Shown: in pieces, positions 1 through 64,000 of the stretch
Numbering within the stretch: the stretch's first letter is position 1
Layout: each line of letters opens with the position of its first letter
Source of the DNA: Candidatus Baltobacteraceae bacterium
GTDB taxonomy: Bacteria; Vulcanimicrobiota; Vulcanimicrobiia; Vulcanimicrobiales; Vulcanimicrobiaceae
DNA: 64,000 nt
Assembly: GCA_036489885.1 (NCBI GenBank)
Contig: DASXEW010000003.1
Coordinates: 682,001-746,000, forward strand
Reading direction: 5' to 3'
Translations under genes and position numbers: made by a program
The notes under the pieces: model-generated
Told to the model about the DNA's origin: nothing
The model's database searches: none
The model's input: the letters and a program-made list of their open reading frames with translations, nothing else

Positions 1-1
1 T

Positions 2-205
2 GCGCGCTGCGGCGTCCCGGTGCACGTCGTCAACGAATACGAAACCACGCTGCGTGCGCGAGCACGCTATTTCGACGATCATCCGCCGCGCGGTTGGAAG
101 AGATGGATTCCTCGCGGGATGCTGCTCCCGCCGAGGCCGATCGACGATTACGCCGCACTGCTGATCGCCGAGCGATTCGTGGCGGCAGCAACACCGGCGG
201 GCTGA
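2..205 (+). CDS. RuvX/YqgF-like Holliday junction resolvase, C-terminal end (partial)
   Basis: The gene is cut by the left edge; the last 67 codons remain and end at TGA 203-205. The fragment has NEYETT, which matches the DERLTT segment of YqgF/RuvX proteins, and near the end IDDYAALLIAERF, which matches the family's IDxLAAxxILxxY helix carrying the last active-site Asp. The family are RNase H-fold nucleases linked to pre-16S rRNA processing and Holliday junctions. Between the two motifs lies an unusual Pro/Arg/Trp-rich stretch. The call rests on these two short motifs, so it is tentative. Confidence 0.5.
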   Translation, partial: ARCGVPVHVVNEYETTLRARARYFDDHPPRGWKRWIPRGMLLPPRPIDDYAALLIAERFVAAATPAG

Positions 206-282
206 AGCTTGCCCTGCCCCGCAGAGGGCAGGATACCCGTCTTTGCGACGAATACGAGCAGCCTGTCGCTCGTGGGGTTCTC

Positions 283-2997
283 ATGAATCGTCTCGGTGCT
301 CTGATCCTCGCGGCGGGCTTCGCTATCAGCGCGCTCGCACTCGATGCTCAGAGCGGGGCTGCTACTCCGTTTTCGGACGTCCCCGCGAACCATTGGGCAT
401 ATCAAGCGATTCAGAGTCTGGCCGCCGACGGACTCATCGAGGGTTATCCGGACGGCCGCTTGCGTGGCGATCGTCCGCTGACGCGTTACGAGATGGCCGT
501 TTTGATCGCGCGCGTTATCGCCAAAGTGCAGACCATGACGCCGACCGGGTACGCGACGCGCGCCGATCTCGACAAGCTGCAAAAGCTGATCGATGCGTTC
601 AAGGACGAGCTCGACGCGCTCGGCGTGCGCGTCACCAACCTCGAAGACTCGCTCGAAGCGCTCGACAAGCGCACGCGTTTTGCACAGTCGCTCGAATTTC
701 ACGGCTTCATGCAGCCGGACGTCACGCTGCGACAGCGAGAAACGCTTCCGCAAACCGTCTCCGGCGGCAATGCGGGTACCGGTATCTTCAATGCGTTCGT
801 CTCGACCGATTTCACGAACGCCGTGTACACGCAGCAAGAAACGCTGGATCAATTCCGCTACGACGACAAGTTCACGTTCGTCTATCACGTCACCGACAAT
901 CTGACCGTCTCGATTCCGCTCCGTATCACGACGTACGACGCCGGCGGAAGTGAGTTCACGGGGACGCTCGGCAGCAGCGGCAGCTCCTACTCGGGCAACG
1001 GAACGGAAATCGGTGTCGATCCGGGCGTTGATATCACGATTGCGCGAACCGGAAATATCTCGAACCTATGGATCAAGTACGGAATTCAAGACGACATCAA
1101 ATCATCGCGTACGGGTCTGACGTATAAAGCACCTGACGTCTCGGACCAATACACGTTTGGTGAAGGTCCGCAAGATTACGAGCACGGCTTCAGCATTTCG
1201 GGGACGCTGAACGGGCTAACCGATTTCCAAGGCTACTTCACGCGCGAAGACGACTTGATGCTGACGACGCAGTCGACGTATCCGGAAGGCTACAACCTTA
1301 CGGGCGGCGGCAACAACTACCTGACGCTCGTCGTTCCGAATCAGACCGGCTACAGCCAAAACGGTTATCCCGGTCCCGGCGGCACGGCGACGCAGACACT
1401 CACCTTCGGCGCGGGCTCGGCTCCGCTCTCAATGGTCTACCTCGGGACAAAGGCGCTGATCGGAACGGTCTTCGTTTCCAGCTACAACGGCACGCTCTAC
1501 AATAGCTCGGGACAAATTATCGGCGGCGGCGCGAATCCGGCGCCGGCATTCGTGTACGATGACGCGCTGAACGCGGTGACGTTTACGAACCCGCTGCCCG
1601 CGGGCTCGACCGTATCGATCACGTTCGTGGGATTGACCTCGCAGAACTACACGCTTCCGCAGCGCTTCCACGTCGGCGGCCGCGTCAACCAGAAGATCAA
1701 AGGACTCCCGGGAGCGGAAATCGGCGCGTCGTTCAGCCGGATCTTCGACGTCAACGATCTGCAATGTTCGTCGAATAGCGGGGTACCGACGCTGTGTCTC
1801 GCGCAAACGGCTGCGCCCGGTTGGGGATTCGGCCTCGTGAGCGATACGGTCTTCGGCGTCGATGCGCAGCTTCCGATCCCAATCGATCTCGCCGGACCCG
1901 GAACGCAACCCGTGCTGTTCGGTGAAGTTTCGAATAGCAAATATTCGCCCAGCTATCAGACCGTCGCGCCGGTTAGCGACAACGCCTATGTGGCCGGCGC
2001 GAATTTCACGCTGGGCAAGGCCAGCGCCACGATTCAATATCAATCGATCGGTTCGAATTACGTGGCCGGCGCGCCGTTCCGCTACTACGGAAGCCCGCCA
2101 CCCACATTCGCGTATTGGAAGATGCCGTACTTCCCGGCGTTCTACGGTTTCGCGAACACAGTCGTGGCCAACAAGCAATTCCTTTCGCAGTTCGCAAATT
2201 CGGCCGTACCTGCGCCGTTTTCCGTCTACGGCCCTGGCTCGAGCGCGACGCTCAATTACGATACGCCGATGTTCAATCCGTTCATCGCAAGCGGTCCGCA
2301 GTGGTTCTCGAGCTTTACGCCCAACACGCAAGGCGTCACCGGAAATATCAGCATTCCGTTTCGTGTCGGTAACCTTCCGGTAACCGGACGTATCGCCGGC
2401 GCGCATCTCAGCGAGCTGACCCCGAACTCGGTCGCCGCAATGCAATACGGCTCCTCGTATCAATCGAACGTGAAGGAAAACTTCGATCGTCTTGAGGCCG
2501 CCGTAAATCTGAGCATTCCGGCTTTCGGCAAGCGTGTGGCGGTCGGCGGAAGTTTGGGTTGGGATCGTTTGTATCGCAACGACCAAACGCTCTTTCAGTA
2601 CTATCCGTTCAATCCGACGACCGGCGGCAACGATCCGGGCTCAGTCGCGGCCGCAACGACGCTGAATCCGGCTTTGGGCAGTACGGCGAACTGGACGCCA
2701 AATTACATCAACGTGAATCACCTTACGACGAACGTGAGCGCGGCGATGCCGGTAACGAAAGGCCTGGTCCTTAGCGGTCTTTACAATCAGCAGTCGTTCA
2801 CGGGCGACTATCAGACGCTCATGCAAAATATCAGCCAGAAGAAGACGTTTTCGCAAGGCGCGCTGACGTACACGATTCCGAATACGCCGAGCACTTTGAC
2901 GTTCTTCTTCCGCACGATGAAGTACACCGACTTCGTCGTCCCCTCGTACGATACGAACATCAATCGCGAGGACATCATTTACGCGATTCGGTTCTAG
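283..2997 (+). CDS. SLH-domain outer-membrane porin
   Basis: The 904-residue product starts at ATG 283, which puts a signal peptide (hydrophobic residues about 5-20) at the N-terminus; an in-frame ATG at 94 would bury it. An S-layer homology domain follows (about 28-75: FSDVP, HWAY, GYPDGRLRG, LTRYEMAVLIAR), then a coiled coil (about 85-125). The rest is a long region rich in Gly, Ser, Asn, Thr and aromatics, typical of a beta barrel, and the last residue is Phe, as in many outer-membrane proteins. This order (signal, SLH, coil, barrel) is that of the SLH porins of Cyanobacteria, Negativicutes and Deinococcus, where the SLH domain binds cell-wall polymers and tethers the outer membrane. Substrate unknown. 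Confidence 0.88.
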   Translation: MNRLGALILAAGFAISALALDAQSGAATPFSDVPANHWAYQAIQSLAADGLIEGYPDGRLRGDRPLTRYEMAVLIARVIAKVQTMTPTGYATRADLDKLQKLIDAFKDELDALGVRVTNLEDSLEALDKRTRFAQSLEFHGFMQPDVTLRQRETLPQTVSGGNAGTGIFNAFVSTDFTNAVYTQQETLDQFRYDDKFTFVYHVTDNLTVSIPLRITTYDAGGSEFTGTLGSSGSSYSGNGTEIGVDPGVDITIARTGNISNLWIKYGIQDDIKSSRTGLTYKAPDVSDQYTFGEGPQDYEHGFSISGTLNGLTDFQGYFTREDDLMLTTQSTYPEGYNLTGGGNNYLTLVVPNQTGYSQNGYPGPGGTATQTLTFGAGSAPLSMVYLGTKALIGTVFVSSYNGTLYNSSGQIIGGGANPAPAFVYDDALNAVTFTNPLPAGSTVSITFVGLTSQNYTLPQRFHVGGRVNQKIKGLPGAEIGASFSRIFDVNDLQCSSNSGVPTLCLAQTAAPGWGFGLVSDTVFGVDAQLPIPIDLAGPGTQPVLFGEVSNSKYSPSYQTVAPVSDNAYVAGANFTLGKASATIQYQSIGSNYVAGAPFRYYGSPPPTFAYWKMPYFPAFYGFANTVVANKQFLSQFANSAVPAPFSVYGPGSSATLNYDTPMFNPFIASGPQWFSSFTPNTQGVTGNISIPFRVGNLPVTGRIAGAHLSELTPNSVAAMQYGSSYQSNVKENFDRLEAAVNLSIPAFGKRVAVGGSLGWDRLYRNDQTLFQYYPFNPTTGGNDPGSVAAATTLNPALGSTANWTPNYINVNHLTTNVSAAMPVTKGLVLSGLYNQQSFTGDYQTLMQNISQKKTFSQGALTYTIPNTPSTLTFFFRTMKYTDFVVPSYDTNINREDIIYAIRF

Positions 2998-3080
2998 GAT
3001 GATCTCAAGCGCTTAACGTTGCAGTCGATTCCCAGCAGACCGTCGGAACCGCGACGGGCATCGGCGCGTATACGCGCGGC

Positions 3081-4040
3081 TTGCTCGACGCGTTGCCGGC
3101 CGCCGGAATCGACGCTGTGCCGCTGCGCATGCCGAGCTACGATCCGTGGCGCTTCGACCGGCGCGTCATCTGGGATCAGGTATTTTTGCCGCTGCGTGCG
3201 ATGCAGAGCGGTGCGCAGCTGCTGCACTGCACGAGCGGATCGGTACCGCTGTTCGCGCCGCTTCCGATCGTCGTCACCGTGCACGACGTCGCGTGGCTGC
3301 GCGGCATTCAAGCCCACGCACCGCGGTATGCGCGCTGGTATTTCGGCCCGTTCAGTGCCGAGCGCTGGCGGAGTGCGCGCTATATCCTCGTCGATTCCTA
3401 CTTCACGCGCGACGAGCTCCTGACGTTCGTGCCGCTCGATCCCGCGCGCATCGTGGTCGTGCATCCCGGCGTCGATGCGACGTTCGGGAAGATCGTGCGC
3501 CGTCCATCATCCACGCCGAGCGTCCTCTGCGTCGGAACCCTCGAACGCCGCAAGAACGCCGCTATCGTGATCGACGCGCTCGCACGCATTCCAGATGTGC
3601 AGCTTATCTGCGCGGGACCCCCGACGCCGTATCAAGCCGAGTGCGAAGCGCTGGCGCAACGGCTGGGGATTGCGAATCGCGTTCGGTTTGCGGGGTACCT
3701 CGAACCCGCGGCGCTGCTCGAGCTGTACGCGATGGCGACGCTGGCGGTCGCGCCGTCACGATACGAAGGCTTCGGTTACGCCGCGGCACAGGCGTTGTGC
3801 GCCGGCATCCCGCTCATCACCGCACGGTCGTCGTCGCTGATCGAAGTCGTACAAAACGAGTCGCCGCTTCTTTCGCCCGACGAGCCGGCTTCGTGGACCG
3901 ACGCCATGCGCTCCATTCTCGATGCGCAAGACGCTGCGAACCTGCGCGCGGCCGAGGTGCGTTCGGGCGCGATTGCGCGCTTCGCTTGGCAACGTGCGGC
4001 AGCCGAAACCGCCGCCGTTTACCGAAACGCAGTGCGGTGA
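3081..4040 (+). CDS. GT4-family glycosyltransferase
   Basis: This is a GT-B fold transferase that moves a sugar from an activated donor. The C-terminal half has VGTLERRKN and the donor-site run SRYEGFGYAAAQALCAGIPLI, both typical of family 1/4 enzymes; the N-terminal half has TVHDVAWL. The TTG at 3081 is only the first usable start in frame. Family-like sequence continues upstream to about 3015 (VAVDSQ, then TGIGAYTRGLL, the usual GT4 N-terminal loop), but that stretch has no ATG, GTG or TTG. An ATG at 2999, two bases after the porin stop, lies in another frame. Either a one-base indel near 3011-3014 or a non-standard start must be involved. Confidence 0.85.
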   Translation: MLDALPAAGIDAVPLRMPSYDPWRFDRRVIWDQVFLPLRAMQSGAQLLHCTSGSVPLFAPLPIVVTVHDVAWLRGIQAHAPRYARWYFGPFSAERWRSARYILVDSYFTRDELLTFVPLDPARIVVVHPGVDATFGKIVRRPSSTPSVLCVGTLERRKNAAIVIDALARIPDVQLICAGPPTPYQAECEALAQRLGIANRVRFAGYLEPAALLELYAMATLAVAPSRYEGFGYAAAQALCAGIPLITARSSSLIEVVQNESPLLSPDEPASWTDAMRSILDAQDAANLRAAEVRSGAIARFAWQRAAAETAAVYRNAVR

Positions 4041-4052
4041 TACCCTGATGGT

Positions 4053-4598
4053 ATGAGCCAGCGAATCACCGGGATTTCCCCCGAGGACTGCGACACCTAT
4101 GCACGCTCGGTCTTCGAGGCGCAAACCAAACTGTGGGGCGCGCCGTTGATCAACAACCGCGTGTACGCACGTCGTCCGACGATTTTCCGCGCGGTGCGAG
4201 GGATGTTCAGCGCGATCGATCAGTCTGGTCTGCTTACGCCGGAACTCCGCGCACTGATCAACCGCCGTGTTGCTTATCTAAATCATTGCGCGTTTTGAAC
4301 GGATATCAATGCTGCGGTCGGCAGCAAACTCGGCTTGAGCAAAGAGAAGCTGCTCGGGGTGGTTCAGACTTCGATGCCCGACGTGTTCGACGATGACGAA
4401 CGGCTTTCGCTTGAGTATGCGGATTTGATCACGCTTTCCGATCGCGACGTCGAGGACGCGTTTTTCGAGCGGTTGCGCGCACGCTTCGACGACGATACCA
4501 TCGTCGAGCTGACCGAAACCATCGCATGGGAAAATGCGTCGAGTAAGTTCAATCGCGCGCTGCGCATTCCGTCGCAAGGCCTATGGAGAGACGATTGA
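4053..4598 (+). CDS. AhpD/carboxymuconolactone-decarboxylase-like protein, probable selenoprotein (TGA read as Sec82)
   Basis: A single frame runs from ATG 4053 to TGA 4598 if the TGA at 4296-4298 is read through, giving 181 residues. Before it the protein reads LNHCAF, after it TDINAAVGSKLGLSKEKL. In this family that place holds the redox motif CxxC, so TGA sits exactly at the second Cys (Cys79-Ala-Phe-Sec82). The C-terminal half is intact, ending in the family-like AWENASSKFNRAL. A SECIS-like hairpin follows (4310-4326). Family members use the CxxC pair for thiol peroxidase-type chemistry, and AhpD-like selenoproteins are known. The His usually four residues after the second Cys is Asn here. 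The MOSC gene overlaps the end. Alternative: a nonsense mutation. Confidence 0.8.
4299..4326 (+). promoter_or_regulatory. Bacterial SECIS-like hairpin
   Basis: After the in-frame TGA come 11 unpaired bases, then a perfect 6-bp stem TGCTGC/GCAGCA (4310-4315 with 4321-4326) closing a GGTCG loop. In E. coli fdhF the SelB-binding hairpin likewise sits in the coding sequence just after UGA and carries GGUC in its loop. Here GGTC begins 17 bases after the UGA, against 18 in fdhF as I recall that sequence. Position, stem and loop support selenocysteine insertion. Confidence 0.72.
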
Positions 4599-5221
4599 AC
4601 GAGCTTGGCGAGGTCGCTAACATCTGGACGTATCCGGTCAAGAGCTTGCATCGCGTTGAACACGATCTGATCGAAGTACAGGAAGATGGCCTGGCCGGCG
4701 ATCGGCGCGCGGCGCTGTACGTCAACTCGGAGCACGCACGCGCCGGGAAGACGTACCGCGGCAAAGAGGACAATCGGCTCCATCTGATCGTAGAGCCGGA
4801 CGAAGCGCGCAATGCGGCCGAATCACGCGGCGTCGACCTCGAGATTCGTGCCGGAGAGCGGTATTTCGATTCGCGTCCGGTATCGTTGATCTTGGACCGC
4901 TGGATAGCCGAAGTCGAAACCGCCCTTGGTAAGAGGCTCGATCCGCTGCGCTGGCGTCCGAATTTCTACGTGCGCAGCCAAGCTGCGCACAGCGAAGATG
5001 ATCTCGTCGGCAAACGGATTGGCCTGGGGAGCGTCGTGCTGCAGGTGCTCAAGCCGATCGGACGCTGCGTGACGACGACATACGATCAAGTCACCGGTGA
5101 AGGCGATCCTGAAGTGCTCGGCTTCGTCGCTCGCGAGCGAGCCAATCAGATGGGAATTTACTGCGACGTCGAGCGAACCGGCGAAGTCCGGCGCGGCGAC
5201 AGCGTACGCATCATCGGCTGA
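4583..5221 (+). CDS. MOSC-domain protein
   Basis: The 212-residue product has the N-terminal beta-barrel part (VANIWTYPVKSLHRVE, then GLAGDRR) and the MOSC core (RPNFYVR, then PIGRCVTTTYDQVTGEGDPEVL). The conserved Cys in GRC is where related proteins (YcbX, mARC) bind the sulfur or molybdenum of the cofactor. Function is probably reduction of N-oxygenated compounds or sulfur/metal-sulfur transfer; the partner is unknown. ATG 4583 overlaps the preceding gene by 16 bases; TTG 4595 would overlap its stop by 3 and is also possible. The overlap suggests co-translation with the selenoprotein candidate. Confidence 0.82.
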   Translation: MERRLNELGEVANIWTYPVKSLHRVEHDLIEVQEDGLAGDRRAALYVNSEHARAGKTYRGKEDNRLHLIVEPDEARNAAESRGVDLEIRAGERYFDSRPVSLILDRWIAEVETALGKRLDPLRWRPNFYVRSQAAHSEDDLVGKRIGLGSVVLQVLKPIGRCVTTTYDQVTGEGDPEVLGFVARERANQMGIYCDVERTGEVRRGDSVRIIG

Positions 5222-5224
5222 GCG

Positions 5225-5830
5225 TTAGCCGAGCGTCCTCCGGCCCTCGACCGCGCGCGCAAGGGTAATCTCGTCGGCGTAATCGAGATCGCCGCCGATC
5301 GGCAATCCATACGCAAGTCGCGTGACGTCGGGACCGAGTGGTGAGAGCAGCCGTGAAAGATAGATGGCGGTCGCTTCGCCTTCAGCGTTCGGATTGGTCG
5401 CGATTACGACTTCTTTGGGTGACTCGCGGCCGACGCGCTCGACCAGCTGCTTGACGCGCAGCTGCGCCGGACCGATCCCATCCATCGGTGAGATCAGACC
5501 GCCGAGCACGTGATACCGGCCTTTATAGACGCCCGTTCGTTCGAGTGCGTACACATCTTTCGCTTCGGCGACGACACACAACAGCGTTGCGTCGCGTTCA
5601 GGATCGGCGCAAATCGAACACGGATCGTCTTCCGTGATCGCAAAGCAGTTGGTGCACAAACGCACGCGATCTTTGAGCGCCACGATTGCATCCGCGAGAC
5701 TTTGTGCGTCGGCACGAGGACGATTGAGCAGATGAAAGACGAGTCGCGCCGCGGTTTTCTGTCCGACCGTCGGCAGTTTGCTGAATTCGTTGATCAGCGC
5801 TTGGACGGGTCCCGCGATGCCGTTCTTGAT
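5225..5830 (-). CDS. recR: Recombination mediator RecR
   Basis: RecR works with RecO/RecF to load RecA on gapped DNA. A four-Cys zinc finger (CTNC, CSIC), a Toprim domain (VVAEAKDVYALE) and NPNAEGEATA, the family's NPTxEGEATA motif, are present. The helix-hairpin-helix part (KLPTVGQKTAARLVFHLL) reads in frame back to 5830, giving about 201 residues, the normal length. However, no ATG, GTG or TTG precedes it in frame; the first is GTG 5683, inside the protein. ATC at 5830-5828, directly after the ybaB stop, is the only position that keeps the whole domain. A rare start codon or an indel must be involved. It follows dnaX and ybaB, the classic recombination cluster. Confidence 0.88.
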   Translation of the reverse strand: MKNGIAGPVQALINEFSKLPTVGQKTAARLVFHLLNRPRADAQSLADAIVALKDRVRLCTNCFAITEDDPCSICADPERDATLLCVVAEAKDVYALERTGVYKGRYHVLGGLISPMDGIGPAQLRVKQLVERVGRESPKEVVIATNPNAEGEATAIYLSRLLSPLGPDVTRLAYGLPIGGDLDYADEITLARAVEGRRTLG

Positions 5831-5831
5831 G

Positions 5832-6140
5832 CTACATCAATCCCGGAATGCGCAAGCCGCCCGTCAACGCACCCATCTTCTTACCGGATAGATCTTGGAC
5901 TTTGGTAACCGCGTCGTTGACGGCGACGACGATCAAATCCTCGAGCGTCTCAGCATCCTCGGGATCGATCGCTTCTTTCTTGATGTGCACGGCTTTGGTT
6001 TTGAACTCGCCGGTCATCTCGACGGTAACGGCTTCACCGCCGGCGGTACCGGTGACCGTCGTGTTCGCGAGCTCTTCTTGCGCCTTCGCCATCTGCTCTT
6101 GCATCTTGCGAATCTGCTGCATCATCTGGGCTTGATTCAT
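5832..6140 (-). CDS. ybaB: Nucleoid-associated protein YbaB/EbfC
   Basis: The small (102 residues) product has the YbaB N-terminal amphipathic helix rich in Met and Gln (MMQQIRKMQEQMAKAQEEL), followed by the strand and helix with VTVEMTGEFK and DLIVVAVNDA. Family members bind DNA as dimers and often lie between dnaX and recR, as here. The ATG overlaps the dnaX stop by four bases (ATGA), so translation is probably coupled. The Gly-rich C-terminus (GALTGGLRIPGLM) is usual. Confident call; the exact cellular role of the family remains loosely defined. Confidence 0.95.
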   Translation of the reverse strand: MNQAQMMQQIRKMQEQMAKAQEELANTTVTGTAGGEAVTVEMTGEFKTKAVHIKKEAIDPEDAETLEDLIVVAVNDAVTKVQDLSGKKMGALTGGLRIPGLM

Positions 6141-7714
6141 GTGCTCAACTTCCTGACCGCATACCCGAGGAGATCGGCTGCATCATCTTCGCCATCGTCC
6201 GCCGGTTTTGCGTTCGGGGCAACGATCGTCTTGATCCCGATATTCCGCTTCGTCACGTCGGCCAGCGTCTGACCGGCAATGTCGAGCTCGCCGCGCAGCA
6301 TGTTCAGCGTCGTTTCGTCGGGTACCGCGATCGTCAGCGTCGATCCGTCGAAGTCGACGAGCCTCGCCCGCGCGAGATGGCCCGAAATCGAGGGCTTCTT
6401 TTCACGGATTCTATCGATGATCGCCGGCCAATGGTGCTCGAGCCGTTGCAGGGTGAGATTGGTCTCGACCGGGGCTTCCGGTGGTGGGGCCGGTGCGGCG
6501 GGCTTCGCTGCGCGTGCGGCGGTTTTGGGGACCGGCTTGGCCGCCGGAGCCGGCATCGGCGCCGGTGCAGACGCCGCCGCTGGCGCTCCGCCTTCGAGCG
6601 CGGCGACGCGGGATGCGAGCGCATCGAGCGTCGGATCCTCGCCCTGCAGCATGAACCGCAAGACGGCCGTTTCAAGCTCGAGCCGCGCATTGCCGGAGAG
6701 ACGGGCTGCGGCGAGCGCATCCATCGTGAGGCGCAGGCCGCGAACGATGCGGGCTTGCGGCGTTCCGCCGGCACGTTCCGCGGCGCGCGCGGCATCGTCG
6801 GCCGAAAGGTCGTGCTCGAGCAGCTCCGGGTCGATGCGGCCTACGAGCAAATGCCGCAACTCGGCGATCAGCCCGCGGAGCAGCGTCTGCATGTCGAGGC
6901 CCTCATCGCTGGCGCGCTCGATCGTGCGCAGCGCCGCGACCGTCTGGGCGGCGAGCATGTTGCCGAGCAGCTCTTGTGCGGTTTGCTGGCCGCTCGAGCC
7001 GAACGCGGCTTCGAAGGCCGCCAAGTCGACGTTTCCGCCCCCAAACGCTGCGGCTTGTTCGAGCATGGTGAGCGCATCGCGCAGGCCGCCTTCAGCGCGG
7101 TACGCGATCGCGCCGAGCGCGGCGTCGTCGATCGCAATACTCTCTGCCTCCGCGATCGTACGCATGCGCGCGATCATAGCGGGGACGGCGATTCGCCGGA
7201 ATGCGTAACGCTGACAACGCGAGAGAACGGTCGCCGGTAATGCTTCGGGCGCCGTCGTGCACAAAATGAAGACGGCGTGCTCGGGTGGCTCTTCGAGCGT
7301 TTTCAGAAACGCGTTCGCGCCGGCCGGAGTGATCATATGTGCTTCGTCGATGATGTACACTTTGCGCCGCATCGTCGTCGGCGCGAATTTCACCGCGTCG
7401 CGCAACGCGCGGATCTCATCGATGCCGCGATTGCTCGCAGCGTCGATCTCGAGCACGTCGAGCGCAGTGCCGTCCAGAATCGAGCGACAATTCTCGCAGG
7501 TGTTGTCGGGCGTCGCGGTTGGGCCGCGTTCGCAATCGATGCAGCGTGCCAATATCTTGGCAGCCGAAGTTTTCCCCGATCCGCGCGGGCCGGAGAAAAG
7601 GTAGGCATGCGCGAGACGTCCGGTCTCGAGCGCGGTTGTGAGCGTACGCACGACGGCGTCCTGACCTACGAGCTCTGCGAACGTACGGGGCCGCCACGTG
7701 CGATAAAGGGACAC
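6137..7714 (-). CDS. dnaX: DNA polymerase III subunit gamma/tau
   Basis: DnaX is the clamp-loader ATPase of the replisome. From GTG 7714 the protein has 525 residues and begins VSLYRTWRP, the normal DnaX start. An in-frame ATG at 7801 would add 29 residues unlike the family. Visible are Walker A GPRGSGKT (about 42-49), the zinc-binding Cys at about 58, 61, 73 and 76, the DEAH box (IIDEAHM) and the sensor segment LSRCQRYAFRRI. After residue 370 comes a Pro/Ala-rich hinge and a tau-like C-terminal domain. I saw no obvious A-rich slippery site for making a short gamma form. It heads the dnaX-ybaB-recR operon. Confidence 0.94.
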   Translation of the reverse strand: MSLYRTWRPRTFAELVGQDAVVRTLTTALETGRLAHAYLFSGPRGSGKTSAAKILARCIDCERGPTATPDNTCENCRSILDGTALDVLEIDAASNRGIDEIRALRDAVKFAPTTMRRKVYIIDEAHMITPAGANAFLKTLEEPPEHAVFILCTTAPEALPATVLSRCQRYAFRRIAVPAMIARMRTIAEAESIAIDDAALGAIAYRAEGGLRDALTMLEQAAAFGGGNVDLAAFEAAFGSSGQQTAQELLGNMLAAQTVAALRTIERASDEGLDMQTLLRGLIAELRHLLVGRIDPELLEHDLSADDAARAAERAGGTPQARIVRGLRLTMDALAAARLSGNARLELETAVLRFMLQGEDPTLDALASRVAALEGGAPAAASAPAPMPAPAAKPVPKTAARAAKPAAPAPPPEAPVETNLTLQRLEHHWPAIIDRIREKKPSISGHLARARLVDFDGSTLTIAVPDETTLNMLRGELDIAGQTLADVTKRNIGIKTIVAPNAKPADDGEDDAADLLGYAVRKLST

Positions 7715-7893
7715 GCCGCGGTGTTTGTGATGGCTTCCCAACCCCCCTCGCCCGGCGGCCTCGGGCCGTTTGGCCTTCATGCTTCGTGGGTACGAAATCA
7801 TAAGCGCCGGTACGACACCGCGCTTGGTTTGTTGTCTCGACCCTGGGAAATTTTCTCTTAGTAATGGGTTTCTTTGTGTAACTGGAGCAGACG

Positions 7894-9567
7894 TTGAATC
7901 TTCTAGCTGCCTTGCAAGAGAAGTTCGGCTTCAAGGCATTTCACCCAGGACAAGAAGAGGTCATCACCCGCATTATGGCGGGCCAAGACATCCTTGCGAT
8001 CCTCGCGACGGGCGCAGGAAAAAGCTTGTGCTATCAGCTTCCCGCGCTGTTGCTCGAAGGAACGACCGTCGTCGTCAGTCCGCTGATCGCGCTGATGAAA
8101 GATCAGCTCGACATGTTACGCGAGCGCGGCGTTACGGAAGTCGTGGCGCTCAACTCAACGTTGTCGGAAGACCAAGAAGCGGCCGCGGTCGCGCGCGTTG
8201 CGCGCGGTGAGATCAAGATCGTTTTCGTCACGCCGGAAAAACTCGAGGACCAAGTCTTCGTCGGCACGCTGAAATCGCTGATGGTACCGCTGTTCGTCGT
8301 CGATGAAGCCCATTGCATCAGCCAGTGGGGCCACGATTTTCGTCCCGCGTATCTCGGACTCGGTCACGTGATCGCGGAGCTGCACAATCCGACGGTTCTG
8401 GCACTGACGGCGACCGCAACGCCTGCGGTCCGCGACGACATTCTGGTGCAGCTCGGGATTCCCGGGACGAAAGCCATCGTCAAAGGATTCGACCGCCCGA
8501 ATTTGCGTTACGAAGTTTTTCGCGCCGAATCGGAGAGCACGAAGCTGCGGACGCTACGCGATCTCTTCAAAACCGGTTTGAGCGGAACCGGCATCATCTA
8601 CACCGCGACGATCAAAAACGCGCTCGACGTGCAAGCCTATCTGCACGAGCATCTCGATCTGCCGTGCGCCGTGTATCATTCGAAGCTGCAGAAGCAGGAT
8701 CGCGTCTCGGTTCACAATCTGTTTCAGGCTGAAGAGATTCGTGCCGTCGTCGCGACCAACGCATTTGGTCTGGGGATCGACAAGGCGAATATCCGTTTTG
8801 TCGTTCATTACGATCTGCCGGGTTCGGTCGAAGCCTATACGCAAGAAGCCGGCCGCGCGGGCCGGGATGGAAATCCGTCGCGCTGCATTTTGCTCTATCG
8901 CATGAGCGACACGCGCGTCCAAAACTATTTCTTGACCGGCAAGTATCCGGACATCGAAGAAGTTCAGAAGGTCTACGGCACGCTGGAGCTATTCGGCGAT
9001 CAGCCCGGCGGCGTATCGCTGACCGATTTGCGAAAGATCTCGCAGTTGCCGCTCACCAAGCTCAAAGTCGTCCTGGCGCTGCTCAAGAAGAGCGGTTACA
9101 TTCTGGCGAGCGAGCGCGGAAAATACGCGTTGCCGCCGGCTGAAAACGGCCGCCGCATCCTCGATCTTCACAACTACGAGACGAAAAAAACGTACGATCA
9201 GAGCAAGCTGGCGATGATGCTGCAGTACTCCGAATCGGGGTCCTGCCGCCGCAAGTTCATCCTCAACTACTTCGGCGAGGATTTCGAACCCGAGAATTGC
9301 GGCGCATGTGACAACTGCATCCGCGCGATGGCGCGGCGAACGGCTGCTCCGGTTAGCGCCGGGGCGACCTTTACGGTGACGCAGTCGAACGGAGCGAATG
9401 GTTTCCGCATCGGTGATGTGGTGTCACATACGAAGTTCGGGCAAGGCACGGTCGAGCGCGCCGAGAAAGACTTGGTAACGGTGCTCTTCCCGACCGTCGG
9501 CTACAAGACGCTGCTCGCATCCGCTGTGAAGCGCTCCGCGATGCCGGCCACCGAGAAGATTGCATGA
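7894..9567 (+). CDS. recQ: ATP-dependent DNA helicase RecQ with UvrD-like C-terminal domain
   Basis: This 3'-5' superfamily 2 helicase of recombination repair has 557 residues from TTG 7894 (GGAG about 11 bases upstream). Motifs seen: Walker A ATGAGKS (38-44), DEAH followed by CISQWGHDFRP (about 137), the motif VI segment GRAGRDG (about 321), and the zinc-binding Cys cluster CRRK...CGACDNC (about 450-472). A winged-helix region lies between. In place of the usual HRDC domain, residues about 510-552 read GDVVSHTKFGQGTVE...TVLFPTVGYKTLLA, which resembles the small beta domain at the C-terminus of UvrD/PcrA. It is transcribed away from dnaX. Confidence 0.93.
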   Translation: MNLLAALQEKFGFKAFHPGQEEVITRIMAGQDILAILATGAGKSLCYQLPALLLEGTTVVVSPLIALMKDQLDMLRERGVTEVVALNSTLSEDQEAAAVARVARGEIKIVFVTPEKLEDQVFVGTLKSLMVPLFVVDEAHCISQWGHDFRPAYLGLGHVIAELHNPTVLALTATATPAVRDDILVQLGIPGTKAIVKGFDRPNLRYEVFRAESESTKLRTLRDLFKTGLSGTGIIYTATIKNALDVQAYLHEHLDLPCAVYHSKLQKQDRVSVHNLFQAEEIRAVVATNAFGLGIDKANIRFVVHYDLPGSVEAYTQEAGRAGRDGNPSRCILLYRMSDTRVQNYFLTGKYPDIEEVQKVYGTLELFGDQPGGVSLTDLRKISQLPLTKLKVVLALLKKSGYILASERGKYALPPAENGRRILDLHNYETKKTYDQSKLAMMLQYSESGSCRRKFILNYFGEDFEPENCGACDNCIRAMARRTAAPVSAGATFTVTQSNGANGFRIGDVVSHTKFGQGTVERAEKDLVTVLFPTVGYKTLLASAVKRSAMPATEKIA

Positions 9568-9583
9568 TGCATAGGAAGGTTCG

Positions 9584-11275
9584 TTGCGCGTACTGTTCGC
9601 GTCGATCGCATTCGGCGTTTTCTCGTGGTTGTTTGTTGCGGGTCTCGTCCGTGCACAGCAGAACCCTCCCGTCCCCGCACCGAGCGGGCCGGTAAATCCT
9701 CCGGCGCCGTCGGCAACACCGACGCCGCCTCCCGGCGAAACGGCCCCGGCTACGCCCGCGCCTTTTGTCTCGCCGACCGAATCCCCGACGCCGACACCGA
9801 CTCCGACGCCTGTGCCGATCACGGCCGACCCCGCATTGCTTTCGCTTTCTCCGGGGAATACGACGACCGTTCACGCCAACGGCGTTTTCGGCACGCTGAC
9901 TGCGAAGATCGTCGATCCGTCGCTGGCAATCATCAGCACGGTCGATCAAGCGACGCGCACCGTCGCAATTGCGGGTGTAGCTCCCGGATTGACGACCGTA
10001 ACCCTGAGCGACGACCGTGGGGTAACCCACGACGTTCCGATTCGCATCGCGTATCTCGCCGGCTCAATTGCGTCCGAAGCGACCGTTCGCATTACCGGCA
10101 ATCCCGCAACGGCGCGCTTTGTCCGAAATATCGCGGCACAAGCGGCGAGCAGCGCCGCGATACTGCGTCCGGGCGCAACCGTCGCGGTCGATCCGAGCGC
10201 GGTGCAAGGCTCGCACGAATTACCGGTCAGCGACGTGATGAGCGTCGACGTTCCGCTCCAGCTCAACGGCACCGACTATTTCTCCGTCGCCGGGACGACG
10301 CACGTTCGCTTCGAGAACGTCGCGCTGCCGCACATCCGGCCCTCGCGCTTGATGGTCAGCGACTATCCCGAGCAACTGCACGAAAACGGCGTGCTGTTCA
10401 CGGCGACTGTCGACCGCAGCGCCCCGCAGCGTTTCCTGTACTACCATTACAATCCGGCCGATCAACCGGCGCGACGCATTTTGTTGCGCGCGCAGAATAC
10501 GTCGGCGCAGCCCGCAACGCTGCAGTTCATCACGGGCGAAGCCGGACCCGGCCCCAACGAAATGGAAGTCGGTCACGCGTCGACGGTTCGATTCATGGTT
10601 CGAGAAGCGCAGAACGAGGGCAACGTCGTCACCGTGCCGCCGAACAGCACCGTAACGCTCGTTAACCAATCGCTGCCACCACAGACCTCCGTGAGCAATC
10701 TCGTGCAGCTGCGCGAGCTGGACGGCGATCCCGTCGCGCTGACGCTCGTCGCGCAGAATGCAAGCGATCCGCTCGAGCGACCCGTCGACTCCGCGACGCT
10801 GCTCGAAAGCGAAGTCAAACACGCGCGCGGCGTCTATCGCGTCCCGGAATTCTATTTCGACTATATGTACACGATCGACGCGAACGGCGCCGATCTCGAA
10901 ATGCCGATCGGTCAGCTGCCGCTTCCGAATCTCCGTGAAGGTCAGGCCCTTGCCGGCGACTACGGCGTGATGCAATCGATCAATCTCACGATCGTCAATC
11001 CCACGGCCGGACAAGTTCCGATCGCGCTCTACGAAAATCCGCGCGGCGGACGCGCAACCGGAACCTACTTGATCGATCGAACGCTGGTGCAGTCCCATGC
11101 CGTCGCACCATTCACGAAATGGAAAATCCGTGAATATCGCGTGCCGCCCCACTCGACGTTCCGCGTGACGATCGTGACGATGCCCGAAGGCGGCTCGTCA
11201 TATCCGGTGCGCTTGATCGTCGCGCCGGATGACGGTAGCGCATCGCCGGGTTCGCCGACCTCGCCCGTTTACTAG
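9584..11275 (+). CDS. Secreted protein with Pro/Thr linker and Ig-like repeat, function unknown
   Basis: From TTG 9584, with GGAAGG just upstream, the 563-residue product has a clear signal peptide (hydrophobic about 4-20, VRAQ cleavage site). A linker of about 50 residues almost entirely Pro, Thr, Ala and Ser follows. Residues about 82-160 (LSLSPGNTTTVHANG...TVDQATRTVAIAGVAPGLTTVTL) resemble the BIG2-like or pilus-secretin N-terminal beta-sandwich domain. The remainder is beta-rich with no motif I know. It lies 16 bases after recQ, which may be chance. Likely a periplasmic or surface protein; no enzymatic residues are recognisable. Confidence 0.75.
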   Translation: MRVLFASIAFGVFSWLFVAGLVRAQQNPPVPAPSGPVNPPAPSATPTPPPGETAPATPAPFVSPTESPTPTPTPTPVPITADPALLSLSPGNTTTVHANGVFGTLTAKIVDPSLAIISTVDQATRTVAIAGVAPGLTTVTLSDDRGVTHDVPIRIAYLAGSIASEATVRITGNPATARFVRNIAAQAASSAAILRPGATVAVDPSAVQGSHELPVSDVMSVDVPLQLNGTDYFSVAGTTHVRFENVALPHIRPSRLMVSDYPEQLHENGVLFTATVDRSAPQRFLYYHYNPADQPARRILLRAQNTSAQPATLQFITGEAGPGPNEMEVGHASTVRFMVREAQNEGNVVTVPPNSTVTLVNQSLPPQTSVSNLVQLRELDGDPVALTLVAQNASDPLERPVDSATLLESEVKHARGVYRVPEFYFDYMYTIDANGADLEMPIGQLPLPNLREGQALAGDYGVMQSINLTIVNPTAGQVPIALYENPRGGRATGTYLIDRTLVQSHAVAPFTKWKIREYRVPPHSTFRVTIVTMPEGGSSYPVRLIVAPDDGSASPGSPTSPVY

Positions 11276-11279
11276 CGCG

Positions 11280-12272
11280 TTATTTGCGGTTGCGAAAACG
11301 CGCGACCATCTCGCGCGCGAAGGTCATCGCGGACTCTTTAGCTTCGTCGTAGAGATGCGCCGCATCGGACGCGCTCATCTGGCGTCCATGTTCGTAGAAG
11401 AACATCGTGCCTTCGCCGACGACGATCGTACCGGCGTATGCGATCGCGCCTTTGATCGCGATTCCCGCAACGGGAATGAATCCGGACAGCTCGCGCGAGA
11501 GCGCGCGCCAACCGAAGCCGCCCCCGATGACGGGAACGAGCTCCCACAAGCGTTGCAGATCGGGATCACGTCCGTAGCAGGCGCCGACTTGAAGCACGAG
11601 CGCCATTTGCATTCCGGTGATTGCGAACATGTCGCCGGCCGATGCGATCGGGCCGATCACGAGGCCGGCAAGCGGAACGTGATCGAGGACCGCGCTCGCA
11701 GCCGCAATCGTCAACGAACGCCGGGCACAATCGCGCGTTAGCTTCGCGGCGCAAAATTCACGCAAGATCGGCAAGCGGCGCGCAACCGCGACTTCGACGC
11801 CGGAGCACGCTTGGACTACGTGTGGGAAGAACGCGGTGCGCAGCTCGGCAGTCGAGAGTGCGTTCATCGTGTACTCGCCGATCTTTCCGCTTTCCGGCGC
11901 CGTCGTCGGATGCGCGGATTCAAGCTCGGGGTGCACCGTTAGCTTGAAGAGCGGAACGCGCAGCGCGAGCATCGGCGCGAAGTCGACGCCTTCGTGATCG
12001 CCGGGACGCCCAAGGAAGACGACCGCTTTGACATCCGAAGCCGAGACCGGCGGCTGCCCTGCGAACACGGTTTCGACCGTCGAGGCCGCATCGGCCGGAA
12101 CCATGTCGTCGTGTCCCGAGAGCAGCAGAGCGCGCAGCTCGCCGACGAGTGCGAGATCCCCGCACAAAAGGATACGGAACGGGCGCTTGGCCTCCGCACG
12201 AATCGACATGACGTCGACGCCGCCGCGAATGCGGCGTAGGAAGTCGGCACCCCCGAGCACGGTGGATTTCAT
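11280..12272 (-). CDS. DUF697-like membrane-associated protein
   Basis: The 330-residue product has an N-terminal half with a Rossmann-like start (FRILLCGDLALVGELR) and VVFLGRPGD, suggestive of a degenerate GTPase-type domain without a P-loop. The C-terminal half (from about 185) carries hydrophobic helices and the segment IPVAGIAIKGAIAYAGTIVVGEG, the pattern of DUF697/YcjF proteins. Related proteins are inner-membrane partners of small GTPases. It follows the M48 protease gene by 39 bases on the same strand. The start may instead be the later Met (MSIRAEAKRP). Function unknown. Confidence 0.65.
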   Translation of the reverse strand: MKSTVLGGADFLRRIRGGVDVMSIRAEAKRPFRILLCGDLALVGELRALLLSGHDDMVPADAASTVETVFAGQPPVSASDVKAVVFLGRPGDHEGVDFAPMLALRVPLFKLTVHPELESAHPTTAPESGKIGEYTMNALSTAELRTAFFPHVVQACSGVEVAVARRLPILREFCAAKLTRDCARRSLTIAAASAVLDHVPLAGLVIGPIASAGDMFAITGMQMALVLQVGACYGRDPDLQRLWELVPVIGGGFGWRALSRELSGFIPVAGIAIKGAIAYAGTIVVGEGTMFFYEHGRQMSASDAAHLYDEAKESAMTFAREMVARFRNRK

Positions 12273-12311
12273 GTGGCTAGTCTACCCGTGTGCCCTCGGC
12301 CGTGTTTCGGT

Positions 12312-14333
12312 CTATACAGGATGGGTCGCCGCTTCCGCGACCGGATCGTCCTTGTAGTCCATGTACGTCAGACCTAAGAAGATCTCGAGCGATTTCGCGC
12401 GCATGCCGCGGGCGTTGGCAACCTCGATGATCGAGCGGTTCTCCGCCTTTGCTTCCTTGACGATCGACTGCGGGGTCGCATCGGTAGCGGCGGCAACGAT
12501 CGTCGCAGCCGCGCATTCGCCGGGCGTCAGGTCGTTCTGCACCATCTCATCATACGTCAGCTCCATATTCGGGAATCGCTCTGCGAGCGCGCGGCGGAGT
12601 GTCTCGTACCGTTCGCTCGGGAACCCGAGGCCGAGCATGGTGATGCGTGTTTGGACTTGCTGGGCGCGCGCCATATCCATCAGCTGCTCGGACTGCGACG
12701 CCGCGACTGCCGCATTCGACATGGCCGTGACGGCCTCGGTCATCGATGGCGTCAACGCGTTGAAGTCCGTCTGTGAGATATCACCCAACGGGTCGACGTG
12801 CACGCGCGCGAGGAACTTGAAGAATTGATCGACCTTGCCGAGGCCAACGTCGAGTAGCGCGAGCGAGCCGCGCGCCGCATCGGCTGCGCGAATGGCGTCG
12901 CCGTTCTGCGTGCTCATATCGGTAAAGAGCCTGGGATACGTCGGGAACAGCGCCAGCGCTTCGGGCGACGGTCGATCGAGCTTTAAAGGCGCGCCGAGCT
13001 CATCGAAGATCGTCGCGTCATCCTTGACCATCCCGCCTTGTTTCTTTTTCTCGAGCGACCCGATGGCCGACATCGTCGTCGTGCTCTTGTCGATTGCCGT
13101 ATCGAGCGAACGCGCTAGGGCGTAGAAGTTCTTCATGACGACGTCGAGTCGAGAGTGAGATCTCGGCTGGTAGTACCCGAACCAGTACGGCAAACCGTAG
13201 GCGACGGCTTGGATGCGATCGTGAAGAGCTTTGACTTGCTTTTTCGCGCCCTCGCGCCGCGCTTCGAGCAACACGACGTTCCGTGCTTCGTCGGCTTGCG
13301 CCGCCGCGAACTGATCTTTGAGTGGCTGCAGGTTGGCTTTAAGCAGTTCGGTTTTCTTGACGCTCTCGCGCAGCGCCAACAAATGCGTGTTTGCGAGCTG
13401 GGTGGCTTGCTCGTTTCCGAGTGAAGCTACCTGTGCAAGCGTTTGTTCGCTCTTGGTGCTCTGGCCGAGCGCGAGTTGCATGTCGCCCATGCCGAGCTCG
13501 GCTTGCGCGTTATTCGGATCGCGTTTGAGGATCTGCGCGAACTCGATCGAGGCCATGCTGTAGCGGCCTTCGTTCTGATTGTGCAGCGCGGTGACGAGCA
13601 GTTGATCGTTCGAGCGCTTCTCGAAATTGACGTCCGAATTCGCCAGCAGCGCTTTCACGCGTTCCGGCGCGGCCGGATGGTCGGCGAAATAACGGTCGAT
13701 GACGCCGTTGCCTTCTTTGTGCGTCGCGTTCAGATGCTGCATGAACGTGACGGCCGCGTACGGATCGTAGCCGGCGCGCGTCATCAGCAGAACGCCGTAC
13801 GCGTCCGCTTCACTTTCGTCTTGACGCGACCACTTGGCGAGGAGTCCGGCTTCGGCCAGTTGTCCGAACTGATAGATCCACGGCGAGAACAGCGCGCCGA
13901 TTGAAAACAGGATGTTCGTGATCGTGGCCTTGTTTTGGAGCATGACGGCGTGCCGGCGCTCGTTGTGACCGGTTTCGTGTCCGATGACGGCGGCTAGCTC
14001 GTCGTCGGACTGCACGAAGTCGAGCGTCCCTTCATTGACGTAAATGAAGCCGCCGATGGTCGTAAACGCGTTGACGTCGCCCGCGTCGATGATTTTGATC
14101 GAATATGGGAGATCTTTGCGCGCGACTTGGGCCCAGAGCTTTTTCGCGACGTCCTCCACCCACGCGTTCTCGAGCGGGTCCTTGATGATCGTGTAGGCGT
14201 CTTGCACCTGACGATCGGTCTGCTGGCCGGCTTGAATTTCGCCGCCCGTCGAGGTTGCGAGCACCGGGTGTGCCGGGGTGTAGGCACACAGCAGCATCAG
14301 TATGAGTGCAATGGCTAGCGCGCGTCGTCTCAT
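12312..14333 (-). CDS. M48-family metalloprotease with TPR region
   Basis: The 673-residue exported protease has a signal peptide (RRRALAIALILMLLCAY) and the zinc site HETGH (HExxH, within VIGHETGHNERRH), with the third ligand Glu probably in DESEADAYG. This is the BepA/YfgC layout: periplasmic M48 protease followed by tetratricopeptide helices (about 255-330, for example MASIEFAQILKRDPNNAQAELGMG). BepA degrades or assembles outer-membrane proteins. The C-terminal 300 residues are longer than in BepA and helical, and the end (NARGMRAKSLEIFLGLTYMDY) resembles a small helical binding module. Its role in outer-membrane quality control is inferred by analogy. Confidence 0.86.
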   Translation of the reverse strand: MRRRALAIALILMLLCAYTPAHPVLATSTGGEIQAGQQTDRQVQDAYTIIKDPLENAWVEDVAKKLWAQVARKDLPYSIKIIDAGDVNAFTTIGGFIYVNEGTLDFVQSDDELAAVIGHETGHNERRHAVMLQNKATITNILFSIGALFSPWIYQFGQLAEAGLLAKWSRQDESEADAYGVLLMTRAGYDPYAAVTFMQHLNATHKEGNGVIDRYFADHPAAPERVKALLANSDVNFEKRSNDQLLVTALHNQNEGRYSMASIEFAQILKRDPNNAQAELGMGDMQLALGQSTKSEQTLAQVASLGNEQATQLANTHLLALRESVKKTELLKANLQPLKDQFAAAQADEARNVVLLEARREGAKKQVKALHDRIQAVAYGLPYWFGYYQPRSHSRLDVVMKNFYALARSLDTAIDKSTTTMSAIGSLEKKKQGGMVKDDATIFDELGAPLKLDRPSPEALALFPTYPRLFTDMSTQNGDAIRAADAARGSLALLDVGLGKVDQFFKFLARVHVDPLGDISQTDFNALTPSMTEAVTAMSNAAVAASQSEQLMDMARAQQVQTRITMLGLGFPSERYETLRRALAERFPNMELTYDEMVQNDLTPGECAAATIVAAATDATPQSIVKEAKAENRSIIEVANARGMRAKSLEIFLGLTYMDYKDDPVAEAATHPV

Positions 14334-14495
14334 GGCATTTTTCCCCGGGCGGATGGAAGCGCTGGCTTCGACGGGAGGCCCTCCAGGTTCTCCCGTGTGG
14401 AGCGCCCGTGGACGTTATGTGAGTAAGACGAGTTTCTTGTGCACCGGCTGTGAAGAGAGCAGGGCGACCGCGCGGCGCGTAGGCAATCGCGCCGG

Positions 14496-15287
14496 ATGAT
14501 TCGCGCCAAGGCGGGCGGGCTGGAGATCGTGTTCTCCGGCCGGCCGTTCGCTGATGGATACGACGAGCTGCGCGAGCGGCTCGCGTCGTCGCCTGATTTC
14601 TATCGCGGCGCGAGCGCGACGGTCGTGCTTGCCGAGGTCCCCTCCGGCGACCAATTGCACCTTATTGCCTCGACACTGGATGAGGCCGGAATCGAGTGGG
14701 ACGGCGCCTACGGTCTCGATAGCGGCAGCGGCGTCGCTCCGCTTCCGAGGCGCGAACCACGCCACGACGTCACGCTTTCCGACAACGCACGTTCCCTCGT
14801 CGCCGATTTCGAGGGTGCGCGTAAAGATTTGGCCGGTCGCCGTCAGCGCGGCGAACGCCGCGTCGCGCCGGCGCTCGTTGCGGTCCCGGCGCGCGTCGCT
14901 GCGGCGCCCGAGCCGGAACCAGCCTCCGCTGTCCTCTACCATCGCGGCACGCTGCGCGGCGGCCAGTCACTGGCGAACGTCGGGCACATCATCGTCGTCG
15001 GCGACGTGAATCCCGGCGCCGAGCTGGTTGCCGGCGGTGACATCGTAGTCTTCGGCGCGCTGCGCGGGGTCGCACATGCGGGAGCGCAAGGCGATCGCAG
15101 CGCGCGCGTCTACGCGCTCGTCCTCGAACCGACTCAGCTTCGGATAGCGACGACGATCGCGGCGGGGGCCGAGCGCACCGGCGCGCCGGTTCCCGAGGAG
15201 GCCTTCTTGGCCGAGGCCGGCGATCGCATCGCAATTGCGCCCGCCGGTCAACCCCCACACCTCAAATCGACAGCGGAGCAATCATGA
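14496..15287 (+). CDS. minC: Septum site-determining protein MinC
   Basis: MinC, with MinD, blocks FtsZ rings away from mid-cell. The 263-residue protein has the N-terminal FtsZ-binding domain (about 1-85) joined by a linker to the right-handed beta-helix dimer domain with the family signature DVNPGAELVAGGDIVVFGALRGVAHAG (about 168-194). The ATG of minD overlaps the stop by four bases (ATGA), so MinC and MinD are probably made in a fixed ratio. It begins the minC-minD-minD2-minE-rodA gene line and is divergent from the M48 protease gene, 162 bases away. Confidence 0.93.
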   Translation: MIRAKAGGLEIVFSGRPFADGYDELRERLASSPDFYRGASATVVLAEVPSGDQLHLIASTLDEAGIEWDGAYGLDSGSGVAPLPRREPRHDVTLSDNARSLVADFEGARKDLAGRRQRGERRVAPALVAVPARVAAAPEPEPASAVLYHRGTLRGGQSLANVGHIIVVGDVNPGAELVAGGDIVVFGALRGVAHAGAQGDRSARVYALVLEPTQLRIATTIAAGAERTGAPVPEEAFLAEAGDRIAIAPAGQPPHLKSTAEQS

Positions 15288-16078
15288 AAGCACGGCGGAT
15301 CGTCGTCACCAGCGGCAAAGGCGGCGTCGGCAAAACGACGACGACGGCAAATCTTGGCGCAGCGCTGGCCGTACGCGGCAAGCGCGTCATCTTGGTCGAC
15401 GCCGACATCGGCCTGCGGAATCTCGATCTCGTCCTAGGTGTCGAGAAGCGGATCGTCTTCGATCTGGTCGAGGTCGTCGAAGGCCGCTGTCAGGTGCGGC
15501 AAGCGCTGGTTCGCGACAAGCGTTTTGGTGAGTCGCTCGCGATTTTGCCTGCGGCGCAAACGCGCGAGAAGACGGCCGTCACGGAGCTCCAGTTTGCCGA
15601 CGTCGTCAACAATCTGGCCGAGATGTGCGATTACGTGCTTATCGATTCGCCCGCCGGAATCGAGCACGGATTCCGCAACGCGATCGCCGGCGCCGCCGAG
15701 GCGATCGTCGTGACGACGCCGGAAGTGAGCGCGATTCGCGACGCCGATCGTGTCATCGGAAAATTACAAGAGCGCGGATTGCCGATGCGGCTCATCGTGA
15801 ATCGCGTGCGTCCCGAAATGGTGCGTAACGGCGAAATGATGTCGGTCGACGACGTCTGCGACATTCTCTCCGCCGAATTGCTCGGGATCGTCCCCGACGA
15901 CCCGGAAGTGATCGACACGACGAATCGTGGCGTTCCGCTCGTGCTCGATCCAACGCAACGGCTCGGTGCGATCTATACGAAGATTGCACGCCGCCTCGAG
16001 GGCGAGATGATTCCGTTTACACAGCTTGGAACCGGCGGCTTCTTCGGTCGTCTCTTCGAAGCGCTGAGAGCAGGATAG
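15284..16078 (+). CDS. minD: Septum site-determining ATPase MinD (first copy)
   Basis: MinD is a membrane-cycling ATPase that recruits MinC and is released by MinE. The 264-residue protein has the deviant Walker A GKGGVGKTTT (about 11-20), the switch segments DADIGLRNLDLVLG and LIDSPAGIEHGF, and VTTPEVSAIRDADR. The C-terminus GGFFGRLFEALRAG is an amphipathic helix fit for membrane binding. It overlaps minC by four bases. A second minD-like gene follows after 128 bases, which is unusual. Confidence 0.94.
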   Translation: MKARRIVVTSGKGGVGKTTTTANLGAALAVRGKRVILVDADIGLRNLDLVLGVEKRIVFDLVEVVEGRCQVRQALVRDKRFGESLAILPAAQTREKTAVTELQFADVVNNLAEMCDYVLIDSPAGIEHGFRNAIAGAAEAIVVTTPEVSAIRDADRVIGKLQERGLPMRLIVNRVRPEMVRNGEMMSVDDVCDILSAELLGIVPDDPEVIDTTNRGVPLVLDPTQRLGAIYTKIARRLEGEMIPFTQLGTGGFFGRLFEALRAG

Positions 16079-16157
16079 GAATAATGATGATGGTGATGGA
16101 CCGAGCGCTGGACAATCGTGCAATTGCAACGGTGCTGTTGCGAGGTCGGACCGGGGG

Positions 16158-16177
16158 CCCCAAGCAGAGCTTTGGGG
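16158..16177 (+). other. Hairpin between the two minD genes
   Basis: CCCCAAGC (16158-16165) pairs with GCTTTGGGG (16169-16177) apart from one bulged T, with an AGA loop. No T-run follows, so it is not a typical terminator; it could be an RNA stability or attenuation element. Reading between minD and the second copy is otherwise featureless (16079-16206). Confidence 0.4.
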
Positions 16178-16206
16178 GCGCGCAGCCTGGGGCGGAGCGC
16201 CATTAA

Positions 16207-17100
16207 ATGGAAACCCAACGAGTTGTTTCAGCACCGTCTGAATCAGCGCCCCAAATAGAAATACACACTCCTGCCGCGCCCGTCGAGCCACAGAAAAGGC
16301 CGAAGACGCGCGGACGCTCGATTGTCGTAACGAGCGGTAAAGGTGGTGTCGGCAAAACGACGACAACTGCGAATCTCGGTGTAGCGCTCGCAGCGCGCGG
16401 TGCGCGCGTCGTGTTGATCGATGCCGACGTCGGATTGCGCAACCTCGATTTGGTCCTAGGCTTGGAAAGCCGCGTGCGCTATCATGTTCTCGACGTGTTG
16501 GAAGGCCGCGTTTCGCTTGCCGATGCGCTCGTACGCGACAAGCGCGTGCCGACGCTGCATCTGCTGGCGGCTGCGCAAAATCGTGAGAAAGACGAGGTCG
16601 CTACCGACGCGATGATTGGTCTCGTCGAACAATTGCGCGGTGACTTCGACTACGTCTTGATCGATTCGCCGGCCGGGATCGAGACCGGTTTCAAGAATGC
16701 TATTGCCGCTGCAGATGAAGCAATCGTCGTATGTACGCCCGAAGTCGCAGCCGTGCGCGACGTCGATCGCGTCGTCGGATTGCTCGGCAATCGCATCAAT
16801 GTGCAGCTGGTCGTGAATCGCATCCGTCCCGCACTCGTGCGTAAAGGCAAGATGCTCTCGGTAGACGACGTGAATTCAATCTTGCGCCTTCCGCTTCTGG
16901 GTGTACTCGGGGATGCACCCGACGTGATCGTCTCGACGAATCGCGGTGAACCCGTCGCGCTGGATGACGCATCCGAAACGGGTGCGGCCTACCGTGCGAT
17001 CGCGGCGCGCATCGCAGGTGAAGACGTGGCTGCACCGCAGGCCGGTGAGCCGGAAGGGTTCCTCGACAAATTGGGTTCGTTCTTCGGAGGTCGTCGCTAA
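16207..17100 (+). CDS. MinD paralogue with N-terminal extension
   Basis: The 297-residue second MinD has all ATPase motifs: GKGGVGKTTT (about 44-53), DADVGLRNLDLVLG and LIDSPAGIETGF. It differs from the first copy by a 36-residue Pro/Ala/Glu-rich N-terminal extension and by its C-terminal helix (EGFLDKLGSFFGGRR). Its stop overlaps the minE ATG by one base (TAATG), so it, rather than the first copy, is most tightly tied to MinE. The two copies are alike over most of their length, which suggests tandem duplication followed by divergence. Whether they form mixed polymers or act on different partners is unknown. Confidence 0.9.
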   Translation: METQRVVSAPSESAPQIEIHTPAAPVEPQKRPKTRGRSIVVTSGKGGVGKTTTTANLGVALAARGARVVLIDADVGLRNLDLVLGLESRVRYHVLDVLEGRVSLADALVRDKRVPTLHLLAAAQNREKDEVATDAMIGLVEQLRGDFDYVLIDSPAGIETGFKNAIAAADEAIVVCTPEVAAVRDVDRVVGLLGNRINVQLVVNRIRPALVRKGKMLSVDDVNSILRLPLLGVLGDAPDVIVSTNRGEPVALDDASETGAAYRAIAARIAGEDVAAPQAGEPEGFLDKLGSFFGGRR

Positions 17101-17531
17101 TGCGGAAGCGGGTTATGGAATGGTTCCGAGTGATGTTCGGGACTCCGAGCTCCAGCTCGGTCGCAAAGGACCGGCTGCGGCTGGTGCTGCTTTCGGATCA
17201 TCTCGCGCTCGCGCCCGACGTCATCGAGGCGATGCGGCGCGACATCTTCGACGTCATCTCGCGCTACGTCGAAGTCGACGAGGTGCACAGCGACGTCAGC
17301 TTCGAGCATAAAGACGAGGGGATCGCGATGCTCGCAAACATCCCGATCATCTCGGTCAAACCCCGCGAGCCCGGCCTTCGAATCAGCGAAGAAGGCTCTC
17401 CTAAAGAGGAGACGAGCGTGCTCGAGACCGTCAGCGTGAACGGTCACAATTCGGACAACTATGGCCGGCGGCCGCGTAAACGCCGCCGGCGCAAAGCGTC
17501 CGGAGCGTCCCAAACCGCTCCGGCGCAATAG
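17100..17531 (+). CDS. minE: Cell division topological specificity factor MinE
   Basis: MinE stimulates MinD ATPase and so sets the Min pattern. The 143-residue protein contains the anti-MinCD and dimer parts (KDRLRLVLLSDHL, then DIFDVISRYVEVDEVHSDVSFE). An N-terminal amphipathic stretch (VMEWFRVMFG) matches the membrane-targeting helix. Usual MinE length is near 90; the extra part is a C-terminal tail ending in a strongly basic run (RRPRKRRRRK), which is uncommon. The start overlaps the stop of the second minD. Confidence 0.9.
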   Translation: MRKRVMEWFRVMFGTPSSSSVAKDRLRLVLLSDHLALAPDVIEAMRRDIFDVISRYVEVDEVHSDVSFEHKDEGIAMLANIPIISVKPREPGLRISEEGSPKEETSVLETVSVNGHNSDNYGRRPRKRRRRKASGASQTAPAQ

Positions 17532-17633
17532 ACCATCCTCCACGCCGCTGATGCCGCCGTCGGGCGGGCCGGAATCGTGAAGGGTTGGTCATACACCGAG
17601 GGCCGGTCCACGATTTTCAAGTAGGGAGAGATC

Positions 17634-18800
17634 GTGGATCGGCCCTGGTATCGCTCGTTCGAGTGGCCCCTCGCAATCGCGTGCGTTTTGATAACGCTGA
17701 TGGGGATCGTTTGCATTCACTCGGCGACATCGCACAGCTCGATTGCGCTCGGGGAGACCAAGAAGCAAATCGTCTACGCCCTGGGCGGAATCGCGTTGAT
17801 GGCAGCCTGCGCGTTTATGGATTATCGCCGTTGGCAACGGCTGGCGCTGCCGCTCTATATCGTCATGATGGTGCTGCTCGCGTTCATCTTGTTCAAGGGC
17901 AACACGTCGCACGGCGCAGTGCGCTGGATCGCGCTGGGTCCGTTTCAATTCCAACCTTCGGAACCGGCGAAGCTGATCATCGCGATCTCAATTGCAGCGT
18001 TGCTTGCGCGCGGGACGTACCGCCGCATTCAAGATCTGTGGCTGCCGATCGTTGCGGTCGCGGTGCCGGCACTCCTCGTGCTCAAGCAGCCGGATTTGGG
18101 GACGACGCTCGTGCTGCTGGCGATTCTCACCGCGCAGCTGTATTTCGGCGTCGAGAATCTGCTCGATTTCCTCATCTACTCGGTGACCGGCGTCGTCGCT
18201 GCGCTGTACGTCATCGGCAGCGATAAGATTCTCAAGCCGTTCCAAAAAGCACGGCTGCTCGTGTTTCTCGATCCGAAGCTCGATCCGCAAGGCTCCGGCT
18301 ACAGCCTCAATCAGTCAAAGATCGCAGTCGGGAACGGCGGCTTATTCGGTAAAGGCCTCTATCACGGCACGCAGACGCAGCTAAACTTCGTCCCCGAACA
18401 CTCGACCGATTTCATCTTTACGGTTCTGGGCGAAGAGCTAGGATTTCTCGGCGCACTTGTGTTGATTGCGCTCTATGGTATCGTCATCGTGTGTGGGGTT
18501 CGCGCGATGTACGCGGCGCGCGACCGGTTCGGTTTCTTGCTCGCGGCCGGACTCGTCACGATGATCTTCTTTCACATTTTGGTCAACGTGGGAATGACGA
18601 TCGGGATCATGCCGATTACCGGAATTCCTTTGCCGTTTATGTCCTATGGCGGATCGGCAATTCTGACCGACTATGCCGCGATCGGCATTCTGCTCAACAT
18701 TGCGATGCAGCGGGACAAGCTGATCTTCGAGCAAACCGGAGAGCCCGAGCGTCCGCGCATTGGCCGCAAACCCGTGACGGCGCGGGCCGTCCTCCGCTAG
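17634..18800 (+). CDS. rodA: SEDS peptidoglycan glycosyltransferase RodA/FtsW
   Basis: SEDS proteins polymerise lipid II into glycan strands with a class B penicillin-binding protein partner. The 388-residue protein starts at GTG 17634 behind AGGGAGAG and has about ten hydrophobic segments. Family marks are GPFQFQPSEPAKL, PDLGTTLVL, QSKIAVGNGGLFGKG, FIFTVLGEELGFLGA and GIPLPFMSYGGSAIL. No pbp gene is adjacent. Placement after the min genes suggests shape or division control; choice of RodA over FtsW rests on the min neighbourhood (rod-shape operon order mre-rod-min) and is not firm. Confidence 0.9.
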   Translation: MDRPWYRSFEWPLAIACVLITLMGIVCIHSATSHSSIALGETKKQIVYALGGIALMAACAFMDYRRWQRLALPLYIVMMVLLAFILFKGNTSHGAVRWIALGPFQFQPSEPAKLIIAISIAALLARGTYRRIQDLWLPIVAVAVPALLVLKQPDLGTTLVLLAILTAQLYFGVENLLDFLIYSVTGVVAALYVIGSDKILKPFQKARLLVFLDPKLDPQGSGYSLNQSKIAVGNGGLFGKGLYHGTQTQLNFVPEHSTDFIFTVLGEELGFLGALVLIALYGIVIVCGVRAMYAARDRFGFLLAAGLVTMIFFHILVNVGMTIGIMPITGIPLPFMSYGGSAILTDYAAIGILLNIAMQRDKLIFEQTGEPERPRIGRKPVTARAVLR

Positions 18801-18818
18801 GGAGCGCGTGAACGTACC

Positions 18819-19532
18819 GTGATCATCGCGCAGATCACGGACACGCATATTCGCCGTAAAGGCAAGTTGCTTCACCACATGGTGAATCCCGGAAAGCGTT
18901 TGCGCAAAGCGATCGAGCGCATCCGCAGCCTCGATCCCAAGCCCGATGTCGTACTCGCTACCGGCGATCTGACCGAAGCGGGCAAGTACGTCATTCCGGG
19001 AAACCACGACCGGCGCGAAGCTTTTCGTGAAGCGTTTGCGGATCAATACTACCTGCCGGCGTACGGCCCACTGCAATACACGATCGAAGAATATCCGGTG
19101 CGCTTGATCGCGCTGGACACGATGAACGATGGCGAAGCCGGCGGCGTCATGGACGAAGAACGCCTGGCGTGGCTCGATGCGAAGCTGAAGCTTGCACCGA
19201 ATCGTCCGACGCTGATCTTCATGCACCATCCGCCGTTTCGAACCGGAATTCGCGCGCTTGACGCGCTGGGATTTCGAGGCTCGGATGAGCTCGGTGCGAT
19301 CGTGCGCCGCAATCCTCAGATCGAGCGAATCATATGCGGACACGTTCATCGCGCGATCGAGATGCGTTGGTACGGCACGACGATTTGCACGGCGCTGAGC
19401 ACCGCGCACCAATTTGCACTCGAGCTGCGCAGCATGCATCCGCTCGGAATCGTGCTCGAACCGCCGGGATTCGCGCTGCACATTTGGGGCGAGGGGGAGA
19501 TGGCGACGCACCATTGCCTCGTCTCCCCCTAG
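18819..19532 (+). CDS. Calcineurin-like metallophosphoesterase, CpdA type, with internal loss
   Basis: The 237-residue protein has the dinuclear metal site in order: ITDTHI (DxH), ATGDL (GDxx), PGNHD, then HHPP and GHVH, the pattern of CpdA/GpdQ phosphodiesterases acting on cyclic nucleotides or glycerophosphodiesters. Between GDLTEAGK and YVIPGNHD the family normally has about 20 more residues (a helix and strand); here they are absent in frame. All metal ligands remain, so activity is possible but the fold may be damaged. It starts at GTG 18819, 18 bases after rodA. Confidence 0.8.
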   Translation: MIIAQITDTHIRRKGKLLHHMVNPGKRLRKAIERIRSLDPKPDVVLATGDLTEAGKYVIPGNHDRREAFREAFADQYYLPAYGPLQYTIEEYPVRLIALDTMNDGEAGGVMDEERLAWLDAKLKLAPNRPTLIFMHHPPFRTGIRALDALGFRGSDELGAIVRRNPQIERIICGHVHRAIEMRWYGTTICTALSTAHQFALELRSMHPLGIVLEPPGFALHIWGEGEMATHHCLVSP

Positions 19533-19552
19533 ATGTAATTTGCATCTAGGGG
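19526..19552 (+). terminator. Terminator-like hairpin after the phosphoesterase
   Basis: CCCCTAGATG (19526-19535) and CATCTAGGGG (19543-19552) form a perfect 10-bp stem with a 7-base loop; the phosphoesterase stop codon lies inside the stem. No T-run follows, so termination, if any, may need a factor. It could also protect the transcript end. Confidence 0.55.
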
Positions 19553-19583
19553 CCTGGGAAGCCGACCCGCGAACGCCCGAATC

Positions 19584-20657
19584 GTGAAAAAGAAGTACCG
19601 CACCCTGGTGATGGGTGCATCCTACGGTTCATTGCTCGGAACGAAGCTTGCTTTGGCGGGTCACGACGTCACGCTCGTCTGTCTGCCCCCGGAAGTCGAA
19701 GCGATCAATCGCGACGGCGTCCGCGTTCGGCTGCCTATAAAAGGAAAAGACCAGCAGGTCGAGATCGACTCGCGGACATTGCCCGGCAAGATCGTCGCTG
19801 ACGGCCCGGCCAATGTGAAGCCGGGTGAGTACGATTTGATTGCGCTCGCTATGCAAGAGCCGCAGTATCGGACCCCGGGTCCCAAAGAACTGCTCGACGC
19901 GGTCGCGCGCTCGCGCGTACCAACGATGTCGATCATGAACATGCCGCCGCTAACCTATGTCAGACGCATCCGCGGGCTCGATTACAAACCGCTCGAAGCT
20001 GCGTACACGGATGCAAGCGTGTGGCAAAATTTTGATCCGGCAATGTTCACCCTCTGCAGCCCCGATCCGCAGGCATTCCGTCCGCCCGACGAGCCGCCCA
20101 ACGTTCTGCAGGTAACGCTTCCGACGAACTTCAAGGCGGCGCGTTTCGGCTCCGATTCGCACACGCAGATCCTGCGCGACATGCAAGAAGACGTCGAAGC
20201 CGTGCGCTACGGCGACGAGCAGCTCGAGCTTCCCGTCAAGCTCAAGGTGCACGACTCGATCTTCGTCCCTCTAGCCAAGTGGGCGATGCTGATCACCGGC
20301 AACTATCGTTGCGTGCAGAAAGACGAAGCGCGCTCGATTCGAGATGCGGTGCACACCGATCCGGCTGCGTCGAAGCAAGTCTACGATTGGGTTCGCCAGC
20401 TGTGCATTGCGCTCGGCGCCGCACCCAGCGATCTCGTCCCGTTCGAAAAGTATGCGAGTGCCGCGCTCGGACTCTCGCGTCCCTCATCGGCCGCTCGCGC
20501 GCTTTTCGCCGGTGCTTCGAATATTGAACGCGTCGACCGGCTCGTGCAATCGATCGCGGCGCAAAAGGGAATGCACTTGCAGGTTCTCGACGAGACCGTC
20601 AAGCTCGTCGACGACCGTCTCGCAAAGAACCGCGAAGCCGCCCTCGCGAAGGCTTAG
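19584..20657 (+). CDS. Ketopantoate reductase-like (ApbA/PanE) dehydrogenase
   Basis: The 357-residue product begins with an NAD(P)-binding Rossmann motif (VMGASYGSLLGTKLALAGHDVTL) and a segment like PanE proteins (EVEAINRDGVRVRLP). PanE reduces 2-dehydropantoate to pantoate for coenzyme A. This protein is longer than PanE (about 300), and the C-terminal domain (LFAGASNIERVDRLVQSIAAQKG) is only loosely similar, so the true substrate may differ. It starts at GTG 19584 after a hairpin and ends four bases before the convergent cyclase gene. Confidence 0.65.
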   Translation: MKKKYRTLVMGASYGSLLGTKLALAGHDVTLVCLPPEVEAINRDGVRVRLPIKGKDQQVEIDSRTLPGKIVADGPANVKPGEYDLIALAMQEPQYRTPGPKELLDAVARSRVPTMSIMNMPPLTYVRRIRGLDYKPLEAAYTDASVWQNFDPAMFTLCSPDPQAFRPPDEPPNVLQVTLPTNFKAARFGSDSHTQILRDMQEDVEAVRYGDEQLELPVKLKVHDSIFVPLAKWAMLITGNYRCVQKDEARSIRDAVHTDPAASKQVYDWVRQLCIALGAAPSDLVPFEKYASAALGLSRPSSAARALFAGASNIERVDRLVQSIAAQKGMHLQVLDETVKLVDDRLAKNREAALAKA

Positions 20658-20660
20658 AGC

Positions 20661-22037
20661 CTACTTAACCTCGATAGATTCGGCGCCGTCCCACTGTCCT
20701 TGACCGCGATCGCGCACGACTGTTAGCGTGCAGCGGTCGCGGTAATAGGCGGCGACGTTATCGTCTTTGTTGGCCTCGGCGATGCGCGAGAATTTCGCGC
20801 CCGCGCTGAGGAAAAGTCCCTTGCGAAAATCTTCCATCGCGCTTTCAAACTGCTCGGCGGTTGCGGCCTTGTGTTCGCGCAGCTCTTGCGGATCGGTGTT
20901 GTAGCACTCGTAGATCTCAACGCTGCGCTTCTTGCCTTTGGCTTTGACGGCGCCCAGGTGACGCAGCATGAATGTGTTGTCGGCATCGATGCCGTCCACG
21001 ACCGCTTTGCTGAGCAGCAATCCGACGCCGAACGTTTTCGTCAGACCTTCGATGCGTGATGCAACGTTGACGGCATCCGCGATCACGGTCGTCTGCATGC
21101 GGCTGCCTTCACCAACCGTTCCAAGAATCAACTCGCCGCGATGCATTCCGATACCGATCTCGATCGGCACGTAGCCCGCGCGCCGGCGTCCGGCGTTGTA
21201 GCGATTGACTTGGTTCAGAATCTCGATTGCTGCGTTGAGCGCGTCGTTCGCGTTTCTCGGAAAGAGTGCCATGACGGCATCGCCGATATACTTGTCGATG
21301 AAGCCGTGATGATTGCGGATGATCGGCGTGACGTGCTTGAGGTACGAGTTGAGGAAGTTGAAGTTCTGCTGCGGCGTGAGCTGCTCGGAGAGCGCCGTGA
21401 AGTCGCGGATGTCGGTGAAGAACACCGTCATGTCGCGTTGCACGTGGTCGCCCAGCTTCACGTCCGCAATCGTCTGCTTGTCGAGATTGTCGAGAAATTC
21501 ACGCGGCACGAAGCGCGCCGAGGCGTCGGTGACGAGTTGAAGCACCGCGGTCTCGTCGGGATCTTTCGAACTCGATTGGACCGTGAAGCTCGGCGTGCGC
21601 TTACGCTGCAGCGCAAGCACCAGGCGCCGCGTTACGAGCAGCGGATTCTTGTCGTCGAACGGCGTCGTGAGAAAATCTTCGGCGCCGCGCGCGAGGCAGG
21701 CCTGAACGCGCTCGGGATTACCCGAGGGTGCCGTGATCAGAACCGGAACGTGAAAGGGCGTGCCGTTTCCGGCGCTGGCCGTCCGCAAGAGCGCTTGAAT
21801 GTCGGCTCCGGCTTGCATGACGTCGACCAACAGAACATCGATCGAGCGCGTTCGGATCATTTCATTGGCCTCGGCCGGCGTAGCAGAGCTGAGCTCGCCG
21901 AGCTTCGAGTCCTGGATCAACGTCTCGAGCGTTTGTCGGTCGGTGTCCTTGCCTCCAACCCAAACGATTTTCGGTGGTGACGGCAAAACGTGGCTTCCCT
22001 TGTGAAAAGGTCGAAGCATGGACGTTCTGCATCCCAT
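20661..22037 (-). CDS. Response regulator with class III adenylate/guanylate cyclase domain
   Basis: The 458-residue signalling protein has an N-terminal receiver-like domain (about 22-145, IVWVGGKDTDRQTLETL, phospho-acceptor Asp in VLLVDVM), then a class III cyclase catalytic domain (about 190-385). Both metal Asp are present (VFFTDIRDFTALSEQL and DKYIGDAVMALF), as is the transition-state Asn-Arg pair in DAVNVASRIE. The C-terminal 70 residues may form TPR-like helices. The product is probably cAMP; ATP or GTP choice cannot be settled by eye. GGGAGG abuts the ATG. No sensor kinase is nearby. Confidence 0.87.
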   Translation of the reverse strand: MGCRTSMLRPFHKGSHVLPSPPKIVWVGGKDTDRQTLETLIQDSKLGELSSATPAEANEMIRTRSIDVLLVDVMQAGADIQALLRTASAGNGTPFHVPVLITAPSGNPERVQACLARGAEDFLTTPFDDKNPLLVTRRLVLALQRKRTPSFTVQSSSKDPDETAVLQLVTDASARFVPREFLDNLDKQTIADVKLGDHVQRDMTVFFTDIRDFTALSEQLTPQQNFNFLNSYLKHVTPIIRNHHGFIDKYIGDAVMALFPRNANDALNAAIEILNQVNRYNAGRRRAGYVPIEIGIGMHRGELILGTVGEGSRMQTTVIADAVNVASRIEGLTKTFGVGLLLSKAVVDGIDADNTFMLRHLGAVKAKGKKRSVEIYECYNTDPQELREHKAATAEQFESAMEDFRKGLFLSAGAKFSRIAEANKDDNVAAYYRDRCTLTVVRDRGQGQWDGAESIEVK

Positions 22038-22281
22038 CCTCCCTAGCCCTCGGGGGCCCGAGTGAGCCGCTGCACGCCCCGGTAGAACAAGGCAAGCGAG
22101 GCAAAGGAGGGCAGCCGCGGGTTAAGGAAGGTGTGGATGCGTGGTTGTGGCTGATTTGTAGCCCGCCGCCGAAAGACTTTTTTTATTAACTAAGCAGCGC
22201 GACGTCGCTCGCGCGTAATCGCCGACCCTCAACGGGAGAGGTCCGCGCGCGCCGGGGCGACTCCGCTCACGAAAGGCCCCT

Positions 22282-24966
22282 TTGTCTACCGATATCCTGA
22301 TCTCGAGCGATCCGTGGGAGAACCGCGTCGCGATCCTCGAGGATGAAAAGCTCGTCGAGTATTACGTCGAGCGCGAAGAAAAAATAATCGGCTCCATTTA
22401 TAAAGGAAAAGTTCAGAACGTACTTCCCGGAATGGGAGCCAGCTTTGTCGACATCGGCCTCGGCCGTAACGCGTTTCTCTATGTCGACGACATCAATAAA
22501 CAACCGCTGAACATCGGCGATGTCGAAGTAACGCAAGGCCGCAGCGGATTCACGATCAACGAGAAAGTCAGTCGCGGCGACGATGTGCTCGTGCAAGTCG
22601 TCAAGGAACCGCGCGGGCTCAAAGGCGCGCGCGTTTCGACGAACATCTCACTGCCCGGCAGATACTTGATCCTGATGCCGACCGGAAAATACAGCGGCGT
22701 CTCGCGCAAGATCGACAACGCCACCGAACGCGAGCGTCTGCGCAAGATCGTGCAGCGCATCCGTCCTGAAGGCATGGCGACCGTCGTGCGCACTGCAGCG
22801 TCCGGTGTCTCCGATGCCGAGCTGATCGCCGATCTCGGCGTGCTGCTGCGTATGTGGCACGGCATCGTCGAACAATACAATCGCGCACCGTCGTCTTCGC
22901 TGCTGCACAAGGACATGAACCTCGTCTTCAAGGCGGCGCGCGATTTCATCACCGTCGACGTCGGCCGCGTCCTCGTCGACGATCAAGAAGAATCCGATAA
23001 GATCCGCGATTTCATGCGGTTGCTCGGCCCGCAATACCTCGATAGGATCGAGACCTACACGGGTGGACGCAAGCTCTTCGCCGACTATCACGTCGACGAC
23101 GAAGTCAACAAGCTGATGCGCCCCAAGGTGAATCTGCCCTCCGGCGGATCGATCGTCATCGAAACGACCGAAGCGTTCACCGTCATCGACGTCAACAGCG
23201 GCAAGTTCACGGGCGGCCGCAATCTCGAGGATACGATCCTCAAGACGAATCTCGAAGCTGCCTCTGAGATCGCGCGCCAAGTTCGCTTGCGTGACATCGG
23301 CGGCATCATCGTTTGCGACTTCATCGACATGCGGCGTGAATCGAGCCGCAATCAAGTCATCGAGATGCTCGAAAAGGGTTTACGCCGCGACCGCACGCGC
23401 TCGACGATTCAGTCGTTCTCGGCGCTGGGTCTGCTCGAGTTCACGCGTAAGCGTGTCGGCCGCGATCTCGCGCAGCAGCTACGCTCCTCGTGTCCGTCCT
23501 GCAGTGGCCTCGGCACGGTGATGTCGCCGGAGACCGTCGCGATCGATGCGTTCCGGAAGATTCGCGAGCACCATCACACGCACGCCACCGCGAACGGCAA
23601 ACCGATTCACGTCGTCTCATCGCCGACGGTTGCCGCGCAGATCGATTACTGGTACGAAGACGAGCTTGAGGCGCTTGCAACCGAGCTTGGCAACAAGATC
23701 GACGTGCGCGTCGATACGGCGCTGGGCCCGGACCGCATGCGAATCGTCAGCAACGGTGAGGTCAAGAGACTGCCTCTGACCGTACGCGTGGGTGACGAGC
23801 TCGAGGTCGACATCATTTCGGCCGGACTTCCGAATTCGAGCTCCGGGTTAGCCGTCGTTGACGGACGTCTCGTCGAGGTCGAGAACGCCGCGGGCGCTGT
23901 CGGCCAGAGCATGAAGATCAAAGTGATCGATATCGACGAGGAAGAGACGGAGATTCTCGCCGAGCTGCGCACGCCGGTGGCCGGCGAAGAAACATTGTCG
24001 CGCCGCCGTCGCCGCCGGGGCGGCCGCGGCCGCAAACGTCCGCTCACTGCTGCCGAGCAAGCCGAAGAGTTGCGTGAATTGGCCGAAGAGGCCGAGCGTG
24101 GACTCTCGGCGCGCAGCGCCATCGGTATCTCGACTGCCGAGGAAGCTGAGAGCGAAGCCGCAGCCGAGAAAACGAAAGCCGCTCAATCGTCTGCGGAAGT
24201 CTTCGAACGCCGCGCCGACGCAGCCAATGTCGTCGGTGTCGCCGAAGCCGCGTCGTTTTCGTTGACGTCCGGCTCCGCGCAAAACAGCGAGGAGCAACCC
24301 GGACGCCGCCGCCGCCGGCGCCGCCGCCGCGCGCGTCATTCGATCGATCAAATTCTGCAAACGAACGTTCCCGAAGGCGCGCCCGCGCAGGCGAGCACGC
24401 TTGAGGCTGAGGGCACTGCGGAAACTGCTCCACGTATCGGTCCGGATGGTGAAGAACAGATCGGTGGCGGACGCCGTCGCCGGCGTCGTCGCCGTCGCCG
24501 CGGCCGCGGCGGGCGTCATCTTGGCGTCGAAGGTGGCGATCAGCCGTCAAACGGTGTCGTCCCGGATCGGCACATTTTCCGCGTCGACGGTGAGGGCGGA
24601 GCGCACGCGACCGGCGAGGTTGCGCCACGCGAACCGTCGCGCGCGATCGCGCACGTCCCCAAAGAGCGCGCCTATCCGCCTGCGATCGAGGCACCGCCGC
24701 CAAGTCTGACCGCGCCTGCGGAACCCGCGAAGACGACGCGCCCTGCGCGCCGCCGCCGCACGACAGCCGCAAATGGCGAATCCGCGACGGCTTCGATCGA
24801 AGCCGGCACCGAAGTCCCCGCGTTACCCGCACCGAAGCGCCGCACGCGCAAGGCGGCTGCGGAAACGACGGACGGCGAAGCTGCGGCAAAGCCGAAGCGC
24901 ACGCGCGCAACCGGAACTCGTAAAACTTCGACCAAGAAGACGAGCACTCGCAAAAAGAGCGAATAA
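22282..24966 (+). CDS. rne: Ribonuclease E/G
   Basis: This endoribonuclease acts in mRNA decay and rRNA maturation. From TTG 22282 the 894-residue protein has the S1 RNA-binding domain near the N-terminus (IGSIYKGKVQNVLPGMGASFVDIG), the catalytic Asp pair (VIDVNSGKF about 299 and VCDFIDM about 343) and the zinc link CPSCSGLG (about 404). The catalytic half ends near residue 570. The last 320 residues are a disordered tail with several Arg-only blocks (RRRRRRGG, RRRRRRRRAR and longer) and a Lys/Thr-rich end. A 244-base leader precedes it and may serve autoregulation, as known for E. coli rne. Confidence 0.92.
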   Translation: MSTDILISSDPWENRVAILEDEKLVEYYVEREEKIIGSIYKGKVQNVLPGMGASFVDIGLGRNAFLYVDDINKQPLNIGDVEVTQGRSGFTINEKVSRGDDVLVQVVKEPRGLKGARVSTNISLPGRYLILMPTGKYSGVSRKIDNATERERLRKIVQRIRPEGMATVVRTAASGVSDAELIADLGVLLRMWHGIVEQYNRAPSSSLLHKDMNLVFKAARDFITVDVGRVLVDDQEESDKIRDFMRLLGPQYLDRIETYTGGRKLFADYHVDDEVNKLMRPKVNLPSGGSIVIETTEAFTVIDVNSGKFTGGRNLEDTILKTNLEAASEIARQVRLRDIGGIIVCDFIDMRRESSRNQVIEMLEKGLRRDRTRSTIQSFSALGLLEFTRKRVGRDLAQQLRSSCPSCSGLGTVMSPETVAIDAFRKIREHHHTHATANGKPIHVVSSPTVAAQIDYWYEDELEALATELGNKIDVRVDTALGPDRMRIVSNGEVKRLPLTVRVGDELEVDIISAGLPNSSSGLAVVDGRLVEVENAAGAVGQSMKIKVIDIDEEETEILAELRTPVAGEETLSRRRRRRGGRGRKRPLTAAEQAEELRELAEEAERGLSARSAIGISTAEEAESEAAAEKTKAAQSSAEVFERRADAANVVGVAEAASFSLTSGSAQNSEEQPGRRRRRRRRRARHSIDQILQTNVPEGAPAQASTLEAEGTAETAPRIGPDGEEQIGGGRRRRRRRRRRGRGGRHLGVEGGDQPSNGVVPDRHIFRVDGEGGAHATGEVAPREPSRAIAHVPKERAYPPAIEAPPPSLTAPAEPAKTTRPARRRRTTAANGESATASIEAGTEVPALPAPKRRTRKAAAETTDGEAAAKPKRTRATGTRKTSTKKTSTRKKSE

Positions 24967-24968
24967 GC

Positions 24969-24990
24969 GCCCGTTTCTGGGTAAACGGGC
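24969..24990 (+). other. Hairpin at the superoxide dismutase start
   Basis: GCCCGTTT (24969-24976) pairs perfectly with AAACGGGC (24983-24990) around a CTGGGT loop. It begins three bases after the rne stop and ends four bases before the sod ATG, filling the place where a ribosome binding site would be. It may terminate rne, block sod translation, or mark a processing site. Confidence 0.55.
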
Positions 24991-24994
24991 TGAT

Positions 24995-25624
24995 ATGGTC
25001 GATCAGTTCGTTTTCAAAGTGCGCAAATGGAATCTATCGGGCATCGTCGGCATCTCCGATAAGACGCTCGAGACCCATTTCGGGCTCTACGAAGGTTACA
25101 TCAAGAACACGAATCTTTTACGCGAACAAATCGCATCGCGGACGTCCAACGGAAAACCGAAGGGTCTCGATCCGACTTTTGCTGAGCTCGAGCGCCGCTT
25201 AGGCTTCGAATACAACGGCATGCGTCTGCATGAATTGTATTTCGATAATCTGACATTGAAGCCGGCGGAGCTATCAAGGGGCGGCGGCCTCGAGAACAGC
25301 ATGCAGCGCTCATGGGGAAGCTTCGATGCATGGCGTGACGAGTTTGCAGCCATGGGTCAGATGCGCGGCGTCGGTTGGGTGATGCTGGCGCAAGATCCCT
25401 GGAGCGGCGACCTTTCCAATCACTGGATCGAACTGCACCAGAACGGAAACGTCGCCGGCTTTTCGCCGATCCTCGTGATGGACGTGTGGGAACACGCGTG
25501 GATCTACGATTATAAACCCTCCGATCGTGGCGGTTACGTCGAATCGTTTCTTGCCAATGTGGATTGGGCGCTCTGCGAGCAACGCTTGCAGCCCGCGCAC
25601 TTAGAGGGCACCAAGATAGCCTAG
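24995..25624 (+). CDS. Fe/Mn-family superoxide dismutase
   Basis: This enzyme turns superoxide into oxygen and peroxide. ATG 24995 gives 209 residues with all four metal ligands by position: His in LETHFGLYEGYIKN, His in MRLHELYF, and Asp and His in MDVWEHAWIYDY. The N-terminal motif lacks the usual HHxxHH run: Tyr replaces the gateway His, as in a divergent branch of the family. Fe or Mn use cannot be told from this. No signal peptide, so cytoplasmic. Direct upstream hairpin and no visible ribosome binding site suggest unusual translation control. Confidence 0.9.
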   Translation: MVDQFVFKVRKWNLSGIVGISDKTLETHFGLYEGYIKNTNLLREQIASRTSNGKPKGLDPTFAELERRLGFEYNGMRLHELYFDNLTLKPAELSRGGGLENSMQRSWGSFDAWRDEFAAMGQMRGVGWVMLAQDPWSGDLSNHWIELHQNGNVAGFSPILVMDVWEHAWIYDYKPSDRGGYVESFLANVDWALCEQRLQPAHLEGTKIA

Positions 25625-25639
25625 CGGTACTACGGCCGA

Positions 25640-26398
25640 GTGTTCGATCTGCACGGCCGTGTCGCCGTCATCACCGGCTCGACACGCGGTATCGGTCTGG
25701 CTATCGCGCAGCGGATGGCTGAGTTCGGCGCGAACGTCGTCATCTCGAGCCGCAAAGAAGATGCGTGCGTTCAAGTGGCCGATTCGATTACGAAAGCGGG
25801 CGGAAGTGCGCTCGCGATTGCGGCCAACATCGGCGATCGTGAGGCGCTGCAGAAACTGGTCGACCGCACCATTGCAAGATGGGGCAAGATCGATATCCTG
25901 GTCTGCAACGCAGCGATCAACCCGCACTTTGGTCCGCTGCGCACCATCGAGGATTCCGCGTTCGACAAGATTATGGCCTCGAACGTGCGCAGCAATTTGT
26001 GGCTGTGCAACATGGTGATCCCGCAAATGGCCGAGCGCAAGGACGGCGCGGTCGTCGTCATCTCGAGCATCGCGGGACTCAAAGGCAATGCGATGCTCGG
26101 TGCTTACGGAATCTCCAAAGCCGCCGAGATCGAACTGGTACGTAATCTCGCGGTCGAATGGGGCCGCGCCAACGTGCGCGTCAACGCGATCGCGCCGTCG
26201 ATCGTGCGTACCGATTTCGCACGCGCGCTTTGGGAGAATCCCGATACGTACAACGATGCGATCGCGCGTTACCCGCTCGGCCGTATCGGTGAACCGGATG
26301 ACATTGCCGGCGCTGCGATCTTCCTTGCGTCACGCGCGGGCGCGTTCGTAACGGGGCAAGTGATCGTCGTCGACGGCGGAGTCACGATCGCCGGTTAA
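25640..26398 (+). CDS. Short-chain dehydrogenase/reductase
   Basis: The 252-residue classical SDR has the cofactor motif TGSTRGIG (TGxxxGxG), the stabilising NAA motif (VCNAAIN), catalytic Ser in VISSIAG, and YGISK (YxxxK). The end VTGQVIVVDGGVTI is typical. It resembles DHRS4-type or 3-oxoacyl reductases; with the neighbouring beta-oxidation genes a hydroxyacyl or keto substrate is likely. Start GTG 25640 follows sod by 15 bases. Its TAA shares four bases (TTAA) with the stop of the convergent FadB-like gene. Confidence 0.88.
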   Translation: MFDLHGRVAVITGSTRGIGLAIAQRMAEFGANVVISSRKEDACVQVADSITKAGGSALAIAANIGDREALQKLVDRTIARWGKIDILVCNAAINPHFGPLRTIEDSAFDKIMASNVRSNLWLCNMVIPQMAERKDGAVVVISSIAGLKGNAMLGAYGISKAAEIELVRNLAVEWGRANVRVNAIAPSIVRTDFARALWENPDTYNDAIARYPLGRIGEPDDIAGAAIFLASRAGAFVTGQVIVVDGGVTIAG

Positions 26399-28464
26399 GT
26401 AAACGTTCCGGCGTTCGTCGCGAGCTTTTCGAGCAGTGGCGAGGGCGTCCAATAGACGCCGTGCGCCTTTTGAAACGCCAGGATGTCCTCGTAAACCGCG
26501 CGGAGACCGACGCTCTGCGCATAGCGCAGCGGGCCGCCGCGCCAGGCTGGAAACGCGTAGCCGTATACCCACACGACGTCGACGTCACCGGCCCGAATCG
26601 CAATGCCGTCGGCAAGAACGTTGCAGCCCTCGTTGACGAGCGCATAGATGCAGCGCTTGCGAATCTCGTCGTCGGAGATCTCGCGCTGCGTGATGCCGGC
26701 TTCACGCGCAGTTGCGCGAATCAGCGCCTCGACTTCGGGATCGGGGACGGGCGCGCGATTGCCGCTTTCGTACTTGTAGAAACCCGACCCCGTCTTTTGC
26801 CCGAAGCGGCCGAGCTCGCACAGACGGTCTTGCACTTTCGAATAACGTCCCAGCGGCGGGCGTTCTGCGTTGCGGCGCTTGCGCACGCGCCAACTGATGT
26901 CGAGTCCGGCCAGATCGACCATCGCGTACGGACCCATTGGGAAACCGAATTCGCGGATGACGCGGTCGATCTGCTGCGGCGTCGCGCCTTCTTCGAGCAG
27001 AAAATCGCCTTCACGGCGGTAATGCGCGAGCATACGATTGCCGATGAATCCGTCGCAGTTGCCCGAAACGACGCCGACTTTTCCGAGCTGTTTTGCAAGC
27101 GAGAGCGCATCGCCGATCAGCTCCGGTGAGGTCTTCGCACCGCGAACGATCTCAAGCAGCCTCATCACATTGGCGGGGCTGAAGAAGTGCGTGCCGATGA
27201 CGCGCTCGGGTCGAGTCGTTACCGATGCGATCGCGTCGATGTCGAGCGTCGACGTGTTCGTCGCGAGAATCGCATCCTTGCGCGCGAGCTTGTCGATCTT
27301 ACGGAAGACGTCTTTCTTGACGTCCATCTCTTCGAAGACGGCTTCGATGATCAAGTCGACATCGGATACCGCATCGAGAGAGGTCGCAAAGTGCAACCGT
27401 CCGAGACGGCGTTTCATCTCGTCTTCCGGGAGACGGCCCTTTTTGAACGTCGCCTCGTAGTTACGCGTGATTATATCCTTGGCGCGCGCAACGAGTGCTT
27501 CGTCGAGATCGATGATGGTGACGTCGGTGCCGCCGTTGGCAAGCGCCATCGAGATCCCGCCGCCCATCGTTCCGCTGCCGATGACGGCCGCCGTCTTGGC
27601 TTTGTAGCTCGAACGCGGAACGCCCGGGACCTTCGCAGCTTCGCGCTCTGCGAAGAAGACGTGAATGCGCGCTTTGGACTGTTCGGATTGGCGCAGCGTC
27701 TCGAAAAGCGCGCGCTCGTTCTTGAGCGCGTCGTCGAACGGAAGCTTGAGCGCGCCTTCGAGTGCGTCGATCGTGTAGTGCGCGGCGAGACCACCTCGCT
27801 GCGCTGGTTGGGCGCGTTTGCGAGCGGCTTCGATTGCGCTTCCCTCACCACGAACATCGAGATCGCGTGCTCGGCGCCGTCCGCGTGCAACATGTGCGCG
27901 GGCGAACGCCACGGCGGCGTCGACGACGTTTCCGTCGACGAGCTCGTCGATCAGTCCAAGTTCGTGTGCGCGTTGCGCGGAGAGCGGCTCACCGCTTACA
28001 TCCATTTCGAGCGCAACGTCGAGCCCGATCAAGCGTGGAAGACGCTGGGTTCCTCCGGCTCCCGGCAAGAGTCCTAATTTGATCTCGGGTTGACCAACGC
28101 GTGTAGCTCTGTGCGCGACGCGGTAGTCACATGCTTGCGAAAGCTCGAGTCCACCGCCGAACGCAATGCCTTCCAGCGCCGCAACAAAGACCTTCGAGCC
28201 GCGATCGATGGCCGTCTGGACGTCACGCAACGTCGGACCGCTCGGCGTCGGTTTGCCGAAACCGTGGATGTCGGCGCCGCCGCTGAAGATGCCGTTCGCG
28301 CCGCACAGAACGCCGGCAACGATATCGTCATTTGCCAAAATGGAATCGACGTGCGCAGCTATTTCGGCGACAACTTCGGCGCCGAGGGCATTCACCGGAG
28401 GACTATCGATCGTGATTACTGCGATCCCGTTTGTGAGATCGAGCCGCGTTCGTGCGGTCATCAT
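26395..28464 (-). CDS. Bifunctional enoyl-CoA hydratase/3-hydroxyacyl-CoA dehydrogenase (FadB/FadJ-like)
   Basis: This protein performs two steps of fatty acid beta-oxidation: hydration of enoyl-CoA and oxidation of 3-hydroxyacyl-CoA. Of 689 residues, the first 190 or so are a crotonase domain with the oxyanion segment [13 protein letters not shown] and [17 protein letters not shown], holding the two catalytic Glu. The NAD-binding motif [11 protein letters not shown] is near residue 290, the catalytic His in [11 protein letters not shown], and two C-terminal dehydrogenase domains follow. The thiolase partner (FadA) is not in the window. Divergent from livH, 71 bases away. Confidence 0.93.
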
Positions 28465-28535
28465 GCGCAGGAAACTCGCTTCCGGTTTTCAGAAGGGAAA
28501 AGGCAAAGCATCTTCGCGCTGAGGGGACGGCGGCC

Positions 28536-29417
28536 TTGCAGGAACTGGCGCAGCAAGTTGTCAGCGGTCTAGCCACCGGCTCTATCTTCGCGAGCATGGC
28601 TCTGGCCTTGGTGTTGATCTATCGTTCGATGAACGTAATCAATTTCGCACAAGGCGAGATGGCGATGTTCACGACCTTCATCGCGTGGCAGTTCATGGAG
28701 CATGGTTTCCCAATTTGGGCTGCGGTTCTGCTAACGATCGTCATCGCGTTCTTAGGCGCAGTGTTGCTCGAACGCGTCATCATTCGTCCGGTCGAAAGCG
28801 CGCCGCCGCTAACGATCGTTATCGTCACGCTCGGGCTCTTGATTACGTTCAACGGCCTGGCCGGCTGGACGTGGGGTTACGTCGTCAAGTCGTTCCCGAG
28901 TCCGTTTCCGTCGACACCGATCCAAGTCGGCGGCGTCGCTTTTTCCGCCCAGGATTTGGGTGTTATCGGCGTTTCGCTCGGAACGCTGCTCTTGATCTAT
29001 TTGCTCTTTTCGCGTACCAAGCTCGGCTTGGCTTTGCGCGCCTCCTCACTCTATCCGGAGCAAAGCCGTCTGGTCGGGATTCGCGTCAGCTGGATGATGG
29101 CGCTCGGCTGGGGTCTCGCATCGGTCGTCGGCGCAATCTCCGGAGTGATGGTCGCACCGGTCGTATTTCTCGATCCGAACATGATGCAAGGCATCATCGT
29201 GTACGCGTTTGCCGCGGCTGTGCTCGGAGGGATCGAGAGCCCACTCGGCGCCGTCGTCGGCGGTTTGCTTTTGGGAGTCGCGCTTGCGCTTCTCGGCGCG
29301 TACGTCGACTTCATCGGTACTGATTTGCGCCTCCCGGTTGCGTTCGGCATCATCATCGTCGTGCTGCTCTTTCGTCCTTCCGGGCTGTTCGGACACGTAC
29401 GGCAAAGACGCGTATGA
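28536..29417 (+). CDS. livH: Branched-chain amino acid ABC transporter permease LivH
   Basis: The 293-residue inner-membrane permease has about eight hydrophobic segments and family marks (SMNVINFAQGEMAMF near the start; EQSRLVGIRV as the ATPase contact loop). The TTG at 28536 has GAGGGG nine bases before it and gives the normal N-terminus (LQELAQQVVSGLATGSIFA); an in-frame ATG at 28452 would add 28 polar residues. Stop overlaps the livM start by four bases (ATGA). These transporters take up branched-chain amino acids, but relatives move amides, urea or aromatic acids. Confidence 0.92.
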   Translation: MQELAQQVVSGLATGSIFASMALALVLIYRSMNVINFAQGEMAMFTTFIAWQFMEHGFPIWAAVLLTIVIAFLGAVLLERVIIRPVESAPPLTIVIVTLGLLITFNGLAGWTWGYVVKSFPSPFPSTPIQVGGVAFSAQDLGVIGVSLGTLLLIYLLFSRTKLGLALRASSLYPEQSRLVGIRVSWMMALGWGLASVVGAISGVMVAPVVFLDPNMMQGIIVYAFAAAVLGGIESPLGAVVGGLLLGVALALLGAYVDFIGTDLRLPVAFGIIIVVLLFRPSGLFGHVRQRRV

Positions 29418-30352
29418 ATCTGCGTCTGATCGTCACGAGCGCCTTTGCGGTGCTCGTCGTGGTGCTGCCCTGGATGATACCCGCCTTCATGACGTTCGAG
29501 TTTACGTATGTCGGCGCGTATGCGATCGCGATTCTCGGTCTCGTAATCCTGATCGGCAACAGCGGCCAGATCTCGCTCGGTCACGGAGCGTTTGTCGGCG
29601 TCGGAGGCTATACGGTCGCAGTCCTGCTGCAAAGCCTCGGGCTCCCATATATGTTCTCGATACCGATTGCGGCGCTCGTGTGCGGTCTATTCGGTATCGC
29701 GCTCGGTGCGGTCGCTCTTCGTTTGGAAAGCGTATATCTCGCGCTCGCGACGTTCGCGCTCGCCGCATCCGTGTCACCCTTGCTCAAACGCTTCAAACAT
29801 CTTACCGGCGGCGTTCAGGGAATCTCGATGCCCTCGGCCCATGCTCCACAAGCGCTGCAGCACCTGATTTCGAACGAAACGTGGTTCTACTACCTGACGT
29901 GGGGAATCGCAGCCGTGCTGTTCGCGATCGCGTACGCCGGGCTGCATGGTCGCGTCGGTCGCGCGCTCCGCGCGATTCGCGACAGCGAGATTGCCGCGAT
30001 CGCATTCGGCGTAAATCCGGTGTTCTATAAAGCGCTCGCGTTCGGATGGAGCGCGGCCTACGCCGGTGTCGCGGGAGCGCTGCTCGCCGTCGTCACCGCG
30101 TACGTCAGCCCCGACGTCTACGGCATTCCTCTTTCATTGACGCTGCTCGCGGGCGCGGTGATGGGGGGTCTGGATCTTATGTGGGGTGCCGTGATCGGTG
30201 GTATTGCGATCGAGTTCTTGCCGCTTTGGGCGCAACGCGTCAATCCCGCGCTGTCATCGGTCGTCTACGGGATAGCGGAGGTCGCCATTATGATGTTCAT
30301 GCCGATCGGCATTGCGGGCGCGCTCATGCGCATCAAGGCGGCGCGCTCGTGA
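29414..30352 (+). CDS. livM: Branched-chain amino acid ABC transporter permease LivM
   Basis: The second permease has 312 residues and about eight to nine hydrophobic helices. The LivM marks LIGNSGQISLGHGAFVGVGGY and RALRAIRDSEIAAIAFGVN (the loop touching the ATPases) are present. It overlaps livH by ATGA and livG by GTGA, so the four transporter genes are read as one unit. The substrate is set by the binding protein, which is not encoded here. Confidence 0.92.
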   Translation: MNLRLIVTSAFAVLVVVLPWMIPAFMTFEFTYVGAYAIAILGLVILIGNSGQISLGHGAFVGVGGYTVAVLLQSLGLPYMFSIPIAALVCGLFGIALGAVALRLESVYLALATFALAASVSPLLKRFKHLTGGVQGISMPSAHAPQALQHLISNETWFYYLTWGIAAVLFAIAYAGLHGRVGRALRAIRDSEIAAIAFGVNPVFYKALAFGWSAAYAGVAGALLAVVTAYVSPDVYGIPLSLTLLAGAVMGGLDLMWGAVIGGIAIEFLPLWAQRVNPALSSVVYGIAEVAIMMFMPIGIAGALMRIKAARS

Positions 30353-31056
30353 ACAACGGCAGCATACTTTCGGCGGAGAACCTTACGATAAGCTTCGGCG
30401 GCATCGCGGCGCTTTCCAACGTGACGTTCGACGTCGTACCGGGGCAAATTACGGGTTTGATCGGACCCAATGGTGCCGGAAAAACGACGTGCTTCAATTG
30501 CATTACGCGCCTGTACCAGCCAGCGTCCGGCACGATTGTCTTCAATGGTGAAGACATCTCGCGCGTGCCCGCGCACAAAGTCCTCGAACGCGGCATTGCC
30601 CGCACGTTTCAGAATCTGGAGCTTTTCGGCTCGATGAGTGTGCTCGACAACGTGCAAGTCGGAGCGCGCGGCGGGGCGCGCCATGCGCGCGAGATGCTCG
30701 ACTACGTTGGACTCAGCGACGTGGTGAACCGGCCGGTGAGCAGCCTGTCCTTCGGTGCGCGCAAGAACGTCGAATTAGCTCGGGCGCTCGCAGCGAAGCC
30801 GCAGCTCTTGCTGCTGGACGAACCCGCGGCCGGTTTCGGATTCGAAGAGATCGGGGTCCTCGGCGATACGATCAAGCGAGTTCGCCGGGATTTCAACACG
30901 ACGATCCTGATGGTCGAGCACCAGATGCAGCTCGTGATGGGGATCTGCGATCGCATCATCGTCTTGTGTTCGGGCAAGAAGCTGGCCGACGGAGATCCGG
31001 CGGAGATCGCAAGCAACCGCGAAGTCATCGACGCGTACCTCGGCGGGGGCTGCTGA
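30349..31056 (+). CDS. livG: Branched-chain amino acid ABC transporter ATPase LivG
   Basis: From GTG 30349 (overlapping the livM stop) the 235-residue ATPase shows Walker A GPNGAGKT, the signature SLSFGARKNVELARAL (SFGxR in place of the more common SGGQQ), Walker B LLLLDEPAAG and the His switch MVEHQM. The LivG-type insertion with GIARTFQNLELFGSMSVLDNV is present. It is a little shorter than E. coli LivG (255). It powers LivHM together with LivF. Confidence 0.92.
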   Translation: MNNGSILSAENLTISFGGIAALSNVTFDVVPGQITGLIGPNGAGKTTCFNCITRLYQPASGTIVFNGEDISRVPAHKVLERGIARTFQNLELFGSMSVLDNVQVGARGGARHAREMLDYVGLSDVVNRPVSSLSFGARKNVELARALAAKPQLLLLDEPAAGFGFEEIGVLGDTIKRVRRDFNTTILMVEHQMQLVMGICDRIIVLCSGKKLADGDPAEIASNREVIDAYLGGGC

Positions 31057-31057
31057 C

Positions 31058-31777
31058 GTGGTCGCGACCCAGGCCCTGCTCGAAGTTCGCAACCTTCGCG
31101 CCCGTTATGGTGAGATCGAAGCGCTTCGCGACGTTTCGTTCGCAGTCGAGCCGGGCGCGATCGTCGCGCTTCTTGGGGCAAACGGTGCGGGGAAAACGAC
31201 CTGCTTACGTGCGATCACCGGCATGGTCAAGCGCTCCGGCTTGATTGCATTTGATGGAACGTCGATCGAGCAACGCATGACGGAGGATATCGCGCGTCTC
31301 GGCGTCGCGCACGTCCCCGAAGGGCGCGGGACGCTTTCCGAGCTTTCGGTCCGTGAGAATCTGGCTCTGGGCGGATATTTGCTTGATACCGCGCGCGCGA
31401 AAGAACGCTATGCGCGAGTCGTTTCGTATTTTCCGTGGATCGAGGAGCGCACCAAGCAGCAAGCCGGCACGCTGAGCGGCGGCGAACAGCAGATGCTCGC
31501 GATCGCACGAGCGCTCATGATGAAGCCGAAGCTGATGCTGCTCGACGAACCATCGCTCGGACTCGCGCCACGCATAGTTGAGGAAATCTTTGCCTTGCTG
31601 CGTACGATCAACCGCGAAGAAAACGTCACGATCTTGCTGGCGGAACAAAATGCAGCCATGGCTTTTGCCACCGCCTCGCACGTGTACGTGCTTGAAACGG
31701 GGCGCGTTGCCGCCGAAGGTCCCTCGGGCGTGCTGGCGCGGGATGATCGCGTGCGCAAATCGTACCTAGGCCACTGA
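31058..31777 (+). CDS. livF: Branched-chain amino acid ABC transporter ATPase LivF
   Basis: The 239-residue second ATPase starts at GTG 31058, one base after livG. Walker [10 protein letters not shown], signature [15 protein letters not shown], Walker [14 protein letters not shown] and the switch LLAEQN are all standard for LivF, including [21 protein letters not shown]. An acyl-CoA dehydrogenase gene follows after one base (TGAGATG), so uptake and acyl-CoA oxidation genes share a transcript. Confidence 0.93.
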
Positions 31778-31778
31778 G

Positions 31779-32987
31779 ATGATCGCACCGCCGAATCCGC
31801 GTGCTGCCGAGCTGCGCGGAACGCTCCTCAAGTTCATGGCCGACGTCGTCTATCCGGGTGAAGAGCAATTCGAAGCCGATCTCGATCGCGCGTCATCACG
31901 CTGGGAAGTTCCACCCGTCTTGGAAGAGATGAAGGCCAAAGCGCGCAAGGCGGGTCTCTGGAATCTGTTCCTGCCGGAAAGCGAGTACGGCGCCGGACTT
32001 ACAAACGCCGAATACGCACCGCTATGTGAGATCATGGGGCATTCGTTCGTCGGGCCCGAGGTCTTCAATTGCTCTGCGCCCGACACCGGAAACATGGAGA
32101 CGCTCGTTCGGTACGGCGATGCGGACCAGAAGAAACGCTGGCTCGAGCCGCTGCTGCGCGGTGAGATTCGTTCCGGCATCGCGATGACCGAACCCGACGT
32201 TGCCTCGTCCGACGCCACCAATATCAAATCGAGCATCGAGCGCGACAGCGACGATTACGTGATCAACGGCCGTAAATGGTGGACTTCGGGCGCTGCAGAT
32301 CCGCGCTGCAAGATATTGATCTTCATGGGCAAGACAAATCCGAAAGCCGAGACGCATCTTCAGCAATCGATGGTCTTGGTGCCGCTCGATACGCCGGGTG
32401 TCAAAGTGCTGCGCTCACTGTCCGTCTTCGGATACGATGACGCACCGCACGGCCATGCGGAAGTCAGCTTCACGAACGTGCGGGTTCCCGCGAGCAACGT
32501 CTTGCTTGGCGAGGGCCGCGGTTTCGAGATCGCACAAGGCCGCCTCGGTCCCGGACGCATTCACCACTGCATGCGCGCGATCGGAATGGCGGAGCGTGCA
32601 CTCGAAGCCATGTGTGCACGCGTCAAGACGCGCTCGACGTTCGGGAAGAAGCTCGCCGAGCACGGCGTGATTCGCGAATGGATTGCGGATTCGCGCATCG
32701 AGATCGACCAAGCCCGGCTCTTGACGATGAAGGCCGCGGACATGATGGATACGGCCGGCAACAAAGCCGCGCAAGCTGAGATCGCGATGATCAAGGTCGT
32801 CGCGCCCAAGATGCTGACCGCCGTGCTCGATCGCGCGATCCAAGCCCATGGTGGCGCGGGAGTCTCGCAAGATTTCTTTTTGGCGCGCGCATATGCGCAC
32901 GCGCGTGCCCTGCGCATCTTCGATGGACCCGATGAAGTTCACCGGCGCGCGATCGCGCGTATCGAGCTGCGCAAACATGGATCCTAG
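31779..32987 (+). CDS. Acyl-CoA dehydrogenase (ACAD10/11-like)
   Basis: The FAD enzyme makes enoyl-CoA from acyl-CoA. The 402-residue product has the FAD/substrate segments [16 protein letters not shown] and [11 protein letters not shown] and the C-terminal [12 protein letters not shown] with [16 protein letters not shown], the arrangement of the ACAD10/11 branch. The insertion [14 protein letters not shown] also fits that branch. It is directly downstream of livF and overlaps the following SDR gene, so the substrate is probably whatever the transporter brings in, after activation by a CoA ligase not seen here. Confidence 0.9.
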
Positions 32988-33750
32988 CCGTCTCGACGGT
33001 CAGATCGCCCTCGTCACGGGATCGAGCGCGGGAATTGGGCTTTCGGTCGCGCGCCGGCTCGGAGAACTCGGCGCGACGGTCGTCGTCAATTCGCGCAGTG
33101 ACGAGCGTGCACAAAAAACCGCCGATGCGCTGAACGGCGAAGGCATCACGGCAACGCCGGCCGGCGGTGACGTCTCGAAACCCGAGGGTGTCGCGCGCGT
33201 CTTCGAGCGTACGCTCAAAGACCACGGTACGCTCGACATTCTCGTCAACAATGCCGGTCAGATCGTCGTAAAACCATCCGAGCAACTAGCGTACGAGGAT
33301 TGGGAGCGGATCATCGGCGTCAATCTCACGGGACCGTTCTTGTGCGCGCAAGCTGCCGGACGCATTATGCTCGAGCGCGGCGAAGGCGTGATCGTCAACG
33401 TATCCTCGATGCTTTCGCACATCAGCCTGCCCGGGCGGCTCGCGTATGCTGCGAGCAAGCACGGCGTCGACGGCATCACGCGAACGCTCGGCATCGAATG
33501 GGGGCGCCGCGGGGTGCGCGTCGTCTCCGTCAATCCCGGGTATGTTGCGACGGCGCTCGTCGAGGAAGCGATGCGTTCGGGTCGCTTCAACAAGGCCGAT
33601 ATCGAAAAGCGCAGCCCCGTCGGGCGCCTGGCAACGCTCGAAGAAGTGGCCAATGCCGTCGCGTTTCTGGCCTCACCCGCAGCGTCGTACATCAACGCGA
33701 CGACGCTGCTGGTTGACGGAGGGTGGACAGCTTTCGGCGGCTGGACCTAG
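32977..33750 (+). CDS. Short-chain dehydrogenase/reductase
   Basis: ATG 32977 gives 257 residues and overlaps the acyl-CoA dehydrogenase by 11 bases. SDR motifs: [15 protein letters not shown], catalytic Ser in VNVSSM, and YAASK (YxxxK); the end reads [18 protein letters not shown]. It is similar in kind to FabG or 2-hydroxy-acyl dehydrogenases. It ends the liv/acyl-CoA operon. Its TAG forms a CTAG with the stop of the convergent S41 protease gene, so the two genes overlap by four bases. Confidence 0.88.
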
Positions 33751-35090
33751 CCGTTCGAATTGTCGGCGAGCTTTTGGTGTAAGACCGAGATCGCCGTGCT
33801 CAGCTGCGTGTCGTTGGTCGGATCGCCCAGCTTGGCGTCTTTGGCTTCGGCGACGAACACATTCGGCATGATGCCGAGATGATTGATATCGCGGCCTGAG
33901 GGCGTCAGATAACGCGCGGTCGTGATTTTCACGGCTGCGCCGTCGGGAAGCGGGAAGATCGTCTGCACGACGCCCTTACCAAACGTCTTGGTTCCGATCA
34001 ACGTCCCGACGCCGTCATCCTGAATCGCACCCGAGGTGATCTCGGAAGCTGAAGCCGTGTACTTGTTGACGAGCACGACGAGTGGCTTGGGTGCCGTAGC
34101 GACGTCGTCGGCATCGTATTCGCGCGTCGAGCCCGAGCGTTCCGCGACCGATACGATCGGTCCGGTCGAGATGAATTGCGAGCTGACGTCGATCGCCGAA
34201 TTCAGGTATCCGCCTCCGTTGTCGCGCAGGTCGAGAACGTATGCCTTCGCGCCTTGCGCATTGAGTTTCTTGAGCGCCGCACCGAGTTCGTCGGAAGTTG
34301 TCGCACCGAACACGGCGAGCCGCGCGTATCCGATATCGCCGTCGAGCAATTTCGCCGTTACGCTCGGGGGTTTGATCTCTGCACGCGTCAGCGTCATCAG
34401 CGGCAACGGTTTGCCGTCGCGGAGAATCGTCAGGTGTACGAGCGTACCCGGTTTGCCGCGCAGCATCTTTGAATCGTCATCAAGGCTCTTGCCTTTGGTC
34501 GGCTTGCCATCGATCGACACGACCATGTCGTCAGCCTGAATTCCAACCTTCTCGGCCGGACCGCCCTCGATCACTGATTCGACCTTGAGCTGTTTGGTCG
34601 CGTCGTCGATACCAATCGAGAGGCCGACGCCGCCAAAGGCTTGCGCGTCCAAACCGGCGTTGAGTTCGGCGTATTCTTTCGGGCTCAGGAACGTCGTATA
34701 ACGATCGCCCGTCGAGCTGAGCAGACCCGCAATTGCCGCATAGGTGATCTGGCTCGCGGCTGCTTTCGAGCCGTACTTCGTCACGGCAATGTTGACGTTG
34801 CTCGTCAGAGCGCGCACGTCACTCGTCGGGTTGTTCGTCGCATGCAGTGCCGGCAACATCGGTTTCTTGACACCGTCGTGCTTCAGCAGTGCGATAATGT
34901 GACCGCGCGCGGTGTCGAGCGCGCGTTGCGCGTCGACGTCTTTATAGTATTGGGTGACGAGCTGGCGGTAGCTGTAGCTCAACTCGTCGCGCTGCAGCGC
35001 GGTGAGGCCGGATGCCGCACTCGCGGAGTGCGGTAGGTTCGAAGATGCGAGGGCGATGGCGAGCGCCGGAACGGCGATTCGACGAAACAT
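33747..35090 (-). CDS. S41 C-terminal processing peptidase (copy 1)
   Basis: CtpA-type proteases cut exported proteins at or near their C-termini, with a PDZ domain that feeds the substrate. The 447-residue product has a signal peptide, a PDZ domain (about 150-230, GGVGLSIGIDDATKQLKVE...GGPAEKVGIQADDMV), the catalytic Ser in YTASASEITSGAIQD and the catalytic Lys in GTKTFGKGVVQ. It is the last of three neighbouring S41 genes, 22 bases after copy 2. Likely periplasmic. With the M23 hydrolase upstream, control of wall enzymes is a reasonable guess. Confidence 0.9.
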   Translation of the reverse strand: MFRRIAVPALAIALASSNLPHSASAASGLTALQRDELSYSYRQLVTQYYKDVDAQRALDTARGHIIALLKHDGVKKPMLPALHATNNPTSDVRALTSNVNIAVTKYGSKAAASQITYAAIAGLLSSTGDRYTTFLSPKEYAELNAGLDAQAFGGVGLSIGIDDATKQLKVESVIEGGPAEKVGIQADDMVVSIDGKPTKGKSLDDDSKMLRGKPGTLVHLTILRDGKPLPLMTLTRAEIKPPSVTAKLLDGDIGYARLAVFGATTSDELGAALKKLNAQGAKAYVLDLRDNGGGYLNSAIDVSSQFISTGPIVSVAERSGSTREYDADDVATAPKPLVVLVNKYTASASEITSGAIQDDGVGTLIGTKTFGKGVVQTIFPLPDGAAVKITTARYLTPSGRDINHLGIMPNVFVAEAKDAKLGDPTNDTQLSTAISVLHQKLADNSNG

Positions 35091-35112
35091 GGGACCCGGG
35101 GACCTCTAATTC

Positions 35113-36486
35113 CTAGCGTGAAGCGCTACGCGCCACTTTCTGCGAAAGAAACGTGAGCGCGGTTTGAAGTTGCGCGTCCTTACTTGGATCGCCCGGAATC
35201 GGCGACGTGTTTTCCTCGGCGAGGATATCGGGCTGAATTCCGACCGAATTGATATCGCGACCGCGCGGCGTATAATAACGCGCGGTCGTGATCTTGATGG
35301 CGGATCCATCAGGAAGCGGGTAGATCGACTGGACGACGCCCTTACCAAACGTCCGTGTTCCGATCAACGTTCCAACTCCGCGATCCTGAATCGCACCTGA
35401 GGTGATCTCAGACGCCGAAGCGGTATTACCGTTCACCAGAACAACCAACGGCTTGGGACTGATTGCGTCGTTGTCCGCGTCATACTGCTTATAGTTACCC
35501 GCTCGCTCGGTGACTTTCACGATCGGGCCGGTTGATATGAACTTCGAGCTGACGTCGATGGCTGAGTCCAGATATCCGCCGCCGTTGTCGCGCAGATCGA
35601 GAATATAGGCTTGCGCGCCGCTCTTCTCAAATTTCGAAAGTGCGTCGCCGAGCTCATCGGCCGTCGTCTGACCGAAGATCGTGATCGCGATGAATGCAAC
35701 TTTATTGGAGAGCATCTTCGCGTACACCGACGGCGTGTGAATCTCGCGGCGCGTGATCGAGAGCGGCTCGCCGATCGATTCGCCGCTGCGTTCGATGCCC
35801 AATCGCACAACGGTTCCGGGATCGCCGCGCAGCAGTGAGGAGACTTGCTTGAGCTGTAGGCCGTCCGTTGCCGTTCCGTTAATCGTCGCAATCACGTCAC
35901 CGGACTGAATCCCGGCCCGATCGGCCGGACCGCCTTGTGCGACCCACTCGACCGTTGCACGCCTTGCACCCGCCGCTTCCAAACCGATTACGAGGCCGAC
36001 ACCGCCAAACCCATCGCCGCCGGTGAGACCCTGCTCCATTGCGGCATATTCTTTAGGATTCAAAAAGACGGTGTAGCGGTCTTTGACGGCGCCGAAGAGT
36101 CCGGAGATCGCGTCATACGTGATTTGCGTTCCGGAAAGCTTCGAACCGGCCAACGCGTACGCGCTCTGTGCCTCATCGACGAATGCGTTGCGGTCGCTGC
36201 GATCGTTATTGGCGGCGTGCGGCTTGTGGAACGACGTGCGCGCGACGCCCTGATGTTCGAGATCGTCCGAAAGCTTCTGATACGCTCCGTCGAGGAGTGC
36301 CTGCGTGTCGATCTTCTGATAGAAATCTTCCGAGAGCCGCAGATAGCTCATGCGCAGCTCATACAACTGAACCGGCGTCAGTCCGGACGCCGGCGTCGCC
36401 GCGAGCGGCGGCGGTGAAAATTGGGCGAGGATCAAAACCGCGGCCGCGGTCAGAATCGTAAGAACGCGTGCGGCGACGGTCTTCAT
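35113..36486 (-). CDS. S41 C-terminal processing peptidase (copy 2)
   Basis: The 457-residue middle copy has a signal peptide (VLTILTAAAVLILAQF), PDZ domain (GGVGLVIGLE...GGPADRAGIQSGDVI), Ser in NTASASEITSGAIQD and Lys in GTRTFGKGVVQ. It is closer to copy 1 than to copy 3: the active-site region is almost the same. Its ATG overlaps the copy 3 stop by four bases (ATGA). Three active copies in one operon suggest different substrates or a dosage need. Confidence 0.9.
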   Translation of the reverse strand: MKTVAARVLTILTAAAVLILAQFSPPPLAATPASGLTPVQLYELRMSYLRLSEDFYQKIDTQALLDGAYQKLSDDLEHQGVARTSFHKPHAANNDRSDRNAFVDEAQSAYALAGSKLSGTQITYDAISGLFGAVKDRYTVFLNPKEYAAMEQGLTGGDGFGGVGLVIGLEAAGARRATVEWVAQGGPADRAGIQSGDVIATINGTATDGLQLKQVSSLLRGDPGTVVRLGIERSGESIGEPLSITRREIHTPSVYAKMLSNKVAFIAITIFGQTTADELGDALSKFEKSGAQAYILDLRDNGGGYLDSAIDVSSKFISTGPIVKVTERAGNYKQYDADNDAISPKPLVVLVNGNTASASEITSGAIQDRGVGTLIGTRTFGKGVVQSIYPLPDGSAIKITTARYYTPRGRDINSVGIQPDILAEENTSPIPGDPSKDAQLQTALTFLSQKVARSASR

Positions 36487-37871
36487 AGTGAATCCTGTTT
36501 GGCGATGAGGGCGCGAGCTTTCGTATAGACCTTATCGCTTGCCGTTCCGAACTTGCGCAGATCGGGAAGCCCTTTGGTCGTGGGATCCGGCACGACGATG
36601 TCGGGCGTGATGCCCTTCTTATTGATGTCGCGGCCGAGCGGTGTCGTGTAACGTGCGGTCGTGATCTTTAGCGCAGAGTGATCCGGCAGATTGTAAATGC
36701 TTTGCACGACGCCCTTACCGAACGTCTTCGTCCCAACGAGCGTGCCGACGCGATAATCTTGAATCGCGCCCGCGGTGATCTCCGCGGCGCTGGCCGTGTA
36801 TTTGTCGACCAGCACGACGAGCGGCGCTGCGGCCACCGAGACGCCGAGTGCCGAGCGCGCATCGCGATCGCCTTCGCGATCGATCGTCGCGACGATGGTT
36901 CCGCTCTGAATGAACAGGCTGGAAATCTGCACGGCTGCGTCGAGCAACCCACCGCCGTTGGCGCGCAGATCGAGGACGTAGCCCTTGGCATCATGTGCGC
37001 GTCCATCGAGCAACGCTTTGCGAACCTCGTCGTAAGACGTCGTTCCGAAATCGGCAAGACGGATGTAGTCGATGCCATGGTCCATCTTCGCGACGGCCGA
37101 GGGGACATGCACGCGCGCACGCGTGATCGTAACCGAGCGCTTCCCGTGATCCTTCGGATTCTGGAGCAGCAGAACGACACGCGTTCCAACTTGTCCGCGA
37201 ATGCGATGCTCGATCGTGTCAAGCGGCTGATTGTGCGCGCTGACTCCATCGACGGCGAGAACGACGTCGCCCGGTTTGACGCCGGCCGCAATCGCCGGAT
37301 TGTCGGGGATCGGCGAGACGAGCGTGTCGTGCGTGCGCGGATCTTGAACGATGTAGACGCCGATGCCGCCGAAATCGCCGCCTTCCAATTCTTCGTTGAG
37401 TGCGCGCATTTGGCTGGTTGTCAGATAGACGGTGTACGGGTCGTCGAGTCCGTTCAGCATTCCCGCGATCGCCGCGCGGCTCAAGTCGTCCTGACTGAGC
37501 TTCGTGTCGCGGGCAGCCAGCTCGACGACTTCCTTGCGTACGAGCGCCGAATCGCCCGAACGCGAGCCGGTACTCGTCAGCGCAGGCGCCTTGAACGGTT
37601 CTTTGCGCGCCTTGAGGTATGCGTTGATCCCCGTCCGGCTGCCGTTGAGCAATACTTGCAAATCGACCGGACGATAGAAGACGTCTTCAACCCGCGTGTA
37701 CGTCTGATCGATGATTCCGAGCGAATCGAAGTTCCCAAGCATCAGCGTCGGCTCGCCGAGGGCGACCGTCATGCCCGCGCGTGCTTGTGCATTCGATACG
37801 TACGCCGCTGCACCAAACGTGGCGACGAGAATTACCAATCCCGCGATGATAGCGCGGATTCGAAACGACAC
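36483..37871 (-). CDS. S41 C-terminal processing peptidase (copy 3)
   Basis: The 462-residue first-transcribed copy starts at GTG 37871. It has a signal or anchor segment (IRAIIAGLVILVATFGAAAYV), the PDZ region (FGGIGVYIVQDPRT...AIAAGVKPGDVV), Ser in YTASAAEITAGAIQD and Lys in GTKTFGKGVVQ. The N-terminal region (residues about 35-105) differs most from copies 1 and 2. It follows the M23 hydrolase gene by 102 bases, a gap that may hold its own promoter. Confidence 0.9.
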   Translation of the reverse strand: MSFRIRAIIAGLVILVATFGAAAYVSNAQARAGMTVALGEPTLMLGNFDSLGIIDQTYTRVEDVFYRPVDLQVLLNGSRTGINAYLKARKEPFKAPALTSTGSRSGDSALVRKEVVELAARDTKLSQDDLSRAAIAGMLNGLDDPYTVYLTTSQMRALNEELEGGDFGGIGVYIVQDPRTHDTLVSPIPDNPAIAAGVKPGDVVLAVDGVSAHNQPLDTIEHRIRGQVGTRVVLLLQNPKDHGKRSVTITRARVHVPSAVAKMDHGIDYIRLADFGTTSYDEVRKALLDGRAHDAKGYVLDLRANGGGLLDAAVQISSLFIQSGTIVATIDREGDRDARSALGVSVAAAPLVVLVDKYTASAAEITAGAIQDYRVGTLVGTKTFGKGVVQSIYNLPDHSALKITTARYTTPLGRDINKKGITPDIVVPDPTTKGLPDLRKFGTASDKVYTKARALIAKQDSL

Positions 37872-37973
37872 CGTAGTACTTGGTCCTCTAGTAAGGAAGC
37901 GGCGAGCGGGGGTCTTAGTCTTTAGACAAGCCTACCCCGATTTCAGTCTTACCGCAGTTCTCTGGGTCCAGGC

Positions 37974-39191
37974 TTAATGCAGATATGACATGGGGTCGAC
38001 AGGCTTGCCGTCGATGCGGACCTCGAAGTGCAAATGTGGCCCGGTCGATTCGCCGGTCGAGCCGACGGCGCCGATCGCTTGGCCGCGTTTGACCTCTTGA
38101 TCCGGCGCCACGAAAATCTGCGAGAGATGCCCGAACAGGGTCGACATCGGGCCACCGTTGTCCAGGATGATCATGTTGCCGTAGCCGCCGTCATTCCAGC
38201 CGGCCGAGATCACCTTGCCGTCGGCCGGCGCGACGATCGTCGTCCCCATTTCGGCGGCGATGTCGATGCCGGTGTGCATCAAGAATCGCCCGCTGACGGG
38301 GTTGGTGCGCATCCCGAAAGGCGAGCTGATACGGCCCGAGACCGGCCACGAGAGGGCGCCGGGAGCCCCGATGAGGGGCGGCGGCTGTTGGCCCGAGAGC
38401 AACGCCGCACGGCGAGCGGCTTGCTGCCGCGCGGCCTCTTCGGCTTGCTTCTGACGGATTAGTGCTTCGACTTCAAGTTCGGTTTGCTCGGAGATGTCCT
38501 CGAGCTGCGTGACTTCTTGGGCGACCTGACGTTTTTGCGAGTCGGCTGCGGCCACGAGCTGCATGCGCTCTTGCGCGAGCGCGGTCAATTTGTTTTGCGT
38601 TTGCTCGACGGCGCCTTGGTTTTGCGCAAGCTGCTCGCGCGTACTGACCAGTTGCCGCTCGACGTCGGCGACTTTGGCTTCGGCGGCTTTGCGCTCGCGC
38701 AGCGACTTCTGATTAGCCTTGACGAGTAAGCGAATGTCATCCCAGCGCTCGACGAAATCCGAGAACGACGTCGCACTGAACAGCACCGTGAGATAGCTGA
38801 GCTGACCGTGCTCGTATGCGTCGACCAAACGCCGGTTGAGCGCATCGGTGTGGCGCTGCAGCGTTGTTTGCGCGGCGTTCAGCTGAATCTGATTCCAGCT
38901 CATACGCTGCTGGTTTGAATGCATCTGCGTTTGTAGAAACGCCAGCTGATTGTTTGCGGCGGTGATGTTGTGGTTCGTATCTTGCAGCTCTTGCGTTGCC
39001 GAGACGTATTTCGATCGCGCTGTGTCGAGCTCGCCGCGCTTCTGTTGCAGCTGTTGGTTGATGGCTTGCTGCTTCTGGCGCTGCTGCTTGATCTTGGCGT
39101 CGACGTTCGAATGTGCCGCATTACCCGCCAGCGGCGTGAACGTAAACATGAGCGCGCATGCGAGCGCGAAGTATCGTCGCAGGTTCTTCAC
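37974..39191 (-). CDS. M23 murein hydrolase activator, EnvC-like, with coiled coil
   Basis: The GTG at 39191 overlaps the ftsX stop (GTGA) and puts a signal segment (FALACALMFTFTPLAGNAA) at the N-terminus; an upstream in-frame start at 39221 is less likely. After it comes a long coiled coil (about 30-250, rich in Gln, Ala, Arg) and an M23/LytM domain with zinc ligands in MHTGIDIA and HLHFEVR. The first position MHTGID keeps the expected H-x(3)-D spacing, so it may be an active endopeptidase, unlike E. coli EnvC, which is inactive and only activates amidases. The ftsE-ftsX order fits the FtsEX-EnvC/PcsB system: FtsEX drives the coiled coil from inside the cell. Confidence 0.9.
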   Translation of the reverse strand: MKNLRRYFALACALMFTFTPLAGNAAHSNVDAKIKQQRQKQQAINQQLQQKRGELDTARSKYVSATQELQDTNHNITAANNQLAFLQTQMHSNQQRMSWNQIQLNAAQTTLQRHTDALNRRLVDAYEHGQLSYLTVLFSATSFSDFVERWDDIRLLVKANQKSLRERKAAEAKVADVERQLVSTREQLAQNQGAVEQTQNKLTALAQERMQLVAAADSQKRQVAQEVTQLEDISEQTELEVEALIRQKQAEEAARQQAARRAALLSGQQPPPLIGAPGALSWPVSGRISSPFGMRTNPVSGRFLMHTGIDIAAEMGTTIVAPADGKVISAGWNDGGYGNMIILDNGGPMSTLFGHLSQIFVAPDQEVKRGQAIGAVGSTGESTGPHLHFEVRIDGKPVDPMSYLH

Positions 39192-40069
39192 ACGCGCAAG
39201 TAGCGGCTGACCGAGACCCAAGCGCCGATCACGCCAACGACCGCACCGGCCGCGAGCAGCTCGAACATCAAACGCAGCTCGTCGACGTGCGCCGTCGAGA
39301 ACGGAATGAATGAAAGTGTTACCATCACTTTTGGCAGCAACTCGGCGTGAAGAACCGCCAGGACGATGACCGCAACCAGTGCACCAAGCGTTCCGGCGAT
39401 GAAGCCCTCAGCCATGAACGGTGCACGAATGTAGAGATTGGTCGCACCGACCAGCTGCATGATAGCGATCTCGCGGCGCCGCGCGAAAACGGTCAAACGA
39501 ATCGTATTCGAGATGATGACTGCCGCAGCAAAGATCAATACGACGATCATGATCAAGCCGAGCTTGGCGATTGTCTCCGTCAACCGCAGTACTTTCGCGA
39601 CAGTGGCTTGGTCGTACTCGACGTTTGCGATATCACGCATCTTCTGGATGCTTTGCGCAACGGCCGGAACGGAGTCCGGATTCTTGACGCGTACGCGAAT
39701 CGCATTCGGCAATGGATTCGAGGTCAAAAGCGATGTGTCGATCTGGCCGCGCAAACGGTCTTGCAGTTGACGCAGGCCTTCGGTTTTCGGAACGTACGTG
39801 ACCGCTGATACGCGCGGATCGGCACCGATCACTTCCGACATTGCGCGCCCTTGCTTGTCCTCGACGCGATCGGCCAGGAACACCGAAATCTCGATTCGGC
39901 TCAACATTCCGGAAGAGAGCTTGCTTAGCGTCTCCCGCGCGTAGAGGAATGATCCCAACATGAAGATCGTGACGGCAACCGTCGCGATCGCAGTGATCTG
40001 CATTCCCTTGCTGCGAGCGAAGTTCGAAAGAACCTCACCCAGAAAGAACTGAACTCTGCCCCAATCCAA
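39188..40069 (-). CDS. ftsX: Cell division ABC-type permease FtsX
   Basis: FtsX is the membrane half of the FtsEX complex that turns on wall hydrolases during division. The 293-residue protein has one N-terminal membrane helix, a periplasmic domain (about 50-165) and three C-terminal helices, with VFARRREIAIMQLVGAT near the third, the family signature. The TTG at 40069 gives the expected N-terminus (MDWGRVQFFLGEVLSN) and overlaps ftsE by 35 bases. An N-acetylmuramoyl-L-alanine amidase-like gene elsewhere in the window (44.4 kb) could be a downstream target. Confidence 0.92.
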   Translation of the reverse strand: MDWGRVQFFLGEVLSNFARSKGMQITAIATVAVTIFMLGSFLYARETLSKLSSGMLSRIEISVFLADRVEDKQGRAMSEVIGADPRVSAVTYVPKTEGLRQLQDRLRGQIDTSLLTSNPLPNAIRVRVKNPDSVPAVAQSIQKMRDIANVEYDQATVAKVLRLTETIAKLGLIMIVVLIFAAAVIISNTIRLTVFARRREIAIMQLVGATNLYIRAPFMAEGFIAGTLGALVAVIVLAVLHAELLPKVMVTLSFIPFSTAHVDELRLMFELLAAGAVVGVIGAWVSVSRYLRV

Positions 40070-40745
40070 GGAAATAGTAACCCCGCTCTTCGTCGCTGAC
40101 GATTCGGCCGTTTTCGATGCGCACGACTCTGCGGCGCATCCTATCGACGACGCCCTGGTTGTGCGTGGCTACGACGATCGTCGTGCCTTTGAGATTGATG
40201 CGCAGCAGCAATTCCATGATCTCGCTCGTCGTCGCCGGATCCAGGTTTCCCGTGGGCTCATCGCAGAGCAGGATCTTAGGATTGTTGACGAGCGCGCGTG
40301 CGATTGCGGTGCGCTGTTGTTCTCCGCCGGCAAGCTCGTGTGGGAACATCCGGCTCTTGTGCGAGAGACCGACCAGCTCGAGAGAGCGCGGTACCTGACG
40401 CATAACGTCTTTCGAGCGCGCGCCGGTGACGCGCAGCGCGAACGCGACGTTCTCCCAAACCGTTTTGTCGGTAAGCAGCTTGAAGTCTTGGAACACGACG
40501 CCGACGTTCCGGCGCAGATACGGAATCTTCGAGCGCTTCATCGTGTCGACGCGCATTCCGTCGACGTGGACTTCGCCATCAGTCGGCGTTCGTTCGCGAT
40601 ACATAAGACGAAGGATGCTCGATTTTCCCATGCCCGACGAGCCGATGAGAAAAACGAAGCTGCCTTTTTCGATTTCCAGGCTCACGTTGTCCAAAGCGCG
40701 GACACCGTTCGGATACACGAGGCTAACGCCGCGAAGTCGAATCAA
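40035..40745 (-). CDS. ftsE: Cell division ATPase FtsE
   Basis: From TTG 40745 (GGCGGA shortly upstream) the 236-residue protein begins IRLRGVSLVYPNG, the normal FtsE start; an upstream in-frame TTG at 40766 is possible. It has Walker A GSSGMGKSS, with Met where most FtsE have Ala or another small residue, and the signature ELAGGEQQRTAIARAL, with Ala for the usual Ser. Walker B is ILLCDEPTGNLDP and the switch VATHNQGVVD. It is the first gene of the operon and divergent from an acyl-CoA dehydrogenase gene. Confidence 0.92.
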   Translation of the reverse strand: MIRLRGVSLVYPNGVRALDNVSLEIEKGSFVFLIGSSGMGKSSILRLMYRERTPTDGEVHVDGMRVDTMKRSKIPYLRRNVGVVFQDFKLLTDKTVWENVAFALRVTGARSKDVMRQVPRSLELVGLSHKSRMFPHELAGGEQQRTAIARALVNNPKILLCDEPTGNLDPATTSEIMELLLRINLKGTTIVVATHNQGVVDRMRRRVVRIENGRIVSDEERGYYFLGLGQSSVLSG

Positions 40746-40874
40746 TTTCGGTCCGCCGTTACACAAAAGAGCCGCTGCGGGCTATTAACCACGCGCGCGT
40801 CGGAGGCGCAGTTCCTGGGCACAAGCGCCATTGTGGAATGATTTTGGGTCCGTAGGGGCTGATACCTCCGGCTG

Positions 40875-42020
40875 ATGGATTTCGACCTAACCGAAGAACA
40901 GAAAGCAATCCAAGCGCTGTGCCGCGATTTTGCGCGCGAAGAGGTTGCGCCGCGCGCCGAGGCGATGGATCGCGACGAAGAATTTCCGTACGATCTCGTG
41001 CGCAAGATGGCCGAGCTCGGCCTAATGGGACTTCCGTTCCCTGAGAAGTACGGCGGCGCGGGCGCGGACACGGTCTCGTACGCGCTCGCGATCATGGAGT
41101 TGGCACGCGTCGACGCATCGACCGCGATCACGCTCGCGGCGCACGTCTCGCTGGGCGCCTCGCCGATTTACCTTTTCGGGACCGAAGAGCAGAAGCAGCG
41201 CTACCTTATCCCGTTGGCTGCGGGCAAGATGCTGTGGGGCTTCGGGCTGACCGAGCCGGGCGCCGGGAGCGACGCCGGCGGGACTCAGACACACGCCATA
41301 CTTGAGAATGGTTCCTGGAAGATCAACGGGACCAAGGCCTTCATCACCAATTCCGGGACCGACATAACGGGCGGTACAACGATCACCGCCATCACCGGCG
41401 AGCGTAACGGAAAGCCCGAGATCAGCAATATCATGGTCCCACAGGGCACCCCCGGCTTCACCCGTTCCAAGAAATACCGGAAGATGGGCTGGCGTGCGTC
41501 CGATACGCGCGAGCTCTCGTTCGTCGACGCAAAAGTCCCCGAAGCGAACTTGCTCGGTGAGCGTGGCAAAGGCTTCCAGCAATTTTTGACAATCTTGGAC
41601 GGCGGCCGCATCTCGATCGCAGCACTTTCCGTCGGTCTTGCCATCGGCGCGTACGATGAAGCGCTCAAGTACTCGCGCGAGCGTCAGCAATTCGGGAAAT
41701 CGATTTCCAAGTTTCAGGCGATCCAATTCAAGCTTGCCGACATGCTCACTGAGATAGAGCACGGCAAACTGATGGTGATGCGCGCAGCCTGGGAAAAGGA
41801 CACGGGCCGCGATTTTGAACTGACGGCGAGTCTCGCGAAACTCTATTCTGGGGAAATGTCGCGCCGCGTCGTCAACGAAGCCGTTCAAATCCACGGCGGC
41901 TACGGATTTATGGAGGAATATCCGGTTTCGCGATTCTACCGGGATCAAAAGATCAACGAGATCGGCGAGGGTACGAACGAAGTGCAGCGATTGGTGATCG
42001 CGCGTCACATCGGGATGTGA
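40875..42020 (+). CDS. Acyl-CoA dehydrogenase (short/medium-chain type)
   Basis: The 381-residue FAD enzyme fits the classical SCAD/MCAD layout: MDFDLTEEQKAIQ, GFGLTEPGAGSDAGG, FITNSG, GGYGFMEEYPVSRFYRD and the catalytic Glu in EIGEGTNEVQ. It is closest in kind to butyryl- or branched-chain acyl-CoA dehydrogenases. No electron-transfer flavoprotein genes are in the window. It stands apart from the beta-oxidation block, between ftsE and a peroxiredoxin gene. Confidence 0.93.
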   Translation: MDFDLTEEQKAIQALCRDFAREEVAPRAEAMDRDEEFPYDLVRKMAELGLMGLPFPEKYGGAGADTVSYALAIMELARVDASTAITLAAHVSLGASPIYLFGTEEQKQRYLIPLAAGKMLWGFGLTEPGAGSDAGGTQTHAILENGSWKINGTKAFITNSGTDITGGTTITAITGERNGKPEISNIMVPQGTPGFTRSKKYRKMGWRASDTRELSFVDAKVPEANLLGERGKGFQQFLTILDGGRISIAALSVGLAIGAYDEALKYSRERQQFGKSISKFQAIQFKLADMLTEIEHGKLMVMRAAWEKDTGRDFELTASLAKLYSGEMSRRVVNEAVQIHGGYGFMEEYPVSRFYRDQKINEIGEGTNEVQRLVIARHIGM

Positions 42021-42058
42021 TTCAGACTTCCTTCATACTTCTTACTTAAGGAGTACAC

Positions 42059-42622
42059 ATGGCACGCCGCATTGCAGTTTTCATCATCGTCGCTATTGCT
42101 GTGCTGGGCATCCTGGCCCTGACACACCGTCCCGCCCGCGCCGAACTTTCGCAGGGTGCGCGGGCGCCGATGTTCACCACTCAAGCAACGCTGGGCGACA
42201 AGGTCTTCACGTTCAGCCTGGCCGATGCGCTCAAGAAAGGGCCGGTCGTGCTGTACTTCTATCCGGCAGCCTTCACCAAGGGCTGCACGCAAGAAGCGCA
42301 CGATTTCGCCGATGCGATCGGCAAATACAAAGCGCTCGGTGCGACGGTCATCGGCGTATCGAAAGACGACATCGCGAAGCTCAAAGAATTTGGTACGAAC
42401 GAGTGCCGCAGCAAATTCCCGGTTGCCTCGGATGCAGATCTGACGATCGCGAAGAGCTACGACTCGACGATCAATTTCAAGGAGAACCTGTACGCAAATC
42501 GCGTTTCGTACGTGATCTCGCGCGACGCCAAGATCGTTTACGAGTATAGCTCGCTCGATCCGAGTCAGCACGTCGCGAACACGCTCGCGGCGCTAGAGAA
42601 GCTTCAACACAAATCGATGTAA
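42059..42622 (+). CDS. Exported peroxiredoxin (AhpC/TSA, Bcp-like)
   Basis: This thiol peroxidase reduces peroxides. AAGGAG five bases before ATG 42059 supports the start. The 187-residue protein has a signal or anchor segment (VFIIVAIAVLGILAL) and so acts outside the cytoplasm. The peroxidatic Cys is about residue 76 in FTKGCTQEA, and a second Cys (about 116, NECRSKFP) may serve for resolution, though Bcp enzymes often use Cys five residues after the first. Periplasmic Bcp-like proteins need a thiol donor; no thioredoxin-like partner is adjacent. Confidence 0.9.
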   Translation: MARRIAVFIIVAIAVLGILALTHRPARAELSQGARAPMFTTQATLGDKVFTFSLADALKKGPVVLYFYPAAFTKGCTQEAHDFADAIGKYKALGATVIGVSKDDIAKLKEFGTNECRSKFPVASDADLTIAKSYDSTINFKENLYANRVSYVISRDAKIVYEYSSLDPSQHVANTLAALEKLQHKSM

Positions 42623-42626
42623 GGCG

Positions 42627-43784
42627 CTACGCCTCGATGGCGTGCGTCTGAACGTTTTCGCTAAAGAGCTCGAGCGTCTCGGTCTTGACGACCGGACGCA
42701 CGGCGCTTTCAACAGGTTTGGGCTCGGCTTGTTCGGCCGTTTCTCCTGAAAGTTGCGCGATCTCGCGTGCCGTCACGGAGAGGCGTCCTTCGAACGAGCC
42801 GACCGCTTCGTTCCAGCGTTTAACGGTCATCTCAAGCGCGTTGCCGACCTGTGCAAACGTCCGGCCGAAGACGCCGAGCCGCTCCACGAGCTTGCGGCTG
42901 TGGACGAGAATGTCTTCGGCGTTGCGTTGCTGTTTGTGCAACGACCAGCCATAAGCGAACGCACGCAGCGTCGCGATCAGCGTCATCGGGCTGGCGATGT
43001 GCACGCCTTCGCTCAGCGCGTCTTCCAAAATCTTGGGATCGACGGAGAGCGCCGCCGAGAGTACGGACTCGAGCGGCACGTAGACGATCGTGAAGCGCGC
43101 ATCGCTCGAAGCGGAATAATCGCGGCGCGCAACCTCGCGAACCTTCGCGCGGAGTGCACCGGCGTTGGCTTCGAGCAGCCGTTTCGTCTCCGCGGGATCC
43201 TGCGCTTCGAGTGCTTTGTAATAGTCGTCGAGCGGCGTCTTGGCGTCGATCGGAATCGTCATGTTGTCGGGCAGATGGATGATGGCATCGGGGCGCTTCC
43301 CGTCGACCATTTTCTGCTCGGTGAAATCGCAATGTTCGACCATTCCGGAAAGCTCGACGATCCGCCGCAGCGAGAGCTCGCCCCAACGTCCGCGCACGCG
43401 ATTGTCTTTCAGTGCCGTGGTGAGCCGTGCGGTTTCGCTCGTCGCAGCGATGAGCGCAGTTCGCAGCTCTTGGTCGCTGCTGTGCAGGCCCTCAAGCGTC
43501 GTCTTCAATGAAGCTTCGCCCGCAGCGCGTTGCTTCTCGAGATCGCCGATCTGCTTTTGCACGGTGTCGAGGTGGGTCGAAAGATCGGCTGCGATTCGGC
43601 CGATACCGGCCGTAGCTTCCGAACGGCGCTCCGCACGTTCGGCGGACAGCTCTTCGCGTGCGACGCGAACCTCGGCGCGTGTCGTGATCCACGCGGCGAC
43701 GGCGCCGATGGCCAAGCCGACGACGAGAAATATGAGCCCCCAAACCAGCGTCATGGGCTCCAGGCTGCGCCCGGCGGGTGCCAT
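42627..43784 (-). CDS. rmuC: RmuC-family DNA recombination protein
   Basis: RmuC proteins are nuclease-fold proteins that limit DNA inversion between repeats. The 385-residue product has one N-terminal membrane helix (TLVWGLIFLVVGLAIGAVAAW), a coiled coil (about 40-110) and the RmuC domain (RGRWGELSLRRIVELSGM, PDAIIHLPDNMTIPIDAKTPLD, and TLIATLRAFAYGW). The fragment IPIDAK holds the PD-(D/E)xK-like Asp and Lys. The start may be the second Met (MTLVWG). It ends four bases from the convergent peroxiredoxin gene. Confidence 0.92.
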   Translation of the reverse strand: MAPAGRSLEPMTLVWGLIFLVVGLAIGAVAAWITTRAEVRVAREELSAERAERRSEATAGIGRIAADLSTHLDTVQKQIGDLEKQRAAGEASLKTTLEGLHSSDQELRTALIAATSETARLTTALKDNRVRGRWGELSLRRIVELSGMVEHCDFTEQKMVDGKRPDAIIHLPDNMTIPIDAKTPLDDYYKALEAQDPAETKRLLEANAGALRAKVREVARRDYSASSDARFTIVYVPLESVLSAALSVDPKILEDALSEGVHIASPMTLIATLRAFAYGWSLHKQQRNAEDILVHSRKLVERLGVFGRTFAQVGNALEMTVKRWNEAVGSFEGRLSVTAREIAQLSGETAEQAEPKPVESAVRPVVKTETLELFSENVQTHAIEA

Positions 43785-43800
43785 GCGGCTGGCACCGACG

Positions 43801-43829
43801 AAAACGCGGCCGTCATGAAGACGGCCGCG
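43801..43829 (-). terminator. Rho-independent terminator
   Basis: CGCGGCCGTC and GACGGCCGCG (43805-43814 and 43820-43829) form a perfect 10-bp stem with a 5-base loop. On the minus strand TTTT follows directly (43804-43801). It lies between the CHRD-like gene and rmuC and would end the CHRD-like transcript. Confidence 0.75.
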
Positions 43830-43853
43830 CGCGTTCGGACGAACCGAGTGAGA

Positions 43854-44375
43854 TTACGAGCGGTAGAGATACCCGCAGGCCATGTATTTTTCTGAGGCCT
43901 TACTCGACATCATGCCTTTCATCGAACCCATGCCTTTCATCGAACCCATGCTCTTGCCCATCATGCCCGGTTCTTCGGCGGGCATCGGACCAGCGTGGAT
44001 CACGATGACATAGTTACCGGATAGGAGTTTGTCTTCGGGCACGTTGACCGACGTCGCACTGTGTCCGCCAACGACATTATTGAGCGGATAGACGGGGGTC
44101 GGATCGATTTGTCCGGGTCCGCAGCCTTTACCACGATGGATATGTGCAGCTTCGATCCGGCCTGCCGGTTCGCCATGGATGCCGAGAACGACGTGCGTGC
44201 TCGAGCCTCGGCCGAAAAGCGTTACCGTTCCGACTTGCCCGGATTGATCAAGCTGTTGAACTCCGCGCTGTACTCCAGCGCCGGTGTCGCCCGGTGCCAT
44301 TTGCGCGAGGACCGGTAGGGCAGTGGCGAGGAATGCCGCGACGATTACAGTCACAGCGAAGCGTATATTGCTCAT
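43854..44375 (-). CDS. Exported CHRD-like protein with Met-rich C-terminus
   Basis: ATG 44375 gives 173 residues with a signal peptide (VTVIVAAFLATALPVLA). Residues about 45-130 form a beta-rich domain with IEAAHIHRGKGCGPG and LSGNYVIVIHAG, which resembles CHRD or Cu/Zn-SOD-like folds (AHIH and VIHAG hold His residues). Near the C-terminus MGSMKGMGSMKGMMSS repeats Met, Gly, Ser and Lys, a type of sequence seen in copper-handling proteins. A possible role in periplasmic metal or oxidative stress is inference. Its start is only 12 bases from the start of the divergent amidase gene. Confidence 0.6.
   Translation of the reverse strand: MSNIRFAVTVIVAAFLATALPVLAQMAPGDTGAGVQRGVQQLDQSGQVGTVTLFGRGSSTHVVLGIHGEPAGRIEAAHIHRGKGCGPGQIDPTPVYPLNNVVGGHSATSVNVPEDKLLSGNYVIVIHAGPMPAEEPGMMGKSMGSMKGMGSMKGMMSSKASEKYMACGYLYRS
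43911..43952. repeat. 18-bp tandem repeat in the CHRD-like gene
   Basis: CATGCCTTTCATCGAACC occurs twice in direct succession (43911-43928 and 43929-43946), followed by the start of a third, partial copy. It encodes the Met-Lys-Gly-Met-Gly-Ser repeat. Replication slippage could change its copy number. Confidence 0.8.
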
Positions 44376-44387
44376 AGTAGGTCTTTG

Positions 44388-44966
44388 ATGGCCCCTCTCT
44401 TGGCTCTCCTCCTTGTAACCGTAAGCCCCACATTGCAAACCGCCGACGTGATGATTCAAGCCGGGCATCAAGGGCGGCCGGCGAGTTGCGCGCTGTTCCC
44501 AAAACGTGCGTGCAATCTTGGCGCGGTCGGCGAACGCGAGAATACTCCGACGATTGCGGACGAAGCCGCGCGCCGATTGCGGGCCGCCGGTTTGCGAGTC
44601 GTTCGCGTTCCAGCCGACTATCGCGAGCACTACCGCGTGCGCGCGGCGATCTTCATCCATCTCGACGGGGCAGATCCGGCCTGCACGAGCGGCGCGTCGA
44701 TTGGCTATCCACGCGGTAGCGCCGCGGCGGCGCGTGCATGGCGCGCAGCCTATTCGCGCATCTTTCCTTTCCGGTTCATGCCGGACAATTTTACCGAGGG
44801 TCTTGCGCACTATTACGGTTACCGCACCGTCGAGCCGAATCCGAATACGCTCGTGCTCGAGTTAGGTGAGCTTACCTGTCCCGCGCAGCGCGCGTGGCTA
44901 ACATCGCGCTACCGTCGGCTCGGCGATTTCATCGCAAACTTCATATTAGAGAGGCTCAATCAATGA
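44388..44966 (+). CDS. N-acetylmuramoyl-L-alanine amidase-like exported protein
   Basis: The 192-residue product begins with a signal peptide (APLLALLLVTVSPTLQTAD). It has the spaced residues of an Amidase_3 zinc site: His in IQAGHQGR, Glu in GERENT, His in IFIHLDGAD and Glu in LVLELGEL. These cut the amide bond between MurNAc and the stem peptide. The usual SIHAN motif is IHLDG here, so the family match is partial. It overlaps the next gene by ATGA. It could be a target of FtsEX-EnvC, by analogy only. Confidence 0.68.
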   Translation: MAPLLALLLVTVSPTLQTADVMIQAGHQGRPASCALFPKRACNLGAVGERENTPTIADEAARRLRAAGLRVVRVPADYREHYRVRAAIFIHLDGADPACTSGASIGYPRGSAAAARAWRAAYSRIFPFRFMPDNFTEGLAHYYGYRTVEPNPNTLVLELGELTCPAQRAWLTSRYRRLGDFIANFILERLNQ

Positions 44967-45604
44967 ACGTAGGTATACTTGGCAGCGGCGAAGTCGGCAA
45001 AGCGCTGGCGCGCGCTTTCGTCTCTCGCGGACACATCGTGACGATCGCGTCGCGCGACCCGAAGAGGCTGACGGATTTCGTGCACGAGCATCCGGACAAA
45101 CTGCACGCTGCAACGTTCGAGGAAACGGCACGTGCAGGGGAGCTGCTTGTGCTTGCGACGGCGTTCACCGTTGCAAAAGACGCGATCGAGTTGGCAGGTA
45201 CGGCGAATATTGCCGGCAAGGTGCTCATCGACGTCACCAATCCGCTAAAGCTCGAGCAAGGAAAGGCTCCAACGCTCTCGGTGTCCGGGAACGATTCGGC
45301 TGGTGAATCCGTGCAACGTTGGCTGCCCGGCGTGAGCGTCGTCAAATCGTTCAATACGATCGGGCACGAGCACTTCGTGGATCCGAAGTTTCCGAACGGT
45401 CCGCCGACGATGTTCGTCGCCGGAAACGACGACAAAGCCAAGAACACGGTCGAGCAAATTGCGGAATCGTTCGGCTGGGCGGTCGTCGACGCCGGAACGA
45501 TCGAAGCGTCGCGGTATTTAGAAGCGATGTCGATGCTATGGCTCTCGTATACGATTCGCACGGGTGACGCGCAGCACGCGTTCAAGTGGCTTTCAAAAGC
45601 CTAA
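44963..45604 (+). CDS. F420-dependent NADP oxidoreductase-like Rossmann protein
   Basis: The 213-residue protein starts with a clear NAD(P) motif (NVGILGSGEVGKALARAFVSRGH) and the NADPH-type segment IASRDPKRL. The middle VLIDVTNPLK and VKSFNTIG are typical of the F420H2:NADP oxidoreductase (Fno) family, whose many bacterial members have unknown hydride partners. It overlaps the amidase gene by four bases and the convergent topoisomerase gene by 23 bases. Confidence 0.78.
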   Translation: MNVGILGSGEVGKALARAFVSRGHIVTIASRDPKRLTDFVHEHPDKLHAATFEETARAGELLVLATAFTVAKDAIELAGTANIAGKVLIDVTNPLKLEQGKAPTLSVSGNDSAGESVQRWLPGVSVVKSFNTIGHEHFVDPKFPNGPPTMFVAGNDDKAKNTVEQIAESFGWAVVDAGTIEASRYLEAMSMLWLSYTIRTGDAQHAFKWLSKA

Positions 45605-46592
45605 GCGACGTCTTCAGCTGAGTTTTCGTATCGAGCGCCTTTTCACAGGCCGCAATCAACTTCAGCACGGCCCGTTCGCTGCGCGGTGTCGACGGTAAAC
45701 GCAGGTAACGGCTGTAAACGTCGAGCACGGCGGGATGCACGTACGCTTTGCGGCAGACGGCGATGGTGTTGCCGAGCTGCGACGCGACGCACGCCAATGC
45801 TTCTTTCACGTTGTGTTTGGCCTGGGCAGCGTCCTCGGCCGGTTTCGTGAGATTCCGGATGCATTCGAGCGTCCCGACCCACGTGCGAAAATCTTTGGCG
45901 GAAAAATCGTCGCCCGAAATCTCGCGGATGTACGCGTTCACGTCCTCCGATGTAATGGCGTGGACCATGCCGTCGTCGTCCTGATATTCGAACAACTCTT
46001 GGCCGGGGAGGTCGCGGCAACGCCGTATGATCTTCGCGAGCCGCGCGTCGTCGAGCGCGACGGTCTGCTCCTTACCGGTCTTTCCGCGAAACTTCACCTG
46101 AATCGTCGAACCGCGAACGCGCACGTGCCGTGAGCGCAGTGTCGTCAATCCGAACGATCCGTTGGAACGGCGATACTCTTCGTTTCCGACGCGGATCGCG
46201 GTCCGTTCGAGGAACGTGACTGCGACTGCCAAGACCTTCTCGCGTGTCAGACCTTTGGTGCGGAAGTCGCGCGCGACCGCTTTGCGAATCGCCGGAAGCG
46301 CCGCGCCAAATGCGGCCATGCGGTGGAACTTCGCTTCATCCCGCACTTCGCGCCAGCGTTTGTGGTAGCGATACTGTTTGCGTCCGCGCGCGTCGCGTGC
46401 CGTGGCTTGAATGTGGCCGTTTGGAATCGGACAGACCCATACGTCACGATACGCAGGTGGAATTGCAAGCGCTTTGATGCGGCCAAGCTCGCTCTTGTCT
46501 TTGATCGGCTTGCCGTCCGGATGGAAATACGAAAAGTGCCGGCCGCGCAGTTTGCGGGTGATGCCGGGCCGCGTGTCGTCGACGTAACGCAA
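45582..46592 (-). CDS. DNA topoisomerase IB
   Basis: This poxvirus-type enzyme relaxes supercoils through a 3'-phosphotyrosine. The 336-residue protein has the N-terminal domain (TRKLRGRHFSYFHPDGKPI) and catalytic residues Arg (AIRVGNEEY), Lys (VKFRGKTGKE), Arg (DFRTWVGT) and the probable nucleophile Tyr in RKAYVHPAVLDVY. The TTG at 46592 is the only standard start; the frame stays open about 60 bases upstream with family-like sequence (LAAARDAGLRY), so the true N-terminus may be slightly longer. It lies after dnaE2 on the same strand, perhaps co-expressed under DNA damage. Confidence 0.9.
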   Translation of the reverse strand: MRYVDDTRPGITRKLRGRHFSYFHPDGKPIKDKSELGRIKALAIPPAYRDVWVCPIPNGHIQATARDARGRKQYRYHKRWREVRDEAKFHRMAAFGAALPAIRKAVARDFRTKGLTREKVLAVAVTFLERTAIRVGNEEYRRSNGSFGLTTLRSRHVRVRGSTIQVKFRGKTGKEQTVALDDARLAKIIRRCRDLPGQELFEYQDDDGMVHAITSEDVNAYIREISGDDFSAKDFRTWVGTLECIRNLTKPAEDAAQAKHNVKEALACVASQLGNTIAVCRKAYVHPAVLDVYSRYLRLPSTPRSERAVLKLIAACEKALDTKTQLKTSLRLLKAT

Positions 46593-46673
46593 CCCCGCAT
46601 CGCGGGCGGCTGCGAGGGAATCAAGTGGATGTTGGATATCTGCTGACTTCCCGGCCGTGCGTGCGTATAAACG

Positions 46674-49600
46674 CTAATGGAAGTTTCGAGCACGCACCTT
46701 GTCGGTCGTTCCCTCCGTATCGAGTGGCCAAAAACGGCGTGCGAGCAGATCGGTACAGCCCGATTCTTTTTGCAGTTTGCCCTCGACGATGAGTGCCTGC
46801 GAAAGCTTGATCGGCCGTCGATAACGCTCGAAAACGTCGGGACGCACGATGACGTTGACGAGCCCCGTCTCATCCTCGAGCGTGAGAAAAACAAAGCCTT
46901 TGGCGGTGCCCGGGCGTTGGCGTGTGATCACCATCCCCCCGACTTTGCAGACGAGATTGTTCGGCATCGCTTCTAACCGGTTTGCCGCGAGGACGCCGGC
47001 GCGATCGAGCGCTGCACGAAAGTGCGCGATCGGTTGTGGTCCGGTCGTAAGACCGAGGGAATAAATATCGAAGCGTGTGCGCTCGAGCGGCGCGAGCTCG
47101 CGCAGCTGCGGCTGCGGCTCGACGACTTCCATTCCACGCCCAAGCTCACCGCGCGCTTCACGCTCGTCGAGTCCACGCAGCGCCCACATTGCTTCGCGTC
47201 GTGCCGAAAACCACGGTGCAAATGCACCGGACGCAGCCAGATTCTCGAGCACTTCACGCGAGAGCTGCGTGCGGCGCGCGAACTCGACGATGTTACCGAA
47301 CGCGCCGCGGGCAAGCGCAGCCTCGAGCGCTTTCTTTTGTCCTTCGCCCAGACCGCGCACGATGTGAAAACCGAGCCGTACCGCACCGTCCGGCTCGAGG
47401 GAACTCCACCAACGGCTGGCGTTAACCTCGACGGGTTTGACGGTAACGCCATGCCGGCGTGCGTCGTTGACCAGCACTTCGGTCGAATAGAATCCCATCG
47501 GCTGCACGTTGAGGATCGCGGTCAGAAAGATCGCGGGCTCGTGACATTTGAGGTACGCCGATGCGTACGCAAGCAGCGCAAAGCTGGCGGCGTGCGATTC
47601 AGGGAAACCGTAGTCGGCAAAGCCTTCGAGCATGTGGAACAGCTGCTCGGCGGCCTCTTTGTCGATGCCGTTAGCGACCATACCGCCGACAAGCCTCGGA
47701 TATATCTCGGCCATGCGCGCATGCGAGCGTTTGTGTCCCATGGCGCGGCGTAATTGATCGGCTTGCCCCGGCGTGAAGCCCGCGGCTTCGATCGCCATGC
47801 GCATCCCTTGTTCTTGAAAAAGCGGAACGCCGAGGGTTCGTTCCAAGATCGGCTTGAGCTTGGGATGCGGATAGCTGACCGGCTCCATGCCGCTGCGGCG
47901 CCGCAAGAACGGATGGATCATGTCACCTTGAATCGGCCCCGGGCGAATGATCGCGACCTGAATGACGATATCGTAAAAACGCTTCGGTTTCAGACGCGGG
48001 AGCATCGATTGCTGCGCGCGCGATTCGACCTGAAAGACGCCGATCGAATCGGCGCGTTGGAGCATCTCGAAGGTCGCCGTGTCGTCGGCCGGGATCGTCG
48101 CAAGCGAAAGCGATGCGCGCTCGGGGTAGGCGTTGCAATATTGTTCGAAGGCTTCGCGTAAGAGCGAAAGCATGCCGAGCCCCAGCAAGTCGATCTTGAT
48201 CAGGCCGAGCTCTTGCAGATCGTCTTTATCCCATTGCACGATCGTGCGGTCGCGCATCGTTGCCCATTCGACCGGTGCGACGCACACTAGCGGATCGCGT
48301 GTGATCACCATGCCGCCCGAATGAATGCCCATATGGCGCGGAAAGCCGTCGATGCGCCGGCAGAACGTGTTCATCAACGTTTGGATTTCCGGTTCGACGA
48401 TCGATGTCGCGCCGTCGAGCGCTTCTTGCGCGTCGTATTCACGCGCGACGTTCTCGACTTGCTCGAGCGTCAGTCCCAATGCTTTTCCGAGGTCGCGGAT
48501 CGCCGAGCGCTCGTGATAGGTGATGACTTCGGCGGTCATCGCGGCGTGCGCGCGACCGTAGCGTTCGTAGACATATTGAATGATCTTCTCGCGGTCTTGG
48601 TGCGCAAAGTCGATGTCGATATCCGGAATCTCGCCGCGTTCTTCGGAGAGAAAGCGCTCGAAGAGCAACTCCATGCCGACCGGATCGACGGCGGTGATGC
48701 CGAGCGCATAACAGACTGCAGAATTTGCTGCCGAGCCGCGGCCTTGGCACAAAACGCGCAACTCTTCCGCCGCGCGCACGATGTCCCACACGATCAAGAA
48801 ATAGCCGGCCAGATCCATTCGCGCGATCATGCCGAGCTCGTACTCGAGCTGGCGTTCGACTTTCGGCGCGAGCGGAGTTCCATAGCGGACGGCTGCACCG
48901 CGAAAAACGAGCGTGCGCAAGTAGTTGTGCCGCGTGCCTTCTTCTTCAGGAACGGGAAAATGCGGAAATTGTCCGGTCAGCTTCGTAAGCCGGAAGCGGC
49001 AACGCTGCGCGATTTCGAGCGTGGCCGCGATCGCGCGCGGATACGCCGCAAAGAGATGCGCCATCTGTGCGGCGCTTTTCAAATAATGCTCGTGATTGGG
49101 ACGCAACAGCGTTCCGGCCGTCTGCAACACTTTTTTGTGCTTGATGCAGACCAGTACGTCCGCGAGCAGTGCGTCGTCTTTCATCGCATACGCGACGCCG
49201 TTGGTGGCGACGTATGGGACGCCGAGCTGTTCGGAGATGCGAATCATCCCTTGCGCAAGCACGCCGTCTTGGGGACGCAGATGATGTTGCAGCTCGCAAT
49301 AAAATGCGCCCGGAAACAGGTCGCGCAAGCGCGCGCCGGTCTCGAGTGCGCTGCGTTCGTCACCGGCCTGCAGCGCGCGTTCGCAAAGTCCGTGTGGACC
49401 GCCGGAGAGCGCGACGAGTCCATCCGTCTTACCGTCGAGATCGTCCAGGCGCAAGCGCGCGTCACGCTTGCGTCCGCGCAGTTGCGCGGTCGAGATCGCG
49501 TGCGCGAGATTCGCGTAGCCGCGTTCGCTCTCGGCCAAGAGCACGAGCCGCGCGCCATCTTCCAGCGTCAGCTCGGCGCCGCAGATGGCGGGGATCCCGA

Positions 49601-49781
49601 CTATCCCGGCATGCTTCGCAAAGCGAACCGTGCCATAGACCCCGTCACGATCGGTCAGGGCCAGGCCGGCCAACCCGAGGGCGCGCGCACGCTCAGCCAT
49701 CTCCTCGGGGTGCGACCCCCCCTCGAGGAAAGTGAAGTTTGACCAGGCATGCAGCTCGGCGTAAGCCGCCAGCGAGGACAT
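46674..49781 (-). CDS. dnaE2: Error-prone DNA polymerase III alpha (DnaE2/ImuC)
   Basis: DnaE2 is the polymerase of damage-induced mutagenesis, working with ImuA and ImuB. The 1035-residue protein has the PHP domain at the N-terminus (ELHAWSNFTFLEGGSHPEEM, ALTDRDGVYG), the catalytic Asp motif PDIDIDFAHQ, the YERYG segment, helix-hairpin-helix part and a C-terminal OB domain (VGGMVITRQRPGTAKGFVFLTLEDETG). Length and the lack of a C-terminal clamp/tau tail fit DnaE2 rather than replicative DnaE1. ATG 49781 follows a promoter filled by a LexA box, so induction by the SOS response is strongly suggested. Confidence 0.94.
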   Translation of the reverse strand: MSSLAAYAELHAWSNFTFLEGGSHPEEMAERARALGLAGLALTDRDGVYGTVRFAKHAGIVGIPAICGAELTLEDGARLVLLAESERGYANLAHAISTAQLRGRKRDARLRLDDLDGKTDGLVALSGGPHGLCERALQAGDERSALETGARLRDLFPGAFYCELQHHLRPQDGVLAQGMIRISEQLGVPYVATNGVAYAMKDDALLADVLVCIKHKKVLQTAGTLLRPNHEHYLKSAAQMAHLFAAYPRAIAATLEIAQRCRFRLTKLTGQFPHFPVPEEEGTRHNYLRTLVFRGAAVRYGTPLAPKVERQLEYELGMIARMDLAGYFLIVWDIVRAAEELRVLCQGRGSAANSAVCYALGITAVDPVGMELLFERFLSEERGEIPDIDIDFAHQDREKIIQYVYERYGRAHAAMTAEVITYHERSAIRDLGKALGLTLEQVENVAREYDAQEALDGATSIVEPEIQTLMNTFCRRIDGFPRHMGIHSGGMVITRDPLVCVAPVEWATMRDRTIVQWDKDDLQELGLIKIDLLGLGMLSLLREAFEQYCNAYPERASLSLATIPADDTATFEMLQRADSIGVFQVESRAQQSMLPRLKPKRFYDIVIQVAIIRPGPIQGDMIHPFLRRRSGMEPVSYPHPKLKPILERTLGVPLFQEQGMRMAIEAAGFTPGQADQLRRAMGHKRSHARMAEIYPRLVGGMVANGIDKEAAEQLFHMLEGFADYGFPESHAASFALLAYASAYLKCHEPAIFLTAILNVQPMGFYSTEVLVNDARRHGVTVKPVEVNASRWWSSLEPDGAVRLGFHIVRGLGEGQKKALEAALARGAFGNIVEFARRTQLSREVLENLAASGAFAPWFSARREAMWALRGLDEREARGELGRGMEVVEPQPQLRELAPLERTRFDIYSLGLTTGPQPIAHFRAALDRAGVLAANRLEAMPNNLVCKVGGMVITRQRPGTAKGFVFLTLEDETGLVNVIVRPDVFERYRRPIKLSQALIVEGKLQKESGCTDLLARRFWPLDTEGTTDKVRARNFH

Positions 49782-49789
49782 GGGCGGTC

Positions 49790-49819
49790 ATGGTATCGAA
49801 CATATGTTCGATACGTCAA
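49790..49819 (-). promoter_or_regulatory. SOS promoter of dnaE2
   Basis: On the minus strand TTGACG (49819-49814) and TACCAT (49795-49790) form -35 and -10 hexamers separated by 18 bases. The spacer is almost entirely the LexA-box palindrome. Transcription would start near 49783, about two bases before the ATG at 49781, so the message would be close to leaderless. Confidence 0.65.
49793..49814. promoter_or_regulatory. LexA-type SOS box (dnaE2)
   Basis: A perfect 22-bp palindrome whose 18-bp core is ATCGAACATATGTTCGAT. It contains CGAAC-ATAT-GTTCG, which fits the LexA consensus of Gram-positive and related bacteria (CGAACRNRYGTTCG). The same 18 bases recur at 57118-57135 before imuA. Confidence 0.85.
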
Positions 49820-49854
49820 GGCCTTGTGAAAGATCGGAGCGAGCGCTGCGCTGT

Positions 49855-50733
49855 CTAAGTCGCGACTTTCTCCGAATCTAGATAGTAGGCGTGTACGGCG
49901 GCGATGTCTTCGTTGCCGTACTGCGCTTGCGCGTCGTTGAGGACACCACTAACGGTTGCGATCGCCGGCGTCGTGCGGTGGAATTCGTTCGCAAGTGCAA
50001 GGAAGTAGCGGACGTCCTTTGCCATGAGCTTGAGCTGAAAGTTCGGCGAGAAATCGCTGTTGAACATTTTGGGCAGCTTGTTGCGTGAGAGACGGCATGC
50101 GAAGGCGCCGTGCTCGCTCAAAAACTCGAGCGCAGCTTTCTGATCGACTCCCGAGGCTTTTACGAGCGTCGCGCTCTCGGCCATGGCGGTCGTGAGCGTC
50201 GCCGAGATCGCGTTGTTGCACAACTTGACGGTCGCACCCGAGCCTGCGGGTCCGAAATAGAAACGCGCTTGGCCCATCACGTCGAACAGCGGAGAAGCTG
50301 CGTCATAATCGCTTTTCTCGCCGCCGACGATGAAGACAAGCTTGCCGTTAGCAGCTTCGTTACGGCTGCCGGTCACCGGCGCGTCGAGAAAGCGCAGACC
50401 GTTTTGCTTGGCTTCCTGCGCGCAGCGTCGCGACATCCCGGGCGTCACCGTGCTCGAGTCGATGAAGAGCGCACCTTTCTTAGCGGCGCGCATCACACCA
50501 CGCTCGCCGAGCAATACTTCCTCGACGGCGGGATCGTCACTGAGCATCGTGATCACAACGTCGGCGCCGGCGGCTGCTGCTTGCGGTGTCGCCGCGAGCG
50601 TACCGCCTTTGGCTTTGAGTGGTTCGCCGCGCGAGGCGGTGCGATTGTAGCCAACGACGCTGTGGCCGGCCGCGAGCAAACATTGCGCCATGCCGAGCCC
50701 CATCGTTCCCAGACCAATGAATCCGATCTTCAT
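49855..50733 (-). CDS. 3-hydroxyisobutyrate dehydrogenase-family NAD-binding protein
   Basis: The 292-residue beta-hydroxyacid dehydrogenase begins KIGFIGLGTMGLGMAQCLLAAGH, the family signature, and has the catalytic Lys in GSGATVKLCNNAI, and DAPVTGS. Such enzymes oxidise 3-hydroxyisobutyrate, tartronate semialdehyde or succinic semialdehyde-type compounds. ATG 50733, with GAGG before it, is preferred to GTG 50739. Substrate not predictable from sequence; valine breakdown would fit a liv system but the gene is 20 kb away. Confidence 0.88.
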   Translation of the reverse strand: MKIGFIGLGTMGLGMAQCLLAAGHSVVGYNRTASRGEPLKAKGGTLAATPQAAAAGADVVITMLSDDPAVEEVLLGERGVMRAAKKGALFIDSSTVTPGMSRRCAQEAKQNGLRFLDAPVTGSRNEAANGKLVFIVGGEKSDYDAASPLFDVMGQARFYFGPAGSGATVKLCNNAISATLTTAMAESATLVKASGVDQKAALEFLSEHGAFACRLSRNKLPKMFNSDFSPNFQLKLMAKDVRYFLALANEFHRTTPAIATVSGVLNDAQAQYGNEDIAAVHAYYLDSEKVAT

Positions 50734-50740
50734 ATCCACC

Positions 50741-51624
50741 TCACAAGCTAAGCGTTCCGCGTAGAACCGTTACTGCTTCACCGCCGACCTCGACGGCTTC
50801 GATTGCATCGCCGTTTCCGATGACGCTGATGTACCCGCGCCCCGGGCGCCCGACATGATCGCCTTGCGCGATCTTATAGCTGCGCTCCTCGATCAAACCG
50901 TAGTGCGCGCAATATGCAGCCATCCCGCCGCTCGCCGAGCCGGTGAACGGGTCTTCGACGATGCCCCCAAAATCGGCGAAGTGCCGTGAGACGACGGCTA
51001 CGTCACCGCCGGTTTCGCGCGCGAAGACATGCACGCTGAAGTAGTCCTTGCCGTCGACGTCGCTAAAAAGTTTGCGCACATCGGCCCGCGCCCGCGCGAG
51101 CGCTTCGGTGTCGCGCAGCGCGATCATCAACTGCGGCGTACCGGTCGAGACGGTTTGCGGTAGGGGATGTTCGTCGAGAAAATCGTCTTCGCCGAGATCG
51201 AGTGCCTTTGCAAAGAGCTCGCGCGGATACTTGCGTAAATACTTTGGCGCGAGCTGACGCATCACGTAACGCCTCCTAGCATGTTCGCGCTCGATCCGCA
51301 CCGGGACGATTCCGGCCGGCTCTCGAGCGTGATGCTTGCGCGGTCTTCGCCGATGATGCCGAGCTCGCAGAGGGTGTGCACGGTTGCCACCGTCGGATGC
51401 CCTGCCATCGGGATCTCGGAGTACGGCGTGAAGTACCGCACGCGAAAATCGGCACGCTCGCCCGGAAAGACATAGGCCGTCTCGGAAAGATTCATCTCGC
51501 GCGCGATGCGTTGCATCAGCGCATCGTCCAGGCCGCGCGCATCGGGAAGGACCGCGCAGGGATTCCCTTCGAGCGGTTTCGAGGCGAATGCGTCGACCTG
51601 TATGACCTCGTAGTTCACGCCCAC
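50741..51624 (-). pseudogene. PhzF-family isomerase, frameshifted
   Basis: Two frames together make one PhzF protein. The first (from about GTG 51624 or 51618) reads VIQVDAFASKPLEGNPCAVLPDA, with the family's catalytic Glu in MNLSETAYVF and MAGHPTVA, and stops at 51262. The second, in a different frame, continues with AGIVPVRIEREHA to DPFTGSASGGMAAY and stops at 50741. The junction is near 51314-51322, where one base appears to be missing (S-R then A-G-I-V). PhzF enzymes isomerise phenazine precursors or related acids. Real pseudogene or sequence error cannot be told apart here. Confidence 0.82.
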
Positions 51625-51639
51625 ATCCTGGAGGCAAAA

Positions 51640-52028
51640 ATGCGCAAAGTCAACGTTCGTAATATTGAAGAGATCAAGTGGGACTCACCCAAAGGACGCT
51701 TCAAAGGCGCCGGCAAGGAGATCTCGGAGGCGCTCGGGCGCGATCCGGCCTCGACCGACGTCATGAAGCGTCATCCATTCGACGTCGAGATCTTACGCGT
51801 CGAGCCTGGTCAAACGCCGTACGTGTATCATCTGCACAGCCAGCAGTGGGAGTTCTATCAGGTCATCTCGGGCCGGGCGGTAGCGCGGATTTAGTGGTCT
51901 TCGTCGTCGCGGACAATCCATTCGGTGAATTTTCGTATTATCCGGACAGCAAAAAATGGAGTATCTCCTTGCCGAAGCGAATGCGGATACGATCGGAACC
52001 ACTCGATTACTTCGATGGCGAAGAATAG
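51640..52028 (+). pseudogene. Cupin protein with internal deletion and frameshift
   Basis: ATG 51640 has GGAGG upstream. The first part reads VYHLHSQQWEFYQVISGRAVARI, a cupin strand with metal-ligand His in HLHS, then stops at 51894. Another frame carries the expected C-terminal part (ADLVVFVVADNPFGEFSYYPDSKKW) to TAG 52028. Between them the family normally has about 35-40 residues holding the second metal-binding motif; these are missing. The join sits at a short GCGCGGAT, which could be one survivor of a direct repeat pair. The remaining protein cannot form the full barrel. Confidence 0.75.
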
Positions 52029-52036
52029 GAGGGCGC

Positions 52037-52786
52037 ATGAAACGGATTTCTCTCGTAGTGTTGACAGCCTTGCTTTGCACGGGCGTTGCGCAAAGTGCGA
52101 ACTCGTATAGCGGTCCCGTAACGCCGCTTGGGAACGGGACGGCACGCCTGGTGCTTCTCACCGATTCCAACAACATACCGACGTCGCTCTCCCTCGTGCT
52201 CGATGAGGGCGCGCTTATGGGGCTGCCGCCGAACGATAAGAAAGAGGGCGAGTGGGAGTATCTGGTTCCGATGCCGCCCGGACCGAATACCGGTATCGAT
52301 CACGTCGCGATCGATTGGAATCCGCACGGCCATATTCCGCCGGGTATCTACACGGTTCCGCACTTCGATTTCCATTTCTATATGATCGATCGCAAGCACC
52401 AGCTCGCGGTCGCCTTTCCGAAGCAGGAGAAAGATCCCGCGGCCCGCGTCACCAACGCAACGATCATTCCGCCCGGATACGAAGTTGTGCCGATGACCGC
52501 ATCGGATCAGATGGGCGTGCACGCTATTAACCCGGCCTCGCCCGAGTTTCACGGCAAGCCGTTTACCGCGACGTTCATCTACGGTTACTACAACGGCCGG
52601 TTGACTTTTCTCGAACCGATGATCACGCGCAAGTTCCTCTTGTCGCATCCGAACGTGACGTTTCACATCCCGACGCCCTCGAAGTACAGCTATCCCGGGT
52701 ACTATCCGACAACGTATAGCGTACGTTATGCGCCGGTGCATCGCACCTACGTTATTCAGCTAGCCGGCTTCAAACACTTCAACTAG
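52037..52786 (+). CDS. Exported TTHB210-like (DUF5602) protein
   Basis: ATG 52037 has GGAGGG nine bases before it. The 249-residue product has a signal peptide (ISLVVLTALLCTGVAQS) and a domain with the segments EWEYLVPMPPG and HIPPGIYTVPHFDFHFYMI (about 100-120), the mark of TTHB210-like proteins. Their function is unknown; the His/Asp-rich HFDFHFY could bind metal. It ends with CTAG shared with the convergent acetyltransferase gene. Confidence 0.7.
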   Translation: MKRISLVVLTALLCTGVAQSANSYSGPVTPLGNGTARLVLLTDSNNIPTSLSLVLDEGALMGLPPNDKKEGEWEYLVPMPPGPNTGIDHVAIDWNPHGHIPPGIYTVPHFDFHFYMIDRKHQLAVAFPKQEKDPAARVTNATIIPPGYEVVPMTASDQMGVHAINPASPEFHGKPFTATFIYGYYNGRLTFLEPMITRKFLLSHPNVTFHIPTPSKYSYPGYYPTTYSVRYAPVHRTYVIQLAGFKHFN

Positions 52787-53634
52787 CGAAAGAGAACGAT
52801 TCCGTAGTCGCCGGCCGGACGGAAGCCCAGCGCTTCGTACGCACGCTGGGCGGCAGCGTTCGTCTCACTCGTGAAGAGGAACGCTTTGCTCTCGCCGGCT
52901 TCGCGCGCCATCAAGAGTGAGCCGGCGACGACGCTGCGTGCATAGCCTCGCCCACGCCGTTCGGGCGGCGTATAAACGCCGCCGATCTGGACTGCGCCGT
53001 TTGCGATTCCGTGAAACGACGATTTTGCGACGATGTTCTCGTCCATCTCGAGAACGAATAGTATGTGCTCGGCCATATCGCGTTCGAGCCCATCGCGGAG
53101 TCTCGTCCGCAGCTCCGAAGTATCGGTATCTCCGAAGTTCTCCGTGTTTTCGGCGACGGCGAAATCCGTAAGGACCGCAAGATCCTCGGACCGTGCGCGC
53201 CGGCAACGCACCTCGCCGGAATTCAACCCTTCGGGCGTCTGCACGTATGCGAGCTCGACTGCGTAGAGAACCTCTTTGCTGTTGTAGCGCGTGGGCCGCT
53301 CGGCAAATCCAAGTGCCTTACGCGCTTCGTTGATCTGATCCCATGGACCGACCAAACCCTCGCAGGATCGCGAGCTTTCACGAAGCGCCGCCGCGCCGAG
53401 CTCCGCTGCATGGCGCGGCGCTTGAAAGATGAGATAGTTGTTCCAATAGTGCGCGACGACGCCGGCGAGCGTGTCACCGTCGAAGGCACCGACGTAGACA
53501 CCTTGATACGGCTTGCCTTCGTATAGAAATCCGTCGGCGACGAGATTCGCAACCAGGATGAACGAGCTTTGCAATCGCGGGCCGAGGAACGATTGCACCG
53601 CGCTTTCGTCGGAGGGACCGAGGCGGCGAATCAC
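52783..53634 (-). CDS. GNAT-family acetyltransferase (two-domain)
   Basis: The GTG at 53634 overlaps the stop of the preceding acetyltransferase gene (GTGA) and gives 283 residues. The C-terminal half is a full GNAT domain: ENIVAKSSFHGI, GGVYTPPERRGRGYARSVVAG (the acetyl-CoA loop RxxGxG/A), and NAAAQRAYEALGF. The first half (RRLGPSDESAVQSFL...GVYVGAFDGDTLAGVVAHYWNNYLIFQ) resembles a degenerate GNAT domain. Substrate unknown. Confidence 0.85.
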   Translation of the reverse strand: MIRRLGPSDESAVQSFLGPRLQSSFILVANLVADGFLYEGKPYQGVYVGAFDGDTLAGVVAHYWNNYLIFQAPRHAAELGAAALRESSRSCEGLVGPWDQINEARKALGFAERPTRYNSKEVLYAVELAYVQTPEGLNSGEVRCRRARSEDLAVLTDFAVAENTENFGDTDTSELRTRLRDGLERDMAEHILFVLEMDENIVAKSSFHGIANGAVQIGGVYTPPERRGRGYARSVVAGSLLMAREAGESKAFLFTSETNAAAQRAYEALGFRPAGDYGIVLFR

Positions 53635-54170
53635 CCGCGTGCGATGCGGTACAGAACGTGCGGCCGCAGACGATGGCCTTCGGGAATTTTCGGGTGCTCG
53701 AAATCTGCGGTTGGGTCGTACGTCATTCCGAGGCGTTCCATAACGCGCTGCGAGCGCAGGTTGATCTTTGCGGTCATCGCGACGACTTCGCGCCAGCCTA
53801 GCCGGTTGAACGCCAAATCGAGCGCAGCTCGCGCGCCTTCCGTTGCGTAGCCGTATCCCCACGCTTCCGGCAGAAAACGCCATCCGATCTCGTACGCGGG
53901 CGTAAACTTCGCCTGGAACGGAATGTCTTGCAACGCGATCACGCCCGCAAATGGAAACCGGTCTTTCACTTCCGCGACGAACCAACCGTAGCCGTCGTGC
54001 TCCAGCTCGACTTGTATCAACTGAGCGGATGCTACGGACTCATCGCGATCGTACGTGCGCAAGAAAAATTCCATTACTCTTGGATCGGCGTTGAGCCGCG
54101 CCCATGGGTCGAAGTCTGCTTGCGTCCACGAGCGTAAGCGCATCCGCGGCGTTTCGATCAAAGGGGTCAT
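53631..54170 (-). CDS. RimJ/RimL-type GNAT acetyltransferase
   Basis: ATG 54170 gives 179 residues beginning TPLIETPRMRLRSWTQADFDPWARL, the usual RimJ/RimL start; the frame stays open upstream to 54224 but that part overlaps the divergent aldo/keto reductase gene. The acetyl-CoA loop is GYGYATEGARAAL, followed by NLRSQRVMERLGM. This group acetylates protein N-termini, polyamines or small amines. It overlaps the following GNAT gene by four bases. Confidence 0.88.
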   Translation of the reverse strand: MTPLIETPRMRLRSWTQADFDPWARLNADPRVMEFFLRTYDRDESVASAQLIQVELEHDGYGWFVAEVKDRFPFAGVIALQDIPFQAKFTPAYEIGWRFLPEAWGYGYATEGARAALDLAFNRLGWREVVAMTAKINLRSQRVMERLGMTYDPTADFEHPKIPEGHRLRPHVLYRIARG

Positions 54171-54210
54171 CGGCTGAGGTTCTTTCTGCACGCCGTAGAA
54201 GAAGCATTGT

Positions 54211-55185
54211 ATGGAATATCGCAATATCGGACGCTGGGGAACGAAAGTTTCAGCCGTCGGCCTGGGCTCATGGTTGACGTACGGCGGAAGCGTTGAAGAA
54301 GACGGCGCACGCGCTTGTATTCAGCGCGCGTACGAGCTGGGCATCACATTTTTCGACACGGCAAACGTCTACGCACGCGGAGTGGCCGAAGAAATCGTCG
54401 GTCGCGGCATCGCCGGATTCCGGCGCGACAGCATCGTTCTTGCGACGAAGGTTTATTTTCCGATGGGCGACGGTCCCAACGATCGTGGTCTCTCACGCAA
54501 GCACATCATGGAGCAAGCCCATCTCTCGCTGCGGCGTCTCGGCGTTGAGTACGTCGATCTCTATCAATGCCACCGCTACGACGCGACGACGCCGCTCGAA
54601 GAGACCTGCGCGGCCATGAACGATCTGGTTCGTGCGGGAAAGATTCTCTATTGGGGCGTCTCCGAATGGAGCGCCGATCAAATCGGTGCTGCGGTGCGTT
54701 TGTGCCGCGCGATGGGATGGGCCGAACCGGTCAGCAATCAACCCCAATACAGCGCGCTGTGGCGCCGTATCGAACGCAGTGTCTTGCCGGTGTGCGCGCA
54801 GTATGGTCTCGGTAATGTCGTGTGGTCGCCGCTCGCGCAAGGGATTCTCACCGGAAAATACACGTCGGTGAAAACTCTGCCCGAAGGTTCGCGTGCCGCC
54901 GGACCTGCGGCCGGAATGATGGAGGACTACTTCACGCAGCCGGTACTCGACGCGGTACAACGTGCGAAAGCGATCGCCGAAGGTGCCGGCGTCACCGTCG
55001 GTCAGCTTGCGCTGGCGTGGTGTTTGCGCCGCCCCGAGATTTCAGCCGTGATCGTCGGCGCAACCAAACCGTCACACGTCGACGAGAACGTCAAAGCTGC
55101 GGGGCTTCGCGTCGATCCAAGCGTGATGGCGCAGTTCGATGCGGCGTTGCGTCCGGTCGCGATCGACGCGCCGTACATGTCGTAA
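54211..55185 (+). CDS. Aldo/keto reductase
   Basis: The 324-residue NADPH oxidoreductase has the AKR tetrad Asp (FFDTANVYARG), Tyr in the same loop, Lys (VLATKVYFPMG) and His (YQCHRYD), plus the cofactor segments SPLAQGILTGKY and VIVGATKPSHVDENV. It is of the Kv-beta/YghZ type. Substrate unknown. Two acetyltransferase genes diverge from it across 40 bases. Confidence 0.9.
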   Translation: MEYRNIGRWGTKVSAVGLGSWLTYGGSVEEDGARACIQRAYELGITFFDTANVYARGVAEEIVGRGIAGFRRDSIVLATKVYFPMGDGPNDRGLSRKHIMEQAHLSLRRLGVEYVDLYQCHRYDATTPLEETCAAMNDLVRAGKILYWGVSEWSADQIGAAVRLCRAMGWAEPVSNQPQYSALWRRIERSVLPVCAQYGLGNVVWSPLAQGILTGKYTSVKTLPEGSRAAGPAAGMMEDYFTQPVLDAVQRAKAIAEGAGVTVGQLALAWCLRRPEISAVIVGATKPSHVDENVKAAGLRVDPSVMAQFDAALRPVAIDAPYMS

Positions 55186-55186
55186 T

Positions 55187-56443
55187 TCAATCGTAGACAC
55201 CGAGTAAGTACCAACCCTGGTTGCGACGGGCGATCCGATAGAGCGTCCCGTCGTCGAGCATGATGTCGTAGTCGTCACGCGTCAGCGGCGTGTTCGACCA
55301 CCAATCTTCGACCGTGCGCCATGGTCCGGCGTAATCGACGATCGTTTGTGGCGGCGTCCCGGCGAAACGCGGCACACCGGCTTGCATGACCAAGTCGATC
55401 GAGCGCGGTTTGAAGACACGCAGCTGCATGGTTGGCTCGGGTGGCTTAGGTTTTGCTTCGCGTTTGCTGTGACGTTCGGTCATCATGCTCGCCGAAAATC
55501 GCTCGTAGATGACCTGCTTTTCCGGACGATACCCATCGACGGAAAATGCGCGCAGCACCGCGCCTTCGCCGAGTGCAGCCTCGATGCGCGCGAGCGCAAG
55601 CTCGATGGCTTCGGCATCGGGATCTTGCGTGCTGAACAAGCTGAGCGGCGTTCCTCCGGATTCCATCCGTTCGATGCGCAGCCGCAAGCCTTCGACCGGC
55701 GCTTCGAGACGCACACCTTCAAGATGCGCGCGTGTCAAATCAAAGAGCATTCCTTCGCGCGCGGTCGGATGCGCGATCCGAATGCGAATCTCGTGCACCG
55801 CGCCGTCTTCGCATTGTAAGCCGAGGACGAGCTCGGCGGCACGTTGACCGAGCACGACGAGATCGTCGACGATGCGTGCAACCAGCGAGCGCAACGCGAA
55901 GAGCAAGGCTTCTTCGCTGGCGGCACTGCCTTCACCGAAAAGCGTACGTTCGATCGTCATACGGCGCGGCCGCGGGATCAATGGTACGTTGTCGATGCCG
56001 CGTGCGAGCGCGTGCCAGTGTGCAGCCTCCGGACCGAAACGGCGCACGAACGGACCGTGCGGAAGCGCCGCCAGCTCGCCAAGCGTACGCACGCCGAGCA
56101 ATCGCAGACGTTCGCACGTGTGCGGATCGATCGGCAAAACCTCGAGCGGCATCCGCGCGACGAAATCCGCTTCTTCACCCCGCGCGCAGGTGCGTTTCCC
56201 GCGTGCGGCAACGCTCGCAACGAAACGATTCGGACCGATACCCAGCGCGAACGGAATCCCCAGCGACGTCAGGATGTGCGTCACCGTATGCAGCCAACGA
56301 ATGGGGTCGCCCGCAATACCGCGCATCTCGCAGAAGGCCGCAGTTCCGCCGTCTTCGACGAGCGGCGAGACGGCGTCGAGCGCATCGAGGATTGCTTCCC
56401 ATCGCGCTTCGGCTTCTGCCGTTACGCGAACGCATAGAATCAT
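55187..56443 (-). CDS. imuB: ImuB-like Y-family polymerase homologue, N-terminally short
   Basis: ImuB bridges DnaE2, ImuA and the clamp in the mycobacterial-type mutasome and has no polymerase activity. ATG 56443 overlaps the imuA stop by ATGA; the product has 418 residues against roughly 480-520 usual. It starts late in the palm: the SPLVEDGG segment that precedes the catalytic Asp-Glu in Y-family enzymes is already at about residue 31, and Ala-Ala replaces the pair. Fingers and little-finger parts follow (LGIPFALGIGPNRFVASVAA; RLRLLGVRTLGELAALP; ERTLFGEG). The C-terminal 90 residues include TLYRIARRNQGWYLLGVYD, a typical ImuB end. Confidence 0.82.
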   Translation of the reverse strand: MILCVRVTAEAEARWEAILDALDAVSPLVEDGGTAAFCEMRGIAGDPIRWLHTVTHILTSLGIPFALGIGPNRFVASVAARGKRTCARGEEADFVARMPLEVLPIDPHTCERLRLLGVRTLGELAALPHGPFVRRFGPEAAHWHALARGIDNVPLIPRPRRMTIERTLFGEGSAASEEALLFALRSLVARIVDDLVVLGQRAAELVLGLQCEDGAVHEIRIRIAHPTAREGMLFDLTRAHLEGVRLEAPVEGLRLRIERMESGGTPLSLFSTQDPDAEAIELALARIEAALGEGAVLRAFSVDGYRPEKQVIYERFSASMMTERHSKREAKPKPPEPTMQLRVFKPRSIDLVMQAGVPRFAGTPPQTIVDYAGPWRTVEDWWSNTPLTRDDYDIMLDDGTLYRIARRNQGWYLLGVYD

Positions 56444-57102
56444 CCGACCCGGGCGCGCCCGCGGCCGGTTGGAATCGCGCGCTTGTGCTTGCAGACCTGC
56501 GTGCACACGTCGTAACCACAGAGCTTGCGAAACGGGCCGGGTGCTCCGGCCCAGTCGATGCTCTCGAGCGTGCATTCGATGCGCAGCGATGCAAAATAAC
56601 GCAGCTCGTCACAAGCTTGCGTGCCGACGGCGAGCAGCACCACACCGGCGCGGTGTGCGAGATTTGCAAGGCGCGACCAGGCCGCCGCACGCGAGGGAAC
56701 GGCCGGAATCACGATGACGTTAAAGGCGGACGAGCGCAGCAGAATATCGGCGGCACGGACGACGTCGAGGGGTTCGTTCGCGCGCACGATCACAAGGCGC
56801 TCGAGTGCGACCCCGGCTGTCTCGAGCGAGGGCGGAAAGAAAAAGCCGTTCGGATCCTCGCGCCACTCGACGAGCGCACCAGCTCCGCCATCCGCAGTCG
56901 CATCCGCTAGGACCCTCGCGGCGAGCGCACTGCGGCCGGAGCTGGCCGCGCCCTCAAGCGTCGAGATCGCCCCCTTCGGAAAATGAAGAAGGCCGCTCTC
57001 AAGCATGGACCCGCCGGCTAGCTCAAACGCCCCCGCGGACGCCGGTTGATACCGGCTATCCAGGGCGTCCCGAAGGGCAGCAAAGGCTGCTGAGCTAGCC
57101 AT
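56440..57102 (-). CDS. imuA: ImuA-like RecA-family protein
   Basis: The 220-residue partner of ImuB in damage mutagenesis has a RecA-like core (AISTLEGAASSGRSALAARVLADA), where the P-loop reads GAASSGRS with Arg in place of the Walker A Lys, so nucleotide binding may be lost. It also has VIVRANEPLDVVRAADILLRSSAFNVIVI and AAWSRLANLAHRAGVVLLAVG. ATG 57102 lies 16 bases from the SOS box; an in-frame start upstream (57207) would read through the box. It is coupled to imuB by ATGA. Role assigned from gene pairing and shared control with dnaE2. Confidence 0.8.
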   Translation of the reverse strand: MASSAAFAALRDALDSRYQPASAGAFELAGGSMLESGLLHFPKGAISTLEGAASSGRSALAARVLADATADGGAGALVEWREDPNGFFFPPSLETAGVALERLVIVRANEPLDVVRAADILLRSSAFNVIVIPAVPSRAAAWSRLANLAHRAGVVLLAVGTQACDELRYFASLRIECTLESIDWAGAPGPFRKLCGYDVCTQVCKHKRAIPTGRGRARVG

Positions 57103-57111
57103 GGGAGGCCC

Positions 57112-57140
57112 AGAATAATCGAACATATGTTCGATGTCAA
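57112..57140 (-). promoter_or_regulatory. SOS promoter of imuA-imuB
   Basis: On the minus strand a perfect -35 TTGACA (57140-57135) and a -10 TATTCT (57117-57112) are exactly 17 bases apart, and the LexA-type palindrome fills the spacer. Transcription would start near 57105, about three bases before the imuA ATG (57102). Confidence 0.78.
57118..57135. promoter_or_regulatory. LexA-type SOS box (imuA)
   Basis: A perfect 18-bp palindrome ATCGAACATATGTTCGAT, identical to the core of the dnaE2 box at 49793-49814. It also overlaps the most upstream possible start (ATG 57134) of the divergent M16 peptidase gene. Confidence 0.87.
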
Positions 57141-58483
57141 GGGTTCTCCACCGCCAAGGCGTTGCCAAGTCGAAGGGCGCATCCGGGGAGGTGCCCAGCT
57201 CCCCCACGGCCGAGCGCCTGCACCTCGACCCTCTGCCCTTTCGCGAGCGCGTGTTACCGAACGGTTTACGAGCGATTACGCTCGAGGATCACCGCTCTGC
57301 GACGGCTGCCGTCAACATCGCGTACAGCGTTGGTGGCAAAGACGATCCGCCCGGACGTTCGGGCTTCGCGCATCTCTTCGAACATCTCATGTTCAAAGGG
57401 ACGAAGCGCACCGGAGCTGAGACAATCGATCGTCTCACCGAAGACGTCGGCGGCTTCAACAACGCGTTCACGACCGAAGACTACACCAACTACTACGAAG
57501 TCATTCCCTCGAATTATCTCGAGACGATCCTATGGGCGGAGGCCGACCGGCTTTCCGGATTGATCGTCGACGCGGCGAACTTTCAGACCGAACGCGAAGT
57601 CGTCATCAGCGAATACGATCAGCGCGTTTTGGCCGAGCCGTATGGCATGCTGGGCGAGCTTGCGGCACGCGAAGCATATCTCGTTCATCCGTACGGACGC
57701 GGCGTCATCGGCGATCCGGAGAATTTACGCGCCGCGACGCTCGAAGACGTACGCGCGTTTCACGCGACCTACTATCGTCCCGACAATGCGACGCTGGTCG
57801 TCGTCGGTGATTTCGACAGCGACATCGTCGACAAATGGATCGACGAGTATTTCGGCACGCTCGAGCGGCCGAAAGCAGAGATTCCTCGCGTGACGACGCT
57901 CGAACCGGCATCCGGAGGCGAGCGGCGGCTCTCGTATCAATCGACGAACGCGCCGCTTCCGGCGTTCAATGTGAGCTGGCATATCGGACGCGCGCGCGAT
58001 GCAGAAATGCCGGTTCTCGACATTATCGAAACGTTGCTCGGTACAGGAAAAAGCTCGCGGCTCTATCGTGCGCTCGTCTACGAACACCAGGCTGCGACGA
58101 ACGTGTGGGCCGGCGCGGATTGGAATGAGGATCCCGGGATGTTCACGATTCGCGCAATCGCGGCAACCGGAGTCGAGCTTACACGCGTCGAGTCGTTGAT
58201 CGAAGAGCAGGTCGCGCTGATCACATCGAACCCGGCTGACGCCGCGGAGCTCGAAAAAGCCAAGGTGCAGATGTATTCGGGGACGGTGCGCGGGCTCTCG
58301 ACCTACAACGAGATCGCCCAAACGATCGTGCGTTCCGCGGTCGTGCGCGGTTCGGCGCATCTCCTCGACGACGACGTCGCGCGCTACAACGCGGTCGACG
58401 CCGAATCGGTTCGTGCAGTCGCCTCCCAAACGTTCGTTGCGAAAAATCGTTCGACGATCGAATATCTGGCGGTTGGCGCGTGA
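57134..58483 (+). CDS. M16 zinc peptidase (catalytic subunit)
   Basis: M16 proteases form hollow chambers that degrade peptides, often as a catalytic and an inactive subunit. Residues about 80-84 carry the inverted zinc site HLFEH (HxxEH) with the further Glu in EREVVISEYDQR. The second domain has LLGTGKSSRLYRALV. The ATG at 57134 lies inside the SOS box; a GTG at 57191 would remove the first 19 residues, which look unlike the family, so the start is uncertain. No clear signal peptide. It is coupled to the next M16 gene by GTGA. Confidence 0.88.
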   Translation: MSRVLHRQGVAKSKGASGEVPSSPTAERLHLDPLPFRERVLPNGLRAITLEDHRSATAAVNIAYSVGGKDDPPGRSGFAHLFEHLMFKGTKRTGAETIDRLTEDVGGFNNAFTTEDYTNYYEVIPSNYLETILWAEADRLSGLIVDAANFQTEREVVISEYDQRVLAEPYGMLGELAAREAYLVHPYGRGVIGDPENLRAATLEDVRAFHATYYRPDNATLVVVGDFDSDIVDKWIDEYFGTLERPKAEIPRVTTLEPASGGERRLSYQSTNAPLPAFNVSWHIGRARDAEMPVLDIIETLLGTGKSSRLYRALVYEHQAATNVWAGADWNEDPGMFTIRAIAATGVELTRVESLIEEQVALITSNPADAAELEKAKVQMYSGTVRGLSTYNEIAQTIVRSAVVRGSAHLLDDDVARYNAVDAESVRAVASQTFVAKNRSTIEYLAVGA

Positions 58484-59862
58484 TCGCATCCGGGATGCCC
58501 CAAGCGGGGCCGCCGCGTAACGTTCCGCTGCCACATTCGCGCGAGATCCGTCTTGCAAGCGGCTTGCGCGTGATTGCGTTTTCGCGTGGTGAACTGCGCC
58601 AAAGCCTGCACATTCCGCTGATCTCCTCGGTCTTGATGGTCGATCGAGGCGCCGCGAATGATCCCGTCAAGTTGCCGGGCGTTGCCGCGATGACCTCAAC
58701 GCTCATGCGGCAGGGAACGGCACGACACAGTGCACTCGAGCTGGATCTTGCCATCGATGCGATCGGCGCACGGCTCGATCGCTCGGCGGGTTACGACGCG
58801 AACAGCGCCGGCGCCGGTTCGACGACAGCCGTCTTCCCGCAAGCCTTCGCGTTGCTTACGGAAACTGTCCGCGAGCCGACGTTTCTGCACGACGAATTCG
58901 AGCGCGCGCGTACGCGCTCGCTTTCCGATCTGCGTTTGGCGTACAGCTCGCCTTCATCACTGGCGCGTCTGGCAGCGGGGCGTTTGATCGGCGGCGATTC
59001 GCCGTACGGACATCCGGTTGCAGGGACGCCGCGTTCACTCGAAGCCTTGACGCGCGACGACATAGCGGCCTTTCATCAACACGCGTTTCGACCGGAGCAC
59101 GGTACCTTGTTGCTTGGCGGCGACATCAGCATCGACGACGCATTCGCGCTGGCCGAGAAGATGTTTGGCGATTGGCATACCGATCGGCATCCGCTCCGCG
59201 ATCTCGCGGCCGTGCCGCAACCGCCGGCAAAGCGGCGCGTCGTCGCGATCGACAAACCGGATGCGGGCAGAACGGCAGTGATTGTTACGCGCCCCGGGCT
59301 TCCGCGCAATCATCCCGCATATTATGCGGGTGCAGTGACGAGCGCGATGTTCTCGGGATATTCAGGACGGCTGAACCAGGAAGTCCGCGTCAAGCGCGGG
59401 CTTTCCTATGGTGCGGGCGCATCGATGATTTGGCGTCGCGAAAGCGGACAGTTCGTGGCCTCAACGTTAGTCGATCACAAACGTGCGATCGAAGCGGTTC
59501 GCGTCGTGCTCGACACGATCGAGTCGCTCGCGAGCAATCCGCCGGACGAGCGCGAGCTGGGGACGCGTAAGGCATCGATGCTCGGTGGTTGGAACCGTTC
59601 GATCGAGACCAGCGAAGGCCTGATCGGCGCTCTCGCCGAGTTTGCGCTTTACGGCATTCCACTTGATGAGCTGGAGCGATACTCGGACAGCATTCTTGCA
59701 ATCGACGCCGATGACGTCAGACGATTCGCGCAAGACCACGTCATTCCCGATCCGACGATCGTGCTCGTCGGCGACACGGGTAGTTACGCGAGGGAGCTCG
59801 GGACATTCGCCGACGAAGTGCGAGTCATTCCGGCCGCAGATCTAGATCTCGAGGGGTTGTGA
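58480..59862 (+). CDS. M16-family inactive subunit
   Basis: From GTG 58480 the 460-residue protein has the M16 fold (LPGVAAMTSTLMRQGTARHSALELD at the place of the zinc helix) but no HxxEH, so it is not catalytic. The Arg/Tyr substrate motif of the partner type is present in RLNQEVRVKRGLSYGAGAS. Paired active/inactive M16 genes are standard for bacterial M16B heterodimers. It overlaps the S9 peptidase gene by four bases. Confidence 0.9.
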   Translation: MIASGMPQAGPPRNVPLPHSREIRLASGLRVIAFSRGELRQSLHIPLISSVLMVDRGAANDPVKLPGVAAMTSTLMRQGTARHSALELDLAIDAIGARLDRSAGYDANSAGAGSTTAVFPQAFALLTETVREPTFLHDEFERARTRSLSDLRLAYSSPSSLARLAAGRLIGGDSPYGHPVAGTPRSLEALTRDDIAAFHQHAFRPEHGTLLLGGDISIDDAFALAEKMFGDWHTDRHPLRDLAAVPQPPAKRRVVAIDKPDAGRTAVIVTRPGLPRNHPAYYAGAVTSAMFSGYSGRLNQEVRVKRGLSYGAGASMIWRRESGQFVASTLVDHKRAIEAVRVVLDTIESLASNPPDERELGTRKASMLGGWNRSIETSEGLIGALAEFALYGIPLDELERYSDSILAIDADDVRRFAQDHVIPDPTIVLVGDTGSYARELGTFADEVRVIPAADLDLEGL

Positions 59863-61844
59863 TAAGATTTCGTAGCCTGCTGATTTTGGGATCCCTGGTA
59901 TTGTGCGCGACAGCGGTCAACGCCGCGCCCGTCACGCTCGAGAGTTTGCACAAATTCGTGCATCTCTCCGACGTCAGTATCTCGCCGGACGGAAAGCAAG
60001 TCGCATTCGTGCGCTCGATCGGCGACTATCAGCACGATCGTTTCGTGCGAACGCTCTCGATCGTGCCGACGAGCGGCGGAGCAGTCCGTTCGCTCCTGAT
60101 GAAGCTCGATGAGCTAAAGTCGCTGCAGTGGTCGCCTGCGAATGCAGAGATCGCATATATCGCAAGCGGCGCACATCGTGTCGAGCAGGTTTTCGCGATC
60201 CCGGCCGCAGGCGGAACGCCCCGGCAGATTACGCATGCCGCCAAAGACGTTGAGCAATTTTCCTGGAATCCGAAAGGCACGCTGATCGCATACGTCACGG
60301 AAGACGGTCCGAGCGATCCGGTTGCCGCGAAACGTCACGACGATTTGTGGGAAGTCCACGATGTCGGGTTCTTGCAAAAGTACGAGTCGCGTCCATCGCA
60401 CATTTGGATCATCAGCGCTCAAGGCGGAGCAGCGCGGCGTCTTACGCAAGGCTCGTGGAGCTATTTGGAAGCCGATCCGCCATTCGTCGGTGCGGCGACC
60501 GATCCGTCGTGGTCCCCAGACGGGCGCGGCATTACATTCACGATGCAGGCGAATGCGTACGATTCAGACTCGGACCGAACGTCGATCGCCGAAGTCGACG
60601 TGCGCACCGGAAAGATCGCGAAACTTGATTCGCGCACGACGTATGAATACGAGCCGCAGTTCGCGCCAGAAGGTCATGCGATCACCTATCTGTATCCGCA
60701 CGGACCCGGACCGGTTAGCGTGCTTGACGTGTACGTCGCCGAAGGTGCAGCCAACGACGACGTCACGCAAACATTCGATCACGACGTGACGGGCGCGTGG
60801 TGGCTCTCCGGCAAGCGAATGTTACTGACCGCGAACGACGGCATCGATCGTGCGCTTTACCTGCTGCAACTGCCGAAGGGTACGCCACGCAGGCTTCCGC
60901 TCGGGCGACTTAATCCTGTCGATCTGAGCATCTCAAACGACGGCAAGATCGCGATGATTGCGAGCGCAACCGACGTTCCTCCCGAGATTTACGTGATGAA
61001 CAGCGTCACAGCCGTACCGCGCACGCTCACCAATATCAACGCAGCGGTTGCGGTACTCGATCTCGGCCGCAGCGAAGAGGTCACCTTTAAAGCATCCGAC
61101 GGCGAACGCAGCGATGGAATTCTGACGTATCCCGTTGGCTATCAGCCCGGCAAGAAGTATCCGCTCGTTCTTCGCATTCACGGTGGTCCGGAAGCGGCGA
61201 GCGTTCTCGCATGGGAAGATTTGCGACAGCTCTTCGCGTCACGCGGCTATCTCGTATTCGAGCCCGACTATCGCGGCAGCGACAATCTGGGTACGGCGCA
61301 CGAGCATGCGATCTACAAGGACCCGGGCGTCGGTCCGGGCCGTGACGTTATCGCGGGCGTCGAGGCGGTCGAAAAACTTGGGATCGTCGATACGTCGCGC
61401 GAGGCGGTCACGGGACATTCGTACGGTGGTTACATGACCGCGTGGATGATCGGACACTATCAGAAGTGGCGCAGTGCCGTCATCGGCGACGGTGTGTTCG
61501 ATTGGGTCGAAGCGTACGATCTTTCTGCGACCGGAAATCTGGCCTGGACCCGAGATTCGCTTGGTGGCTCACCGTGGAATCCGCAGAACGCGCAGCTATA
61601 CCGTGACGGCTCGCCGATCACGTACGTGCGCGACATCAAGACGCCGACGCGCCTGATCTCCGGCACCGCTGACGATCAAGCACCCGTCGTCGGTTCGTAT
61701 CAGCTCTATCACGCGCTTGCGGACCAAGGCGTACCGGTCAGCTTCGTCGCGATTCCGAACGCCTTTCACTTCCCGCGCGATCCCGTCCACATCGAAGGCT
61801 ACAATCGTGTAACGCTCGAGTGGGTCGACCGCTACATGAAGTAG
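59859..61844 (+). CDS. S9 prolyl oligopeptidase-family peptidase
   Basis: The 661-residue exported peptidase starts at GTG 59859. It has a signal peptide (SLLILGSLVLCATAVNA), a WD40-like beta propeller (about 30-390, with repeats such as SISPDGKQVAFVRS, PSWSPDGRGITF) and an alpha/beta hydrolase domain. The nucleophile Ser521 is in GHSYGGY, the Asp in SGTADDQAP and the His in NAFHFPRD. It resembles acylaminoacyl-peptidase/DPP-type enzymes that trim short peptides. With the M16 pair it makes a peptide-degrading operon. Confidence 0.92.
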   Translation: MIRFRSLLILGSLVLCATAVNAAPVTLESLHKFVHLSDVSISPDGKQVAFVRSIGDYQHDRFVRTLSIVPTSGGAVRSLLMKLDELKSLQWSPANAEIAYIASGAHRVEQVFAIPAAGGTPRQITHAAKDVEQFSWNPKGTLIAYVTEDGPSDPVAAKRHDDLWEVHDVGFLQKYESRPSHIWIISAQGGAARRLTQGSWSYLEADPPFVGAATDPSWSPDGRGITFTMQANAYDSDSDRTSIAEVDVRTGKIAKLDSRTTYEYEPQFAPEGHAITYLYPHGPGPVSVLDVYVAEGAANDDVTQTFDHDVTGAWWLSGKRMLLTANDGIDRALYLLQLPKGTPRRLPLGRLNPVDLSISNDGKIAMIASATDVPPEIYVMNSVTAVPRTLTNINAAVAVLDLGRSEEVTFKASDGERSDGILTYPVGYQPGKKYPLVLRIHGGPEAASVLAWEDLRQLFASRGYLVFEPDYRGSDNLGTAHEHAIYKDPGVGPGRDVIAGVEAVEKLGIVDTSREAVTGHSYGGYMTAWMIGHYQKWRSAVIGDGVFDWVEAYDLSATGNLAWTRDSLGGSPWNPQNAQLYRDGSPITYVRDIKTPTRLISGTADDQAPVVGSYQLYHALADQGVPVSFVAIPNAFHFPRDPVHIEGYNRVTLEWVDRYMK

Positions 61845-62987
61845 CTAGCGCAACTCGTCGAGCGCGCGGAAAAACGCGTGAATCTCGTCGGCCGACGTGT
61901 AGAAGTGCGGGCCGACACGAATTCCACAGCCCGGCCGGTAGTCGACGAAGATGCGGCGCCGGCCGAGTTCTTGAACGAGCTCGTCTCCGCGCTCGACGGC
62001 AAGACCGATCCATCCGGTGCGGCGCGACGGGTCGCGCGGCGTTGGCGTTTCGATGCGGCGAGCGTCGGCTTCGGCAAGGATCAGCTCGGTGAGCGCGAGG
62101 TTGTGCGCGCGAACCGCAGGCTGACCGACTTCGGCGATCAGTTGATGTCCGGCACGCGCTTGCAGATAGGCTTGCACGCTCGGAGTTCCGTTTCCGAAAC
62201 GTTTCATGCCGTCGGCATAACGCATCGGTGGCGGTTCGAAGGCGAACGGCGAGGCGTGCGCCATCCATCCGGTCGCCGTCGGATCGAAATTCGAGCGCAG
62301 CTCCGGACGTACGTAAATGTAGCCGCATCCGGGACCCCCGCATAGCCATTTGTGACTGCCGCCGACCGCAACGTCGACGCCGAGTGCGCGCACGTCGACC
62401 GGAATGATGCCGGCGGTTTGATAAATGTCGAGCACGACCAGAGCGCCCAGGTCACGCGCGCGTTTTGCGATCGGCGCGACGTCAACGACGGAGCCGGATT
62501 GGAAGTACGCGTGCGAAAGGACGACGACGCGCGTCTGCTCGTCGATCGCATCGATGATACGCTGGGTCGGAATCGTACGGCCGTCGTCAGTCGGAACGCA
62601 GCGCGGGACTGCACCGCGGCGGCGCCACGCATCCCAAACGTATATCAGCGACGGAAATTGCAGCGCTTCGTAGACGACGACGTTGCGCTTGTCCTCGAAC
62701 TGGAGCGCGGATGCCAGCGTCTCTTGCAGCGATGAGACGTTGGGTGCAAGCCCGACGCTGCCCGCGGGCGCGCCGATGATCTTGCCGATGCCATCCGCGA
62801 CGTCGTCGATTGCCGGAAGCCAGCGTTCCCACGCTTCAGGTCCGTCGTGCGACCAATCATCCCAAAAGGCGACGAGCGCGTCCCGTGCTGCGAGCGGAGC
62901 TGCGCCCATCGAATGGCTGATCAGATACGTGCACGAGTCGAGCTCGGCGAACCGTTCGCGTAGACGCGGCTGACCCAGAGCGATCAT
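61845..62987 (-). CDS. Kynureninase-like class V aminotransferase-fold enzyme
   Basis: The 380-residue PLP enzyme has the cofactor Lys in GGSHKWLCGGPG, the phosphate-side Asp in VVLDIYQTAGIIPVDV and the end GCGIRVGPHFYTSADEIH. The GGPG after the Lys fits kynureninase, which splits kynurenine to anthranilate and alanine. ATG 62987 overlaps the stop of the tryptophan 2,3-dioxygenase gene by ATGA; co-translation with the enzyme that starts tryptophan breakdown supports the role. Another class V enzyme is possible. Confidence 0.72.
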   Translation of the reverse strand: MIALGQPRLRERFAELDSCTYLISHSMGAAPLAARDALVAFWDDWSHDGPEAWERWLPAIDDVADGIGKIIGAPAGSVGLAPNVSSLQETLASALQFEDKRNVVVYEALQFPSLIYVWDAWRRRGAVPRCVPTDDGRTIPTQRIIDAIDEQTRVVVLSHAYFQSGSVVDVAPIAKRARDLGALVVLDIYQTAGIIPVDVRALGVDVAVGGSHKWLCGGPGCGYIYVRPELRSNFDPTATGWMAHASPFAFEPPPMRYADGMKRFGNGTPSVQAYLQARAGHQLIAEVGQPAVRAHNLALTELILAEADARRIETPTPRDPSRRTGWIGLAVERGDELVQELGRRRIFVDYRPGCGIRVGPHFYTSADEIHAFFRALDELR

Positions 62988-63763
62988 TGCGTGGAGACCT
63001 CCGTTCCGAGTACGGTGCGAACCTCCCAAAGCTCCGGAAAGAATTTCTTCTGTAGAGTCGTCTCCAGATAGCGTACGCCCATCGAGCCACCGGTCCCGGG
63101 CTTGAACCCGATCATGCGCTCGACCATGCGAATGTGCCGGCCGCGCCATAACAAGAAACGTTCGTCGAACTCGATAAATGCCTCGAGCAACATGTAAAGG
63201 TCGACGTGCTGATCGGCGCCGTCGTAGATTTTGCGAAACGTCTCGATCAACGCGTCGTGGTCGCCGGTCTTGTAGCCGCGCCGCGCGAGAAAACTTTTGA
63301 GCGCGTCGTAGACGGTCGGTGAGTTCAAGCGCTGTTCGAGGCGCTGACGTTCGGTATCGTTTTGTTCGAGAAGCTCGAGATACGCCGTCTTGCCGACGCC
63401 GCACAAGAATTCGAGCTCACGAAATTGCACGGATTGAAAGCCGCTGGCCGGATTGAGAAGATTTCGGAAGGCGTTGAATTCATGCGGCGTCATTGTTTCG
63501 AGGACGTCGACCTGTTGCTCGATGACGCGCTGCACGGCATGAATGCGTCCGAAGGCACGCGTCGCTTTGAGCGGATCGTTCGCGTCTAGGTAGTGTACGA
63601 CGGCTTCGACTTCGTGCAGCATCTGCTTGAACCACAGCTCGTACACCTGATGGATGATGATGAAGAGCATCTCGTCGTGATGCACGGGTTCCGATTGCGG
63701 ACGCTGCAACGCGAGAAGGTCATCAATGTTGAGATACGAGCCGTAGGTCAACTTAGCGTTCAC
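62984..63763 (-). CDS. kynA: Tryptophan 2,3-dioxygenase
   Basis: This heme enzyme opens tryptophan to N-formylkynurenine. The 259-residue protein begins LTYGSYLNIDDLLALQ and has the family segments HHDEMLFIIIHQVYELWFKQ (distal His region), FRELEFLCG, and RHIRMVERMIGFKPGTGGS, with the proximal His in RHIRMVERM and the Gly-rich substrate loop. Length is near usual for bacterial enzymes. It is first in a two-gene operon with the kynureninase-like gene; the formamidase (KynB) that should act between them is not visible. Confidence 0.94.
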   Translation of the reverse strand: MNAKLTYGSYLNIDDLLALQRPQSEPVHHDEMLFIIIHQVYELWFKQMLHEVEAVVHYLDANDPLKATRAFGRIHAVQRVIEQQVDVLETMTPHEFNAFRNLLNPASGFQSVQFRELEFLCGVGKTAYLELLEQNDTERQRLEQRLNSPTVYDALKSFLARRGYKTGDHDALIETFRKIYDGADQHVDLYMLLEAFIEFDERFLLWRGRHIRMVERMIGFKPGTGGSMGVRYLETTLQKKFFPELWEVRTVLGTEVSTQ

Positions 63764-63811
63764 TCATCAGGACTAGCGCGGACACGGCGACATTCCCTCG
63801 CCGGGACGCCC

Positions 63812-63837
63812 GCGTTTTGCCACTCCTGGCAAAACGC
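63812..63837 (-). terminator. Terminator-like hairpin upstream of kynA
   Basis: GCGTTTTGCCA (63812-63822) and TGGCAAAACGC (63827-63837) form a perfect 11-bp stem with a CTCC loop. It lies between the partial gene at the right edge and kynA, on whose strand it would end the upstream transcript. No T-run follows. A second inverted pair (GCGCGCCC and GGGCGCGC, 63848-63855 with 63874-63881) lies beside it. Confidence 0.55.
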
Positions 63838-63918
63838 TACTGCCTTCGCGCGCCCTCTCGCCATCCTGGCTCCGGGCGCGCCTCAGAGCCCCGGCTCGGA
63901 AATGTCACCGCGTCCGCG

Positions 63919-64000
63919 CTATTGACCCATGAGACGTTGGATCATCTTGTACACAATCGAGATCTGCGTACCGGACTTCACCGAATAGTTCGGGTCGTCG
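63919..64000 (-). CDS. C-terminal end of an unknown protein (partial)
   Basis: The last 26 codons of a minus-strand gene that enters from the right edge, ending at TAG (63921-63919). The visible end reads DPNYSVKSGTQISIVYKMIQRLMGQ. The stretch is too short to assign a family. Confidence 0.5.
   Translation of the reverse strand, partial: DDPNYSVKSGTQISIVYKMIQRLMGQ

Follow-up and report, generated by a model that had tools for sequence, protein, structure and literature searches.

The window, a 64,000-nucleotide stretch of a Candidatus Baltobacteraceae (Eremiobacterota) genome, holds a CMD/AhpD-fold gene that is open except for one in-frame TGA, and this UGA is almost certainly decoded as selenocysteine (Sec) in an AhpD-fold redox protein, a degree of confidence that covers the decoding and leaves the substrate aside. 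Genome comparisons strongly support placing the gene product, as a selenoprotein, in the AhpD-like (YciW-type) group of thiol-redox proteins. The original prediction had called it a probable selenoprotein, and that proposal is borne out by the Sec machinery of the genome, by a TGA shared with 15 relatives and by a conserved SECIS-like hairpin. The features are as follows.

4053..4598, + strand: putative AhpD/CMD-fold selenoprotein gene, 181 codons plus a TGA stop, with the internal TGA as Sec82
4287..4289, + strand: codon for Cys79, a residue shared by all 27 aligned homologues and presumed to be the resolving partner of Sec82
4296..4298, + strand: putative UGA codon for Sec82, the second redox residue of the Cys79-Ala-Phe-Sec82 site
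4310..4326, + strand: SECIS-like hairpin UGCUGC-GGUCG-GCAGCA, 17 nt from the UGA to the apical loop
4583..5221, + strand: MOSC-domain gene, a neighbour only, not conserved in relatives

The start codon (ATG 4053), the internal TGA and the terminal TGA (4596-4598) share a reading frame that is otherwise free of stops over this stretch, and the open reading frame list cuts the gene into pieces of 81 aa (4053-4298) and 87 aa (4335-4598), just the split that had been foreseen for a standard gene caller. Read through, the two halves form a single family member of 181 residues, in which the Pfam CMD domain (PF02627) matches residues 42-123, spanning the TGA, with a score of 32.8 bits against a gathering cut-off of 23 that places the protein in the superfamily. 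The TGA aligns with the second cysteine of the CxxC site in Cys-containing homologues, as had been proposed. An AlphaFold2 model of the full-length protein (mean pLDDT 95.9) is all-helical, and Foldseek matches it over its full length, past the TGA, to AhpD-like PDB structures (TM up to 0.88), with Cys79 and Sec82 coinciding with their CxxC site.

Among curated families, the closest is NCBIfam NF053654, "YciW-related (seleno)protein" (GroundWater_YciW), which matches residues 3-179 (E 1e-79) and so bears out the earlier view that the downstream half is family-like. The match is full length and the curators' own name allows for selenium, but the window protein scores 266.5 bits against a curated equivalog cut-off of 310, and close relatives reach 306.7 bits; it is a close sister or divergent form of NF053654 and a non-member by the curated rule. 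It also falls well below the cut-off of the peroxidase-related enzyme family TIGR01926 (35 bits versus 81.8). From the NF053654 name and the CxxU motif, we assign the protein provisionally to COG2128 (YciW). AhpD-like COG2128 selenoproteins with a CxxU site were described from the Sargasso Sea in 2005 (PMC1088965) and from the GOS data in 2008 (PMC2398784), and they were tabulated again in reviews of 2022 and 2026 (PMC9312934, PMC13188914). They resemble the window protein in group name, in having CxxU at the CMD site and in a SECIS-like element after the UGA, although the 2005 and 2008 sets come from marine metagenomes and are likened to it by description. The suggestion that an AhpD-like CxxU selenoprotein might be undescribed therefore fails: the protein is not new in kind, having had catalogued counterparts since 2005 and a close family with an NCBI profile, and its only less expected features are the loss of the relay described below and the spread over several phyla. 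The Ktedonobacter entry in one further paper (PMC5330540) is AhpC and not a member of the AhpD-like (YciW-type) selenoprotein family.

In Mycobacterium tuberculosis AhpD, the second CxxC cysteine (Cys133) bonds AhpC (PMC6626918), so by homology Sec would occupy the attacking position. The AhpD proton relay consists of a Glu at C-12, the two cysteines and a His four residues past the second cysteine (PMC3141380). PA0269 and AhpD-core proteins (PDB 2ijc, 2o4d, 7xw1, 2gmy) share the all-helical CMD fold with CxxC in the same place, but they differ in carrying Cys rather than Sec and in their flanking residues, which are Glu (or His) at C-12 and His at the fourth position past the second Cys. The window protein retains the redox pair, as Cys79 and Sec82, but has Ala67 and Asn86 at the two flanking relay positions of the M. 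tuberculosis and PA0269 type; across its clade the Glu position is Ala (Ser in one sequence) and the His position is Asn in all. Because the clade is without the relay Glu and His, the label "alkylhydroperoxidase" is not firm.

We infer a catalytic role for Sec82 by analogy with Cys133: it would act as the attacking selenolate, Cys79 would resolve it as a selenenylsulfide, and a thioredoxin-like donor would re-reduce the pair. The likely task of such an enzyme would be the reduction of a peroxide, a peroxiredoxin-type disulfide or another electrophile. Selenols are ionised at neutral pH, and while Ala67 and Asn86 are directly visible in the alignment, it may be the selenolate that allows the enzyme to dispense with an activating Glu and His. 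We offer only tentatively the broader idea that the clade is a distinct AhpD-fold selenoenzyme which lost the relay since a selenolate needs no activation, which spread horizontally among Eremiobacterota, Ktedonobacteria, Rubrobacter and Acidobacteria, and which possibly acts on a non-peroxide substrate.

A related alternative keeps the selenoprotein as such and supposes that it is neither a peroxidase nor an AhpC reductase, acting instead on some other electrophile, in the manner of the debrominase Bmp8, or as a general thiol-disulfide oxidoreductase. The Ala67 and Asn86 replacements suit this alternative, as does the likeness to Bmp8 itself (PDB 6ohi, 6ohj), which Foldseek matches across the whole length (TM 0.85) and phmmer recovers with an E of 5e-5. 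Bmp8 is a Cys enzyme, however, and at 17-18% identity the likeness is one of fold only; nor does the gene context point to halogenated substrates, and we consider this alternative possible but on the unlikely side. That the UGA is decoded as Sec is common to both views, and we turn to the evidence for it.

TGA occupies the same codon in 15 of 15 close relatives, which are ~53-64% identical to the window protein and span Eremiobacterota, Ktedonobacteria, Rubrobacter, Acidobacteria and others; none has TAA, TAG or a Cys codon there. Since the codon is common to all 15, chance can be excluded as the source of the in-frame TGA, whose presence inside an otherwise open gene is confirmed. Within the same bacterial family, three genomes (G122-G124) encode proteins 61-64% identical with TGA at this codon, and when 84,980 species genomes were scanned, 15 loci came up, including two of the same-family Eremiobacterota again. 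TGA is likewise present in the scan loci of Ktedonobacter racemifer, Dictyobacter aurantiacus, Ktedonosporobacter rubrisoli, two uncultured Ktedonobacteraceae, one Rubrobacter, three Acidobacteria, one Pyrinomonadaceae and one Chloroflexi bacterium. The Dictyobacter vulcani copy (L064:4001-4527) keeps the TGA and has a disruption of the reading frame upstream of it, through sequencing error or decay; our count of 15 TGA-type relatives includes this copy and excludes the window.

The original prediction had named TAA or TAG at this codon in close relatives as evidence against it, and had looked to close homologues for Cys. No such stop was seen, and the expectation of Cys failed among close relatives, all of which have TGA, but held further out, where TGC appears at the codon only in a distant Burkholderiales sequence (L065, 42%) and Cys stands at the Sec82 position in other CMD relatives. 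Close Cys forms should have surfaced in the scan, because it used two search patterns, one specifying Cys at the Sec position and one that left this position out.

Selenocysteine use also accompanies the gene across genomes. tRNA-Sec was found in every genome of the TGA-type relatives, so that the UGA is kept in Sec-using species. Among near-complete, low-contamination genomes of the phylum, tRNA-Sec is present in 14 of the 14 with a TGA-type match versus 67 of 85 overall (hypergeometric P = 0.026). A few incomplete genomes (69-88% complete) carry a TGA-type match with no tRNA-Sec detected, which assembly gaps would explain.

In the bacterial SECIS model, the apical loop lies 16-37 nt from the UGA and has a G as its first or second nucleotide (PMC13188914). 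The hairpin at 4310-4326, with its 6-bp stem (UGCUGC/GCAGCA) and GGUCG loop 17 nt after the UGA, conforms to this model, and the loops of relatives are GGUCG or GUG. Such a hairpin follows 2.4% of all TGAs in the window, and synonymous reshuffling of the stretch yields one in 1.2% of cases. The six stem pairs are formed in 98.8% of cells of the comparison (14 sequences), with five compensatory changes; at the outermost pair, five sequences carry U-A in place of C-G. Only 1 of 500 shuffles reached the covariation score of the stem, a control biased in its favour because the stem was partly picked from the same sequences; the synonymous-codon test is independent. In that test, synonymous diversity is lower in the hairpin codons than anywhere else in the gene: all 15 sequences, counting the window, use GCT for the first Ala, and the values for the four 4-fold columns are 0, 1.0, 1.0 and 0.59 bits versus a mean of 1.54 outside. 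Overall folding energy, calculated for the 45 nt that follow the UGA, was unexceptional against synonymous shuffles (P = 0.20), and support for the hairpin thus comes from its short conserved stem and the codon constraint. Within the loop, positions 4316 and 4319 switch together between G..C and C..G among the compared sequences (codons GCG-GTC or GCC-GTG), although they are too near each other to pair in a normal hairpin.

The window belongs to a 3.48-Mb assembly (95.9% complete) in which all the Sec genes that the original prediction had listed for checking are present: a tRNA-Sec with a UCA anticodon (74.8 bits; ARAGORN call SeC (tca)), selA (503 bits) followed directly by selB (291.5 bits), and selD (375 bits). 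Guided by the hairpin, SelB would bring Sec-tRNA(Sec) to the UGA at 4296-4298, and decoding would yield a single all-helical protein of 181 residues with the site Cys79-Ala-Phe-Sec82. The selD gene (L018:1501-2427; G000:C3:303143-304069) has an in-frame TGA of its own at the active site, SGUASK, and is likely itself a selenoprotein gene; with this TGA, the selenium pathway of the cell itself appears to depend on UGA decoding.

Bacteria commonly show low-level read-through of UGA, and in principle near-cognate decoding or a general change of the code could place Trp or Cys at the codon, with no selenium involved. Against this, TGA serves as an ordinary terminator here (the selenoprotein gene itself, the MOSC gene and others), relatives have a redox Cys at the position, tRNA-Sec is present in each relative's genome and the SECIS-like element is conserved, so we regard such a reading as very improbable. 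That the gene has decayed, with the TGA a nonsense mutation or sequencing error and only an 81-residue fragment made, would agree with the split that a standard caller produces but has next to no probability, being contradicted by the TGA common to 15 relatives (~53-64% identity, several phyla) and opposed by the fully conserved downstream half (WENASSKFNRALRIPSQ is invariant in the alignment), the SECIS-like hairpin and the complete Sec machinery.

A 16-base overlap between the MOSC gene and the end of the selenoprotein gene suggests that the two are translationally coupled, and the original prediction had mentioned this neighbour. When the MOSC protein and the glycosyltransferase encoded upstream were compared by tblastn with all the relatives retrieved, however, the window alone matched; on visual inspection, the ORFs flanking the gene in the relatives are unrelated and vary between relatives. 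Since MOSC is absent beside the gene in all relatives examined, it is unfit for inferring function, and we discarded a functional link as a clue.

A well-supported selenoprotein gene that routine callers split in two makes for a clean annotation correction, because its UGA, its hairpin and the Sec machinery can be checked together. Our literature search found no paper joining Eremiobacterota with selenoproteins. The biological interest lies in what an AhpD-fold enzyme with a Cys-x-x-Sec site reduces when the usual acid-base relay is absent, and the missing relay residues are a detail possibly worth a biochemist's attention. The phylum contains another AhpD-like clade, more distantly related (L029, L031, L033, L039, L044, L047-L049), in which TGA likewise stands at the second CxxC position; its conserved hairpin is a different one, of the GGCGCC-UUGG type, and the clade keeps the relay Glu and His (L029 and L039 in the alignment).
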